A stretch of 45,015 bases of DNA from positions 1 through 45,015 of the forward strand of contig ONYS01000025.1 in assembly GCA_900322095.1 (NCBI GenBank). The letters run 5' to 3'. Positions 1 through 45,015 of this stretch are shown here, one piece after another. Numbering within the stretch: position 1 is the first letter of the stretch; every line of letters starts with the position of its first letter. The position numbers and the translations under genes were made by a program. This stretch comes from an uncultured Prevotella sp. (lineage in GTDB: Bacteria; Bacteroidota; Bacteroidia; Bacteroidales; Bacteroidaceae). The notes beneath the pieces were generated by a model that worked only from the letters and a program-made list of their open reading frames with translations, ran no database searches and was not told the DNA's origin.

Positions 1-71
1 TTCCCTTACTACAACAAAGGTAAAAATTAACCGAGAAACAACAAGGTTTTACCCTCGTTTTCTATCAACTG

Positions 72-99
72 CAAAGGTAAGGTGACAGTTGTCACGCAA
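72..99 (-). promoter_or_regulatory. Leftward Bacteroidetes-type promoter with an embedded palindrome
   Basis: On the minus strand TACCTTTG (79 to 72) fits the -7 consensus TAnnTTTG, and a TTG lies at 99 to 97, 17 bases upstream. A second minus-strand TACCTTTG lies at 22 to 15. Both point out of the window to the left, so the gene served is not visible. The palindrome GTGACAGTTGTCAC sits between the two boxes of the first promoter, the position of a repressor site. The promoter is consensus matching; the operator is inference. Confidence 0.45.
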
Positions 100-122
100 A
101 AACGTGACGGTTGTCACGAAAA
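81..122. repeat. Two-unit 22-bp palindromic tandem array (array 1)
   Basis: Units start at 81 and 103, exactly 22 bases apart. Each contains a 16-mer of the form CGTGAC(A/G)GTTGTCACG, which has 7-bp inverted arms around a two-base centre (the first base of unit 1 is G, and unit 2 has GACGG), followed by an A-rich spacer. The same unit occurs five times at 28778-28881. It lies directly upstream of a leftward promoter. Confidence 0.85.
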
Positions 123-154
123 ATCGGGTCAGTATATACCAAGTGAAGAGAGAC

Positions 155-288
155 GGGATATCGGATATTTCCTGTGGGTCGTGGGCTGTAATTCTTTCTT
201 GGCCGTCAGGAATGACGGCCCTCCTACAACTGGCCCATTTGCGCGCATAGACTCAGTTGTTCCAAAACTCAGAAAATATCCGATGTGC
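155..288. mobile_element. MITE-like element with terminal inverted repeats (copy 1)
   Basis: The left end near 157-175 reads ATATCGGATATTTCCTG. The right end near 270-286 reads AGAAAATATCCGATG, its imperfect inverse. The interior of about 100 bases codes for nothing and holds a REP-like palindrome, GGCCGTCA-ggaa-TGACGGCC, at 201-220. A second element with the same ends lies at 12914-13090. The absence of coding and the matching ends fit a non-autonomous miniature element; I see no target duplication I would trust. The rest of 1-425 holds only array 1 and promoters. Confidence 0.6.
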
Positions 289-331
289 TCTTTTATCCTA
301 TCGTTTGAGCACAAAGATTTCATGCGTTTCC

Positions 332-361
332 TTGTATTATTCTCATTTTTCACTATCTTTG
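332..361 (+). promoter_or_regulatory. Promoter of the nitroreductase operon
   Basis: TTG at 332-334 is followed after 19 bases by TATCTTTG at 354-361. This matches the Bacteroidetes -33/-7 arrangement closely. The expected leader to the ATG at 426 is about 55-60 bases and ends in a purine-rich run before the start. Confidence 0.7.
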
Positions 362-425
362 CAAGGAAGATGATGACAATCATTGTTCAGAACAATCAAC
401 CTTATCGATTAAAAAGAAGAGAAAA

Positions 426-1073
426 ATGAGAAAGGAAATGATTACAATGGCGATGTTGGCTTGGATGACAACATCGTGTATGGCTCAGGACATACAACTG
501 CCGAAGCCATCTATGGAGAATAAGGTAACCCTGATGGAAGCTCTGCAAAACCGTCACTCCTCACGTGAGTATGCCGATAGGGACATCTCAGATGACGTGC
601 TTTCCACCGTTCTCTGGGCTGCATGCGGCGTCAACCGTCCTAAAGAAGGGAAGATCACCGCACCCTCTGCCATTAATGCGCAGGATATCACGGTATTCGT
701 GATCCGGAAAGATGGCGCTTATCGCTTTGAACCCAAAGACAACAAACTCGTGAAAGTCAGCGACAAGGACCTGCGCAAGGCTGTTTCCGGCCGACAAGAC
801 TTCGCCGCCACCGCTCCCGTCTCACTCGTGATGGCCAGCAACCATGGTAAGTTCCCGCAGCAGATGCCTGAGGAGCCCAAGACTCGCATGGGCGTTCTCG
901 ATGCAGGCTATGTCTCTCAGAATATCTGCCTTGCTTGCAGCGCGCTCGGGCTGAACACGGTTCCCCGTATGACCATGGACAGCGATTCCTTGAAGAAGGA
1001 ACTTGGTCTTGATGGGAGTTATGACCTTATCGTGAACAATCAGATTGGATACCCAAAAGAATCAAAGAGATAA
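426..1073 (+). CDS. Nitroreductase family protein, secreted or lipid-anchored
   Basis: A 215-residue protein of the nitroreductase superfamily, which are FMN-dependent NAD(P)H oxidoreductases resembling SagB-type enzymes. The N-terminal block around residues 41-65 (RHSSREYADRDIS, then LWAACGVNRP) is the typical flavin phosphate-binding start of the fold. The later segment with LDAGYVSQNICLACSALGL matches the helix-rich core of the family. The first 20 residues are a signal sequence. Cys18 follows TTS, a poor lipobox, so cleavage by signal peptidase I before QD is equally likely. The physiological substrate cannot be told from sequence. It shares an operon with the YjbQ-like gene 7 bases downstream. 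The start at 426 is preceded by a purine-rich stretch and a well-placed promoter. Confidence 0.85.
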   Translation: MRKEMITMAMLAWMTTSCMAQDIQLPKPSMENKVTLMEALQNRHSSREYADRDISDDVLSTVLWAACGVNRPKEGKITAPSAINAQDITVFVIRKDGAYRFEPKDNKLVKVSDKDLRKAVSGRQDFAATAPVSLVMASNHGKFPQQMPEEPKTRMGVLDAGYVSQNICLACSALGLNTVPRMTMDSDSLKKELGLDGSYDLIVNNQIGYPKESKR

Positions 1074-1080
1074 AGTCCTG

Positions 1081-1491
1081 ATGGTACAACAATTTGAATT
1101 CACTTTAACACCTCATCGGCGCGGATTCCATCTGATTACCGATGAGGTGCTCCTTCATCTGCCAAAGCTCCCGAAGATGGGTCTTTTCAACCTCTTCGTG
1201 AAGCATACAAGCTGTGCGCTGAGTATATGCGAGAACTGGGACCCGGAGGTGAGGGAGGACATGGAGACCATCTACGACAGGCTCGTACCCGAGAATATGC
1301 CGGACTATCGACATGTTCTCGAAGGTCCGGACGATATGCCAGCCCATGCCAAATGCATCATCACGGGAGTGAGCATCAACATCCCTATCACCAACGGTCG
1401 GCTGAACCTAGGCACATGGCAGGGCATCTATCTCTGCGAGTTCCGAAACGATGGGGGAGGCCGGAGAGTGGTGGCGACAATAGTAGAATAA
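1081..1491 (+). CDS. Secondary thiamine-phosphate synthase enzyme (YjbQ/UPF0047 family)
   Basis: A 136-residue cytoplasmic protein of the UPF0047/YjbQ family (COG0432), a small trimeric beta-rich fold. Members have weak thiamine phosphate synthase activity, but their true role is uncertain. Family marks are FVKHTSCALSICENWDPEV (residues about 39-57) and the C-terminal block LNLGTWQGIYLCEFRN, with conserved His, Glu and Trp residues. The open frame extends upstream to 1045, inside the preceding gene. I chose the ATG at 1081 because homologues begin a few residues before the first beta strand and the length then fits the usual 130-140. It sits 7 bases after the nitroreductase stop, so the two are probably co-transcribed. 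A strong terminator overlaps the stop codon. Confidence 0.88.
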   Translation: MVQQFEFTLTPHRRGFHLITDEVLLHLPKLPKMGLFNLFVKHTSCALSICENWDPEVREDMETIYDRLVPENMPDYRHVLEGPDDMPAHAKCIITGVSINIPITNGRLNLGTWQGIYLCEFRNDGGGRRVVATIVE

Positions 1492-1514
1492 GGCGGTGGT
1501 TGTCCGCCTTATTC
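1486..1514 (+). terminator. Rho-independent-type hairpin after the yjbQ-like gene
   Basis: A perfect 11-bp inverted repeat, GAATAAGGCGG / CCGCCTTATTC, with a 7-base loop overlaps the stop codon. It is followed by GTTTTAG, a short T run. Confidence 0.75.
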
Positions 1515-1690
1515 GTTTTAGAATTATTCTTGAATTATCTGAATTCTTGAAAAAAAGATTTAGTCAAGAATTGGAAAGTTTGAGAATTCTCTTTCTTTAG
1601 CATAAGAATAATTCTTGAATTCCCTGATTTCTTGAGAAAAAATTTATGATATAATTCGTGGGTAATTCGTGGAGATTCGTGAAAAAAATA
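1515..1690. repeat. AT-rich dispersed repeat region
   Basis: Non-coding, AT-rich DNA with repeated AATTCTTGA / TCAAGAATT words (for example 1530-1575) and, at about 1650-1680, AATTCGTGGGTAATTCGTGG. Related sequence follows two other genes. The TTGAGAATT and AATTCTTGAC words recur at 33346-33428, and the TTATGGGTAATTTGTGG type at 44890-44920. All copies lie at the 3' ends of transcription units. I see no gene here. Confidence 0.5.
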
Positions 1691-1876
1691 TCAGGCTATC
1701 TGCCTGACTGCGTGCTTCGCGCTGGTGTGCCGCCTTCGGGGCACTGAGTCCAGTGAGGGTGGAACCCTTTATCCCCAGTCTGCGCTCCTGACGTCGCTTG
1801 ACTGGGGTTACTGAAAGTCAGCCCATTCTGGGCTGGTTGTGCTTTCGGTAATGTGCATTTCACAGAAAATATCCCA
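1691..1876. repeat. Mosaic palindromic repeat, partial MITE
   Basis: Contains several hairpins. The exact 18-mer GTGCCGCCTTCGGGGCAC lies at 1727-1744, a CCCAGTC/GACTGGG pair at about 1773-1808, and AGCCCATTCTGGGCT at about 1819-1833. The right edge at 1861-1873 resembles the right end of the MITE-like elements (AGAAAATATCCCATG). The 18-mer recurs inverted at 13017-13034 inside MITE copy 2, so this block looks like a rearranged relative without a clear left terminal repeat. Confidence 0.5.
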
Positions 1877-1970
1877 TGTGAGCCCATTTATCCCCTAAGG
1901 ACATCCTGTAATTTGTACGGCAATCGTGATATTTTGTATCCCATTATTCTCTATTCTCCCGAAGTTTCAT

Positions 1971-1978
1971 TATTTTTG
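1971..1978 (+). promoter_or_regulatory. -7 box for the ABM-domain gene
   Basis: TATTTTTG fits TAnnTTTG and lies about 62 bases before the ATG at 2040. No convincing TTG at the expected upstream distance is visible. Confidence 0.5.
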
Positions 1979-2039
1979 CACTCGCGACGGAACACCCGTC
2001 TGGATAACATATCTAATAATAACAATAAATCTTACTACA

Positions 2040-2330
2040 ATGATCAGATTAAATGCATTCTTCACGCTGAAGAACACTGCCGATGCCGACAAGGTGCTCG
2101 CATTGGCCAAGGAACTCATAGACTATTCGCGCAAGGACGAGGGCAACGTGGCTTACGATATATTCTGCAGCGGCACCAATCCCAAGGTGATGATGTTCTG
2201 CGAGACTTGGAAAGACCAGGCCGTGCTCGATAAGCACTCTAAGTCGGAACACTTCACTCGTCTGGTGCCTGCCATCGAGGCTTACACCGAGAGCGGACTG
2301 AAGTGCGAGCAGTTCGACTTTGGCAAATAA
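2040..2330 (+). CDS. Antibiotic biosynthesis monooxygenase (ABM) fold protein, YgiN-like
   Basis: A 96-residue protein of the ABM dimeric alpha/beta-barrel superfamily, which includes quinol monooxygenases such as YgiN and various small oxygenases. The sequence shows the usual order: beta strand MIRLNAFFTLK, a helix with LALAKELIDYSRKDEGNVAYDIF, then MMFCETWKDQAVLDKHSKSEHF with the conserved E-x-W and H-x-x-S-x-H-F pattern at residues about 55-70. Length is typical. An open frame continues upstream to 1926, but the ATG at 2040 lies behind a promoter at 1971-1978 and begins with the first strand of the fold. The gene stands alone with its own terminator. The substrate is unknown. Confidence 0.85.
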   Translation: MIRLNAFFTLKNTADADKVLALAKELIDYSRKDEGNVAYDIFCSGTNPKVMMFCETWKDQAVLDKHSKSEHFTRLVPAIEAYTESGLKCEQFDFGK

Positions 2331-2364
2331 CACTCTGCGGGCCTTTTGACCTTGCTATTGAGAA

Positions 2365-2410
2365 CGCGGCAGCCGGGAGTTTGGTGCTCCTTGGGCTGCC
2401 GCGCTTTTTA
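2365..2410 (+). terminator. Terminator of the ABM-domain gene
   Basis: A 10-bp stem CGCGGCAGCC / GGCTGCCGCG (2365-2374 and 2394-2403) with an inner GGGAG/CTCC pairing is followed by CTTTTTATTT. Confidence 0.8.
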
Positions 2411-2493
2411 TTTGGATCAACCAATATTTTCCGCGTTGGCTGATTGTTCTGTTTGGTTGGTTGAAAAAATATCGAAATATGTTTTACTATTCC

Positions 2494-2501
2494 TATCTTT
2501 G
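2494..2501 (+). promoter_or_regulatory. -7 box for the secreted-protein pair
   Basis: TATCTTTG lies 82 bases before the ATG at 2583. No clear -33 TTG is visible. Confidence 0.5.
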
Positions 2502-2582
2502 TAAAATTCAACAACCTGCAGCATGGCTGGGTTGCGACACCGAGAATTAAAACGTATGTTCTAACTCCAAAATTTTGTGAAT

Positions 2583-2987
2583 ATGAAGAAGTTGCTAATT
2601 TTCTTATTTCTCGCGGCAGTAGCCTCGCCAGCGCTTGCTGACGACTATTCCTATCTCAATTTTACAAAATCGGACGGAACAGTGGTATCCCTTTCCGTCA
2701 GCAACTTGCAGTTGACCATCTCCGACGGTAAGCTCCTTGCCACCAACGATGACGGCAGCGAGACTTTTCAACTCGCCGATTTGGCGAAGATGTACTTCTC
2801 CGACGCGGCTACCGGCATCTCATCGGTCGGGGCCGGCGACGCGGCCGTGGAGACCGTGACTGCATACTCTCTTTCGGGCGTCAATATGGGCTCCTACAAG
2901 AGCGCGGCTGAGGCCAAAGTCCAATTACGGCCCGGAGTGTATCTGTTGAAATCGAAGTCGAAAACCATTAAAACCGTTGTACAATGA
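2583..2987 (+). CDS. Small secreted protein with T9SS-like C-terminal tail
   Basis: A 134-residue exported protein. Residues 1-19 (MKKLLIFLFLAAVASPALA) are a signal peptide. The middle part, about 20-75, carries a short beta-rich module ending in FQLADLAKMYFSD. The last 40 residues (YSLSGVNMG, then RPGVYLLKS and a basic TIKTVVQ end) resemble the type IX secretion sorting tail common in Prevotella, although no secretion machinery is in this window. I prefer the ATG at 2583 over the GTG two codons upstream because the signal peptide then starts at MKK. The stop overlaps the ATG of the next gene (ATGA), implying translational coupling. The middle module resembles the N-terminus of the downstream protein. 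I do not recognise a function. Confidence 0.75.
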   Translation: MKKLLIFLFLAAVASPALADDYSYLNFTKSDGTVVSLSVSNLQLTISDGKLLATNDDGSETFQLADLAKMYFSDAATGISSVGAGDAAVETVTAYSLSGVNMGSYKSAAEAKVQLRPGVYLLKSKSKTIKTVVQ

Positions 2988-4981
2988 GAAGAATACTGTC
3001 AGCAATCATGATGTTGTGCCTCGCGACGGCAGTCTCGGCACAAACACTCAATATCGTCGTTGGCAACGTCACCTACGCCATTCCCGCCTCTGAGGCCGGC
3101 GACATGGTTTATTCCAACGGCTCCACGCTCACCGTGCTGAACAAGACTTTCACGCTGACCGACATCACGCGAATGTATGTCGATGACTCTGCGGTCACCG
3201 ACGATGCCGTGAGCGTAAGCTACAACGGGACGGAGGCTTCTGTCGTCGTGGCCGGAAACGTGATGCAATACCTCACGGTCAGCGTCAGTGGGGCCAACGT
3301 GAGCATCCTTCAGTCCAGCGACCTGGCTGAGGAAGTGAACTACACGCTCACGGGCTCGTCAACCAACGGCTCGTTCTATATGGACGGCAACTACAAGGCT
3401 ACGCTGACGCTCAGCGACCTCACCCTCACCAGCACCGACAGCGCGGCCATCAATATCGAGGACGGCAAGCGCATCGCCATCGTCTTGGAGGGCACCAGCA
3501 CGCTTGCCGACGCAGCCAGCGGGTCGCAGAAGGCCTGCTTCATGGTCAACGGCCACTCGGAGTTCGCGGGAAGCGGCTCGCTCACCATCACGGGCAATAA
3601 GAAGCATGGCTTCTGGGGCGACGAGTATGTACAGCTCAAGAAGAAGTTCACCGGAAAGATAACGATTGCCAGTGCCGTGAAGGACGGAATGAGCATCAAC
3701 CAGTATTTCGAGATGAACAACGGAACCGTCACCATTGCCTCTGCGGGCGACGACGGCATACAGGTTGAGGCCACCGACGATGCCGACGATGAGCTCAACG
3801 GACAGGTGCTCATCAAAGGCGGCACGCTGAACGTCAACGTCACGGCAGAAGACACGAAGGGCGTGAAGTGCGACAGTCTGATGACCATAAGTGATGACCT
3901 CGGCAACAATACCGCCATCAACATCACCTGCACGAGCGACGCCTATGCGGCCAAGGGACTGAAGAGCGGTGGCGACATGAACATCACGGGCGGCACCATC
4001 ACCATCTCAACGGCCGGAAAGGGCATCTGGGACAGCGACGACTCGTCGGCTTCTGCCTGCGCGGCCCTCAAAGCCGACGGCAACATGACCATCTCGGGCG
4101 GCAAACTCACCCTGACGGCGACTGGCTCGGGCGGCAAGGGAATCAATGGCGACGGCACGCTGACCATCAGCGATGGCGACATCACCATCAATACAACGGG
4201 CGGCCTCTACTATAACAACGGTACTACGGAGTACACCAACTACACGGGCAACACCGACCGGATAAGCAGCGACTACACCTCGTCGCCCAAGGGTATCAAG
4301 GTCGACGGTGACGTCACCATCAGTGGCGGCAACATCAACGTCACCACCACGGGCAACAACGCTGAGGGCATTGAGAGCAAGGCCAAACTCTATATCAGCG
4401 GTGGCACCATCAACGTCAACTCCTACGATGATGCCATCAACTGCACCAGCGATATGACCATCTCGGGCGGCACCATTACGACATGTGCTTCAGATAATGA
4501 CGGACTGGATGCCAACGGCAACATCTATATCACCGGCGGAACCGTGGCTGCTTTCGGTGCCCGGGCTCCCGAATGTGGCATCGACGCGGCTGAGGGCTAC
4601 GGCATCTACATCACGGGCGGAACAGTGCTCGGCGTCGGCGGTACGTCGTCTACGCCATCCAGCACGACGGGCTCGCAGGCCTATGTCAACACAACGGGCA
4701 CCGTGACGGCATCCACGACCATCACGCTCACGAGTGGTTCCACGACGCTGGCCACCTTCACCGTTCCCAGTGGTTATAGCAGTTCGTCGTCGCCCAACTT
4801 CGCTCCAGGTGGTGGCGGTCCTGGCGGTGGCGGCAACCCCGGCGGTGGCGGTGGTAATCCTGGCGGAGGTCCCGGCGGCGACGGAACCTATATCATGATT
4901 TCTGCGCCAGGAATGTCGTCGGGCTCAAGCTACACGCTCACGAGCGGCAGCACGTCCCAGACGGTGACAGCCCGGAAGTAA
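2984..4981 (+). CDS. Secreted Cthe_2159-like carbohydrate-binding beta-helix protein
   Basis: A 665-residue exported protein. After a signal peptide (residues 1-19) comes a beta-rich module (about 20-75) ending in FTLTDITRMYVDD, then a long repetitive region (about 80-580). Its repeated units contain ISGGTI, ITGGTI and GKGI/GKGING turns with many Asp/Asn residues. This is the pattern of the Cthe_2159 family, a calcium-binding right-handed beta-helix reported to bind cellulose and pectin-like acidic polymers. Residues about 605-635 are a Gly/Pro low-complexity linker (PGGGGPGGGG type), followed by a short Ser/Thr-rich end. The tail lacks the T9SS-like motif seen in the upstream partner. The two are coupled by an ATGA overlap. 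A role in glycan or cell-surface binding is inferred from the family; ligand unknown. Confidence 0.8.
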   Translation: MRRILSAIMMLCLATAVSAQTLNIVVGNVTYAIPASEAGDMVYSNGSTLTVLNKTFTLTDITRMYVDDSAVTDDAVSVSYNGTEASVVVAGNVMQYLTVSVSGANVSILQSSDLAEEVNYTLTGSSTNGSFYMDGNYKATLTLSDLTLTSTDSAAINIEDGKRIAIVLEGTSTLADAASGSQKACFMVNGHSEFAGSGSLTITGNKKHGFWGDEYVQLKKKFTGKITIASAVKDGMSINQYFEMNNGTVTIASAGDDGIQVEATDDADDELNGQVLIKGGTLNVNVTAEDTKGVKCDSLMTISDDLGNNTAINITCTSDAYAAKGLKSGGDMNITGGTITISTAGKGIWDSDDSSASACAALKADGNMTISGGKLTLTATGSGGKGINGDGTLTISDGDITINTTGGLYYNNGTTEYTNYTGNTDRISSDYTSSPKGIKVDGDVTISGGNINVTTTGNNAEGIESKAKLYISGGTINVNSYDDAINCTSDMTISGGTITTCASDNDGLDANGNIYITGGTVAAFGARAPECGIDAAEGYGIYITGGTVLGVGGTSSTPSSTTGSQAYVNTTGTVTASTTITLTSGSTTLATFTVPSGYSSSSSPNFAPGGGGPGGGGNPGGGGGNPGGGPGGDGTYIMISAPGMSSGSSYTLTSGSTSQTVTARK

Positions 4982-5070
4982 GGCGCTTCTAATCGCGCTC
5001 TGTATCTAGGGCAGCATGTGATTGCTAGTCATCCTTTGGCAAATCGTCATGTCGTATTTATATATTTCTA

Positions 5071-5110
5071 CCCCGGACTTGAGGAAGCATCATTCCTGAG
5101 TCCGGGGGTT
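5071..5110 (+). terminator. Probable terminator hairpin
   Basis: CCCCGGACTtgAGGAA (5071-5086) pairs with TTCCTgAGTCCGGGG (5093-5107) around a 6-base loop and is followed by GTTTGTGTG. It lies about 90 bases after the beta-helix gene. The T run is weak. Confidence 0.5.
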
Positions 5111-5131
5111 TGTGTGTAGGAGACCCCAATC

Positions 5132-5280
5132 TAGACCCACCCCCGTCTAGACCCACCCCCAACCCCTCCCTACAAAGGGAGGGGAGAAGCAGGCGGTGGG
5201 TAAACGGTAGGAGCGCATAGGAGGGAGGGGAGAAGCAAGCGGAGGGTAAATGGTAGGAGCGCATAGGAGGGAGGGGCTAT
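5132..5280. repeat. C-rich dispersed repeat, two adjacent copies
   Basis: CTAGACCCACCCCC occurs at 5131-5144 and again, slightly changed, at 5148-5160. The second runs into AACCCCTCCCTacaaAGGGAGGGGAGAAGC (5161-5190), whose CCCTCCCT/AGGGAGGG arms form a hairpin. A second partial copy of the right half, with the words AGGGAGGGGAGAAGC and GGTAGGAGCGCATAGGAGG, follows to 5276. The same repeat occurs at 16909, 17911, 18130 (inverted), 29067 (inverted) and 39046 (inverted). No gene is present between 4982 and 5639. Confidence 0.7.
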
Positions 5281-5435
5281 AAAATCTGTGGTCATCGGTG
5301 GCAACTAAGAGAACAATATCTAACCTCTGTCAGCAATCATCAACTTCTGTCATCAGTTGTTATTTTCAGTTTCGTTCCGACCAATCGTCCCGTTTTTCAT
5401 ACCATCAAACGAGGCGATATCGCTATGATAATGAT

Positions 5436-5515
5436 GGTTGGCACGTGGTAGCAATATGGTTACCACGTGGTAGCAATGTAGTTGCCACGTGGTAGCAATA
5501 AGGTTGGCACGTGCC
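5436..5515. repeat. Four-unit 22-bp palindromic tandem array (array 3)
   Basis: Units start at 5436, 5458, 5480 and 5502, an exact 22-base period; the last is partial. The shared core is TTGCCACGTGGTAGCAA with small variations, containing the palindrome CACGTG within longer imperfect inverse arms. The sequence differs from arrays 1 and 2, but period and architecture are the same. No promoter consensus is seen next to it. Confidence 0.85.
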
Positions 5516-5639
5516 GCCCGACGAGAATCGCGTGATTTTACCCTACAAAATCGTAGACATCTATGGAAATTCAGTACGACATTCACACATAAGATAAAGT
5601 AAGTGGATACTTCGGTGAATGTAAATACGTAGTATTGCG

Positions 5640-5933
5640 ACGATTGAAACCTTTGACAAAAGACGGAATTACGCCCACCTGGTGGTATGCTCCGGCGCCC
5701 GTAGTGATGTCGTTTCTCGAGGGTAGCAATCTCAAGGGCAAGACCGTCATTCCCTTCATGACCAATGCCGGATGGCCTGGCCACGTCATCAAGGACATGA
5801 CGCAGGCCGCCGAGAAGAGTGGGGCAGTGGTGGAGCATGCCCATGAGTTCCGCTCTCCTCTGGCCCTTCACGCTTCAAAGAGATGAAAACCTCGGAGGCT
5901 GAGCTCGACAAGTGGATTGTCTCCCTGCAATAG
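5640..5933 (+). pseudogene. Remnant of a flavodoxin-family gene (C-terminal half, frameshifted)
   Basis: The frame from about 5665 encodes TWWYAPAPVVMSFLE, then LKGKTVIPFMTNAGWPGHV and a helix with KDMTQAAEKSGAVVEHAHEF. This is the C-terminal half of flavodoxin-like proteins, where the W-W-Y-x-x-P loop contacts FMN. The N-terminal half with the phosphate-binding loop is missing; upstream sequence does not continue the fold. Near 5850 the reading frame breaks. The continuation in another frame, SGPSRFKEMKTSEAELDKWI, runs to a TAG at 5931-5933 and is a plausible native C-terminus. So this is a 5'-deleted, frameshifted relic. No promoter or start signal is visible. Confidence 0.75.
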
Positions 5934-5974
5934 GCATCGTCTGGGACAATGAGCCTAAGATTCTATACAAAATA

Positions 5975-6012
5975 AAGAGGGTGTATCATAATCGCTGATG
6001 ATACACCCTCTT
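5975..6012 (-). terminator. Terminator of the minus-strand secreted-protein operon
   Basis: A perfect 15-bp inverted repeat with an 8-base loop: AAGAGGGTGTATCAT at 5975-5989 and ATGATACACCCTCTT at 5998-6012. Read on the minus strand it is followed by TATTTTG, just beyond the stop at 6054. It could also stop transcription from the plus strand. Confidence 0.75.
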
Positions 6013-6053
6013 GCTGTGTGGGGCATTGCCCCGCTGATTATACATTCGGTAGA

Positions 6054-7271
6054 TTATCTCACGATAAACTTCTTGGTCTCGTTTCCTTGCTTCATGATGT
6101 AGAGTCCGGGCGTGAGGTGCATGTCGGCCTTGTTGCCGCTGAACACGAGCATGCCGTTCTGACTGTATACGTTCACGATACCATTGCCCATGGAGAGCTT
6201 ATTCTCCTTGATACCGGTTGCTTCGCTGGCGTCGCGACCTGGCATCCACATGCATGAGAGCGACAGACGGTTCTGGATTCCCGAGAGGCGGGTTGCCAAG
6301 CCCGTGTTGATGTCTACTTCATAAAGAGCCGTGTCATACTTGCCGTTGGTTCTCCATTCCTTGTCTGACAGTGGTCCGTAGGAACCCCAATCGTTGTAGC
6401 CCATGCCGTTGTTTACGAATCCATTCCAGTACATCTTACCTGTTGTGTAATCGAAGCAGGCAGCCTGACGCTTGAACTGGGACTGTACACCGCTGAAGTC
6501 GTACTTGTTCACTCGCACGGTCTCGCCATCCTCGTCGGTCTCTGTCTTGGTGAGGATGATTCCCGTCTCACGGTCAAACTCAACCAAGTATCCGCTTGAA
6601 GTCATGGAGAAGATGCGTCCTTCGGGAGAGCAGGCGAGCGTGACGAAGTTGTCGTAGTAGAGGCCCGGGGTGATCTGCGTAATCGTCATTGTGTTGAGGT
6701 CGATTGTTCCGAGCGCATAGCCTGCGTCTGCCGTGTCGCCTTCCTCCTGCGGGTTGATGGAGTCCTCAGGCACGGGGAGGGCAACGCCAGTGAGATAGAA
6801 CAGGCCATAGACCTTGCCGTCGACGGGGTTGTAGCTCATGCCGCGCGACTCCAGATTGGCAGATTGCTGATAGGTTTCCTCACGCAGTTTGGTAGCTGTG
6901 GAAGCCTTCCACCATCTCACCTTGAATTCCCACTCGTTGGGGTCATCGTCGCTCTGGCGTGAATATACCGTCACGAGGGTGTCGTTCACATACACCGAGC
7001 CTGAGTTGCCATACATGAGGTTGTCGTCGAGCAGCACTTCTGCTGTCACGGTGTCGGCGGTCAGCTTGAGTTGCCAGATGCCTTGGTCAACCTTGAAGAT
7101 TCCCTTTCCTGCCTCTTCGTCCCAGCCAAGATATTCGCTTTTGCTGGTTGTACCGTCGTCGTAGCGGGCATTGGCCTTCAGGCCTCTGAACTCTAACTCT
7201 TGAGCGGAAGTGGTGACAGGGGCGCAGATCATCGCGCCAAGAACAAGTAGGTTGAAAATAGTCTTTTTCAT
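6054..7271 (-). CDS. Secreted protein with T9SS-like C-terminal tail, propeller-like body
   Basis: A 405-residue exported protein with a signal peptide at residues 1-23 (MKKTIFNLLVLGAMICAPVTTSA, then QELEF). The body shows repeats of the kind found in beta-propeller or WD-like secreted proteins: GKVYGLFYL, GYALGTIDLNTMTIT, GRIFSMTSSGYLVEFDRETG, GKMYWNGFVN and ALYEVDINTG. Each pairs an observed quantity with a reading from data. The last 40 residues (VNVYSQNGMLVFSG, LTPGLYIMKQ, KKFIVR) match the type IX secretion tail style. It starts 19 bases after the stop of the larger upstream gene, so the two form an operon that ends at the hairpin at 5975-6012. Function unknown; secretion to the cell surface is inferred. 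Confidence 0.7.
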   Translation of the reverse strand: MKKTIFNLLVLGAMICAPVTTSAQELEFRGLKANARYDDGTTSKSEYLGWDEEAGKGIFKVDQGIWQLKLTADTVTAEVLLDDNLMYGNSGSVYVNDTLVTVYSRQSDDDPNEWEFKVRWWKASTATKLREETYQQSANLESRGMSYNPVDGKVYGLFYLTGVALPVPEDSINPQEEGDTADAGYALGTIDLNTMTITQITPGLYYDNFVTLACSPEGRIFSMTSSGYLVEFDRETGIILTKTETDEDGETVRVNKYDFSGVQSQFKRQAACFDYTTGKMYWNGFVNNGMGYNDWGSYGPLSDKEWRTNGKYDTALYEVDINTGLATRLSGIQNRLSLSCMWMPGRDASEATGIKENKLSMGNGIVNVYSQNGMLVFSGNKADMHLTPGLYIMKQGNETKKFIVR

Positions 7272-7290
7272 CTTTTGTTTTCTTTATTTG

Positions 7291-10200
7291 TTATTTCTTG
7301 ATAAATTTCTTTCCATTACGGATATACACGCCTTTCGACAGACTGCCCTTCTCGACGCGGCGGCCACCGAGGTCGTAGATCTCACCGCCATCCTTATCTT
7401 TTCCTTGGGTCGTAGAGATGCCGGTATAAACCGTACCGTCGTCAGAGAGCAGGTAGAGTACTTCGGCATCCTGACTGACGATGTAGCCGTGGAGAGCATC
7501 TATATGTTCATCGGCCAACGGGCGGGTGAAGGCTCCCATACCAGCATCGAGCAGAAGCATGTCGGAGCTGGCCGGAATGCTGTCGAAGGTGGCATAGAAA
7601 GTGTTGTCGCCTACGATCTGATGGAGCGGCTCGGCAGCCGTAATCTGAATGTTGTAGAGAACGGTGTCGATGACAGCCTCTTCCTCGCAGAGGAGCAGAT
7701 AGGGATAGCCAGCCTCAAGTGCGGTTGTGCCGCTGATGGTCAGCTGTTCGCCATCGATACCCGTGACCTTGTAAGCTTTTGGATTCTTGAGCAGGGCCAG
7801 GCTGTCCAGTGCAAACGGCAGTGAGATGGTGTTCCATCCTTTTTCGGTCGATAGGCGGAGAACCAGTGCGGGATAGGTTGCCTCGGCAAGTTCTGAATTG
7901 CCAGCCTCGCTGACGACGGGCGCATTGATGAAGGCCACCGTGTCGATGTCGGTGGTCAGCGTGCCACCATCGTAGTCGAAGCGGATCTGGAACGTGATGC
8001 TGTCGGCCGTCTCGTCTGAGCGATAGACAAATGCAAACTGCTGTTCGCTGTCAGCCGCAAGAGCAGTGCTGTCGAGCGTCTGCGCCTCTTCGCCATTCAC
8101 GAGCAGTGTGGCGCTCACCATCTCGTCGCGGCCATTGAGCTCGTGCAGGCTGGCCGCAATGCTGGTCTCCACGTATTGATAAACGTTCTCGGGCATGGAC
8201 GTTGAGCTGATGGCCACGTCGTGAGCCTTCGCGGCATAGCGGAAGCCGTAGAAGTTGTCGATGTAGCTGTAGGCACCGCTGAAGCGCAGGAAGTAGAAGC
8301 CGTCGGCCGGAGCTGTGAATTCGAGGTTGACCAGGGTGTAGTTGTCGGCGTACTGATAGATGGAATCCGTCGTCCATGTCTGCTGTTCGTCGGTAGAGTA
8401 TTCCACGGTCATGTGCTCGTCCGACCACGGGAGCAGTGCCTGGAAGATGAGCTTGTCGCCTTTCTTGGCTTTCAGTCTGGGCGTTACCAGATAGGTTGTG
8501 TCGGAAGAAGTGGCGAAGGCCATTGCTGTTCCGTTGCCATAATAGGGACTCTCGACAGTGAAGCCGTGGTTGGTCCACAGATCGGAGATGCCGTTCTCGA
8601 AGTCCTCGCTCCACAAGGAGGCGTCGCGGGTCTCTCCGCCAAGCTTCAGGTTGATGGCTTTCAGGCCCTCGTTGGTCGGGACCACAGAGAGCGTGGCGCT
8701 CTTCATGCCGAATGGCTCGCCTACAGGCATCGTGACCGTGAAGGTCTTTGTCTCGTCCTGAGCTACGGAGAGCAGAGAGTCGGAGACGGCAAACTGAGTA
8801 GTGTCGCTCACGGCAATTCTCACGTTGAGCGTACCAGTTCCGGCGTTGCTCACCTCGAAAGTGCGGGCTATAGGCTCCTTGGTGGTGCCAAAGCCGATGC
8901 TGTCGTTGTCATTGACGGCTTCACCTTCCATAGTAAGGCGCATCTTCGGGGCATTGTCGTCGATGTGGAATCCGTTGATGATCTCCAGGTTGGCGTAGCT
9001 ACCATCGAACCGAAGCATAGTCTTTCCTGCCTCCATACCGCTCACGACCAGTGTCTTCATGGTCTCGGCCTTCATCTCTTCGGCAAAGTCGCTGACGAGT
9101 GTCCAGCTTTCACCTTGGTCAGAAGAGGCATACAGGCGTAGGAAGCCGGTTTCGTATTCCTTGCTGGCGCGCAGGGCCAGGATGTCGCCCTCGTTGATGA
9201 CGAGTTGAGGCGAGGTCAATGTGCGGGACTCCTGTTCGCCATAGCCGGCGTAGGCCTTACCTTCGCCCAGCGTCCATCCGTTGTTGACCCATCCGCGTGG
9301 CAGGGAGTCGGTAGAGAATCTCACCGTCATGGCCTCCTTGTCGATGACGAAGCCTTCCACGGCGAATCTCACGGTGTCCTGACCGTTGGCCGTGATCTCA
9401 ACCGTATCTCTGTACATGCCCTTCACTGCAGCACTCATCGTCACGGTCATCGTGCCTTCAGCCTTAGCGTCGATCGTCTCGGGGATGCTGACCGTGAAAG
9501 CATCTGTGCCCACCGTTGCCTTCAGTCCTTCTAGCATTCGTGCTCCCTTGTTGCGGATGACGAATGATACGGTAGAGTCTTGCTCAGTCATGCCGAAGTC
9601 GGTATCCGAAATGGCGGCCTCCATGATGGCTTCCTGGGGCAGTGAGAATCCGTAGATATCGTCAAGATAGATGTATTTGAGGCTGAACATGATGTAGCGG
9701 GCAGTTGCCGGCACACCGTCAACGAGCGCGTCGTGCCAGGCCTCGTCGGTAGCGTCGGCGGCAAAGTTGTCGCCAACCTGTGTCCAGGAAGCGCCGTCGG
9801 CGGAGTAGTAGAGATTGAGAGTGGGCTTTTGATAGCTCGCAGTGATGCCGCTCTTGTAGCGGAAGTAGAGCTGTTCGCCCTCAGCGACGCTGATGCACGG
9901 AGAGGTGAGTTCGGCGGCATACCAGTAGGCAGCTTTCAGAGCGCCGTCTTCAATGGCGGCATAATCGTTGTTGTTCAGCGTCCAGCCCTCAGGGATGGAG
10001 TCGAAGTTGACATACATCTTTGCCGGGTTGCGTACGATGCCCTGCAGGTTGAGGGTCAGCGTGTCCACGCCCTCGGCCCCAATCGTGAGACTTCCGCGCT
10101 TGAGACCGTAGGCGTCGGCGGTCTGCGTCAGTTCAACGGTCGTCTCCTGACCGGCCTCCACAGCCACTTCCGAAGCCGACAGCGTGTAGCCCTCGCTGGC

Positions 10201-10887
10201 CGTCAGCTGTGCGTTGAGGGTGCCCACGCCCACATTGGCGATGGTCAGCGACGTCTGTGCGTCACCTTCAACGAGTCCGAAGTTGTGGGTGTAGCCCGTC
10301 TTCACTTTTTCCCCGTCCATGCTGACGGAGAGCAGTGGTGTCGTGATGGGTTCTGCGGTGGAGTAGGTGATGTCGTCGATGGCAGCCCGCGACATGTTGA
10401 TGGCGATGAGCTTTCCTTCTACGCCTAAGTCAATCGTATATTCAGTCCACTCTTTGGTCAGTTCTTGGGTGAAGAGAGTACCGCTCTGCGTGTAGGTTCC
10501 GTCGGCCTCGGTCACCTCCCAGATGTTCAGCGTGCCCTTCGTGCTGGAGCTTGACGAGGTTTTTCGGGCCCAGAATTTCAGTTCGCCTGCCAGTTGGGTG
10601 GGAATCACCACGAAGGCGCTGTTCTTGGAGCCATAGGATGCCTCAAGCGATTTGCTGCCGGAGTGGGCGGTTGACCACAGACCATAATTTCCCCAGCCCT
10701 TGCTCGAGTAGATATTTCCACCCACGACTTTCCAGCCGTTGGAGAGGCCTGTTCCATTGCTCATCGATCCCACCGGGTTGCCGTTATCGTCGACAACGGT
10801 GACATTCTCGAAGTCTTCGGTGAAGGTAGCCGCCTGGGTCCACAGAGCCAGCATGCTAGCCATAAGAATTAGTAGTATTCTCCTCAT
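7291..10887 (-). CDS. Large multidomain secreted protein (choice-of-anchor J-like repeats) with T9SS-like tail
   Basis: A 1198-residue exported protein. After a signal peptide (residues 1-19) it shows four lectin-like blocks of the choice-of-anchor J type, beginning near residues 22 (FTEDFENV), 290 (VNFDSIPEGW), 525 (VRFSTDSLPRGW) and 770 (WSEDFENGISDLW). Each has LTSP or VTPRL and FRYK or FQALL motifs later in the block. Between them lie Ig-like segments with the pattern TLTIANVGVGTLNA or FEVSNAGTGTLNV. The C-terminus (IYDLGGRRVEKG, SKGVYIRNGKKFIKK) is a T9SS-like sorting tail. Such proteins are usually surface adhesins or glycan-binding scaffolds; the ligand is not evident. It is the first gene of a two-gene minus-strand operon. 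Confidence 0.78.
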   Translation of the reverse strand: MRRILLILMASMLALWTQAATFTEDFENVTVVDDNGNPVGSMSNGTGLSNGWKVVGGNIYSSKGWGNYGLWSTAHSGSKSLEASYGSKNSAFVVIPTQLAGELKFWARKTSSSSSTKGTLNIWEVTEADGTYTQSGTLFTQELTKEWTEYTIDLGVEGKLIAINMSRAAIDDITYSTAEPITTPLLSVSMDGEKVKTGYTHNFGLVEGDAQTSLTIANVGVGTLNAQLTASEGYTLSASEVAVEAGQETTVELTQTADAYGLKRGSLTIGAEGVDTLTLNLQGIVRNPAKMYVNFDSIPEGWTLNNNDYAAIEDGALKAAYWYAAELTSPCISVAEGEQLYFRYKSGITASYQKPTLNLYYSADGASWTQVGDNFAADATDEAWHDALVDGVPATARYIMFSLKYIYLDDIYGFSLPQEAIMEAAISDTDFGMTEQDSTVSFVIRNKGARMLEGLKATVGTDAFTVSIPETIDAKAEGTMTVTMSAAVKGMYRDTVEITANGQDTVRFAVEGFVIDKEAMTVRFSTDSLPRGWVNNGWTLGEGKAYAGYGEQESRTLTSPQLVINEGDILALRASKEYETGFLRLYASSDQGESWTLVSDFAEEMKAETMKTLVVSGMEAGKTMLRFDGSYANLEIINGFHIDDNAPKMRLTMEGEAVNDNDSIGFGTTKEPIARTFEVSNAGTGTLNVRIAVSDTTQFAVSDSLLSVAQDETKTFTVTMPVGEPFGMKSATLSVVPTNEGLKAINLKLGGETRDASLWSEDFENGISDLWTNHGFTVESPYYGNGTAMAFATSSDTTYLVTPRLKAKKGDKLIFQALLPWSDEHMTVEYSTDEQQTWTTDSIYQYADNYTLVNLEFTAPADGFYFLRFSGAYSYIDNFYGFRYAAKAHDVAISSTSMPENVYQYVETSIAASLHELNGRDEMVSATLLVNGEEAQTLDSTALAADSEQQFAFVYRSDETADSITFQIRFDYDGGTLTTDIDTVAFINAPVVSEAGNSELAEATYPALVLRLSTEKGWNTISLPFALDSLALLKNPKAYKVTGIDGEQLTISGTTALEAGYPYLLLCEEEAVIDTVLYNIQITAAEPLHQIVGDNTFYATFDSIPASSDMLLLDAGMGAFTRPLADEHIDALHGYIVSQDAEVLYLLSDDGTVYTGISTTQGKDKDGGEIYDLGGRRVEKGSLSKGVYIRNGKKFIKK

Positions 10888-10961
10888 AACGCGAATTTAA
10901 TATTGTAGAAAAACTTGGGTTCATTGACCGAACGGTGATTGCTGCCATTCAAATCCGTTGG

Positions 10962-10969
10962 TAAAGATA
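10962..10969 (-). promoter_or_regulatory. Weak -7 box for the large secreted-protein operon
   Basis: TATCTTTA on the minus strand differs from TAnnTTTG in the last base. It lies about 75 bases before the start at 10887, within an AT-rich stretch shared with the divergent regulator gene. Confidence 0.35.
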
Positions 10970-11082
10970 AAAAAAGCCTTTCAAAGAGGCAAATTTTTGT
11001 TTTCCACGAGCGACAATTTGCCGAAATCGTATAAAATGCGTCGATATTTGTCGCAAATGCTGTATATTTAAAATCATTTTGT

Positions 11083-11090
11083 TAACTTTG
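11083..11090 (+). promoter_or_regulatory. -7 box of the TPR/AraC regulator
   Basis: TAACTTTG lies 35 bases before the ATG at 11125. No clear -33 TTG is visible at the right spacing. Confidence 0.5.
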
Positions 11091-11124
11091 CGGAAAATAG
11101 ACATACAGTAAAGAAACCCTCCTA

Positions 11125-12849
11125 ATGACTCGATATAAGACTATCCTTCTGGCTCTTTTCTTCTTTTTGATGGCCTTTCCGGCTTTCTCTCTGTCCGGTA
11201 ATAATACCATCGATCAGCTCTTGCACCAGTGTGAGCATGCCCGGTCCAACTCAAACTATGCCTCTCTGTCCAGCCTCTCGCAGAAGCTGAAGGCACAGTC
11301 GCGCTCAATTAGCGACAAGCGCGGTCTGGGCTACGCCTATTTCTACGAGGGTCTCTCGCTGATGTTCACGGGCAAGGGTGGCCGGGCTGAACAGTCTTTC
11401 GACACGGCCTGGAACCTGGGACGCGAGACGCACAACGATTCCATCGGTGCTCTGGTGATGAATGCCCGCGGAATCTATCATGCATTGTACAATAACAACA
11501 ACTTCCTGGCGCAGCGGTTCTTCTTCATGAGTCTTGACCTTGCCGAGTCGGCCCATTACGAGAGTCTGAAGATCCGCGTCTATGGCAATCTGCTCATCCT
11601 CTCGCAGTCGGCCATCGGCAAGGATGGCTTCAACCATGCCAAGCGTATCTATCAGTACGGACTGGAGCACAAAGACATCGAGCAGGAGTATATGGGCGTC
11701 TACTATCTAGCCCTATACTATAAGCAGAAGGGCAACTACACTCAGGCCCAGAAGTATGTCAGGCGGGCTCTGCAGCTCTACAACCGCCATCACTACAACG
11801 ATATAGCGTCGGTCTATGTGCTCTATTCCGAGATTGAGACCCAGCTGGGCCATCTCGATCAGGCCTATAGCCTGGCTCTGAAGGCCGATACGCTGGCCAA
11901 GCAATACAGCCAGACAAGTCTTCTTGTGGATGTCTACGTTCAGTTGGCCCGAGTCCTGCACCTGCAAGGCGATTATGCCGGCTCTAACGGCTATGCCCGG
12001 AAAGCCCTTGCTGCCTCTGAGGAGCATTCTTTCTCCAACCGGGTCATCGACTGCTACCGAATCATCGCCGACAACGATATCAAGATGGGCAACAAGGAGG
12101 AAGCCATCAATTATCTGTTGAAGGCGAACGCTGGTATGGAGACAGAGAGCCGCATGAACATGAGCCGGCTGATGAACGAGCGCGAGATGCTCGACAAACT
12201 ACAGAAGCAGGAGCTGCAGGACGAGGCCAAGCGGCAGCAGATTGCGGCCCAGCACAGGGCCATCCTGATGATGATTGTCGTCAGCCTTATCCTGCTCGTT
12301 GCACTCGTGGCCATCCTGCTGGTGCTTCGGTCGCGCAACCTGCTCATCAAGCGTATAGTCAGACAGAACGTTCAGAAGGTCGAGAGCCAGGAGAAGGTCC
12401 GACTGCGCATAGCTGAACTGGAAAAACAGCTCTCTGACGAGACCCACGCTGACAAACTCTCTGCGCGTCTGCCCGACGACTCCGAGCGCATGCAGCAGCT
12501 CTACGACCGTATCTGTGAGCTGATGGACAAAGAGAAACCTTACAAGACACCACAGCTGACCCGCGAGAAACTGGCGGCCATGGTGGGCACCAACCGCACG
12601 TATCTTTCTACGGTGATACGCGAGAAAAGTGGTATGAGCTATCAGCAGTTCATCAACTCCTATCGTATCGGCGAGGCTGTGCGCATCCTCTCCGATCGCA
12701 ATGCCGTGGACTATCCGCTCAAGCAGCTCTATGCGGATCTCGGCTTCACGTCGCCATCCACCTTCTACAAGCTCTTCCAGCAGTCGGTCGGCATCACACC
12801 GTCGGTCTATCGTAAGCAGTTTATCGAGATTGAGGAGGAGAAGGACTGA
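11125..12849 (+). CDS. Membrane-anchored TPR-containing AraC-family regulator
   Basis: A 574-residue protein of a Bacteroidetes regulator type. It has a signal sequence (residues 1-22), a periplasmic helical domain with TPR-like repeats (about 30-345; for example ALYYKQKGNYTQAQKYVRRA and AYSLALKADTLAKQ), one membrane segment (about 380-400, IVVSLILLVALVAILLVL), a short coiled coil (about 405-440), and a cytoplasmic AraC-type DNA-binding domain at about 465-574. That domain has two helix-turn-helix units, REKLAAMVGTNRTYLSTVI and LKQLYADLGFTSPSTFYKLF. Such proteins sense something at or outside the inner membrane and act directly on DNA. It is divergent from the large secreted-protein operon, which is a natural target by position. 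Target and signal are inference only. Confidence 0.88.
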   Translation: MTRYKTILLALFFFLMAFPAFSLSGNNTIDQLLHQCEHARSNSNYASLSSLSQKLKAQSRSISDKRGLGYAYFYEGLSLMFTGKGGRAEQSFDTAWNLGRETHNDSIGALVMNARGIYHALYNNNNFLAQRFFFMSLDLAESAHYESLKIRVYGNLLILSQSAIGKDGFNHAKRIYQYGLEHKDIEQEYMGVYYLALYYKQKGNYTQAQKYVRRALQLYNRHHYNDIASVYVLYSEIETQLGHLDQAYSLALKADTLAKQYSQTSLLVDVYVQLARVLHLQGDYAGSNGYARKALAASEEHSFSNRVIDCYRIIADNDIKMGNKEEAINYLLKANAGMETESRMNMSRLMNEREMLDKLQKQELQDEAKRQQIAAQHRAILMMIVVSLILLVALVAILLVLRSRNLLIKRIVRQNVQKVESQEKVRLRIAELEKQLSDETHADKLSARLPDDSERMQQLYDRICELMDKEKPYKTPQLTREKLAAMVGTNRTYLSTVIREKSGMSYQQFINSYRIGEAVRILSDRNAVDYPLKQLYADLGFTSPSTFYKLFQQSVGITPSVYRKQFIEIEEEKD

Positions 12850-12895
12850 ATGAGAAATGGCCTGTCCGCACCGGACTGATTATGAATTTGATGAG

Positions 12896-13190
12896 CGCCA
12901 GCCGAAATTATGGGACATCGGATATTTACTGTGTGTCGGGTGCCGTAATGCTTTCATCACATTCAGGAATGACTGGCCTCATATAACTATGAACCATTTA
13001 CGCACTACGTGCTGTTGTGCCCCGAAGGCGGCACACTAGCGCAAAGCGCGCAGAGAGTCAGCTGACCCAAACATAGAAAATATCCGATGCGACTAATTAT
13101 GAATTGTGAATTGTATGAGGGTCATCGAAATTATGAATTATATTCCGCGCCAGCCTAATTATGAATTATGAATTGTGAATTATCCTTGTC
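12896..13190. repeat. Mosaic repeat island with AATTATGAATT words
   Basis: Fills the gap 12850-13240. GCGCCAGCC followed by (A/T)AATTATG occurs at 12897 and 13147, and runs of AATTATGAATTGTGAATT fill 13093-13190. The same GCGCCAGCC-AATTATGAATT block occurs at 29163-29186 and, inverted, at 38610-38680. MITE copy 2 (12914-13090) is embedded between the two copies here. No coding sequence is supported. Confidence 0.6.
12914..13090. mobile_element. MITE-like element with terminal inverted repeats (copy 2)
   Basis: The left end CATCGGATATTTACTG (12916-12931) and right end ATAGAAAATATCCGATG (13072-13088) are imperfect inverse copies and match the ends of the element at 155-288. Inside are a degenerate REP-like word (TTCAGGAATGACTGGCC, 12963-12979) and the 18-mer hairpin GTGCCCCGAAGGCGGCAC (13017-13034), an exact inverse of the word at 1727-1744. 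It codes for nothing convincing. Confidence 0.6.
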
Positions 13191-13220
13191 CTAATATTCC
13201 TTAATACTTGTCGGGATTTT

Positions 13221-13250
13221 TTGTGGACGTTTGAATTCTTCGTAATTTTG
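13221..13250 (+). promoter_or_regulatory. Promoter of the sulfatase - GH84 operon
   Basis: TTG at 13221-13223 is followed after 19 bases by TAATTTTG at 13243-13250, an excellent Bacteroidetes promoter. It implies a leader of about 130 bases before the ATG at 13386, in which a 34-codon reading frame (13289-13393) overlaps the sulfatase start. Confidence 0.7.
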
Positions 13251-13385
13251 CAACAATACACAGACAAAACCTAATTTTTAAACCCAAGATGACAGAACCA
13301 TCTTCCTCGATTCCATGCTGGCAGTCGGAGCAACTGCTTCTGCCGGCTTTCTCTGAAGGTATAACATTAATGACAGAAAATCACG

Positions 13386-14918
13386 ATGAATAGAAAAGAC
13401 TTATATCTAGCCGCACTCTCCCTGACGGCGGTCCAGACCCTGATGGCGCAGGAACAGCAGCGGCCCAACGTCATCGTATTCTATGCCGACGACCTGGGTT
13501 ATGGCGACCTGCAGTGCTATGGCGGCAAGAACGTGCCCACGCCCAATATTGACCGGCTCGCCGCTGAGGGCTGCCGCTTCGACAATGCCTTCGCCGTGGC
13601 AGCCACCAGCACGCCCTCGCGCTACTCTCTCCTCACGGGACAGTATGCCTGGCGCAAGAGCGGCACCGATATCGCACGTGGCGATGCGGGGATGATTATC
13701 CGGCCCGAGCAGTACACCATGGCCGACATGTTCAAGAATGAGGGATACGTCACGGCGGCTTTCGGCAAGTGGCATCTCGGCCTCGGCGACAAGACCGGAA
13801 CACAGGACTGGAATGCGCCGCTGGCGATGGGACTCTCTGACATTGGGTTCGACTATTCCTATATCATGGCAGCCACGGCCGACCGCGTGCCCTGCGTGTT
13901 CATCGAGAATGGCCGCGTGGCCAACTGGGACCCGTCGGCGCCCATAGAGGTGAGCTACGAGCGTCCTTTCCCCTGTGAGCCCACGGGCAAGGAGCATCCC
14001 GAGCTGTGCTATAACCAGCAGTCCGACTTCGGCCACAACCAGGCCATCGTCAACGGTATTGGCCGCATCGGCTATATGAAGGGTGGCGGCCGCGCCTTGT
14101 GGAAGGATGAGCATTTGGCCGACTCCATCATCGGGCATGCCATCGGCTTCATGCGGCAGCACCGTCAGCAGCCCTTCTTCATGTATCTCGCCACCAACGA
14201 CATCCACGTGCCCCGCTTCCCCAACGAGCGATTCCGGGGAAAGAGCAACATGGGCGTGCGGGGCGACGTGATAGCCCAGCTTGACTGGAGCTTGGGACAG
14301 GTGATGCAGGCGCTGAGAGAACTGGGACTCGACAACAACACGCTCATCATCTTCAGCAGCGACAATGGTCCCGTGGTGAACGATGGCTATAAGGACCGTG
14401 CGGCCGAACTGCTCAACGGGCATCGGCCGGCCGGACCGCTTCGGGGCAACAAGTACAGTGCCTTTGAGGGCGGTACCCACGTGCCGGCTATCGTGTGGTG
14501 GCCGGGACATGTGGAGCGGGGAAGTGTCTCCAAAGCGCTGGTGTCGCAAATCGACCTGATGGCCTCGCTGGGACAGCTGCTGAATGCCAGACTGCCCAAG
14601 GGCGCCGCGCCCGACAGCTTCAAGGCTTGGGACACCTGGATGGGAAAAGACCACACCGACCGCCCCTGGGTGGTGGAGGAAGCCGCCAACCACACCCTCT
14701 CCTTGCGTACGGGCAAGTGGAAGTATATCTCGCCCTGCGAGCATCCCTATAAGATTATGAAGAATGAGCAGATAGAGACGGGCTACGACGACAAGCCACA
14801 GCTCTACGACCTGACCAAGGACCAGCACGAAGACCATAACCTAGCCGATAAGAAGCCGGCGGTGGTCAGGGAGTTGCAGGAACAGCTCCAGAGAGTAATG
14901 AATCATGCAGACCAATAA
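13386..14918 (+). CDS. Type I (formylglycine) sulfatase, serine type
   Basis: A 510-residue exported sulfatase, which removes sulfate esters from sugars. A signal peptide covers residues 1-21. The alkaline-phosphatase-like core starts at RPNVIVFYADDLGYGD with metal-binding Asp35 and Asp36. The catalytic signature [CS]-x-P-x-R appears as STPSR at residues 75-79, so the residue converted to formylglycine is Ser75. Anaerobic radical-SAM maturation enzymes (anSME) use such serine sites; none is in this window. Further family marks are GKWHLG (about residue 123) and SSDNGP (about residue 322). The gene is followed after 18 bases by a GH84 hexosaminidase, so it probably removes sulfate from GlcNAc-containing glycans such as mucin before hexosaminidase action. 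Exact specificity is inference. Confidence 0.92.
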   Translation: MNRKDLYLAALSLTAVQTLMAQEQQRPNVIVFYADDLGYGDLQCYGGKNVPTPNIDRLAAEGCRFDNAFAVAATSTPSRYSLLTGQYAWRKSGTDIARGDAGMIIRPEQYTMADMFKNEGYVTAAFGKWHLGLGDKTGTQDWNAPLAMGLSDIGFDYSYIMAATADRVPCVFIENGRVANWDPSAPIEVSYERPFPCEPTGKEHPELCYNQQSDFGHNQAIVNGIGRIGYMKGGGRALWKDEHLADSIIGHAIGFMRQHRQQPFFMYLATNDIHVPRFPNERFRGKSNMGVRGDVIAQLDWSLGQVMQALRELGLDNNTLIIFSSDNGPVVNDGYKDRAAELLNGHRPAGPLRGNKYSAFEGGTHVPAIVWWPGHVERGSVSKALVSQIDLMASLGQLLNARLPKGAAPDSFKAWDTWMGKDHTDRPWVVEEAANHTLSLRTGKWKYISPCEHPYKIMKNEQIETGYDDKPQLYDLTKDQHEDHNLADKKPAVVRELQEQLQRVMNHADQ

Positions 14919-14936
14919 AGACGAATCCATAAAGCA

Positions 14937-16961
14937 ATGAAAATCAAGTCACTTAAGCTTAAGGCACCAGCCCGATTGATGCTGTGCCTTCTATTTCTCT
15001 TTTTCTTAACCGCCGGTGCGCTGGCCCACAACACAGGCTCGGCCTACGACATCTGGCCCGTGCCCCAGCAGCAGGTTGTCGAGGACGGTACCGTGCCCAC
15101 CACCGCAGAGGCCACGCTGATCGTGGGCCGCGGCTGCGATGTGTACACCGTCAACCGTGCCAAGTCGGTGCTTTCTGAGCATGGCATCACGCCCGTCGTG
15201 GGCAAGAAGGCCGTCGATGGCCGCATGACCGTCGTCCTGGGTATCAACGGTTCGGGCGACGCTGCCGACAAGGCTGCCGCCAGTTTTCAGCTCGACCGCT
15301 CGGTGTTTGCCCAGCCTAAGTACGACCGCCATGCCATCGCCGTCGTTGGCGGACAGGGCGGAAAGGCGGAAGTCGTGATCCTCGGTGAGCACACCGATGC
15401 CGTGTTCTGCGGTCTGGCCTCACTCGAGCAGATGCTGGATGCCGACAGAGACCAACTGCGCAAGGTGCGTATCTACGACTATGCCGACACGCAGTACCGT
15501 GGCGTCATCGAGGGATATTACGGCGTGCCCTACAGCAAGGAGGTGACCGAGGACCTCTTCCGCTTCATGGCGCGCTACAAGATGAATACCTATATGTATG
15601 GCGCCAAGAGCGACCCCTATCATTCGCGCTATTGGGACAAGCCTTACCCGACGACCATTACTGCTAAGGAGCGGGAACTGGGCTATCTCTCGCAGGACAT
15701 GCTGCGCTCGATGACCGACGTGGCCCACCAGTGCAAGGTCAATTTCATCTGGGCCATCCATCCCGGACAGGCTTTTACCGACCCGGAGAAGACCGACGTG
15801 CTCGACCGGATTATGGCTAAGTTTGCCGATATGCACCGACTCGGCGTGCGCCAGTTCGGCGTCTTCGTCGACGATGTGGGTGTGCCCGACGACGCAGCCT
15901 CGCTCAAGTTGGGCGCCGACCGTCTGACCCGCCTGCAGCAGCTCATCGACGAGAAGTGGAACACCCGTCGCGCCCTTCCAGCCGACACCGTGAAACCGCT
16001 CCACTACGTGCCGCAGCTCTATGCCTACTCCTGGGTGGACGAGGCCAAGGCCAAGACGTTCTTCCAGTCGCTAAGCAGCACGCCCTCGAAGGTGAACATC
16101 TATATCACCGGCCGTGCCATCTGGACGGTGCCGAACAGTGAGGACCCCGCAAAGGTGAGCAGCTGGCTGGGACGCGAGGTGGCCTGGTGGTGGAACTATC
16201 CCTGCAACGACAACGATATGGACAAGCTTTTCATGCTCGACTCTTATCGCAACTTTGCCGACGAGGCCCACATCGACCGCAACGCCACGATGGATCCCGA
16301 CCTGCGTGGGGTGAAGACGCTCATCAGCAATCCCATGCAGCAGGGCGCTGCCAGCAAGGTGGCTCTCTTCGGCGTGGGCGACTACGGTTGGAACCGCCAT
16401 GCCTTCGACAACGACCGCTCCTGGATGGCCGCGCTGCATGCCGTGTTTGGCAACCTGTGGCCCCAGGCCTTCCGCCTCATGTCGAATATCTCCACCTACG
16501 ACCGTTCGACCCGTCTCTCCGACTGCATCCGTGCCTATAAGTCCAATCCTGCCTGCAAGTGCAGTGCGGAGGCACTGCTTCAGGAACTGAATTCCCTCAC
16601 GGCCGCTGCCGACTCCCTCTCAGCATTGGAGCATTCGGCCAATGAATCCGACCGCCTGCTTTGGACCGACATTCGGCCCTTCGTCAGCAAGGTGGGCGAC
16701 ATGTGCCGCTATGCTGCGGAGATGGTCGAAGCGTTGTCAAAAGGTCAGGACGCTTCTGACGTGCGCGAGAAGGTGAGGAACATGGACAACGAGAGCAAAT
16801 ACAAGTTAAACGTGCTCAACGGAATGGGCGAGGACATCCAGCTCTCTCAGCGTGAGGCCAATCCCTCTGCCAAGGTCTTGCGTCCCTTCCTCGACTGGCT
16901 AGAAAGAAGACCCACCCCCAACCCCTCCCTACAGAGGGAGGGGAGAATCAAGCAAGAGTAA
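14937..16961 (+). CDS. GH84 beta-N-acetylglucosaminidase (hyaluronidase / O-GlcNAcase type)
   Basis: A 674-residue exported glycosidase. It has a signal peptide (residues 1-30), an N-terminal alpha/beta domain like that preceding GH84 catalytic domains (about 36-180), and a catalytic TIM barrel beginning with YRGVIEGYYGVPYS (about 187-200). The paired catalytic aspartates are in FGVFVDDVG (Asp312 and Asp313), which by family precedent act on terminal beta-GlcNAc through substrate assistance by the N-acetyl group. A helical domain follows (about 490-650). The natural C-terminus has been replaced or extended: after DWLER the last 17 codons (RPTPNPSLQREG onward) are the translation of a C-rich dispersed repeat, which also leads to the stop codon. 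It is operonic with the sulfatase upstream. Substrate range (mucin, O-GlcNAc proteins or hyaluronan) is not decided by sequence. Confidence 0.92.
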   Translation: MKIKSLKLKAPARLMLCLLFLFFLTAGALAHNTGSAYDIWPVPQQQVVEDGTVPTTAEATLIVGRGCDVYTVNRAKSVLSEHGITPVVGKKAVDGRMTVVLGINGSGDAADKAAASFQLDRSVFAQPKYDRHAIAVVGGQGGKAEVVILGEHTDAVFCGLASLEQMLDADRDQLRKVRIYDYADTQYRGVIEGYYGVPYSKEVTEDLFRFMARYKMNTYMYGAKSDPYHSRYWDKPYPTTITAKERELGYLSQDMLRSMTDVAHQCKVNFIWAIHPGQAFTDPEKTDVLDRIMAKFADMHRLGVRQFGVFVDDVGVPDDAASLKLGADRLTRLQQLIDEKWNTRRALPADTVKPLHYVPQLYAYSWVDEAKAKTFFQSLSSTPSKVNIYITGRAIWTVPNSEDPAKVSSWLGREVAWWWNYPCNDNDMDKLFMLDSYRNFADEAHIDRNATMDPDLRGVKTLISNPMQQGAASKVALFGVGDYGWNRHAFDNDRSWMAALHAVFGNLWPQAFRLMSNISTYDRSTRLSDCIRAYKSNPACKCSAEALLQELNSLTAAADSLSALEHSANESDRLLWTDIRPFVSKVGDMCRYAAEMVEALSKGQDASDVREKVRNMDNESKYKLNVLNGMGEDIQLSQREANPSAKVLRPFLDWLERRPTPNPSLQREGRIKQE

Positions 16962-17150
16962 ATGTTAGGCCCTCCTACGCTCCGATGTTGGCTCCCCTCC
17001 CTTTGTAGAGGCTGTAACAAAACCTCCGAGATCTTCACTAGCCAAACCTCCCTACACAAAAAAAATTCTCAAATTCGACAATAAAGTGACAATCTGTTTA
17101 ATTTGTAGGGAGGGGACTGAGGGGTGGGTCTAGTGGGGGTGGGTCCTTCT
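16909..17150. repeat. C-rich dispersed repeats, intact and interrupted copies
   Basis: 16909-16947 is a full copy (CCCACCCCCAACCCCTCCCT, then AGAGGGAGGGGAGAA) overlapping the 3' end of the GH84 gene. 16975-17010 holds an inverse fragment (CTCCCCTCCCTTTGTAG). From 17045, CCTCCCTACACA is separated by about 55 AT-rich bases from TTTGTAGGGAGGGG (17098-17111). That looks like an inverted pair or a copy with an insertion, and it runs into GGTGGGTCTAGTGGGGGTGGGTCC. Confidence 0.6.
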
Positions 17151-17211
17151 TCATAGGCTTTTCCCTATCGTACTTTAGGGAAATCTTCTGCTGTATCATG
17201 TTGCATACCAT

Positions 17212-17219
17212 TATTTTTG
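17212..17219 (+). promoter_or_regulatory. -7 box for the BamE-like/DUF4476 gene
   Basis: TATTTTTG lies 24 bases before the ATG at 17244, giving a very short leader. No clear -33 TTG. Confidence 0.45.
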
Positions 17220-17243
17220 CATCTGAATAAAAAGACGTAGACT

Positions 17244-17882
17244 ATGAAATCTCTAAATAACAAGACAGCGCTGCTCATCTGCATCATGTTGCTGACATGC
17301 AGCTTGAGTGTAATGGCAAAAAGAAACGTTGAGCGGGGCATGACAAAAGACCAGGTGATGGAGATTCTGGGCAAACCGGAGAACACAAGCTTCGACGAGA
17401 CTGGTGAGATCTGGGAGTATATAAAGACGCCCTTGCTTGGTAATTATGTCACCCGTATCTTGGTATTCTTCGGCCGAGACAACCAAGTTCGAGCTTATCA
17501 GTCATCGACCATAGACGGAGATACCAATGCCCCTGTGGGCTACGGCCGTCGTCCCGGTGTCTGTCCTAATCCTCCAGCAGTAAATCCAGGCTACTATGAA
17601 CTCGACAACGAGTCATTCTCCGTATTATATAATAAGGTAAAGGACGCAAGTTTCGACAGCAATCGTTTCGACCTTATCGAGGTGGCCTGTCTGGGTTGTT
17701 GGTTCAATTGCTGTCAGGTGGCCAGTCTGCTCAAGTTGTTCTCCTTCAGCGATTCCAAGTTCAAGGTGTTGCGGATGATGGCTCCCCGTATCGTTGACCC
17801 ACAGAACGCCTCCGACATCTATCGGGTGTTTGATTTCTCCTCCGACAAAGACAAGGCCGCAGATATTCTGAGTGGACGGTAA
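17244..17882 (+). CDS. Secreted protein with BamE/SmpA-like and DUF4476-like domains
   Basis: A 212-residue exported protein. A signal peptide covers residues 1-25. Residues about 28-90 resemble the small BamE/SmpA fold: RGMTKDQVMEILGKPENT, then GEIWEYI and ILVFFGRDNQVRAY, the pattern of a first helix, a GxP turn and a four-strand sheet. After a Pro/Gly/Cys-rich linker (91-118), residues about 120-212 match DUF4476 (FDSNRFDLIEVA, QVASLLKLFSFSDSKFKVL, MAPRIVDPQNASDIYRVFDFSS), a Bacteroidetes helical domain with no known role. The CLGCWFNCC stretch is unusually cysteine-rich. The gene stands alone between two repeat islands. Function is unknown; the BamE-like part hints at the envelope. Confidence 0.72.
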   Translation: MKSLNNKTALLICIMLLTCSLSVMAKRNVERGMTKDQVMEILGKPENTSFDETGEIWEYIKTPLLGNYVTRILVFFGRDNQVRAYQSSTIDGDTNAPVGYGRRPGVCPNPPAVNPGYYELDNESFSVLYNKVKDASFDSNRFDLIEVACLGCWFNCCQVASLLKLFSFSDSKFKVLRMMAPRIVDPQNASDIYRVFDFSSDKDKAADILSGR

Positions 17883-17910
17883 GCAGTCCCTCTGCTGGCC
17901 CCACCCATAG

Positions 17911-18190
17911 CTAGACCTACCCCCAACCCCTCCCTACGGAGGGAGGGGAGAAGCAAGCGGGGAGTAAATGTTAGGAGCGCATAGGAGGGCCGTCATTCTT
18001 GACGGCCAAGAAAGAAGTGAATGCCGACTTTCCTATCCCTGAATGATTTACTTCTGATGTTCATTCGGTGTGCTTTCTTGGTCGTCAGGAATGACGACCT
18101 CCTACCATGCGGCGTCCCGCATTTGCGCCCTCCTCCCTTTGTAGGGAGGGGTAGGAAGTGGGTCCAGGTGGGTTTGGTAGGAGGTGGGTC
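17911..18190. repeat. Symmetrical repeat island: C-rich / REP / REP / C-rich
   Basis: Between two convergent genes lie, in order: a C-rich repeat (17911-17960), a REP-like palindrome GGCCGTCA-ttct-TGACGGCC (17988-18007), a second REP copy in the opposite sense, GGTCGTCA-ggaa-TGACGACC (18081-18100), and an inverted C-rich repeat (about 18130-18190). The whole is a large imperfect inverted repeat of about 280 bases. It may serve as a two-way terminator; no other terminator is visible for either gene. No gene is present here. Confidence 0.7.
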
Positions 18191-18195
18191 TTCTT

Positions 18196-21100
18196 TTAGC
18201 TATAGTCTTTCGGTGACACGCCAAACCGCTTCTTGAAGGTGCGGGAGAAATAGGCGATGGAAGAGAAACCGCATTCGTCGGACACTTCCGACACCGTCTT
18301 GCGGCCGGTCTTGAGCATGACGGCTGCCTTGTCGAGCTTGTAGTTGCGGAAATACTCGTTGGGTGTACAGCCCGTGAGCGACTTGACGAGCGCGTAGAGT
18401 TTGGCCCGGCTCACCAGCGTTGTCCTCACCAGCCGTGCGATGTCGAGGTCGCCATCCGTCAGATGCTGTTCGATGAACTTGTCGAGCTGCTTGAGGAAGA
18501 GTTTGTCCTTGGCGCTGATGTCCTGCTTGCTGTCCTGTTGCGAGGCTATGCCTACTTGCTGTTTGAGTTCTGTCCATCTCTGTCGTCGCGTGACAAGGTT
18601 GGCTACGACCTGCAGTAGATAGTCGGTGGCGAAAGGTCGGATGAGATAGGTGTCGGCGCCAGCCTCCATGCCGCTCACCTGATTGTCGGGAGACGTGTCT
18701 GAGGCAAGAAATATCCAAACAATGTCGGCTGTGGTCTCGTTCTGCTTGATACTCTTGCAGAACTCGAAGGAGGCAGATTTATCCTTCCCCACTTCGCAGA
18801 GGATGATGTCGGGCATTACACTTGTTGCCGTGTCGTAGGCTTTGACCGTGTCGTAGCGGTTGTATACGACGAATTGTTCCTCGAAAAGCTTACGAAGGAA
18901 GTAGGCGATGTTGACGTCGCTCTCCGCAATCACCATCTTTGGTTTGCCCTCTGCAGTGATGGCCGTGTCCTCATCGTGGCGTTGTCCTCTGGGAATCTCG
19001 TCGGTTTGCGAATACTGTTCGCTCTGCTCTAGCTGTCTGTGGGCCCATTCGCTGTCCTTGTAGGCATCCGGGGCTGTGGGGAAACGCATGGTGAAGCTGA
19101 CGCCCTGGTCGGTATTCTCCGCCTTGATGCTGCCATGATGCAGCTCCACGAGCGAACGTACGTAGTGCAGACCGATGCCGGCTCCCCAGTCGGCCGCCTT
19201 CGATGTGGCCATGTAGTAGCGCTTGAAGATGTCGGGCAGGGCCTCGTCGGGTATCCGCTCGCCCGTATTGGTAACCCTTATATAGAAGTTATCCGCCTCG
19301 CGGCCCATGGCGATTTCAATCGTTCCGCCCTGTGGAGTATGCAGGATGGCATTGCGTAGCAGGTTGTCGGTGGTCTTGCCTATCTTGTCGAGGTCGACAA
19401 TGGCGATGATGGGTGCGTCCATGCCCCGGCGCGTGATGGTGATGCCCTTCTCTGCCGCCGACACTTCAAAATGGCTTACAGGTCCTTCGACGAAGTCAAC
19501 GACATCGGCCTCCTCAACAGAAAGCCGCAGGGCGTCGTCCTCCAACTTGTTGAAATCCAGCATTTGGTTGATGAGCCGCAACAGAATGGTAGAGCTTTGC
19601 GAGATGAGCTTGACCATGTTCTGGCTGTTCTTCGAGAGTTCCTTGTCTTTGCGCAGCACGTCGACCGGTCCGCTGATCATGGCAATGGGATTGCGGAATT
19701 CGTGGGATATGTTGGCAAAGAAGTGCATGTTCATCTCGTTGATGTGGTGCGCCTGTCTCCGGCTCTCCTCAGCGGCGTTGGCATTGAGTCGCTCCACGTG
19801 AATGCGTAGGTAGAGATGGTTGATGTAATAGACCAGCAACAGGGCAATCGCAGCATAGGCCATCCATGCCCAAGCCGAGAGCAGAGGGTGGGGGAGAACG
19901 CGGATGCGGACTGTGGCCGTGCGCACCGACTGGGGATGCAGACGGCTCTGTGCCCTCACCTCGAAGGTGTAGTTGCCCGGTGGAAGCAGGTTGTAGCTGG
20001 CCTCGCCCTGACCGTCGTCGTGCCAAGTGTTCTCGGCCCCCTTCAGCCGATAGCGGTAGGTGTAAGCTCCAGTGAGGCCATGGTCGATGGCGGCAAAGTG
20101 AAGTTTGAAGCTGTTCTGATTATGGCTCAGGATGACGCGTGTGTCGGCATTGACCTGCGAAAGACCACATTGCAGGCGCAGGCTGTCGTTGCCGTCTACT
20201 ATGACGTCTTGGATGATGAGCTGGAACGGTTGGCTGGACTTCTGCATAGATGCGAGGTCAATCTGTCTCAACTGTTTTGAAGCCAGGCAGATCAGTTTCG
20301 ACTGATCCAGCGCGCAAAGGCTGTTGTCTTGTATGGGCTCACCGGTGCTTGCTTGCCAGATGCAGAGGGAGGTCTGCGTATCAGGCGAAAGCAACCATAC
20401 TCTGTTGTCCTGGGTATAAGTGAGCCTGTTGCCCAAGGCTACGACATTCGTCACGGGATGGGGAGAAACCGTCTTGACAGCCACAGCCTTCCCGCCGCCA
20501 GCGAAGGAGTAGAGTCCTCCGGATGTGCCCACAAAGTTTCTGCCCGAAACCACGGTCCGGCAGATGGGTTGGATGCCGTTGGGCAGTTTGCTGGCGAGCA
20601 CAGGACGCGACAAAGCCCGCGTCGCCACGTCGCCCCGCTCGCTCACGATGGGCGCCACGTTGGCTGAGGCTTTGAAAAGTTTGTTCACATAGCTGCCGCG
20701 GTGGAGTGCGTCGGTGATGATGACTCCGCCGTTGTCCAGCATCACCTCTATGCCCACAGGGGTGGCAAGCGCTTGCTTCTGCGTGGACCGCTCGTTGAGG
20801 CCTTCGTCGTAGAAATAGTCGAGCCGAAGACCGTCGGCTGCATGCAGACAGAACACGTGGGAGGTGGTGACCACCCAGAAACGCTGGGCAGAAAATCCTG
20901 TATTGAGTATGTGCTGCCGGGAATGGATGGGCATGAAATCTTCCAAAGAGTAGGTCGACAGTTGATTGGTGTGGGCATTGAAGAAAAATAGACTGTCGTT
21001 GAGCATAGCCCCCATCAAATGCTTTCGGCCGTCACTGACAAGCGACGCGATGCGCTGCGCAGGAAGCAGCCTGGTGAGGCGTTCCGACTCCGACTGCGCA

Positions 21101-22065
21101 TAATTCTGGCTATTGATATCGATTCTCCTGAATCCTTTCTGGAAATATCCAGCCCACAGATTCCCCTTCCTGTCGGCAAATAGCGTCTCAAGCGACCGGT
21201 AGTCTATGTTGTCCTGCACTTGTGCTGGCATCTTCTGCAGCTTGTAGTCGTTCAGTCCGAGACCATACAGGCCTTCATCGGTGCTGATCAGCAGCTTGTC
21301 TTTATAGAAAAGCAGTTGATCCACGACAAATCTCACAGCATCAGGATCATGATGCAGGACTTTAAGATTGCGCTTGTCGTAGACGGTCAGTCCCGATGTC
21401 AGCGAAGTGATGACGATGATCTTGTCGTTGGCGGCAGAGCGGTAGTCGGTTGGCGTCATTGAAAGATAGGAGAGACGCCGGAAAGCGCTGTCGCAGCTGA
21501 GGACAAAGATGCCGTCGTTGATGACCAACCGGCCATCACCACTCTGATAGATGTCGGCCTGGCGTGGCCTGCTGTTCACAGAGAAAGGCAGGCGAAGCAC
21601 GCGCTGGAAGGAATCGGTGCGGAGCATGCAAAGCTCATTGCCATAAATGGCCAGCATGCGGCCTTGAGCATCCTGGAACAGGCACTGTGCATTGTGGGTG
21701 GAAGCATTTGTGGGATACGACTTGAACTGGCCTAATCCTGTGTTCACGCAGATGCCCTGCGAAGTGCATACCCACATTTGGTCGTCCCTGTCGCGGAAAA
21801 TGCGGTTCACTTCGCTGGAAGGCAGGCTCGACTCGCTGTTTGCCTCATGCGTAAAAATTTGGTAGGAGTGGCCGTCGAAGATATTCAGGCCATGTTGCGT
21901 GCCTATCCACAGCATTCCGTCGGCGTCACGGTTGAGGCTGGTGGGCGTTGGTGAACTGAGCACAGCAGAGAAAGCCTGGCCCGCAGTTTTATGAGGCTTA
22001 ACACTGGTATGACTACAACCAGCGCAAATGAATAGGATTAAGAGTAGAGGCAGGTAGGTCCTCAT
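18196..22065 (-). CDS. Hybrid two-component system sensor-regulator (HTCS), with degenerate receiver
   Basis: A 1289-residue protein. Start chosen at the ATG at 22065, two codons inside a TTG-initiated frame. Lipobox at Cys17 (FICAGC), a periplasmic two-component regulator propeller (about 25-610; units like RDADGMLWIGTQHGLNIFD), a Y_Y_Y domain (about 640-715), a membrane segment (728-750), HisKA with His788 in ISHEFRNPI, a HATPase (about 880-1000), a receiver (about 1045-1165) and an AraC DNA-binding domain (about 1185-1289). In the receiver the acceptor Asp is Glu1091 (DIILCEV) and the conserved Lys is Arg1143 (YLIRPF). In the ATPase the G1 box reads NTGERI (Asn933) instead of DxGxGI. So normal phosphorelay may be altered. 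It is divergent from the TonB-receptor/esterase/GH78 operon, its likely target. Confidence 0.9.
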   Translation of the reverse strand: MRTYLPLLLILFICAGCSHTSVKPHKTAGQAFSAVLSSPTPTSLNRDADGMLWIGTQHGLNIFDGHSYQIFTHEANSESSLPSSEVNRIFRDRDDQMWVCTSQGICVNTGLGQFKSYPTNASTHNAQCLFQDAQGRMLAIYGNELCMLRTDSFQRVLRLPFSVNSRPRQADIYQSGDGRLVINDGIFVLSCDSAFRRLSYLSMTPTDYRSAANDKIIVITSLTSGLTVYDKRNLKVLHHDPDAVRFVVDQLLFYKDKLLISTDEGLYGLGLNDYKLQKMPAQVQDNIDYRSLETLFADRKGNLWAGYFQKGFRRIDINSQNYAQSESERLTRLLPAQRIASLVSDGRKHLMGAMLNDSLFFFNAHTNQLSTYSLEDFMPIHSRQHILNTGFSAQRFWVVTTSHVFCLHAADGLRLDYFYDEGLNERSTQKQALATPVGIEVMLDNGGVIITDALHRGSYVNKLFKASANVAPIVSERGDVATRALSRPVLASKLPNGIQPICRTVVSGRNFVGTSGGLYSFAGGGKAVAVKTVSPHPVTNVVALGNRLTYTQDNRVWLLSPDTQTSLCIWQASTGEPIQDNSLCALDQSKLICLASKQLRQIDLASMQKSSQPFQLIIQDVIVDGNDSLRLQCGLSQVNADTRVILSHNQNSFKLHFAAIDHGLTGAYTYRYRLKGAENTWHDDGQGEASYNLLPPGNYTFEVRAQSRLHPQSVRTATVRIRVLPHPLLSAWAWMAYAAIALLLVYYINHLYLRIHVERLNANAAEESRRQAHHINEMNMHFFANISHEFRNPIAMISGPVDVLRKDKELSKNSQNMVKLISQSSTILLRLINQMLDFNKLEDDALRLSVEEADVVDFVEGPVSHFEVSAAEKGITITRRGMDAPIIAIVDLDKIGKTTDNLLRNAILHTPQGGTIEIAMGREADNFYIRVTNTGERIPDEALPDIFKRYYMATSKAADWGAGIGLHYVRSLVELHHGSIKAENTDQGVSFTMRFPTAPDAYKDSEWAHRQLEQSEQYSQTDEIPRGQRHDEDTAITAEGKPKMVIAESDVNIAYFLRKLFEEQFVVYNRYDTVKAYDTATSVMPDIILCEVGKDKSASFEFCKSIKQNETTADIVWIFLASDTSPDNQVSGMEAGADTYLIRPFATDYLLQVVANLVTRRQRWTELKQQVGIASQQDSKQDISAKDKLFLKQLDKFIEQHLTDGDLDIARLVRTTLVSRAKLYALVKSLTGCTPNEYFRNYKLDKAAVMLKTGRKTVSEVSDECGFSSIAYFSRTFKKRFGVSPKDYS

Positions 22066-22088
22066 GATCAAAATGGTTTAGTTTTTTG

Positions 22089-22096
22089 CAAAGATA
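22089..22096 (-). promoter_or_regulatory. -7 box of the HTCS gene
   Basis: TATCTTTG on the minus strand lies 23 bases before the ATG at 22065, implying a leader of roughly 15 bases. Confidence 0.5.
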
Positions 22097-22370
22097 GCGA
22101 ACTATTTGCATATCAGCAAGTTTAAATACCAAAATATTCATTTGACCATTGATTCTATGCATTTGATTTATGGTATCTTATTAATTGTTTAATGGGCTTA
22201 TAAAAGCGAATCTTGATGAGAAATAACAATTTCTATAACTTATTGTATTATAAGTGATTAAGTTTATAATATAAAATTATTAATCAAATAATTAGAGTTT
22301 TGGTAAACAGAAAAATACGCATGAGCAACTTGAAAAGATGCGAGGTAAAAGCAAATAGGAGCGGAAGATG
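22097..22370. other. AT-rich divergent control region
   Basis: Intergenic DNA between the HTCS gene and the TonB-receptor operon, very AT-rich and without a supported gene. ACTTAT-tgtatt-ATAAGT (22238-22255) is a perfect 6-bp inverted repeat that could be a regulator site, but in such AT-rich sequence it may be chance. Confidence 0.3.
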
Positions 22371-22378
22371 TAATTTTG
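22371..22378 (+). promoter_or_regulatory. -7 box of the TonB-receptor/esterase/GH78 operon
   Basis: TAATTTTG lies 31 bases before the ATG at 22409. Its position rules out the upstream TTG start at 22376, which lies inside the box. No -33 TTG is visible, as often in regulated promoters. Confidence 0.55.
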
Positions 22379-22408
22379 CAGCAGAAAATTTCCAAAGACA
22401 AAAAACAA

Positions 22409-24682
22409 ATGATCAACAAATTATCTCCCATCGCTGCAGCGCTCATGCTTCCTTTAGCATCCGCTCACGTGTATGCACAGGACGATGCCAGTAAACAAGC
22501 TGCCAAAGATTCTGTGCCAGACAATAAGGAAGTAAAGAACCGCAACGTCATGCTGAACGCATCGGCTGACAACCAGCCCCGACAGATCTCTATTGGCTTG
22601 CCTGCCGAGATGTCTGCTACCATCTATGAGGATGGTTCACCCGTATCCTGGACATGGTGGCCTATGCTTCCTTATTTCTACTGGGCAGGCGGCCCGCAGT
22701 ATGGTCGCATTGGCGTGCAGTCGCTGTCGGAGAGCGCCATCACAAACGGTGCTATCAACTATGGCGTGGACTGCTGGATGCGTGAGGGCGGCGACAAGTT
22801 CCTCGGCTTGGCCGACTACACCACCAACTCGCATGGACTTCAGCGCTTCGACGTATCACTCTCCGGTCCTATCAAGAATGGTTGGAGTTATGCCGTGAGT
22901 GCCTACGCTAATCTCGATCCGGGCAACAACAAATTGAAGGACGTGCAGCTGGCCGGCAACATGCGTCAGGTGATGGCCGGTCTCACGAAGCACTTCGACA
23001 AAGGCAGCCTGAGCCTTAACTATAAATATAGTACGCTGACCGACAAGGGTGATGCCACCGGACCGTTCTACTATGAGGGTGACGGAAGCGTGAAGCAGAT
23101 GCCCGGATTCGACCTGGGTAAGGACGGCTACCTTCCTGCCGATCAGCAGCTCACCTACATGGATGTGGTTACTGGTCAGATGAGGACCATCTCAAGACAG
23201 TCGAGAGCCATGAGCCAGGACTTGAGTCTAGTTTTCAAATATCATCTCCGTCCCAATATGGAGTTCGACTTCATGTCGAAATACCATTATGCTAATGTGC
23301 ATTATGCCGGTCTGTCACTGGCTGGTATCGGAACAGCCGGAAAGAACAGCCCCTACACTTATGGGTCAGCTACAGGCGACCACAAGGCTGGCGACGTGTT
23401 CACGGGCGACTACCAGACCCGCTACCTCATGGTGGAGAATGGCTACGAACGCGCTTGGTACAACACAGCCGAACTGAAAGGATTCACAGCCAACCGCAAG
23501 CACAACTGGCGCGTCGGAGCCAACATTTGGTGGATGCTGCCTAAAGTAGACAACAGCTCATCACTGTTCACCCACACTGTGGAGAAAGATCCCGTATGGC
23601 TTTACCTCGGCGGCAATCAGTCGTTTGGCTATAACTCTGGCGGCGAATATTACGACTTCCACGAATTGAAGACTGCTCTTTATGCTACCGATGACTGGCA
23701 GGCAACAGACCGCTTGTGGCTCTCTGCCGGACTTCGACTGGAATACTACACCATTGGCGGACGCAATGCCATGGCCTGGGGAGATACATCGGGCAACACC
23801 ATTCAGTATGATAACAACCTGCGCACCAACAACTGGAGCCTGAAGCAGGCCACCCTCACTCGCCAGAAGTTCAACAACTTCAATCCGGCCGCTACGCTCA
23901 GCGCACGCTATACCCTCGCCAAGGGCTTTGGCCTCATGGCTCAGGCTATCTATACCAAGCAGGCTGCTGGCTCACCCAACTATGCAGGACCCAACATGCC
24001 GAACACCGATGCCATCAACACCTACTTTGCTCAGGGTGGGCTCTTCTGGAACACTCCTTGGATGAAACTGGTCTCGCAGCTCTCATTTATCAAGAAGACC
24101 AACTATCAGCGTAACGTGCAGTTCACCAATCCCAACAATTCCACAGATGTGGTCACGCTGCCCACAACTTACGCTGTGCAGACTATCGGATGGACCACAG
24201 ACGTCGTGCTCACCCCGTTCAAGGGCTTCAACTTCCACGGCTTGCTGACACTGCAGAGCCCCAAGTTTAAGGACTTCGACATGGCTGTTACCTTCTCCGA
24301 CGGTACGACCAACGACTTCAGCTTCAACGATAACTACACCACTGGCGTGAGCAAGGTGCTCATCGAGTTGGATCCCAGCTATGCCTTCAGCAAGTTCCGC
24401 GTATGGGCCAGCTTCCGCTACTTCAGCAAGCAATACATCAACCGCACCAACAGCCTCACGTTCAACGGACGTTGGGAGACCTTTGCCGGACTTGACTATA
24501 CGCTCAACAAGCACGTGAGCTTCGGTCTGAACTTCGTCAACCTCCTCAACCAGAAGGGAGCCAGCGGCAGCATTGCCTCGGCCGACCTGGTGACCGACAC
24601 CACGCCCTTCAAGCACTATCTCATGTCGGGTTCCTACATCCGCCCCTTCACCGTTGAACTGGCAGCCCACATCAATTTCTAA
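22409..24682 (+). CDS. TonB-dependent receptor of the outer membrane
   Basis: A 757-residue outer-membrane receptor-type protein. A signal peptide covers residues 1-24 (to VYAQ). The first part of the mature protein (KNRNVMLNASADNQPRQISIGLP, then IYEDGSPVSW at about 50-70) corresponds to the plug of Bacteroidetes TonB-dependent receptors. From about residue 160 on, alternating aromatic strands ending in HINF form the beta-barrel. There is no N-terminal carboxypeptidase-D-like regulatory domain, no obvious TonB box and no adjacent SusD-like lipoprotein, unlike classic SusC/D pairs. It is first in an operon with a carboxylesterase (37-base gap) and a GH78 enzyme, so it probably imports an esterified rhamnose-containing oligosaccharide. 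The start at 22409 fits the signal peptide and the promoter. Confidence 0.85.
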   Translation: MINKLSPIAAALMLPLASAHVYAQDDASKQAAKDSVPDNKEVKNRNVMLNASADNQPRQISIGLPAEMSATIYEDGSPVSWTWWPMLPYFYWAGGPQYGRIGVQSLSESAITNGAINYGVDCWMREGGDKFLGLADYTTNSHGLQRFDVSLSGPIKNGWSYAVSAYANLDPGNNKLKDVQLAGNMRQVMAGLTKHFDKGSLSLNYKYSTLTDKGDATGPFYYEGDGSVKQMPGFDLGKDGYLPADQQLTYMDVVTGQMRTISRQSRAMSQDLSLVFKYHLRPNMEFDFMSKYHYANVHYAGLSLAGIGTAGKNSPYTYGSATGDHKAGDVFTGDYQTRYLMVENGYERAWYNTAELKGFTANRKHNWRVGANIWWMLPKVDNSSSLFTHTVEKDPVWLYLGGNQSFGYNSGGEYYDFHELKTALYATDDWQATDRLWLSAGLRLEYYTIGGRNAMAWGDTSGNTIQYDNNLRTNNWSLKQATLTRQKFNNFNPAATLSARYTLAKGFGLMAQAIYTKQAAGSPNYAGPNMPNTDAINTYFAQGGLFWNTPWMKLVSQLSFIKKTNYQRNVQFTNPNNSTDVVTLPTTYAVQTIGWTTDVVLTPFKGFNFHGLLTLQSPKFKDFDMAVTFSDGTTNDFSFNDNYTTGVSKVLIELDPSYAFSKFRVWASFRYFSKQYINRTNSLTFNGRWETFAGLDYTLNKHVSFGLNFVNLLNQKGASGSIASADLVTDTTPFKHYLMSGSYIRPFTVELAAHINF

Positions 24683-24719
24683 TCCACAGTTATCCACAAT
24701 ATTAAATCGTCACTAAATT

Positions 24720-26315
24720 ATGAAATTACGCAATATAATCTGTCTGGCAGCCTTTGCCCTTCTGGGCATAGGCGCTGCCCAAGCAGCCCAGCCTGCCAAG
24801 GTGTTGTTGAAAACCACTTGCGCCCAAGGTAAGATAGAGGGCGTTGTCGAGAACGGCTACGCAGCCTATAAGGGCATTCCCTATGCACTGCCGCCAGTGG
24901 GCAATCTCAGATGGAAAGCCCCCGTGCCTCTGAAGTCGTGGAAGGGAACCTTCAAGGCCAACAAGTTTGCCGACCAGCCAGAGCAGCCCGTCGATCCCAA
25001 CCAGCCCAAGAAGGCGAGGGTGCAGGGCATGTCGGAGGACTGTCTTCACCTGAACGTCTTCACCGCGGCCAAGAGCGCAGACGAGAAGCTGCCTGTGATG
25101 GTCTGGATTCATGGCGGTGGTTTCATCACCGGTTCGGCCATCAACTGCAATCCCCGCCCCTACGTAGAAAACGGCATCGTCTTTGCCAGCATCGAGTACC
25201 GCACGGGAGCCCTGGGTTTCCTCGCCCTGCCCGAACTTACAAAGGAGAGCGGCACGAGCGGCAACTACGGTCTGATGGACCAGATACTGGCCTTGAAGTG
25301 GATTCACGACAATATTGCAGCCTTTGGAGGCGATCCCAACCGCGTGACCATCTTCGGCGAGTCGGCAGGAGCCATCTCTGTGAGCATGCTCTGCGGCGCT
25401 CCGGCAGCCAAGGGACTCTTCCAGCAGGCCATCTCGCAGAGTGGCGGCAACTTCCAGCCCGTTGACAGCGTACGCTTCAACAACGATGGCATACGCGATC
25501 AGAAGGGCGCCGAGGCCCACGGACTGGACTTCATGAAGCGCATGGGAGCCAGCAGTCTTGAGGAATTGCGCAAGATGCCTGCCGAGAAGCTCGTCAACGA
25601 CAAGCAGACCACAGGTGTCGGCGGCTTCTGGCCCTGCGTAGACGGCAAAGTGCTTGTCGACGACCAATATAAGATGTATCAGCGGGGAGAGTTCAACGAC
25701 GTGAATGTCATCATCGGCACCAACTCTGACGAGGGCACGATGTTCTGCCGTCCCATCACTGTGGCCCAGTATCAGTCCGACATGCGCCGCATCTATGGCA
25801 AGTGGGCCGACCGCGTGATGCAGCTCTACCCGGCCGAGACCGACGAGGCAACGTTCTACGCTCTCTCCGACCAGTTCCGCGAGACAGCCTTCGCATGGCC
25901 CTCATTTGCCTGGGCACGCTTGCAGCAGGCAAAGAGCAAGAAGAATGTCTTCGTCTACTACTTCGACCAGATGCAGCACTTCAACTGGGCCGGTCCCGGA
26001 CTCAAGACCCGTGGAGCAGGTCATGCCACCGACCTTTCCTACATGTTCTATCCCTTCTATGGAGCTGACGGCATGACCGAGGGTGAGGTGAAGACCGCCA
26101 AGCTGATGATACAATACTGGACCAACTTCGTCAAGACCGGCAACCCCAATGGCGCAGGTCTGCCCCAGTGGCCCCTCTACAACCAGGACCGCAAGACGGT
26201 GATGCACTTCAAGGACGACAAGACCGACATCATCAACGTGCCCAACCGCGAGCAGTTGGAGTTCTGGGAGGACTACTATCAGTGGAAACGTGATAATTGG
26301 AAGTCTCGTCAATGA
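24720..26315 (+). CDS. Type B carboxylesterase, secreted
   Basis: A 531-residue exported alpha/beta-hydrolase of the carboxylesterase/cholinesterase family. The signal peptide ends at about residue 22 (AQA). The oxyanion-hole motif HGGGF is at 131-135 and the nucleophile elbow FGESAGA puts the catalytic serine at Ser215. NSDEGTMF (about residue 337) probably supplies the acid and GAGHATDLSYMF (about residue 428) the histidine. In this setting it would remove ester groups, such as acetyl or feruloyl-like groups, from a rhamnose-containing glycan taken up with the neighbouring receptor. That role is inferred from context. Its stop codon overlaps the ATG of the rhamnosidase gene (ATGA), indicating coupled translation. 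Confidence 0.9.
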   Translation: MKLRNIICLAAFALLGIGAAQAAQPAKVLLKTTCAQGKIEGVVENGYAAYKGIPYALPPVGNLRWKAPVPLKSWKGTFKANKFADQPEQPVDPNQPKKARVQGMSEDCLHLNVFTAAKSADEKLPVMVWIHGGGFITGSAINCNPRPYVENGIVFASIEYRTGALGFLALPELTKESGTSGNYGLMDQILALKWIHDNIAAFGGDPNRVTIFGESAGAISVSMLCGAPAAKGLFQQAISQSGGNFQPVDSVRFNNDGIRDQKGAEAHGLDFMKRMGASSLEELRKMPAEKLVNDKQTTGVGGFWPCVDGKVLVDDQYKMYQRGEFNDVNVIIGTNSDEGTMFCRPITVAQYQSDMRRIYGKWADRVMQLYPAETDEATFYALSDQFRETAFAWPSFAWARLQQAKSKKNVFVYYFDQMQHFNWAGPGLKTRGAGHATDLSYMFYPFYGADGMTEGEVKTAKLMIQYWTNFVKTGNPNGAGLPQWPLYNQDRKTVMHFKDDKTDIINVPNREQLEFWEDYYQWKRDNWKSRQ

Positions 26316-28669
26316 GAAGCATTTTTCTTACTATCGTTCTTTTCCTGTGCACCGTGCTCAGCGCCGGTGCACAGGGACCGTTTAGACCGCAGGAAGGCTG
26401 GATAGGCAGTCCCGAGGGGAGCCCGCACGATTATGGCGTCTACTATTTCCGCAAGGATGTCCGGCTCTCGTCGGTGCCCAAGTCCATGAGAGTGCAGGTC
26501 TCGGGCGACAACCGCTATAAGCTCTTTGTCAACGGCCGTCAGGTGGCGCTGGGGCCGGCCCGGAGCGATCTCAGCCACTGGAACTGCGACCTCATCGACC
26601 TGGCTCCCTATCTGCGTCAGGGCATCAACGTGGTCGTGGCCAAGGTGGTCAACGAGGGCGCCTTGCGTCCGGAGGCCAATATGACTTATCGCACGGCTTT
26701 CATGCTGCGTCCCGTCGACGATGCTGCCCGCCTGCTGATGACCGACAGCAGCTGGAAGTGCATCCTCGACCGTGCATATGCTCCCCTGTCTGTCAGCGTG
26801 CCCGGCTATTATGCTGCAGGACCCGGAGAGATGGTCGATATGCGGCAGACCGTGGCCGACTGGAATGAGCCTACTGCCGACCTGAGCCGTTGGAAGCCGG
26901 CCGAGGTGGTGGCACCCTTCACCGACAAGGACGTCTGCTCTCCATGGGGCACCTATCCCGGATGGCTGCTTCAACAGAATCCTCTGCCCCAGATGGAACT
27001 TTCGCCCGAAAAGCTGCTCACGCTGAGGAAGGTTGTGGGAGTAAAGCATCGCCTGGGCGACTTCCTTGGCCTTGACTCCATCGTGGTGGCTCCGCACTCC
27101 GATGCCGAACTGATCTTCGACCAGCGCTACCTCACCAATGCCTATCCCACGTTGGACTTCAGCTGGGGCCGCGGAGGCAGTGTCGTGCTGGGCTATGCCG
27201 AGGGGCTCTACGACGTCCGGATGCGCAAGGGCAACCGCAATGACCTTGAGGGCAAGCACTTCGTGGGCCGCAGGGACAGCATCCTGCCGGACGGACGTGC
27301 CCACCAGCTGTTTACGCCCATGAGCTGGCGCACCTACCGCTACATCGTGCTCCGCGTGCATACGGCCGATGAGCCGCTCGCCGTCAACAGTCTGCAGGGA
27401 GAGTTCACCGGTTTCCCCTTCCGTCTGCAGGCCAGTCTGGACACCGACAGCAAGATGCTCCGGCAGATGATGGATATCGGATGGCGCACGGCCCGCCTCT
27501 GTGCCATGGAGACCTATATGGACTGCCCCTATTATGAACAGCTGCAATACTTTGGCGACGCCCGTATCCAGGCGCTGGTGAGTCTGATGATGACTGGCGA
27601 CGAACGACTGGTGAGGAACTTCCTCAATATGGCCGACCGCAGCCGCAGTGCAGCCGGAGTGACCCAGAGCCGTTACCCCTCCAATCTGCCGCAGTGGATT
27701 CCCACCTACGCCCTGCATTATATCTATGCCCTTCACGACTATATGATGTATGGCCGCGACATGGACTTCCTAAAAGACAAACTGATGGGCATGAGAGCCA
27801 TCCTCGACTACTTCCACCATTATCAGCAGGCCGACGGTCGGGTGGGGAGCGTACCCGGCTGGGATTTTACCGACTGGGTGGATGGCCGGACCAACTGGAA
27901 AGACGGCGTGGCACAGCCCGGCAGCGATGGCTGCAATGCCGTGATGGACCTACAGCTGCTCTATGCCTATCAGATGGCTGCCGACTTGGAGCGGCATTTC
28001 GGGATGAATGACTTTGTCTCGCTCTATCAGGCACGGGCCGGGCAGTTGCGGCAGTCGATACAGCAGCGCTATTGGCGTGCAGGGCGTGGACTCTACTCAG
28101 ACCGCGCCGACTCTGACGTATTCTCGCAGCACGCGGCAGCCCTTGCCATCCTCACAGGACTCGTTGAGGGCGACAGCGCGACCGAGATGGGCAGGGCCAT
28201 AGAGAGCGACACCACTCTGGCGCCGGCCTCCATCTACTTCAAGTTCTACACCCATCAGGCGATGATCCATGCCGGTTTGGGCGACCACTACCTGCAGTGG
28301 CTCGGCAAGTGGAAGGAGAATATCGACCTCGGAATGACTACTTGGGGCGAGACCTCAGACGTCGAGGCTACCCGCAGCGACTGCCACGCGTGGGGCTCGA
28401 GTCCCAACATTGAGTTTATGCGCACGCTGCTGGGTATTGATTCCGATTCTGCCGGATTCGCCTCGGTCAGGATAGAGCCGCACTTGTGTGGACTCACTCG
28501 GATTGGCGGACGCATGCCTCATCCGAGGGGGATCATCGGCGTGAACTATCAACTGAAGGGAAAGAAGCTGAAAGCCCGTATCGAGTTGCCGAAGGGCCTT
28601 AGCGGTATCTTCATTTGGCAAGGGCAGCAGCTGGCGCTCCACGAAGGTCTCAACGAGTTCAGCATTTAG
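26312..28669 (+). CDS. Alpha-L-rhamnosidase, GH78 family
   Basis: A 785-residue exported glycosidase that should release terminal alpha-L-rhamnose. A signal peptide covers residues 1-21 (to AGAQ). The N-terminal beta-sandwich (about 22-175) contains DNRYKLFVNGRQV, typical of the rhamnosidase N-terminal domain. The catalytic (alpha/alpha)6 barrel starts at about residue 385. The active-site loop DCPYYEQLQYFGD has Asp404 and Glu409 at the places of the catalytic acidic residues in the family's DCPxxE motif, and TWGETSD lies at about residue 680. The C-terminal beta domain (about 700-785) is present. I use the ATG at 26312, which overlaps the esterase stop, rather than a TTG at 26297 inside the esterase gene. 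Rhamnose released would feed the rha operon at 39210-44706. Confidence 0.88.
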   Translation: MRSIFLTIVLFLCTVLSAGAQGPFRPQEGWIGSPEGSPHDYGVYYFRKDVRLSSVPKSMRVQVSGDNRYKLFVNGRQVALGPARSDLSHWNCDLIDLAPYLRQGINVVVAKVVNEGALRPEANMTYRTAFMLRPVDDAARLLMTDSSWKCILDRAYAPLSVSVPGYYAAGPGEMVDMRQTVADWNEPTADLSRWKPAEVVAPFTDKDVCSPWGTYPGWLLQQNPLPQMELSPEKLLTLRKVVGVKHRLGDFLGLDSIVVAPHSDAELIFDQRYLTNAYPTLDFSWGRGGSVVLGYAEGLYDVRMRKGNRNDLEGKHFVGRRDSILPDGRAHQLFTPMSWRTYRYIVLRVHTADEPLAVNSLQGEFTGFPFRLQASLDTDSKMLRQMMDIGWRTARLCAMETYMDCPYYEQLQYFGDARIQALVSLMMTGDERLVRNFLNMADRSRSAAGVTQSRYPSNLPQWIPTYALHYIYALHDYMMYGRDMDFLKDKLMGMRAILDYFHHYQQADGRVGSVPGWDFTDWVDGRTNWKDGVAQPGSDGCNAVMDLQLLYAYQMAADLERHFGMNDFVSLYQARAGQLRQSIQQRYWRAGRGLYSDRADSDVFSQHAAALAILTGLVEGDSATEMGRAIESDTTLAPASIYFKFYTHQAMIHAGLGDHYLQWLGKWKENIDLGMTTWGETSDVEATRSDCHAWGSSPNIEFMRTLLGIDSDSAGFASVRIEPHLCGLTRIGGRMPHPRGIIGVNYQLKGKKLKARIELPKGLSGIFIWQGQQLALHEGLNEFSI

Positions 28670-28703
28670 GTCTTAGTCTGTATTGAGCAGAATTTATCAT
28701 ACC

Positions 28704-28752
28704 GAGCCACAGAAAGTATGTAGTCAACTGACTGCTTGACTTTCTGTGGCTC
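28704..28752 (+). terminator. Terminator hairpin of the GH78 operon
   Basis: GAGCCACAGAAAG (28704-28716) pairs perfectly with CTTTCTGTGGCTC (28740-28752). No good T run follows, so efficiency is uncertain. Confidence 0.55.
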
Positions 28753-28777
28753 ATTGTGCTCTATGTGATTAATGTTT

Positions 28778-28881
28778 CGTGACGGTTGTCACGAAACAAC
28801 GTGACAGTTGTCACGCATGAACGTGACAGTTGTCACGTATGAACGTGTCGATTGTCACGAATAAACGTGACAGTTGTCACG
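28778..28881. repeat. Five-unit 22-bp palindromic tandem array (array 2)
   Basis: Units start at 28778, 28800, 28822, 28844 and 28866, an exact 22-base period. The core is CGTGACAGTTGTCACG (units 2, 3 and 5 exact; unit 1 has GACGG; unit 4 has GTCGA) with 6-base spacers such as CATGAA, TATGAA and AATAAA. It shares its unit with array 1 at 81-122. No promoter consensus lies next to it. Confidence 0.9.
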
Positions 28882-29017
28882 CATCATCTGTAAGTGATGT
28901 TTGTTATAAATATGGCTGAAGGCCACAATATGAATCTTGCCGAAGCGTTAATAATTTTCTTTCTCGTGCTCAGTCGGATTTGCTGTGATAGGAGTGAGAA
29001 ATAGAATCGGCATGTAG

Positions 29018-29186
29018 CGTCGTCATTCCTGATGAGCCTCCTACCATGCGGCGTCCCGTGTTTGAGCTCCCCTCCCTTTGTAGGGAAGGGGAGGAGGTGG
29101 GTCTGCTATCGGACCTCCTTTCTTGGTCGTCAGGAATGACGACCCTCCTACTAACATCAGTTGCGCCAGCCGAAAATTATGAATTA
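29018..29186. repeat. Repeat island: REP / C-rich / REP / AATTATGAATT
   Basis: A degenerate REP-like palindrome (29018-29037), an inverted C-rich repeat (CTCCCCTCCCTTTGTAGGG, about 29067-29103), an exact REP copy GGTCGTCA-ggaa-TGACGACC (29125-29144) and a GCGCCAGCC-AATTATGAATT block (29163-29186) lie between two convergent genes. The stretch 28882-29017 shows nothing I can identify. No gene is present between 28670 and 29183. Confidence 0.65.
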
Positions 29187-29993
29187 TGAATTACTTTGCC
29201 GTTTCCGCATTTCTGAGGGCGGCACTCCCATCACTTGTTTGAAGGCACGATTGAAGTTGGCGGGGGTACTGAAGCCGGTGGCATAAGCCACTTCCTTAAG
29301 GGCCATGGTGTTGTCGGCCATCAGTTCCAGGGCACGTATCACGCGCTGATAGCACAGGTAATCGCTGAACGTCGTGCCGGCCTCACTGAAGAGTCGGCTG
29401 AGCGTTCGCGGTGAGACTCCGGCGGCCTTTGCGGTGTCCTCAACCTTTACGTTGTCGGCAAGATGGACGTGCAGGTAGGCCATCGCCTTGCGCAGCGTGG
29501 GCGGCGTGTCGGCGTCAATGCCTCTGAGTGGCAACATCACCTGCCTCTCCTCCTTACGGAACGTGTGGAAGAAAGAGAGACAGAAGGCATAGAGCCCTGT
29601 GTCGTCTCGGCTGATGACTGGACCATACCCGACGATGAAGCGAAAATTGGTCGAGGCCCATGGACAGACATAATGAACGGAGAAATTGTCGGCCTTGCTA
29701 TCCGCTGCATCCTCTGGCGAGAAAAAGAAAAAGCGAAGGACGATGCGGCGGTTGCAGCTGGTCAGCGCATGTACGGTATTGCTCGGTATCCAGCAGGCAT
29801 AACCTTCCGGCACGAAATATTCCCGATCGTTCACCATCACGTGCAGCGTACCCGTGACCGCCTCGACCAGCTGAATGCGATTGAGGCTGTAGGGTTCCAG
29901 GTTGATGCCCTCGCGTCCAGTGACCTTGACAAACACCTTGTCGCTCGAGGCGGCGCCTACTGAATTGATGAAAGTTCTTTGTTCCTCGTTCAT
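29184..29993 (-). CDS. AraC-family transcriptional regulator with cupin sensor domain
   Basis: A 269-residue cytoplasmic regulator. The N-terminal half is an AraC-type cupin (INLEPYSLNRIQLVEAVTGTLHVMV, then EYFVPEGYACWIPSNTVHAL, about residues 30-90), a possible small-ligand pocket. The C-terminal AraC DNA-binding domain is at about 165-265, with helix-turn-helix units VEDTAKAAGVSPRTLSRLFSEAG and LKEVAYATGFSTPANFNRAF. It is divergent from the MBL/MoaF-like gene at 30152. The two -7 boxes are only 6 bases apart, so one bound regulator could control both. The start ATG is preceded by AGGAA at a good distance. Inducer unknown. Confidence 0.9.
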   Translation of the reverse strand: MNEEQRTFINSVGAASSDKVFVKVTGREGINLEPYSLNRIQLVEAVTGTLHVMVNDREYFVPEGYACWIPSNTVHALTSCNRRIVLRFFFFSPEDAADSKADNFSVHYVCPWASTNFRFIVGYGPVISRDDTGLYAFCLSFFHTFRKEERQVMLPLRGIDADTPPTLRKAMAYLHVHLADNVKVEDTAKAAGVSPRTLSRLFSEAGTTFSDYLCYQRVIRALELMADNTMALKEVAYATGFSTPANFNRAFKQVMGVPPSEMRKRQSNS

Positions 29994-30074
29994 TTCCTGT
30001 CTCTTTATGGTCTTCTATTGATATTGCTTTTGGCGAGATATGATAACTCTTTGGCAATATTTGCAAATCGGGAA

Positions 30075-30096
30075 CAAAGATAATGCTTTAATTTTG
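30075..30096. promoter_or_regulatory. Back-to-back divergent promoters
   Basis: Minus-strand TATCTTTG (30082 to 30075) serves the AraC gene. Plus-strand TAATTTTG (30089-30096) serves the MBL/MoaF-like gene. Only 6 bases separate the two boxes, so the two transcription complexes should exclude each other. Confidence 0.6.
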
Positions 30097-30151
30097 CAAA
30101 TGGAAAGAAAATGATAAAAACATTATCAATAAAGTAAATCGCAATATTTAT

Positions 30152-31324
30152 ATGAAGAAACTTACATTATTCTTTGCTTTCATGCTGCTTGCCTTAGTCG
30201 GCTATGCCAAGGGCCTGCAGCTTAAGGTCTACAATCCCGGACCGAAGGCTATCTTCCCCGTCACTTCCACCATCGTCTATGGCAAGAAGGACGCTGCCCT
30301 CATCAACGCTCAGTTTCAGAAACAGTTTGCCGAGGAAGTCGTCAAGGAAATCAAAGGACTGAAGAAGAAACTGAAGTATGTCTTCGTGTCCTATCACGAC
30401 CCCGATTATTATTTTGGTCTCGACGTCATCCGCAAGGCCTTCCCCGAGGCACAGATTATCTCCACGGCACAGACCGCCTACCTCATCGAGGCTTCCAAAG
30501 ATTTCAAGCTCGGCGTGTGGAAAGAGCAGATGGGCGCTGATGCTCCCGATACGCTCCTCGTGCCGCAGCCTGTCGACTCGCTGCCTGCTATCGAGGGGAA
30601 TGAACTGCAAATCAAGTTCAGCAAGGACGACTCCGCCCATCCCTTCGTGTGGATACCGAGTCTGCGCGCTGTCGTAGGTGCCAGCAGTGTGGCCAATGAG
30701 GGACATCCCTGGATGGCTGACACCCAGGGTGATAAAGGCATTGAACTCTGGCAAAATGCCATCAGCGCCATCAAGCAGCTCAATCCCGCTACGGTCGTGC
30801 CCTCACACTTTATCAGCAGTGGCAATCAGCCTGCCTTGCTCGACGTCATCAGCAAGTATCTCGCCGACTACCGTCAGGCTGCCGCAAAGAGTCATGATGC
30901 CGCCGAGCTGATTTCGGCCATGGAAAAGCTCTATCCCGAGTTGCCCGGCAAAGACAATCTGGTGTTCGGTGCCAAGGTCTTCAAGGGTGAGCAGGAATGG
31001 AAGATCTTCAGCCCCTATCCACCCATCGGCCGCGCCATCAAGGTGGACTTCGGTGCCTTCGCCTTCCGCAACTCCTTCAAGGATGCCCACCACATGACGT
31101 TCGTAGGTCTCAACGGCGACTACAAGGGCGTCACCGACAGCGTGCTGCCTACCGTAGTGGAGGTTTCGCCCAACGTGTTCATGGTTTATTGGTCGGAGCC
31201 CAACTCCACCAAGTCCAACGTGGTGCACGTGCAGAACTACAACACCGGTACCGTGTGGACCAACATTGCCGCTCCCGACGGTAGCTTCTACAACATGCAG
31301 GGCAAACTGAGTGTGATAGAATAG
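30152..31324 (+). CDS. Exported metallo-beta-lactamase-fold protein fused to a MoaF-like domain
   Basis: A 390-residue exported protein. A signal peptide covers residues 1-19. Residues about 22-250 follow the metallo-beta-lactamase fold (YVFVSYHDPDYYFGLDVIRKAFP; VVGASSVANEGHPWMADTQG; VVPSHFISSG). The metal-binding motif HxHxDH is replaced by YHDPDY: of the usual ligands only the Asp at that motif and later histidines remain. Residues about 285-390 (IKVDFGAFAFRNSFKDAHHMTF, VVEVSPNVFMVYWSEPNSTKSNVVHV, GTVWTNIAAPDGSFYNMQG) look like the calycin-type fold of MoaF proteins. It is driven by its own promoter opposite an AraC regulator. Reaction unknown; the family suggests a small-molecule hydrolase or binder, and the altered metal site makes ordinary zinc hydrolase chemistry doubtful. 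Confidence 0.75.
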   Translation: MKKLTLFFAFMLLALVGYAKGLQLKVYNPGPKAIFPVTSTIVYGKKDAALINAQFQKQFAEEVVKEIKGLKKKLKYVFVSYHDPDYYFGLDVIRKAFPEAQIISTAQTAYLIEASKDFKLGVWKEQMGADAPDTLLVPQPVDSLPAIEGNELQIKFSKDDSAHPFVWIPSLRAVVGASSVANEGHPWMADTQGDKGIELWQNAISAIKQLNPATVVPSHFISSGNQPALLDVISKYLADYRQAAAKSHDAAELISAMEKLYPELPGKDNLVFGAKVFKGEQEWKIFSPYPPIGRAIKVDFGAFAFRNSFKDAHHMTFVGLNGDYKGVTDSVLPTVVEVSPNVFMVYWSEPNSTKSNVVHVQNYNTGTVWTNIAAPDGSFYNMQGKLSVIE

Positions 31325-31346
31325 TAAACATTGATTTTAATAACAC

Positions 31347-31388
31347 CAAGCCATGACTCCTCCCGCAGTGGAAGAGTTGTGGCTTTTT
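31347..31388 (+). terminator. Terminator of the MBL/MoaF-like gene
   Basis: AAGCCAtgACTC (31348-31359) pairs with GAGTtgTGGCTT (31374-31385), and the right arm runs into TTT. Confidence 0.6.
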
Positions 31389-31417
31389 AACCCTTCATCC
31401 TATAAATTATTGAATAT

Positions 31418-32194
31418 ATGAAAACAATGCCTTCCGTGTTCTTGGGTCATGGCAGTCCGATGCTGGCCCTCGACAACAACGATATCACGCATACGCTCGG
31501 TGCCCTTGGTCAGCGCATCATCCGCGACTACGGCCGTCCCAAGGCCATCCTCATGGTTTCAGCCCACTGGTACAAGAACCGCAATCTCGTGCAGCGCGCC
31601 GACCAGCCCGAGCAAATCTATGACATGTTTGGTTTCCCCCGCGCACTCTACGAAGTGAAATATCCCGTCAGGGGCTGTGCAGAACTGAGCGATGCCGTTC
31701 TTGACATCAAGGAGCTTGGCGCAGTAGTCGACAACACCTGGGGCATCGACCATGGAACGTGGACTCCGCTCGTACATGTGTTTCCCGATGCCGACATCCC
31801 CGTAGTGCAGCTCTCGGTCAATGGCGTCATCACGCCGCGCCTATGCTACGAAATCGGACAACTCCTGGCTCCTCTGCGTCAGCGGGGCTACCTCATCATG
31901 GGCAGCGGCAACGTGGTGCACAACCTGAGGCGCGTCAATTGGGACAGCCAGCAGGGCAGTCCGGAGGCCGTAGCCTTCAACCATTATATCACGGAAGCGG
32001 TGGAGCGCCGCGACGACGAGACGGTCATCGACTACGTCCGCCATCCCGATGCCCGTTATGCCGCGCCCACTGCCGACCACTTCCTGCCGCTGCTCTATGT
32101 GCTTGGCTCCAACAGCGGCCACCACGTCACCACGTTCAACAACCACCTGGAGCTCGACTCCATGGCTATGACGGGGTATATGATAGAGGAATGA
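31418..32194 (+). CDS. DODA-type extradiol dioxygenase (YgiD-like)
   Basis: A 258-residue cytoplasmic protein of the LigB/DODA superfamily, close to YgiD, which opens the ring of catechol compounds such as L-DOPA at the 4,5 position. Family marks include the opening SVFLGHGSPMLALDNN (His11), ILMVSAHWYKNR (His50), DHGTWTPL and MGSGNVVHNLRRVNWD (His168), which together supply the metal ligands, and SNSGHHVTTFNN near the C-terminus. Length is typical. No signal peptide. It follows the MBL/MoaF-like gene with a terminator in between, and no clear promoter is visible directly upstream. The true substrate in an anaerobe is unclear, since the textbook reaction needs oxygen. Confidence 0.88.
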   Translation: MKTMPSVFLGHGSPMLALDNNDITHTLGALGQRIIRDYGRPKAILMVSAHWYKNRNLVQRADQPEQIYDMFGFPRALYEVKYPVRGCAELSDAVLDIKELGAVVDNTWGIDHGTWTPLVHVFPDADIPVVQLSVNGVITPRLCYEIGQLLAPLRQRGYLIMGSGNVVHNLRRVNWDSQQGSPEAVAFNHYITEAVERRDDETVIDYVRHPDARYAAPTADHFLPLLYVLGSNSGHHVTTFNNHLELDSMAMTGYMIEE

Positions 32195-32207
32195 GGGGGG
32201 CTTTTTC

Positions 32208-32255
32208 TATAGTTTCAATAGTTGCTATAGTTACTATAGTTGCTATAGCTTCTAT
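32208..32255. repeat. 9-base tandem repeat
   Basis: The words (C)TATAGTTG, TATAGTTAC and TATAGCTTC recur in steps of nine bases, beginning TTCAATAGTTGCTATAG. The stretch lies just after the dioxygenase gene and before the next promoter. Confidence 0.55.
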
Positions 32256-32276
32256 CTTATAATTTCTTGTCGCAGA

Positions 32277-32309
32277 TTGCTCTCCTTTCGCCAATTCTTT
32301 GTAAATTTG
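32277..32309 (+). promoter_or_regulatory. Promoter of the UlaG-like lipoprotein gene
   Basis: TAAATTTG (32302-32309) lies 32 bases before the ATG at 32342. A TTG at 32277-32279 is 22 bases upstream of it, slightly longer than the usual spacing. Confidence 0.5.
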
Positions 32310-32341
32310 CAACAAAACGAAGAACCCTAAAACATAACTAT

Positions 32342-33091
32342 ATGAGAAAGAGCATCCTGTCAACACTGCTGCTCATGCTGTCGACCATCGCGCTGGCGGC
32401 ATGTAGCCAGAACACAATGAGCCAACAGACTGATACGTTCAAGACCCAGAGCGGCAAGGAAATCACTTTCACCGCCATCAAGCACGGTAGCATCAGAATC
32501 AATTACGATGGTAAGGAGATTGAGGTGGACCCCGTCACGAAGCTGAAGCCTGAGACGGATTATTCCAAGCTGCCCAAGGCTGACTTCATCTTCGTCACCC
32601 ATGAGCATTTCGACCATTGCGACACCGTGGCTATACGGCAGTTGGAAAAGGCCTCTACCATGATTATCACCAACGAGAATTGCGCCAAGATTATCGGGAA
32701 GGGTAGGGTGGTGCACAATGGCGACAAACTGCAACTCGGCGACGGCATGACCGTTGAGGCTGTTCCGGCCTATAATACGACTCCGGAACATTTCAAATTC
32801 CATCCCAAGGGCCGCGACAATGGTTTCATTCTCACGCTCGACGGATTCCGCGTCTATATCAGTAGCGACACGGAGAACATCCCCGAGATGGCGGGCTTCA
32901 AAGATATCGACGTGGCTTTCCTCTCCACCAACCAGCCTTACACGATGACGCCCCGGCAGTGCGCCAAAGCCGCAAAGACCATCCGGCCCAAAGTGCTCTT
33001 CCCGTATCATTATTCCGATACCGACATCAAGCAGGTGGTCAGTCTGCTCAAAGGCAGTGGGATCGACGTGAGGATAAGAAACTATCAATAA
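32342..33091 (+). CDS. Metallo-beta-lactamase-fold lipoprotein, UlaG-like
   Basis: A 249-residue exported lipoprotein with a perfect lipobox, LAAC, at Cys21. The body is a metallo-beta-lactamase-fold hydrolase of the UlaG-like group. The metal-binding motif HEHFDH is intact at residues 87-92. EVDP lies at about 61-64, SSDTENIPEM at about 180 and a late histidine in LFPYHYSD. UlaG itself is a cytoplasmic lactonase, and lipid-anchored relatives of unknown substrate are common in Bacteroidetes. I start at the ATG at 32342 (MRKSILSTLL) rather than at codons further upstream because only then does a proper signal peptide begin, and the promoter box at 32302-32309 lies between. It contrasts with the degenerate relative at 30152. 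Confidence 0.85.
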   Translation: MRKSILSTLLLMLSTIALAACSQNTMSQQTDTFKTQSGKEITFTAIKHGSIRINYDGKEIEVDPVTKLKPETDYSKLPKADFIFVTHEHFDHCDTVAIRQLEKASTMIITNENCAKIIGKGRVVHNGDKLQLGDGMTVEAVPAYNTTPEHFKFHPKGRDNGFILTLDGFRVYISSDTENIPEMAGFKDIDVAFLSTNQPYTMTPRQCAKAAKTIRPKVLFPYHYSDTDIKQVVSLLKGSGIDVRIRNYQ

Positions 33092-33131
33092 CTTTCTGTC
33101 CATTCCCATTGGCGGTCTGACGATTTTTCAC

Positions 33132-33139
33132 TACCTTTG
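33132..33139 (+). promoter_or_regulatory. -7 box of the truncated SMR gene
   Basis: TACCTTTG lies about 63 bases before the ATG at 33202. The short leader shows no guanidine-riboswitch-like structure. Confidence 0.5.
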
Positions 33140-33201
33140 CAGCCACATTCAAGAAGGAGACGCCGGCCCATTGCTGCAGCCCTCATATTAAGGACAAACA
33201 A

Positions 33202-33381
33202 ATGAACTGGATTATTTTAATTGTGGCCGGTCTCTGCGAATGTTCGTTTACATTCTGCCTTGGCAAGGCCAAGACCGCCTCTGGTGACGCCCACATGTTG
33301 TGGATCGTCGGTTTCGTTTTATTTACTGTCGCCAGCATGGGATTGGTTCAAGAATTTGAGAATTATTCTTGTACTCGGTAA
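33202..33381 (+). pseudogene. Truncated small multidrug resistance (SMR/SugE-type) transporter gene
   Basis: An ATG at 33202 opens a frame of 59 codons. The first 48 residues (MNWIILIVAGLCECSFTF, then LGKAKTASGDAHMLWIVGFVLF) are the first one and a half membrane helices of an SMR protein, with the essential Glu13 in the first helix. Full SMR proteins have about 105 residues and four helices. After MGLV at about 33345 the sequence turns into an AT-rich dispersed repeat that encodes QEFENYSCTR and a stop. So the last half has been lost, apparently at the edge of this repeat. The N-terminal part is well conserved and a promoter is in place, which suggests recent damage. The short product is unlikely to transport. 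Confidence 0.75.
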
Positions 33382-33428
33382 GAAAGAGAAAATTCTATAA
33401 TTCTTGACTATTTTCTATAATTTGAATA
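33346..33428. repeat. AT-rich dispersed repeat ending the SMR gene
   Basis: Contains CAAGAATTTGAGAATTATTCTTG (23 bases: CAAGAAT and ATTCTTG as 7-bp inverse ends) and, at 33394-33410, TCTATAATTCTTGACTA. The latter 17-mer occurs again exactly at 44783-44799. Related words appear at 1530-1590. Confidence 0.6.
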
Positions 33429-33435
33429 TTAAAAT

Positions 33436-33472
33436 AATGGGGGCAACGCTTCGATCGAGCGTTGCCCCCATT
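33436..33472 (-). terminator. Terminator of the glpT-phosphodiesterase-porin operon
   Basis: A perfect 15-bp inverted repeat, AATGGGGGCAACGCT / AGCGTTGCCCCCATT, with a 7-base loop lies 27 bases beyond the porin stop. On the minus strand it is followed by ATTTTAAT. Confidence 0.85.
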
Positions 33473-33498
33473 TCTATGACAAACGGAAGTGTTTACTT

Positions 33499-34839
33499 TT
33501 AGAAGATGAACTGTACACGAGCCTGAACAGCGTGGATGTTCTTGTCGTTGGGCAAGAAGTCCTTGGTCAGTCTGTGATAGGTGTAGTCGAGCATCACCTG
33601 CACGTAGCGGTTGAAACTGTAGTTGGCACCAACAGTCCAAGAGCGGACGCAGCCACCGCCAACACTTGTTGAGGCATAAGGCCAGTCTTCCATCTTACCG
33701 CTGGGATAGTACTGGTTGCGGCCAGCAGAATAGTGCTCGCCCTTGACGATGTCGTTCAGACCAGTATAGTTCCAGCGGGCAACGAGCTCGAGTGAGCGGC
33801 CAGAGAGACCTTTGAGCACACCCTCACGGTTGTCGAAGCTGTAGGGATTGCCGAATACCAGGAAGCCAGCCTCCACATAACCACCGTGGAAATTGTTGCT
33901 TCTCAGCGGGTTGGCAGCGATCCAAGCGTCGAGCGTTCCCCAAGTATCAACGTTGTTGTTGGTGGCATCGAAGAGCGTCTTAGAGTCGCGCTTCTTGGTG
34001 ACGTGCTTGTACATGTACTCACCACGTACGAAGAACTTGTCGTTGTGGTAGAGGGCCTCTGCACCAGCGTCGAGAACGTTCTGTGCCCAGGGCAGGTCGC
34101 AGCTCACGAACTGATTGTCCTCGTCAACGTAGGTCTCCAGTGACTGACCGAGAGAGAGGGCCTTCTTGATGACGTTGTTATAGGTGACGCCACCGCCCAC
34201 ATGCTGATAGCGGATGTTGCCGCCCACCATAAGGGTCTGCACGCCGTCGTTGATGGGACGCCACTGATAGCGGCCTGCCAGCACGATGCCGTTGAAGCCG
34301 GCCTCTTCCTTGTTGTACTGGTTCTCGGTGAACACACCCTGATAAGCCATGAAGTGATCGTCGCTGTACTTGTAGCTGGCACCCAGCTCACGGCCTTCGC
34401 CCAGAGCGTTGGATGATCCAGGACGAGAGATGAAGTGGTAGCTGCCGAGCGAGGTGTTGCGGGCCATAGAACCGGCGGGGTCGTTGTAGTAACCCACCTT
34501 GATGTCGTGGTTGCCGCCCTTCTCAGTCTTCTGGTTGTACTGCAGGAAGATGTTCTTCTGAGCGAAATTGCCTCCTCCGAAACCGAAGTCAGCATAGAAG
34601 TACCAGTTCTGATAGGTCAGCGATGTGCGGATGCGGGCATCGGTGATGGAAGCACCCGACTGCAGCGGGGTGAAGTCGGTGTGGTAGTAGGCTGCATCGG
34701 CCATGAAGCGGGCACCTACGGTGAAATGAAGATCCTGTTCCTTGTTGTCGATCGTCACAGTGGGCTTAGAGTCGAAGTCCTGCGCTGTTGCTGAGAGAGC
34801 GCAGAGGGAGAGCAGGGAGATGCAAATATATTTTTTCAT
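33499..34839 (-). CDS. Phosphate-selective-type outer-membrane porin (OprP/OprO-like)
   Basis: A 446-residue outer-membrane protein. After a signal peptide (residues 1-19, to ATAQ) come alternating amphipathic strands with GARFMADAAYYHTD, YQNWYFYADFGFGGG, YSDDHFMAYQGVFTENQYN and a C-terminal strand ending in QARVQFIF. The aromatic terminus is that of a beta-barrel protein. The overall pattern is that of phosphate-selective porins O and P in Bacteroidetes. In the operon it follows glpT and the phosphodiesterase with a 29-base gap, so it likely admits glycerophosphodiesters or phosphate across the outer membrane. Ion selectivity itself cannot be read from the sequence. Confidence 0.85.
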   Translation of the reverse strand: MKKYICISLLSLCALSATAQDFDSKPTVTIDNKEQDLHFTVGARFMADAAYYHTDFTPLQSGASITDARIRTSLTYQNWYFYADFGFGGGNFAQKNIFLQYNQKTEKGGNHDIKVGYYNDPAGSMARNTSLGSYHFISRPGSSNALGEGRELGASYKYSDDHFMAYQGVFTENQYNKEEAGFNGIVLAGRYQWRPINDGVQTLMVGGNIRYQHVGGGVTYNNVIKKALSLGQSLETYVDEDNQFVSCDLPWAQNVLDAGAEALYHNDKFFVRGEYMYKHVTKKRDSKTLFDATNNNVDTWGTLDAWIAANPLRSNNFHGGYVEAGFLVFGNPYSFDNREGVLKGLSGRSLELVARWNYTGLNDIVKGEHYSAGRNQYYPSGKMEDWPYASTSVGGGCVRSWTVGANYSFNRYVQVMLDYTYHRLTKDFLPNDKNIHAVQARVQFIF

Positions 34840-34868
34840 AATCTGTTTTGCTTATTGAATGAGGTTGA

Positions 34869-36587
34869 TTATTTGTTGTATCCGAGCTGGTCCAGAACAT
34901 CGTTGGCGTCGGGCACTGTGCTGGGAGCTTGCGAATTGTCGTAGACCTGTCCAGGATGGAACGGGTTGGGAATGTTGCTGCTGCAGCGGAAACCGTTCTC
35001 GATGAGATACTTCAGCGTGATCTCAGAGTGGTTGGTGAACATACCGTCGAGATAAACGGGCTGGGTCTTGGCAGACGTGAATGTGGTGTAAGCTGTGGGC
35101 TGTACAGTCACGGCGAGCAGGTCGTCGAACTCTGTCGGGTTCTCACCCCAGAAGTTTACGTAGTAACCCATGTACTTGGCCATCTGAGCGTAGGTGTCGA
35201 AAGAGTAGGGATGGTTGAGCATACCCGACTTGCGCACCATGTAAGCCTCCCAGGGCTTGTTCATTTCAGGATAGTTGTTGGGTGCACCAGAGATGGCGGG
35301 ACCGAGGATTGTTGCGCCGTGATCCTGAGCGTACTTGATGAAGTCGGCATAACCGGTAGGAGTGTCGTAAGCGATATCCGTAGCATAAGCAGGATTGCTG
35401 ATCCAGAGCAGGTAGCAGAGCGGCAACTTGCCGTTGAACACGTTGTAAGAACGGTTGAGAGCATCGAAGGAGAAGGTCTGCAGAATCACCTTACCGTTGG
35501 TGTTGCCCACGTTCACCTTACCGTTTACATAGAAAGGATTGGTGGTAGGCTCGGGCTCAGTGATGATGTTCCAGCCCCACTCAGCGAGGATGTTGTAGAC
35601 GCGGATCTCAATATCCTTGGGGTTGAGCCAAGACTCCTTGAACTCGGGATAGATACCGGGACGGTTGCCGTTGTCGGCGGGATCGTGTACGTAGGCTGTA
35701 GAACCGTTCTTGTCGCCGAAGCTGTATTCCACGAAGTCCATGTACTTCTTAGCTTTGTTGCCCTCAACGGTGGGATCGTCGCACTTCACGGCGGCCTTGC
35801 CGGCGTTGTAGATCTGCTCGAGGGTCATATCCTTGTATTCGTCCTTGATCTTATAGGTCAGGATACGGCGGCCACTGGCGTCGCGGTTGAGCTTGTTGCC
35901 CATGGCGTAGTTGATCTGGTCCTGAAGGGCCGATACGTAGAGGCCATCGCTGTACTGAATGCTGGGCACGCCATTGGCATCGTAGACCACCTTGCCATTG
36001 TGCTTTGCAGCGAAAGATGAGCGGCCGAGCTCGGGAGTATCGTCGTTGAACCACTTGCCGGCGTCGAGCATCAGCATCTCGGCATAGTAGTAAGACATGG
36101 CGTAGTTGGAGCGGAAGTCAGCCTCGTCGCGCTGATACTGAGCCTCGATGTCGGCCTCAGAGAAGTGCTGTGAGCCGTCGGGGTTGCGGAACGAACGGTA
36201 GAAGTCCTTGCGGGTGCTGGGCACTTCATCAGAGAACACGGCCTCGATGTTGGTGGTGCGCTTGAGGTTCTCGTCGTGGTTGGCGAGCACCACACCGTCC
36301 TTTGTCACCTGCATATCGCTCTCCAGGTAGTCGGCGCCCATGTTGCGGGCCCATCTCCAGGCAGCCTCGGTCTCCTCAGGAGCCCAATAGGTGGAACCAC
36401 GGTGGGCGATGCAAGCGTAGAGGGGCACGTAGTCGCGTACCTTTGCCTGTTCGGCCGTCAATTGCTGCACATCAATGCGGCGTGCGTCGGTGTTCTCGTT
36501 GGTGAACTCCTGCTCGTCGGAGCATGAAGAGAAAGCGGCTACTGCTGCCAGCCCAACAAGACCAAGAAGGTTTCTTTTAATTTTCAT
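34869..36587 (-). CDS. Glycerophosphodiester phosphodiesterase family lipoprotein
   Basis: A 572-residue exported lipoprotein (Cys22 in AFSSCSDEQE; the acidic residues after the cysteine resemble a surface-export signal). The GDPD motif is clear: ACIAHRGSTYWAPEETEAAW, then DYLESDMQVTKDGVVLANHD, giving His62, Glu89, Asp91 and His104 as metal and catalytic residues. The usual PENT is PEET here. The protein is much longer than classical GlpQ of about 330-360 residues; an insert between about residues 120 and 320 separates the two halves of the barrel. It would cleave glycerophosphodiesters to glycerol-3-phosphate for uptake by the GlpT-type carrier encoded just upstream (28-base gap). The substrate head group is not determined. 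Confidence 0.88.
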   Translation of the reverse strand: MKIKRNLLGLVGLAAVAAFSSCSDEQEFTNENTDARRIDVQQLTAEQAKVRDYVPLYACIAHRGSTYWAPEETEAAWRWARNMGADYLESDMQVTKDGVVLANHDENLKRTTNIEAVFSDEVPSTRKDFYRSFRNPDGSQHFSEADIEAQYQRDEADFRSNYAMSYYYAEMLMLDAGKWFNDDTPELGRSSFAAKHNGKVVYDANGVPSIQYSDGLYVSALQDQINYAMGNKLNRDASGRRILTYKIKDEYKDMTLEQIYNAGKAAVKCDDPTVEGNKAKKYMDFVEYSFGDKNGSTAYVHDPADNGNRPGIYPEFKESWLNPKDIEIRVYNILAEWGWNIITEPEPTTNPFYVNGKVNVGNTNGKVILQTFSFDALNRSYNVFNGKLPLCYLLWISNPAYATDIAYDTPTGYADFIKYAQDHGATILGPAISGAPNNYPEMNKPWEAYMVRKSGMLNHPYSFDTYAQMAKYMGYYVNFWGENPTEFDDLLAVTVQPTAYTTFTSAKTQPVYLDGMFTNHSEITLKYLIENGFRCSSNIPNPFHPGQVYDNSQAPSTVPDANDVLDQLGYNK

Positions 36588-36615
36588 AATTGATTTCTTT
36601 AGTTGTTGTATGATT

Positions 36616-38004
36616 TTATTTGTTTCTGTTTTCTACAAGATATTGTTCACGCTTATAGGTGAGCGACATGAACAGGATGGACAGCAGGCAGGCTGCGATG
36701 AGCAGCACGAAGGTCCAGCTCCATCCGGCATTCTCGGCCACGAAGCCGATCACCACGTTGGCCAGCAGTGCCGTACCCAGCACGTAGCCCATGAAACCGG
36801 TCAGACCGGCGGCTGTTCCGGCGGCATTCTTCGGCACGAGGTCGAGGGCCTGTACACCGATGAGCATCACGGGACCGTAGATGAGGAAGCCGATGCAGAT
36901 GAGGCAAACGATGACGACGTTGATATTGTCGAGGTTCTGCCAGTAGAAGAAGATGGCAACGGCCACGAGCGACATGAAGATGATCATCGGCAGAGCGCGG
37001 CGACCGTGGAAGACGTGGTCGGAGAGCCAGCCGCAGATGATGGTGCCGGGGATGGCTGCCATCTCATAGGCGAAGTAGGCCCAGCCGGCATTCTTGATGT
37101 CGATGCCTTTCTCGGTGAGGATTGTCGGAGCCCAGTCCAGACAGCCGTAGCGCACCATGTAGACGAAGGCGTTGGCGAAGGCGATGTACCAGAGGAAGCG
37201 GTTGGTCAGCACCGTGCGGAAGATCTCCTTCGACGAGAGCACTTCCTCAGCCTTCTCGCTGTAGGTGTTGCTGTAGTCGCCACGCCACTTCTCGATGGCC
37301 GGCAGTCCGCAGCTCTGTGGTGTGTCGCGGATGAGGCAGTAGGCGATGATGGCAATCAGAATGGCCACGCAGGCGGGGAAGAGATAGGTTCCGATGAGGA
37401 AGTAGCGCTGCTGGTCGGCTCCGTAGAACCACGAACCAAACCAGATGGCACCATAGACCGACATGGGGCCTACGAGGGCGCCACCCACGTTGTGGGCACA
37501 GTTCCAAACCGACATCCACGTACCGCGCTCCTTGATGGAGAACCAGTGGGTCATCACACGGCCGCAGGGAGGCCATCCCATACCGTTGAACCAGCCCACG
37601 AGGAAGTTGAGCACTGCCATCAGGGCGATGGCCCAGCCTTTATGCTCCGGACCGATGCACTGCACGGGGACAATCATGAACATCATCGACAGGGCTGCCA
37701 GAATCAGTCCCAACGGCAAGAACCGGCGGGCGTTGCTGCGGTCGGAGATACTGGCCATGATGAACTTGGAGAAACCGTAGGCAATGGCGTTCATGGAGAG
37801 CACGATGCCCAACTCACCCTTCTCGAAACCGAAAGGTGCCAACATGGGGATTGCCATCGAGAAATTCTTACGGACGATGTAGAATCCGGAATAGCCGATG
37901 AAGATTCCCAAAAATACTTGCCACCGCAAACGCTTGTATCGCTTGTCGGCCTCGGGGCCGGTCTGCTCAGGCTTGAATGCCGGTGGCGTTAAGAAATTAG
38001 ACAT
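36616..38004 (-). CDS. glpT: Glycerol-3-phosphate transporter, major facilitator family
   Basis: A 462-residue inner-membrane carrier of the organophosphate:phosphate antiporter family with 12 predicted membrane helices. The N-terminus has YKRLRWQVFLGIFIGYSGFYIVRKNFSMA, the GlpT/UhpT signature region with a basic residue (Arg) facing the substrate, followed by the loop SDRSNARRFLPLGL. Later hallmarks are GWFNGMGWPPCGRVM and LVPKNAAGTAAGLTGFMGY. By family it exchanges glycerol-3-phosphate for phosphate. It is first in a three-gene operon with a phosphodiesterase and a porin, parallel to glpTQ of enterobacteria. A leader of about 210 bases precedes the start, which leaves room for post-transcriptional control. 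Confidence 0.92.
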   Translation of the reverse strand: MSNFLTPPAFKPEQTGPEADKRYKRLRWQVFLGIFIGYSGFYIVRKNFSMAIPMLAPFGFEKGELGIVLSMNAIAYGFSKFIMASISDRSNARRFLPLGLILAALSMMFMIVPVQCIGPEHKGWAIALMAVLNFLVGWFNGMGWPPCGRVMTHWFSIKERGTWMSVWNCAHNVGGALVGPMSVYGAIWFGSWFYGADQQRYFLIGTYLFPACVAILIAIIAYCLIRDTPQSCGLPAIEKWRGDYSNTYSEKAEEVLSSKEIFRTVLTNRFLWYIAFANAFVYMVRYGCLDWAPTILTEKGIDIKNAGWAYFAYEMAAIPGTIICGWLSDHVFHGRRALPMIIFMSLVAVAIFFYWQNLDNINVVIVCLICIGFLIYGPVMLIGVQALDLVPKNAAGTAAGLTGFMGYVLGTALLANVVIGFVAENAGWSWTFVLLIAACLLSILFMSLTYKREQYLVENRNK

Positions 38005-38230
38005 GTTTTTATAGTTTTTATTATAAGTTGTGTTGCGTTAAGAATGCTCTGTTCTGCCGTTAAAGACAATAATGCCCCCACACTCTTCTGTGTATTGGTT
38101 AAGCCAGAAAGTGAGTGCTGTGGTTACGTTCGACCGTGGAGTCTTTACGTTTTTAGTTGGTTGTCCGCCTATTTCGAAGCTATTTCTTCCGAAACCAAAA
38201 CGGGTTTTGTAAAACATGTTGCAAAAGTAG
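38005..38230 (-). promoter_or_regulatory. Promoter and long leader of the glpT operon
   Basis: TACTTTTG on the minus strand (38229 to 38222) is a -7 box about 218 bases before the glpT ATG. A reading frame of 70 codons in the leader (38038-38250) starts upstream of the box and is unlikely to be a gene. The leader shows no riboswitch class I recognise. Confidence 0.5.
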
Positions 38231-38239
38231 TATATATTT

Positions 38240-38519
38240 CTCTTATTCACTAGCCTTTTAATAACTTTAACACAAAAACTTTTGAGAATCCTTAAAATCG
38301 ATGCTTAGACCTCAATTAACTGAGGCGAAAGTAAACATGCATGGACATCCTTTCAAAATAAGTGTTATTCAGACAATATTGGTTACACATAGAGGGTTAA
38401 ACGTCGATTCACCTTACCAAAGTGCGCCGTAGCTCGATTTGGAGTGGAACATAAAGAGTTTAATTTTCATACAAATTATCATTAATTCTTTTTTATTTCT
38501 TTAAACCTCTGCAAAATTA
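38240..38519 (-). other. Possible separate short transcript upstream of glpT
   Basis: A second minus-strand -7 box, TAATTTTG (38519 to 38512), would start a transcript about 290 bases upstream of the glpT promoter. It contains only very short frames, one of 18 codons (at about 38455-38401) and a hairpin CCTCA-gttaa-TGAGG-like near 38310. It may be a longer glpT leader, a small RNA or nothing. I cannot decide from sequence. Confidence 0.25.
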
Positions 38520-38604
38520 CATAAGTTTTTCGAAAGGGACTGTTCAATCTTTTGCAGAATTCCAATTGTAATCGATTCGTAAACAGAATTGTCACCGTTT
38601 CGTA

Positions 38605-39080
38605 ACATGATAATTCATAATTCATAATTTGGCTAGCGCTTCAATAATTCATAATTCGCAATTCATAATTTGGCTGGTGCGGCGTTATTCGTTATTATTC
38701 GATATTCCGCGAAGCGGGCGTTAAATAACAAATGGTAGGAGGGTCGTCATTCCTGACGACCAAGAAAGAAGGTTCGCTCGAATACCAAATGAAAACCTTC
38801 CGTCGTCAGGAATGACGACGCTCCAAATGCGCCACGAATGACGTAGTTAGGAGGGCCGTCATTCTTGACGGCCACGATTTCCGGACGAATTGCTTACAAC
38901 ATAATTGGTCGTCTTATCAAACAACAATCGGGTTTCTTTCTTGGCCGTCAGGAATGACGGCCCTCCTACCGTGTGGCATTGTAGGAGCGGCGGCATTCCT
39001 GCCGCCGAGCGATTGCTTCATACCTCACTTGCTCCTTATGTTTTCTCCCCTCCCTTTTTAGGGAGGGGTAGGTGGGGCTT
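38605..39080. repeat. Large repeat island: AATTATGAATT, five REP copies, C-rich repeat
   Basis: Inverted AATTATGAATT/GCGCCAGCC blocks lie at 38605-38680. REP-like palindromes follow at 38742-38761 (GGTCGTCA arms), 38801-38820 (CGTCGTCA), 38854-38873 (GGCCGTCA), 38943-38962 (GGCCGTCA) and 38988-39007 (CGGCGGCA). An inverted C-rich repeat follows at about 39046-39080. Copies alternate in direction, judged by the flanks CTTTCTTGG and CTCCTAC. It separates the divergent glpT and rha operons and contains no gene. Confidence 0.75.
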
Positions 39081-39153
39081 GTCCTCTTTATCTTTAATCA
39101 AAATTCACGTGTTTTTTATCAATTATAGCCGTGAATACTTGAAGAAAACACGC

Positions 39154-39161
39154 TATCTTTG
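39154..39161 (+). promoter_or_regulatory. -7 box of the rhamnose operon
   Basis: TATCTTTG lies 48 bases before the ATG of the AraC regulator. The upstream TTG at 39139-39141 is too close (12 bases) to be a normal -33 box, which fits a promoter needing an activator. Confidence 0.55.
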
Positions 39162-39209
39162 CAACCGAAACAAAATCAATAATCAAAGATTCTATAAACC
39201 AAAAATGCT

Positions 39210-40088
39210 ATGGCCACGCAGACAACATCCATATATCTGCTCAGCAATGAACAGGACATCCACTGGGGACTGACGGTTAGCACGGTGGGTTTCCAGCACA
39301 TCTTGCCCGGAGAGGCTTATCCTCCCAAGGGACATCCACAGCAATACTCTTTCCAGGCGGGACGAGGACGCGTGCTCGACGAGTATCAGTTTGTCTACAT
39401 CTCCAGCGGACGCGGCACCTTCAAGTCGGAGAGCTTTGGACAGACCACAGTCAGCGAGGGCGACATGTTTCTGCTTTTCCCCGGCGAGTGGCATAGCTAT
39501 AAGCCCGATGAGGCCACAGGCTGGGACGAATACTGGATGGGATTCAAAGGACTGAACATCGACAACCGCGTGACCAACCGTTTCTTCCTGCCCCAGGAAC
39601 CCATCTTCCATGTGGGACTCAACGAGGACATCGTGCGCCTCTTCCGCAATGCCATCGCCATCGCACGTGAGCAGGGCATCGGCTTCCAACAGATGCTCGG
39701 CGGTGTGGCCAACATGCTCCAAGGTTATGCCTTTGCCCTTAACCGCCACAACTCCTTCGAGGACCAGGAGGCTGCCGAGGCCATCCACAAGGCCAAGATC
39801 ATCATGACCGAGAAGTTCAGCCAGCGCATCAGTCCTACCGACGTCGCCGACGCCATCTGCATGGGCTACTCCAAGTTCCGCCGGCTCTTTAAGGAATTCA
39901 CGGGCTATGCTCCCTTGCAATATCTGCAGGAGCTCCGTCTGCAGCGCAGCAAGCAGCTGCTGGCCAGTACGAACCTCAGTCTCGCGGAGATCGCCGACAG
40001 AGTGGGCTACGACAATGCCGACTACTTCTCTGCAGCGTTTAAAAAGAAAAACCATATCACACCTACCAATTTCAGAAAGAAGAAATGA
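39210..40088 (+). CDS. AraC-family regulator of the rhamnose operon
   Basis: A 292-residue cytoplasmic regulator. The N-terminal cupin domain (about 15-110) contains YQFVYISSGRGTFKSE and GDMFLLFPGEWHSYKPDE, typical of sugar-responsive AraC proteins. The C-terminal DNA-binding domain (about 190-292) has ISPTDVADAICMGYSKFRRLFKEFTG and LAEIADRVGYDNADYFSAAF. It is the first gene of the operon, and its TGA overlaps the rhaB ATG (ATGA). The order means the regulator is made with the enzymes, so an autogenous positive loop is likely. Rhamnose as the inducer is inferred from context only; it is a functional counterpart of RhaR/RhaS rather than a proven orthologue. Confidence 0.88.
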   Translation: MATQTTSIYLLSNEQDIHWGLTVSTVGFQHILPGEAYPPKGHPQQYSFQAGRGRVLDEYQFVYISSGRGTFKSESFGQTTVSEGDMFLLFPGEWHSYKPDEATGWDEYWMGFKGLNIDNRVTNRFFLPQEPIFHVGLNEDIVRLFRNAIAIAREQGIGFQQMLGGVANMLQGYAFALNRHNSFEDQEAAEAIHKAKIIMTEKFSQRISPTDVADAICMGYSKFRRLFKEFTGYAPLQYLQELRLQRSKQLLASTNLSLAEIADRVGYDNADYFSAAFKKKNHITPTNFRKKK

Positions 40089-41551
40089 AACACTATTTAG
40101 CCATCGACCTGGGTGCCACTTCTGGCCGCACCATCATCGGCACGCTTCACGACGGTCGTGTAGACCTCGAGGAACTCACGCGCTTTGACAACCCGCTCAT
40201 CGCTTTGGGCGGACACCTATATTGGGACCTCTACGCCCTCTACAACGAAATCATCAAGGGTTTGCAGCTCGCCGCCCGTCGCGGCATCGCTGTTCAGAGC
40301 ATCGGCATCGATACATGGGGCTGCGACTTCGCCCTCTTTGGTGATGACGGATCGCTGCTCAGCAACCCCGTTGCCTATCGCGATCCCCACACCAACGGCA
40401 TGATGGAGCGCTTCTTCAGCGAGCGCATGCCCAAGGAGGAAGTTTACCGCCGCACCGGCATACAGTTTATGAACTTCAACAGCCTCTTTCAGCTCTATGC
40501 CATGCAGCAGCACGGCAACAGCGCTCTGAAGGCAGCCTCGAAGATACACTTCATTCCCGACGCCCTCGGCTATATGCTGACGGGCAAAGCCGTCTGTGAA
40601 TATACCGTGGCCTCTACCTCGCAGTTGCTCAACCCCACAACGGGCGACCTCGACAGCGACTTGCTCAACGCGCTCGGAATCGACCGCAAGCTCTTCGGCC
40701 CGATGGCCATGCCGGGCACCGTACTCGGTACGCTCACGCCCGAAGTGCAGCGTCTGACGGGAATGGGCGCCGTGCCCCTCATCACCGTTGCCGGTCACGA
40801 CACGGCGAGCGCTGTGGCTGCTGTGCCCGCCCGCGACGAGCACTTCGCCTATCTCAGCAGTGGCACGTGGAGCCTCATGGGCATCGAGAGTCCGAAGGCC
40901 ATCATTACAGACGAGAGTCTGAACCGCAACTTCACCAACGAGGGAGGAGTAGACGGCACAACGAGATTCCTAAAGAACATCTGCGGCATGTGGATGTATG
41001 AGTGCTGCCGCCGTGAGTGGAAGAAGCAGATTCTCGCTGAAGAGCACGACGAGGAGAAAGCCATGCAGCGCATCGCCGACGAACTGTCGCACCGCAGCCT
41101 GATGGACGGCGCCAAGAAGGAGACCGCTGGCCGCATCATCGTCAATCCCGACGACCCGATGTTTGCCTCACCTTCCTCCATGCTGCAGGCCATCCACGAC
41201 TACTGCACCGCTCACAACCAACCCGTGCCTACAACGCGCTCGCAGGTGTGCCGCTGTCTTTTCGATTCGCTCGTGGAGCGCTACAAGACCGTCTTTGGCT
41301 GGCTTCGCGAATTCGCTCCCTTCGACATCGACACGCTCCATATCATCGGCGGCGGCAGTCTCAACGACGACCTCAACCAGATGACCTCCGACGCTCTGGG
41401 CCTTCGCGTGCTCGCCGGACCGCAGGAAGGCACTGCCCTGGGCAACATCATGCTTCAGGCTAAGGCCGACCAGAAGGTGGGCGACATCTGGGACATGCGA
41501 CGCGTCATCGCTCAAAGTATCACGCTTAAAGAATATCAACCAAAAAAATAA
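40085..41551 (+). CDS. rhaB: L-rhamnulokinase
   Basis: A 488-residue cytoplasmic FGGY-type sugar kinase that phosphorylates L-rhamnulose to L-rhamnulose-1-phosphate. The phosphate-binding motif AIDLGATSGRTIIG opens the protein (residues about 5-18). GIDTWGCDFALFG (about 74-86) and the second-domain motif TVAGHDTASAVAAVP (about 236-250) match RhaB, as does YLSSGTWSLMGIES. Near the C-terminus LHIIGGGSLNDDLNQMTSDAL is the adenine-side loop. Length matches the family (about 480-490). It overlaps the regulator gene by four bases and is followed after 8 bases by rhaA. Order and content make the assignment firm. Confidence 0.95.
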   Translation: MKHYLAIDLGATSGRTIIGTLHDGRVDLEELTRFDNPLIALGGHLYWDLYALYNEIIKGLQLAARRGIAVQSIGIDTWGCDFALFGDDGSLLSNPVAYRDPHTNGMMERFFSERMPKEEVYRRTGIQFMNFNSLFQLYAMQQHGNSALKAASKIHFIPDALGYMLTGKAVCEYTVASTSQLLNPTTGDLDSDLLNALGIDRKLFGPMAMPGTVLGTLTPEVQRLTGMGAVPLITVAGHDTASAVAAVPARDEHFAYLSSGTWSLMGIESPKAIITDESLNRNFTNEGGVDGTTRFLKNICGMWMYECCRREWKKQILAEEHDEEKAMQRIADELSHRSLMDGAKKETAGRIIVNPDDPMFASPSSMLQAIHDYCTAHNQPVPTTRSQVCRCLFDSLVERYKTVFGWLREFAPFDIDTLHIIGGGSLNDDLNQMTSDALGLRVLAGPQEGTALGNIMLQAKADQKVGDIWDMRRVIAQSITLKEYQPKK

Positions 41552-41559
41552 TAACCCGT

Positions 41560-42810
41560 ATGACAACAAAACAGATTCAACAGAATTATGAGATTGCCCG
41601 TGAGCGCTATGCAGCCCTGGGCGTAGACACCGACAAAGCACTGGAGACCCTCCAGCATACACCTATCAGCCTCCACTGCTGGCAGGCCGACGACGTCGTA
41701 GGTTTCGAGCGCGGCGAGGCTGCCTCGGGCGGCATTCAGACCACCGGAAACTATCCCGGACGTGCCCGCAACATCGACGAGCTGCGCCAAGACATCGACA
41801 AGGTGCTCTCGCTCATTGGCGGTACCTATCGTCTCAACCTCCACGAGACCTACGGTGAGTTCGGCGGACAGCTCGTCGACCGCGACCAGGTAGAGCCCAA
41901 GCACTTCGAAGGCTGGATGCAGTGGGCCAAAGAGCGCCACATGAGTCTGGACTTCAACTCCACCTCCTTCTCTCATCCCAAGAGCGGCTCTCTGACCCTC
42001 GCCAACCCCGACAAGGAGATCCGCGACTTCTGGATTGAGCACACCAAGCGCTGCCGCCGCGTCGCCGACGCCATGGGTAAGGCACAGGGCGACCCCTGCA
42101 TCATGAACATCTGGATTCACGACGGCTCTAAGGACCTCACCGTGGAGCGCTATCGCTATCGCCAGATTCTGAAGGAGAGTCTCGACGACATCCTCTCGGA
42201 GAAGCTTACCGACATGAAGGACTGCCTCGAGGCCAAGCTCTTCGGCATCGGACTGGAAGCCTACACCGTTGGCTCTCACGACTTCTACGCCGGCTACTGC
42301 TCGAAGAACAACGTCATCTACACCCTCGACACCGGTCACTACGAGCCCACCGAGAATGTCTCCGACGCTGTTTCCTCTCTGCTTCTCTTCGTGCCCGAAC
42401 TGATGCTCCACGTCAGCCGCCCCATGCACTGGGACAGCGACCACGTGACCCTCTTCGACGACAACACCCGCAACCTCTTCTCCGAGCTCGTCCGCGCCAA
42501 TGCCCTCGACCGCGCACACATCGGCCTCGACTATTTCGACGCCAGCATCAACCGCATCGGTGCCTACATCATCGGCGTGCGTGCCGCTCAGAAGAGTCTG
42601 CTCCAGGCACTGCTAGAGCCGCTGCCCACGCTGCGCAAGTATGAGGACGAGGGCCGTCTCTTTGAGCGCCTGGCACTGCTCGAGGAAGAGAAGACGCTGC
42701 CGCTTGGTGCCGTCTACGACTACTTCAACCTTAAGAACAACGTGCCTGTGGCTGAGGACTACCTCCGCGTCGTAGAACAATATGAGAATGACGTGCTGAG
42801 CAAGCGCTAA
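41560..42810 (+). CDS. rhaA: L-rhamnose isomerase
   Basis: A 416-residue cytoplasmic isomerase converting L-rhamnose to L-rhamnulose, a metal-dependent (Mn/Zn) TIM-barrel enzyme. Typical blocks are ISLHCWQADDVVGFE (about 31-45), GIQTTGNYPGRARNIDELRQD (about 54-74) and RLNLHETYGE, ending the barrel with LDTGHYEPTENVSDAV, HVSRPMHWDSDHV (metal-binding Asp and His) and HIGLDYFDASINRIGAY. Length is the usual 415-420. It is followed after 12 bases by the rhamnose transporter gene. Nothing unusual is seen. Confidence 0.95.
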   Translation: MTTKQIQQNYEIARERYAALGVDTDKALETLQHTPISLHCWQADDVVGFERGEAASGGIQTTGNYPGRARNIDELRQDIDKVLSLIGGTYRLNLHETYGEFGGQLVDRDQVEPKHFEGWMQWAKERHMSLDFNSTSFSHPKSGSLTLANPDKEIRDFWIEHTKRCRRVADAMGKAQGDPCIMNIWIHDGSKDLTVERYRYRQILKESLDDILSEKLTDMKDCLEAKLFGIGLEAYTVGSHDFYAGYCSKNNVIYTLDTGHYEPTENVSDAVSSLLLFVPELMLHVSRPMHWDSDHVTLFDDNTRNLFSELVRANALDRAHIGLDYFDASINRIGAYIIGVRAAQKSLLQALLEPLPTLRKYEDEGRLFERLALLEEEKTLPLGAVYDYFNLKNNVPVAEDYLRVVEQYENDVLSKR

Positions 42811-42822
42811 ACATTCACGTAC

Positions 42823-43857
42823 ATGGATATTCTTATTGGTTTACTGATCATAGCGGCCGGCGCGTTCTGTCAGTCGAGCTGCTATGTTCCCATCAACAAG
42901 GTCAAGGAGTGGAGCTGGGAAAGCTATTGGCTCGTGCAGGGCGTCTTTGCCTGGCTGCTCCTGCCTTGGTTGGGTGCCGAGCTTGCCGTGCCCGCGGGTC
43001 ACAGCCTGCTGGAGCTGCTGTCAGGTGCCAACCAGTTCCATCTGGGCATGACCGTCTTCTTCGGCGTGCTCTGGGGTGTGGGCGGACTGACCTTCGGTCT
43101 GTCGATGCGCTATCTCGGTGTGGCGCTCGGTCAGTCCATCGCCTTGGGCACCTGTGCCGGACTGGGCACCATCATGGGTCCCGTGCTCATCAATGTCTTT
43201 TTCCCCGAGGAGCATGCCTTGAGCCAGCTCACGGCCTCGGTGCTCATCGGCGTTGCCGTCACCCTGTTGGGTATCGCCATCATCGGATGGGCCGGCAAAC
43301 GCAAGACCGCGCTGCTGAGTGATGAGGAAAAGAAGAAGGCCGTGAAGGACTTCAACTTCCCCAAGGGCATCACCATCGCGTTGCTGGCCGGCTTTATGAG
43401 CGGATGCTTCAACGTCGGACTGGAGTTTGGCAAGGACATCAACTTCGGTGATCTCACGCCTGCCATGTACCGCACGCTGCCTGCCACGCTGTTCGTCACG
43501 CTCGGCGGCTTCGCTACCAATGCTGTCTACTGCCTGTGGCAGAACCAGCACAACCACACTTGGGGCGACTATCTGAAGGGTAGGGTATGGGCCAACAACC
43601 TCTTCTTCTGCTTCCTCGCCGGTGCCCTGTGGTACAGCCAGTTCTTCGGACTCTCCCTGGGCAAGGGCTTCCTCACCGGTTCGCCCGTGCTGACCACGCT
43701 CTCGTTCTGCATCCTCATGGCGCTCAACGTGGTGTTCAGCAATGTATGGGGCATCATCCTCAAGGAGTGGAAGGGCTGCGACCGCACCACCATCGCGGTG
43801 CTTGTCACCGGCATCGTGGTGCTGCTCGTCTCCTGCTTCCTGCCGCAAATCATTTAA
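42823..43857 (+). CDS. rhaT: L-rhamnose-proton symporter
   Basis: A 344-residue inner-membrane transporter of the RhaT family with about ten membrane helices. The N-terminal helix LLIIAAGAFCQSSCYVPINKVKEWSWESYWL is the family signature. Other helix blocks include GVLWGVGGLTFGLSMRYLGVALGQSIALG, ALLAGFMSGCFNVGLEFG and FFCFLAGALWYSQFFGLSLG. The protein imports L-rhamnose with protons. It lies between rhaA and rhaD, so uptake and catabolism are made together. Members in Bacteroidetes have this length. Confidence 0.93.
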   Translation: MDILIGLLIIAAGAFCQSSCYVPINKVKEWSWESYWLVQGVFAWLLLPWLGAELAVPAGHSLLELLSGANQFHLGMTVFFGVLWGVGGLTFGLSMRYLGVALGQSIALGTCAGLGTIMGPVLINVFFPEEHALSQLTASVLIGVAVTLLGIAIIGWAGKRKTALLSDEEKKKAVKDFNFPKGITIALLAGFMSGCFNVGLEFGKDINFGDLTPAMYRTLPATLFVTLGGFATNAVYCLWQNQHNHTWGDYLKGRVWANNLFFCFLAGALWYSQFFGLSLGKGFLTGSPVLTTLSFCILMALNVVFSNVWGIILKEWKGCDRTTIAVLVTGIVVLLVSCFLPQII

Positions 43858-43896
43858 ATATATAGTATACAAAAATCAATAAAGCAACATACCATC

Positions 43897-44706
43897 ATGA
43901 AGAGTATTTTGGAAAATCGGCCTGCCTTGACTGCTGAGGTCGAGAAGATTGCCGAAGTGGCCGGCTATCTGTGGAACAACGGATGGGCTGAGCGCAACGG
44001 CGGAAACATCACGGTGAACATCACCGACCTCGTCGACGACGACATCCGCCGCATGCCTGCCATCAGCGAGCCCATCGCCATCGGTGAGCAGCTGCCCCAT
44101 CTGAAGGGAGCCTATTTCTTCTGCAAGGGCACTGGCAAGCGTATGCGCGACCTGGCCCGTCATCCGATGGACAACGGCAGCGTCATCCGCATCCTCGACG
44201 ACTGCGAGCACTACGAGATCATTGCCGACAACGCCGTGATGCCCACCAGCGAACTGCCCTCTCACCTTCTTGTCCACGACCGTCAGGTGGCCACGGGCAG
44301 CGGTTATAAGGCCACGCTGCACACGCATCCCATCGAACTCGTGGCCATGAGCCATTGCAGGAAGTTTCTGGGCAAGGACGTACTCACCCGTCTGCTGTGG
44401 ATCATGATTCCCGAGACGAAGGCCTTCTGTCCGCTGGGCCTCGGCATCGTGCCTTACGAATTGCCGGGAAGCGTTGAGCTTGCTCAAGCCACGCTCAAGG
44501 AACTCGAGGACTACGATGTGGTGATGTGGGAGAAGCATGGCGTCTTTGCCAAGGGCAAGGACATCATGGATGCCTTCGACCAGGTCGACGTGCTGTCGAA
44601 GAGTGCAAAGATCTACATCGATGCCCGCTGCATGGGCTTCGAGCCCGAAGGCATGAGCGACGACCAGATGAAGGAAATGACAAAGGCCTTCAATCTGCCG
44701 CGATAA
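43897..44706 (+). CDS. rhaD: L-rhamnulose-1-phosphate aldolase
   Basis: A 269-residue cytoplasmic class II (zinc) aldolase that splits L-rhamnulose-1-phosphate into dihydroxyacetone phosphate and L-lactaldehyde. The phosphate-binding segment NGWAERNGGNITV (about 28-40) is present. Glu119 (PTSELPSH), His142 and His144 (LHTHPIEL) and His214 (MWEKHGVFAKG) supply the catalytic and zinc-binding residues by family alignment. It ends the operon at the terminator near 44739. No lactaldehyde reductase or dehydrogenase gene (fucO/aldA type) is in this window, so that product must be dealt with elsewhere. Confidence 0.95.
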   Translation: MKSILENRPALTAEVEKIAEVAGYLWNNGWAERNGGNITVNITDLVDDDIRRMPAISEPIAIGEQLPHLKGAYFFCKGTGKRMRDLARHPMDNGSVIRILDDCEHYEIIADNAVMPTSELPSHLLVHDRQVATGSGYKATLHTHPIELVAMSHCRKFLGKDVLTRLLWIMIPETKAFCPLGLGIVPYELPGSVELAQATLKELEDYDVVMWEKHGVFAKGKDIMDAFDQVDVLSKSAKIYIDARCMGFEPEGMSDDQMKEMTKAFNLPR

Positions 44707-44738
44707 TCCTCTCCCTCGACGTGCGCTAGAGTAATGAA

Positions 44739-44781
44739 ATCCCCCCAGCCTATAATTGGGTGTAGGCTGGGGATATTTTTT
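44739..44781 (+). terminator. Terminator of the rhamnose operon
   Basis: ATCCCCccAGCCTATA (44739-44754) pairs with TGTAGGCTGGGGAT (44761-44774) and is followed by ATTTTTT. Confidence 0.85.
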
Positions 44782-45015
44782 GTCTATAATTCTTGACTAG
44801 TATTTGAAGTTTAACCTACATTATTCATGGAGATTATTTTTCACACGAATATTCATAAATTATCCATAAATTTCTCATGAATATAATCATTTACGAATAA
44901 TTTATGGGTAATTTGTGGGGACAAGTGAAAAAGTCCGTGGATAATTTTATAGGAAAATACTTCATTTCCAGCTCAAGGCTATCGCCTGCAGTCGGCGGGT
45001 GGAGGAACTGGTTGG
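44782..45015. repeat. AT-rich dispersed repeat and unassigned end of window
   Basis: Begins with the 17-mer TCTATAATTCTTGACTA (44783-44799), shared exactly with 33394-33410. It continues with TCATAAATTATCCATAAATTTCTCATGAAT and TTTATGGGTAATTTGTGG words (44846-44920) that resemble 1650-1680. The last 50 bases become GC-richer and show nothing I can name. No gene. Confidence 0.5.

Follow-up and report, generated by a model that had tools for sequence, protein, structure and literature searches.

What is a row of five near-palindromic units, set at a fixed step between two genes of an uncultured Prevotella sp., and does it belong to those two genes or to something wider in the genome? The array lies in a window of 45,015 nt, by which is meant the whole stretch of contig ONYS01000025.1 (assembly GCA_900322095.1) that was analysed. 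An initial annotation, made from the letters alone, saw it as typical of cooperative binding by a dimeric protein.

The array and its surroundings

The features of the window are listed below.

28778-28793, 28800-28815, 28822-28837, 28844-28859, 28866-28881, + strand: units of the type-A array, with 6-bp spacers
28772..28777, + strand: left end motif ATGTTT of the array, of the ATGTCT/ATGTTT class that recurs at many other arrays
28882..28887, + strand: right end motif CATCAT of the array, recurring at several other arrays
81..118 (81-96, 103-118), + strand: two-unit type-A remnant, 1 mismatch per unit, left side cut by a mobile-element end
1..80, strand not applicable: end of a multi-copy mobile element and also the contig end; such ends adjoin units at contig ends in this genome
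5434..5513, strand not applicable: 22-bp tandem array of 3.6 units, unit ATGGTTGCCACGTGGTAGCAAT, without TGAY-N4-RTCA
26354..28669, + strand: flanking gene, alpha-L-rhamnosidase family, stopping 109 bp ahead of the array
29184..29993, - strand: flanking gene, AraC-family regulator, convergent with the alpha-L-rhamnosidase-family gene

The five-unit type-A array at 28778..28881 (+ strand) has unit starts at 28778, 28800, 28822, 28844 and 28866, exactly 22 bp apart as had been claimed, and its units carry, in order, 1, 0, 0, 3 and 0 mismatches to CGTGACAGTTGTCACG on the + strand. With at most 3 mismatches, CGTGACAGTTGTCACG matches the two strands of the window 14 times, versus a mean of 0.43 and a maximum of 4 in 100 shuffles. 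The 16-mer, annotated as a palindrome, does have dyad arms, CGTGAC/GTCACG, but it is an imperfect one with the centre AGTT. Two turns of relaxed B-DNA come to about 21 bp; the step is exact at 22 bp but slightly above the two helical turns with which it had been equated.

A second copy had been placed at 81-122. Two units are indeed present, starting at 81 and 103 with 1 mismatch each, but the pair (81-118) is what remains of an array truncated by a mobile-element end, which is also the contig end. Window bases 1-80 are one end of this multi-copy element, whose body was not found in the contigs examined. Bases 1-100 match 14 places, all of which continue past base 80 into a unit, to base 91 or beyond, 13 of the 14 having been displayed via a search word that itself contains GTGACAG. 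The other element end was met at 18 places, 5 of them matching only another part of the query, and a unit of class A or B (defined below) stands directly before the element in 13 of the 13 displayed junctions. Judging from these junctions, the element seems to choose array units as its target, or to carry the start of one.

A DNA search of 100 genomes gave no relative matching the whole window-array region, so no empty site is readable. A terminator-like inverted repeat, GAGCCACAGAAAG...CTTTCTGTGGCTC, lies at 28704-28752, in the gap that separates the rhamnosidase-family gene from the array. Other dispersed intergenic repeats of the window, of the GTCAGGAATGACG... and GGGAGGGG/TAGGAGCGCATAGG types, are found at 5130-5276, about 200-230 and about 29067-29151; the relative G115 has matches to 29067-29151. 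Tandem repeats with CTATAG every 9 bp, with 18- and 27-bp periods too, form a separate class at several loci of this genome (window 32204-32255, L094:3637-3752, L223:17280-17388).

Copies across the genome

The window's own genome (G000) is a draft of 3.51 Mb, 87 % complete. In it GTGACNNTTGTCAC has 208 strand-wise matches (95 + 113, perfect palindromes counted twice) versus 1 for the reversed control, and there are 199 GTGAY-N4-RTCAC pairs spaced at 22 bp versus 0. The genome scan for the unit at 22-bp periodicity, suggested with the initial annotation, makes the window array a member of a genome-wide family. A chance origin of the arrays, in window or genome, is rejected, the match counts being far above shuffles and controls. 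Two dyad classes are told apart by their centres, RNTT in A and GGTC in B, and together they make up at least 59 arrays, a lower bound that comes from 52 genome stretches plus the window, with 40 of 76 candidates scored. Neighbouring A/B units are 22 bp apart in 264 of 291 cases, units having been chained only at 12-23 bp, so that longer gaps are absent from the 291 distances. Five units is the commonest array size (20 of 59). Among single-class runs, omitting those that the mobile element truncates or that lie close to a contig end, runs of five account for 16 of 43 in class A and 12 of 41 in class B, and single units for 8 and 13, respectively.

None of the 59 arrays lies inside a predicted gene, where gene calls, made with a home-made codon score, cover 77 % of the sequence; one array, in L093, extends about 14 bases into a predicted gene. 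For the 38 arrays with both neighbours called, 14 gaps are divergent (37 %), 17 co-directional and 7 convergent, the window array being among the convergent ones, and all gaps of at least 150 bp (n=111, the arrays' own included) comprise 30 divergent, 63 co-directional and 18 convergent. The gap contexts of the arrays are much like those of all gaps, with no clear preference. Within the 70 of 79 flanking proteins that were scanned, HTH_18 is the commonest among the best 25 of 116 Pfam families with 3 proteins, and GH3 parts, Fn3-like and HTH_AraC are found in 2 each; no function is common to the neighbours, no family of these best 25 exceeding 3 of the 70 proteins.

These contexts bear on whether each array is an ordinary cooperative operator that controls its neighbouring genes via a CRP/FNR-like regulator. 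Such a reading would fit the CRP/FNR-type order of the half-sites and the share of arrays in divergent gaps (14 of 38, versus 30 of the 111). However, 7 of the 38 arrays lie between convergent genes, the window array included, the neighbours are without a common function, and the contexts resemble gaps in general rather than promoters of regulated genes, where CRP/FNR operators would stand. We regard it as improbable. A single operator of one gene pair is rejected, at least 59 arrays of the same dyads lying between unrelated genes; what had been named as a possible operator is one of many dispersed cassettes copied whole. The phage-decoy and partition roles put forward with it gained no support in this analysis. 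A CRISPR-like array is rejected as well, the spacers being 6 bp long, recurring and position-specific.

Five-unit runs in which all spacers are 6 bp (16 A, 11 B) have spacers that go with their position in the array: same-position versus different-position identity is 0.75 versus 0.60 in class A and 0.68 versus 0.56 in class B, a difference reached in 0 of 2000 permutations in either class. Left flanks have A at -6 in 90 % of 51, those with a mobile-element end or fewer than 45 bases having been dropped, and ATGTCT or ATGTTT is common there; right ends are often AGACAT, CATCAT or TATCAT. An inverted end pair, ATGTCT...AGACAT, occurs at some arrays, and a loosely defined end motif matches 66 of the 118 A/B ends. 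A and B cassettes are often together, joined directly or via a similar linker. Spacers that keep to their position and shared end motifs recur from locus to locus, which makes the cassettes dispersed copies of one bounded non-coding element, as in a MITE with tandem units. Because five-unit arrays share position-specific spacers, the pattern is read as copying of whole cassettes, MITE-like, by a putative mover, in which case part of the likeness among arrays would be recent copying. An ordinary slippage satellite is insufficient, with spacers position-specific across loci and the same step in other unit families.

The arrays could be no more than a self-spreading minisatellite or MITE without a host role, in which some transposase copies the cassettes and the palindrome and step are needed by the mover or by hairpin-based replication, or are merely inherited. 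This is a serious possibility, if a doubtful one. It would account for the position-specific spacers of both classes, the end motifs and similar linkers, the absence of all 59 arrays from predicted genes without clear context preference, and the patchy occurrence within the genus; a precedent is described for BrickBuilt of P. gingivalis, with a leader, 23-nt repeats and a tail (PMC4596501). However, a constant 22-bp step while the letters differ across families and species is poorly explained by simple inheritance, no target-site duplication is visible by eye in the array flanks, and no transposase is found among the array neighbours (best 25 of 116 Pfam families, the other 91 being in few proteins each).

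One particular mover, the RAYT (Y1 HUH) transposase of REP/REPIN-type elements, is disfavoured and scarcely credible here. REP elements are likewise short palindromes dispersed between genes, but Y1_Tnp (PF01797) has no match in the own draft genome (87 % complete) or in G129, G206, G310 and G125, and is found in 5 of 10 array-rich versus 6 of 10 other genomes. The arrays also run head-to-tail, whereas REPs are described as mostly head-to-head or tail-to-tail dimers tagged GTAG or CGTC (PMC3733652).

The 22-bp step within and beyond the genome

The leading tandem period in the own-genome stretches examined (TRF and lag scan) is 22 bp. Over lags of 14-35 bp, scans of the array loci give 58 arrays at 22 versus 8 at all 21 remaining lags taken together, and scans of 253 kb of other own stretches, chosen away from the A/B arrays then known, give 10 versus 9, one of the ten being of A/B type. 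The CTGAY-N4-RTCRG dyad type has 59 strand-wise pair matches (up to 1 mismatch) at about 28 places, with 0 in the control, and longer arms, e.g. CTGC...GCAG or CGTC...GACG. The TTACC type, TTACCNCTCGGTGGTAA, has 45 unit matches with no more than 1 mismatch; they lie at about 15 places, in some as single units, and the control again gives 0. A TGA-N6-TCA dyad is the consensus of A, B and CTGAY units and is absent from the TTACC family and the 5434 array; the TTACC family, the 5434-5513 array and one G024 array are without TGAY-N4-RTCA. Arrays of all families occupy about 100 intergenic places (59 arrays plus 28 and 15 places, a few of which adjoin). WCCGAG as a leader motif common to the families was tried and is weak, occurring at 4/14 TTACC, 3/34 CTGAY, 1/124 A/B and 1/18 other ends, with a background of 11/1063.

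Neighbouring units were compared in 62 A/B arrays of the own genome, picked by overall 22-bp self-similarity and not by core, which makes the test less biased. They agree at 1569/1671 half-site positions (0.94), at 693/831 of the four central positions (0.83) and at 1182/1611 of the eight between-dyad positions (0.73), and the conserved cores and variable spacers first noted in the window are borne out. The contrast is smaller in 17 CTGAY arrays, with 324/374 (0.87) at half-sites, 0.85 in the centre and 328/422 (0.78) in the rest. A separate per-position unit table is biased to the core, by which its units were picked. An array that closely follows the same stop codon in both G160 and G018 differs at 10 of 80 positions and at 0 of 32 half-site positions (p=0.004), a value that is untrustworthy because both loci were found with a pattern demanding half-sites in three of the four units; the fourth unit, the sole one free of this selection bias, differs at 1 of 15 bases, a central one. 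This orthologous pair is accordingly rejected as proof of half-site conservation.

Complementarity within the dyad was tallied over 268 distinct units (213 own, 55 from relatives). Pairs 7 and 8, which flank the core immediately, are complementary in 0.87 and 0.74 of units versus 0.71 and 0.58 when re-dealt, an excess reached in 0 of 1000 shuffles for each, where the units were picked by core and the shuffles ignore relatedness, which inflates the figures. In the relatives alone, the two pairs give 0.45 and 0.55 versus 0.31 and 0.30, reached by 16 of 1000 shuffles for pair 7 and 0 of 1000 for pair 8. Pairs 1, 3, 9 and 10 do not exceed chance (0.18, 0.79, 0.27 and 0.17 versus 0.31, 0.81, 0.33 and 0.34). 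The own non-A/B units that pass the pattern number 8, too few to use.

A dyad of this kind could also act in RNA, where the transcribed array would be a set of hairpins that terminate transcription, stabilise a 3' UTR or bind a protein. For the + strand of the window array the folding energy is -64.5 versus -37.1 kcal/mol for shuffles (z -7.7), and one relative array begins a few bases past the stop codon in two species. Good folding is, however, expected of any palindrome array, the loop letters vary, and in co-directional gaps the arrays run 10 with versus 7 against the genes, the direction of a near-palindromic unit being weakly defined. No Rfam match falls at the arrays in the 8 sources scanned, and a known RNA family is rejected, the sole pass at gathering score being a tRNA in L224. 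We consider an RNA element very improbable.

The initial annotation would have the array present in relatives. Its own sequence fails there: none of 59 relatives, of which 35 belong to the genus and 24 to the order, has a type-A pair at 22 bp, and GTGAY pairs occur in 2 of 397 other genus genomes, with 4 matches in G310 (3) and G030 (1). Pairs of the inner core TGAY-N4-RTCA at 22 bp, with arms that vary, are found in 43 of the 397, giving 125 matches, genic and intergenic counted alike, versus 14 matches in 10 genomes for the reversed-pattern control; 354 of the 397 have no match. The richest are G129 (21), G310 (13), G206 (11), and G016 and G086 (8 each). Twenty relative loci, preselected for a 22-bp pair, have 2-6 units each, with differing arms.

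With the distance left free (14-38 bp), the inner core gives 139 matches in 78 relative genomes, and the control 20 in 16. Among the 75 of 139 matches listed, 27 by hand count are at 22 bp, in 14 genomes, and the remainder are 16 at 19, 8 at 30, 4 at 23, 4 at 32, 2 at 18 and 14 elsewhere, some loci being entered once for each of two species. Pairs examined at 19 and 30 bp resemble TTGAC-N4-GTCAA operator pairs. Proteins beside them (34 of 35 scanned) include UPF0014 and PAD_porph, 4 each; the 34 proteins contain 17 families, without a CRP/FNR regulator among them. TTGAC-N4-GTCAA pairs at 19 or 30 bp (L349-L368) are present in a number of genus genomes, with UPF0014 or PAD_porph beside some.

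Lag scans of genus relatives gave one array at 22 in G024, one at 22 in G016 and, in others, one each at 14, 18, 22 and 24; G310 gave two at 22, in stretches chosen for matches. Other families of the order (273 kb) gave none at 22 and one at 23, and 50 kb of E. coli gave no array. The same 22-bp step with different letters in some related species suggests that the spacing may be measured by something in the cell.

A possible binding protein and known systems

The reading ranked first, held tentatively and at somewhat less than an even chance, is that of dispersed dyad cassettes for a putative homodimeric DNA-binding protein whose dimers would pack side by side at 22 bp. In it, the window array is a single copy of a cassette, with five 22-bp units in about 104 bp and short end motifs, that has spread by whole copies to many gaps between genes of the own genome. 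Each unit is a dyad with half-sites TGAY-N4-RTCA; one homodimer would bind it, and adjacent dimers would pack cooperatively at the fixed step. The outcome would probably be a local nucleoprotein patch or protein sponge, and not the control of one promoter, because the arrays sit in divergent, co-directional and convergent gaps alike. Local regulation is unlikely, since no Pfam family of the best 25 is in more than 3 of the 70 flanking proteins; therefore the dimer platform or sponge is placed first and the minisatellite second. The protein, its family, the cooperative packing and the cellular role are things that we infer.

The dimeric-protein site of the initial annotation is supported in part, in that half-sites vary less than spacers and the step recurs in relatives with other letters, but no binding protein for the arrays was found. 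Against the dimer platform stand the 22-bp families that lack the TGAY-N4-RTCA core (TTACC, the 5434 array, the G024 array). Against its CRP/FNR link stand the operator-like TTGAC-N4-GTCAA pairs of the genus, which are spaced at 19 or 30 bp and not at 22.

A bolder form, which we think rather unlikely, would extend the platforms across the genus. A fast-changing putative dimeric binder would hold the 22-bp step and the inner half-sites invariant, the letters co-evolving with it in the manner of centromeric satellite DNA and its binding proteins, and the platforms would spread as cassettes and become landing pads for a site-choosing mobile element.

ArgR binds tandem palindromic boxes, and SlmA, Noc and MatP have dispersed nucleoid sites. 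The arrays are like these in having palindromes that may be bound side by side, or that are dispersed over the chromosome; they are unlike them in sequence, in their tandem 22-bp arrangement and in having several families per genome.

The nearest published relative is BrickBuilt of P. gingivalis, and the arrays are placed here with the repeats dispersed between genes; they may yet be a ruler-based platform of a wholly new kind. BrickBuilt is described as a dispersed non-coding element with a leader and tail around tandem units, there of 23 nt (PMC4596501), and the same paper cites 22-nt tandem repeats in strain W83. Compared by description, the arrays differ in their 22-bp unit, in several families per genome and in mostly TGAY-N4-RTCA dyads; the main text of that paper has no word beginning "palindrom". 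REP and GTAG/CGTC-tagged palindromes are, as described, also short, dispersed and intergenic (PMC3733652), whereas the arrays are head-to-tail at a fixed step, with no Y1 transposase found in the draft. No description of these arrays was found in open-licence PubMed Central full text.

If a protein measures the step, the arrays would be a natural experiment in which the site letters were replaced repeatedly while the geometry was held, and the share of spacing in cooperative assembly would be directly testable. If they are selfish DNA, they would be an unusual minisatellite whose period outlives its sequence. Either way, the units stand at about 100 intergenic places, are host to a mobile element and fall at breaks in the draft assembly.

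The half-site order TGAC-N4-GTCA is that of CRP/FNR-family operators, e.g. the candidate sites TTGACnnnnGTCAA given for the FNR-family regulator HcpR in two cyanobacteria (PMC1274295). The same paper gives GTAACnnnnGTTAC for a branch including most Bacteroides, a point against the link. Unlike such operators, the arrays often have five tandem sites at 22 bp, in many intergenic places and without promoter logic. GTGAC-N4-GTCAC pairs in other organisms were found in 30 genome_contigs stretches, a scan that may omit records of or near the own genome, and 2 in viral_contigs; many of the 30 have single operator-like pairs. Proteins beside these pairs (54 of 63 ORFs scanned) include a cNMP domain in 4, Crp HTH in 3 and cytochrome c7 in 5. 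With cNMP domains in 4 of 54 neighbours, the CRP/FNR link is weak and may serve as a lead. Clostridial genomes (Acetivibrio, Herbivorax, Clostridium sp.; L147, L154, L156, L162, L165) have several GTGAC-N4-GTCAC hairpin-like units close together, some of them at 22 bp.
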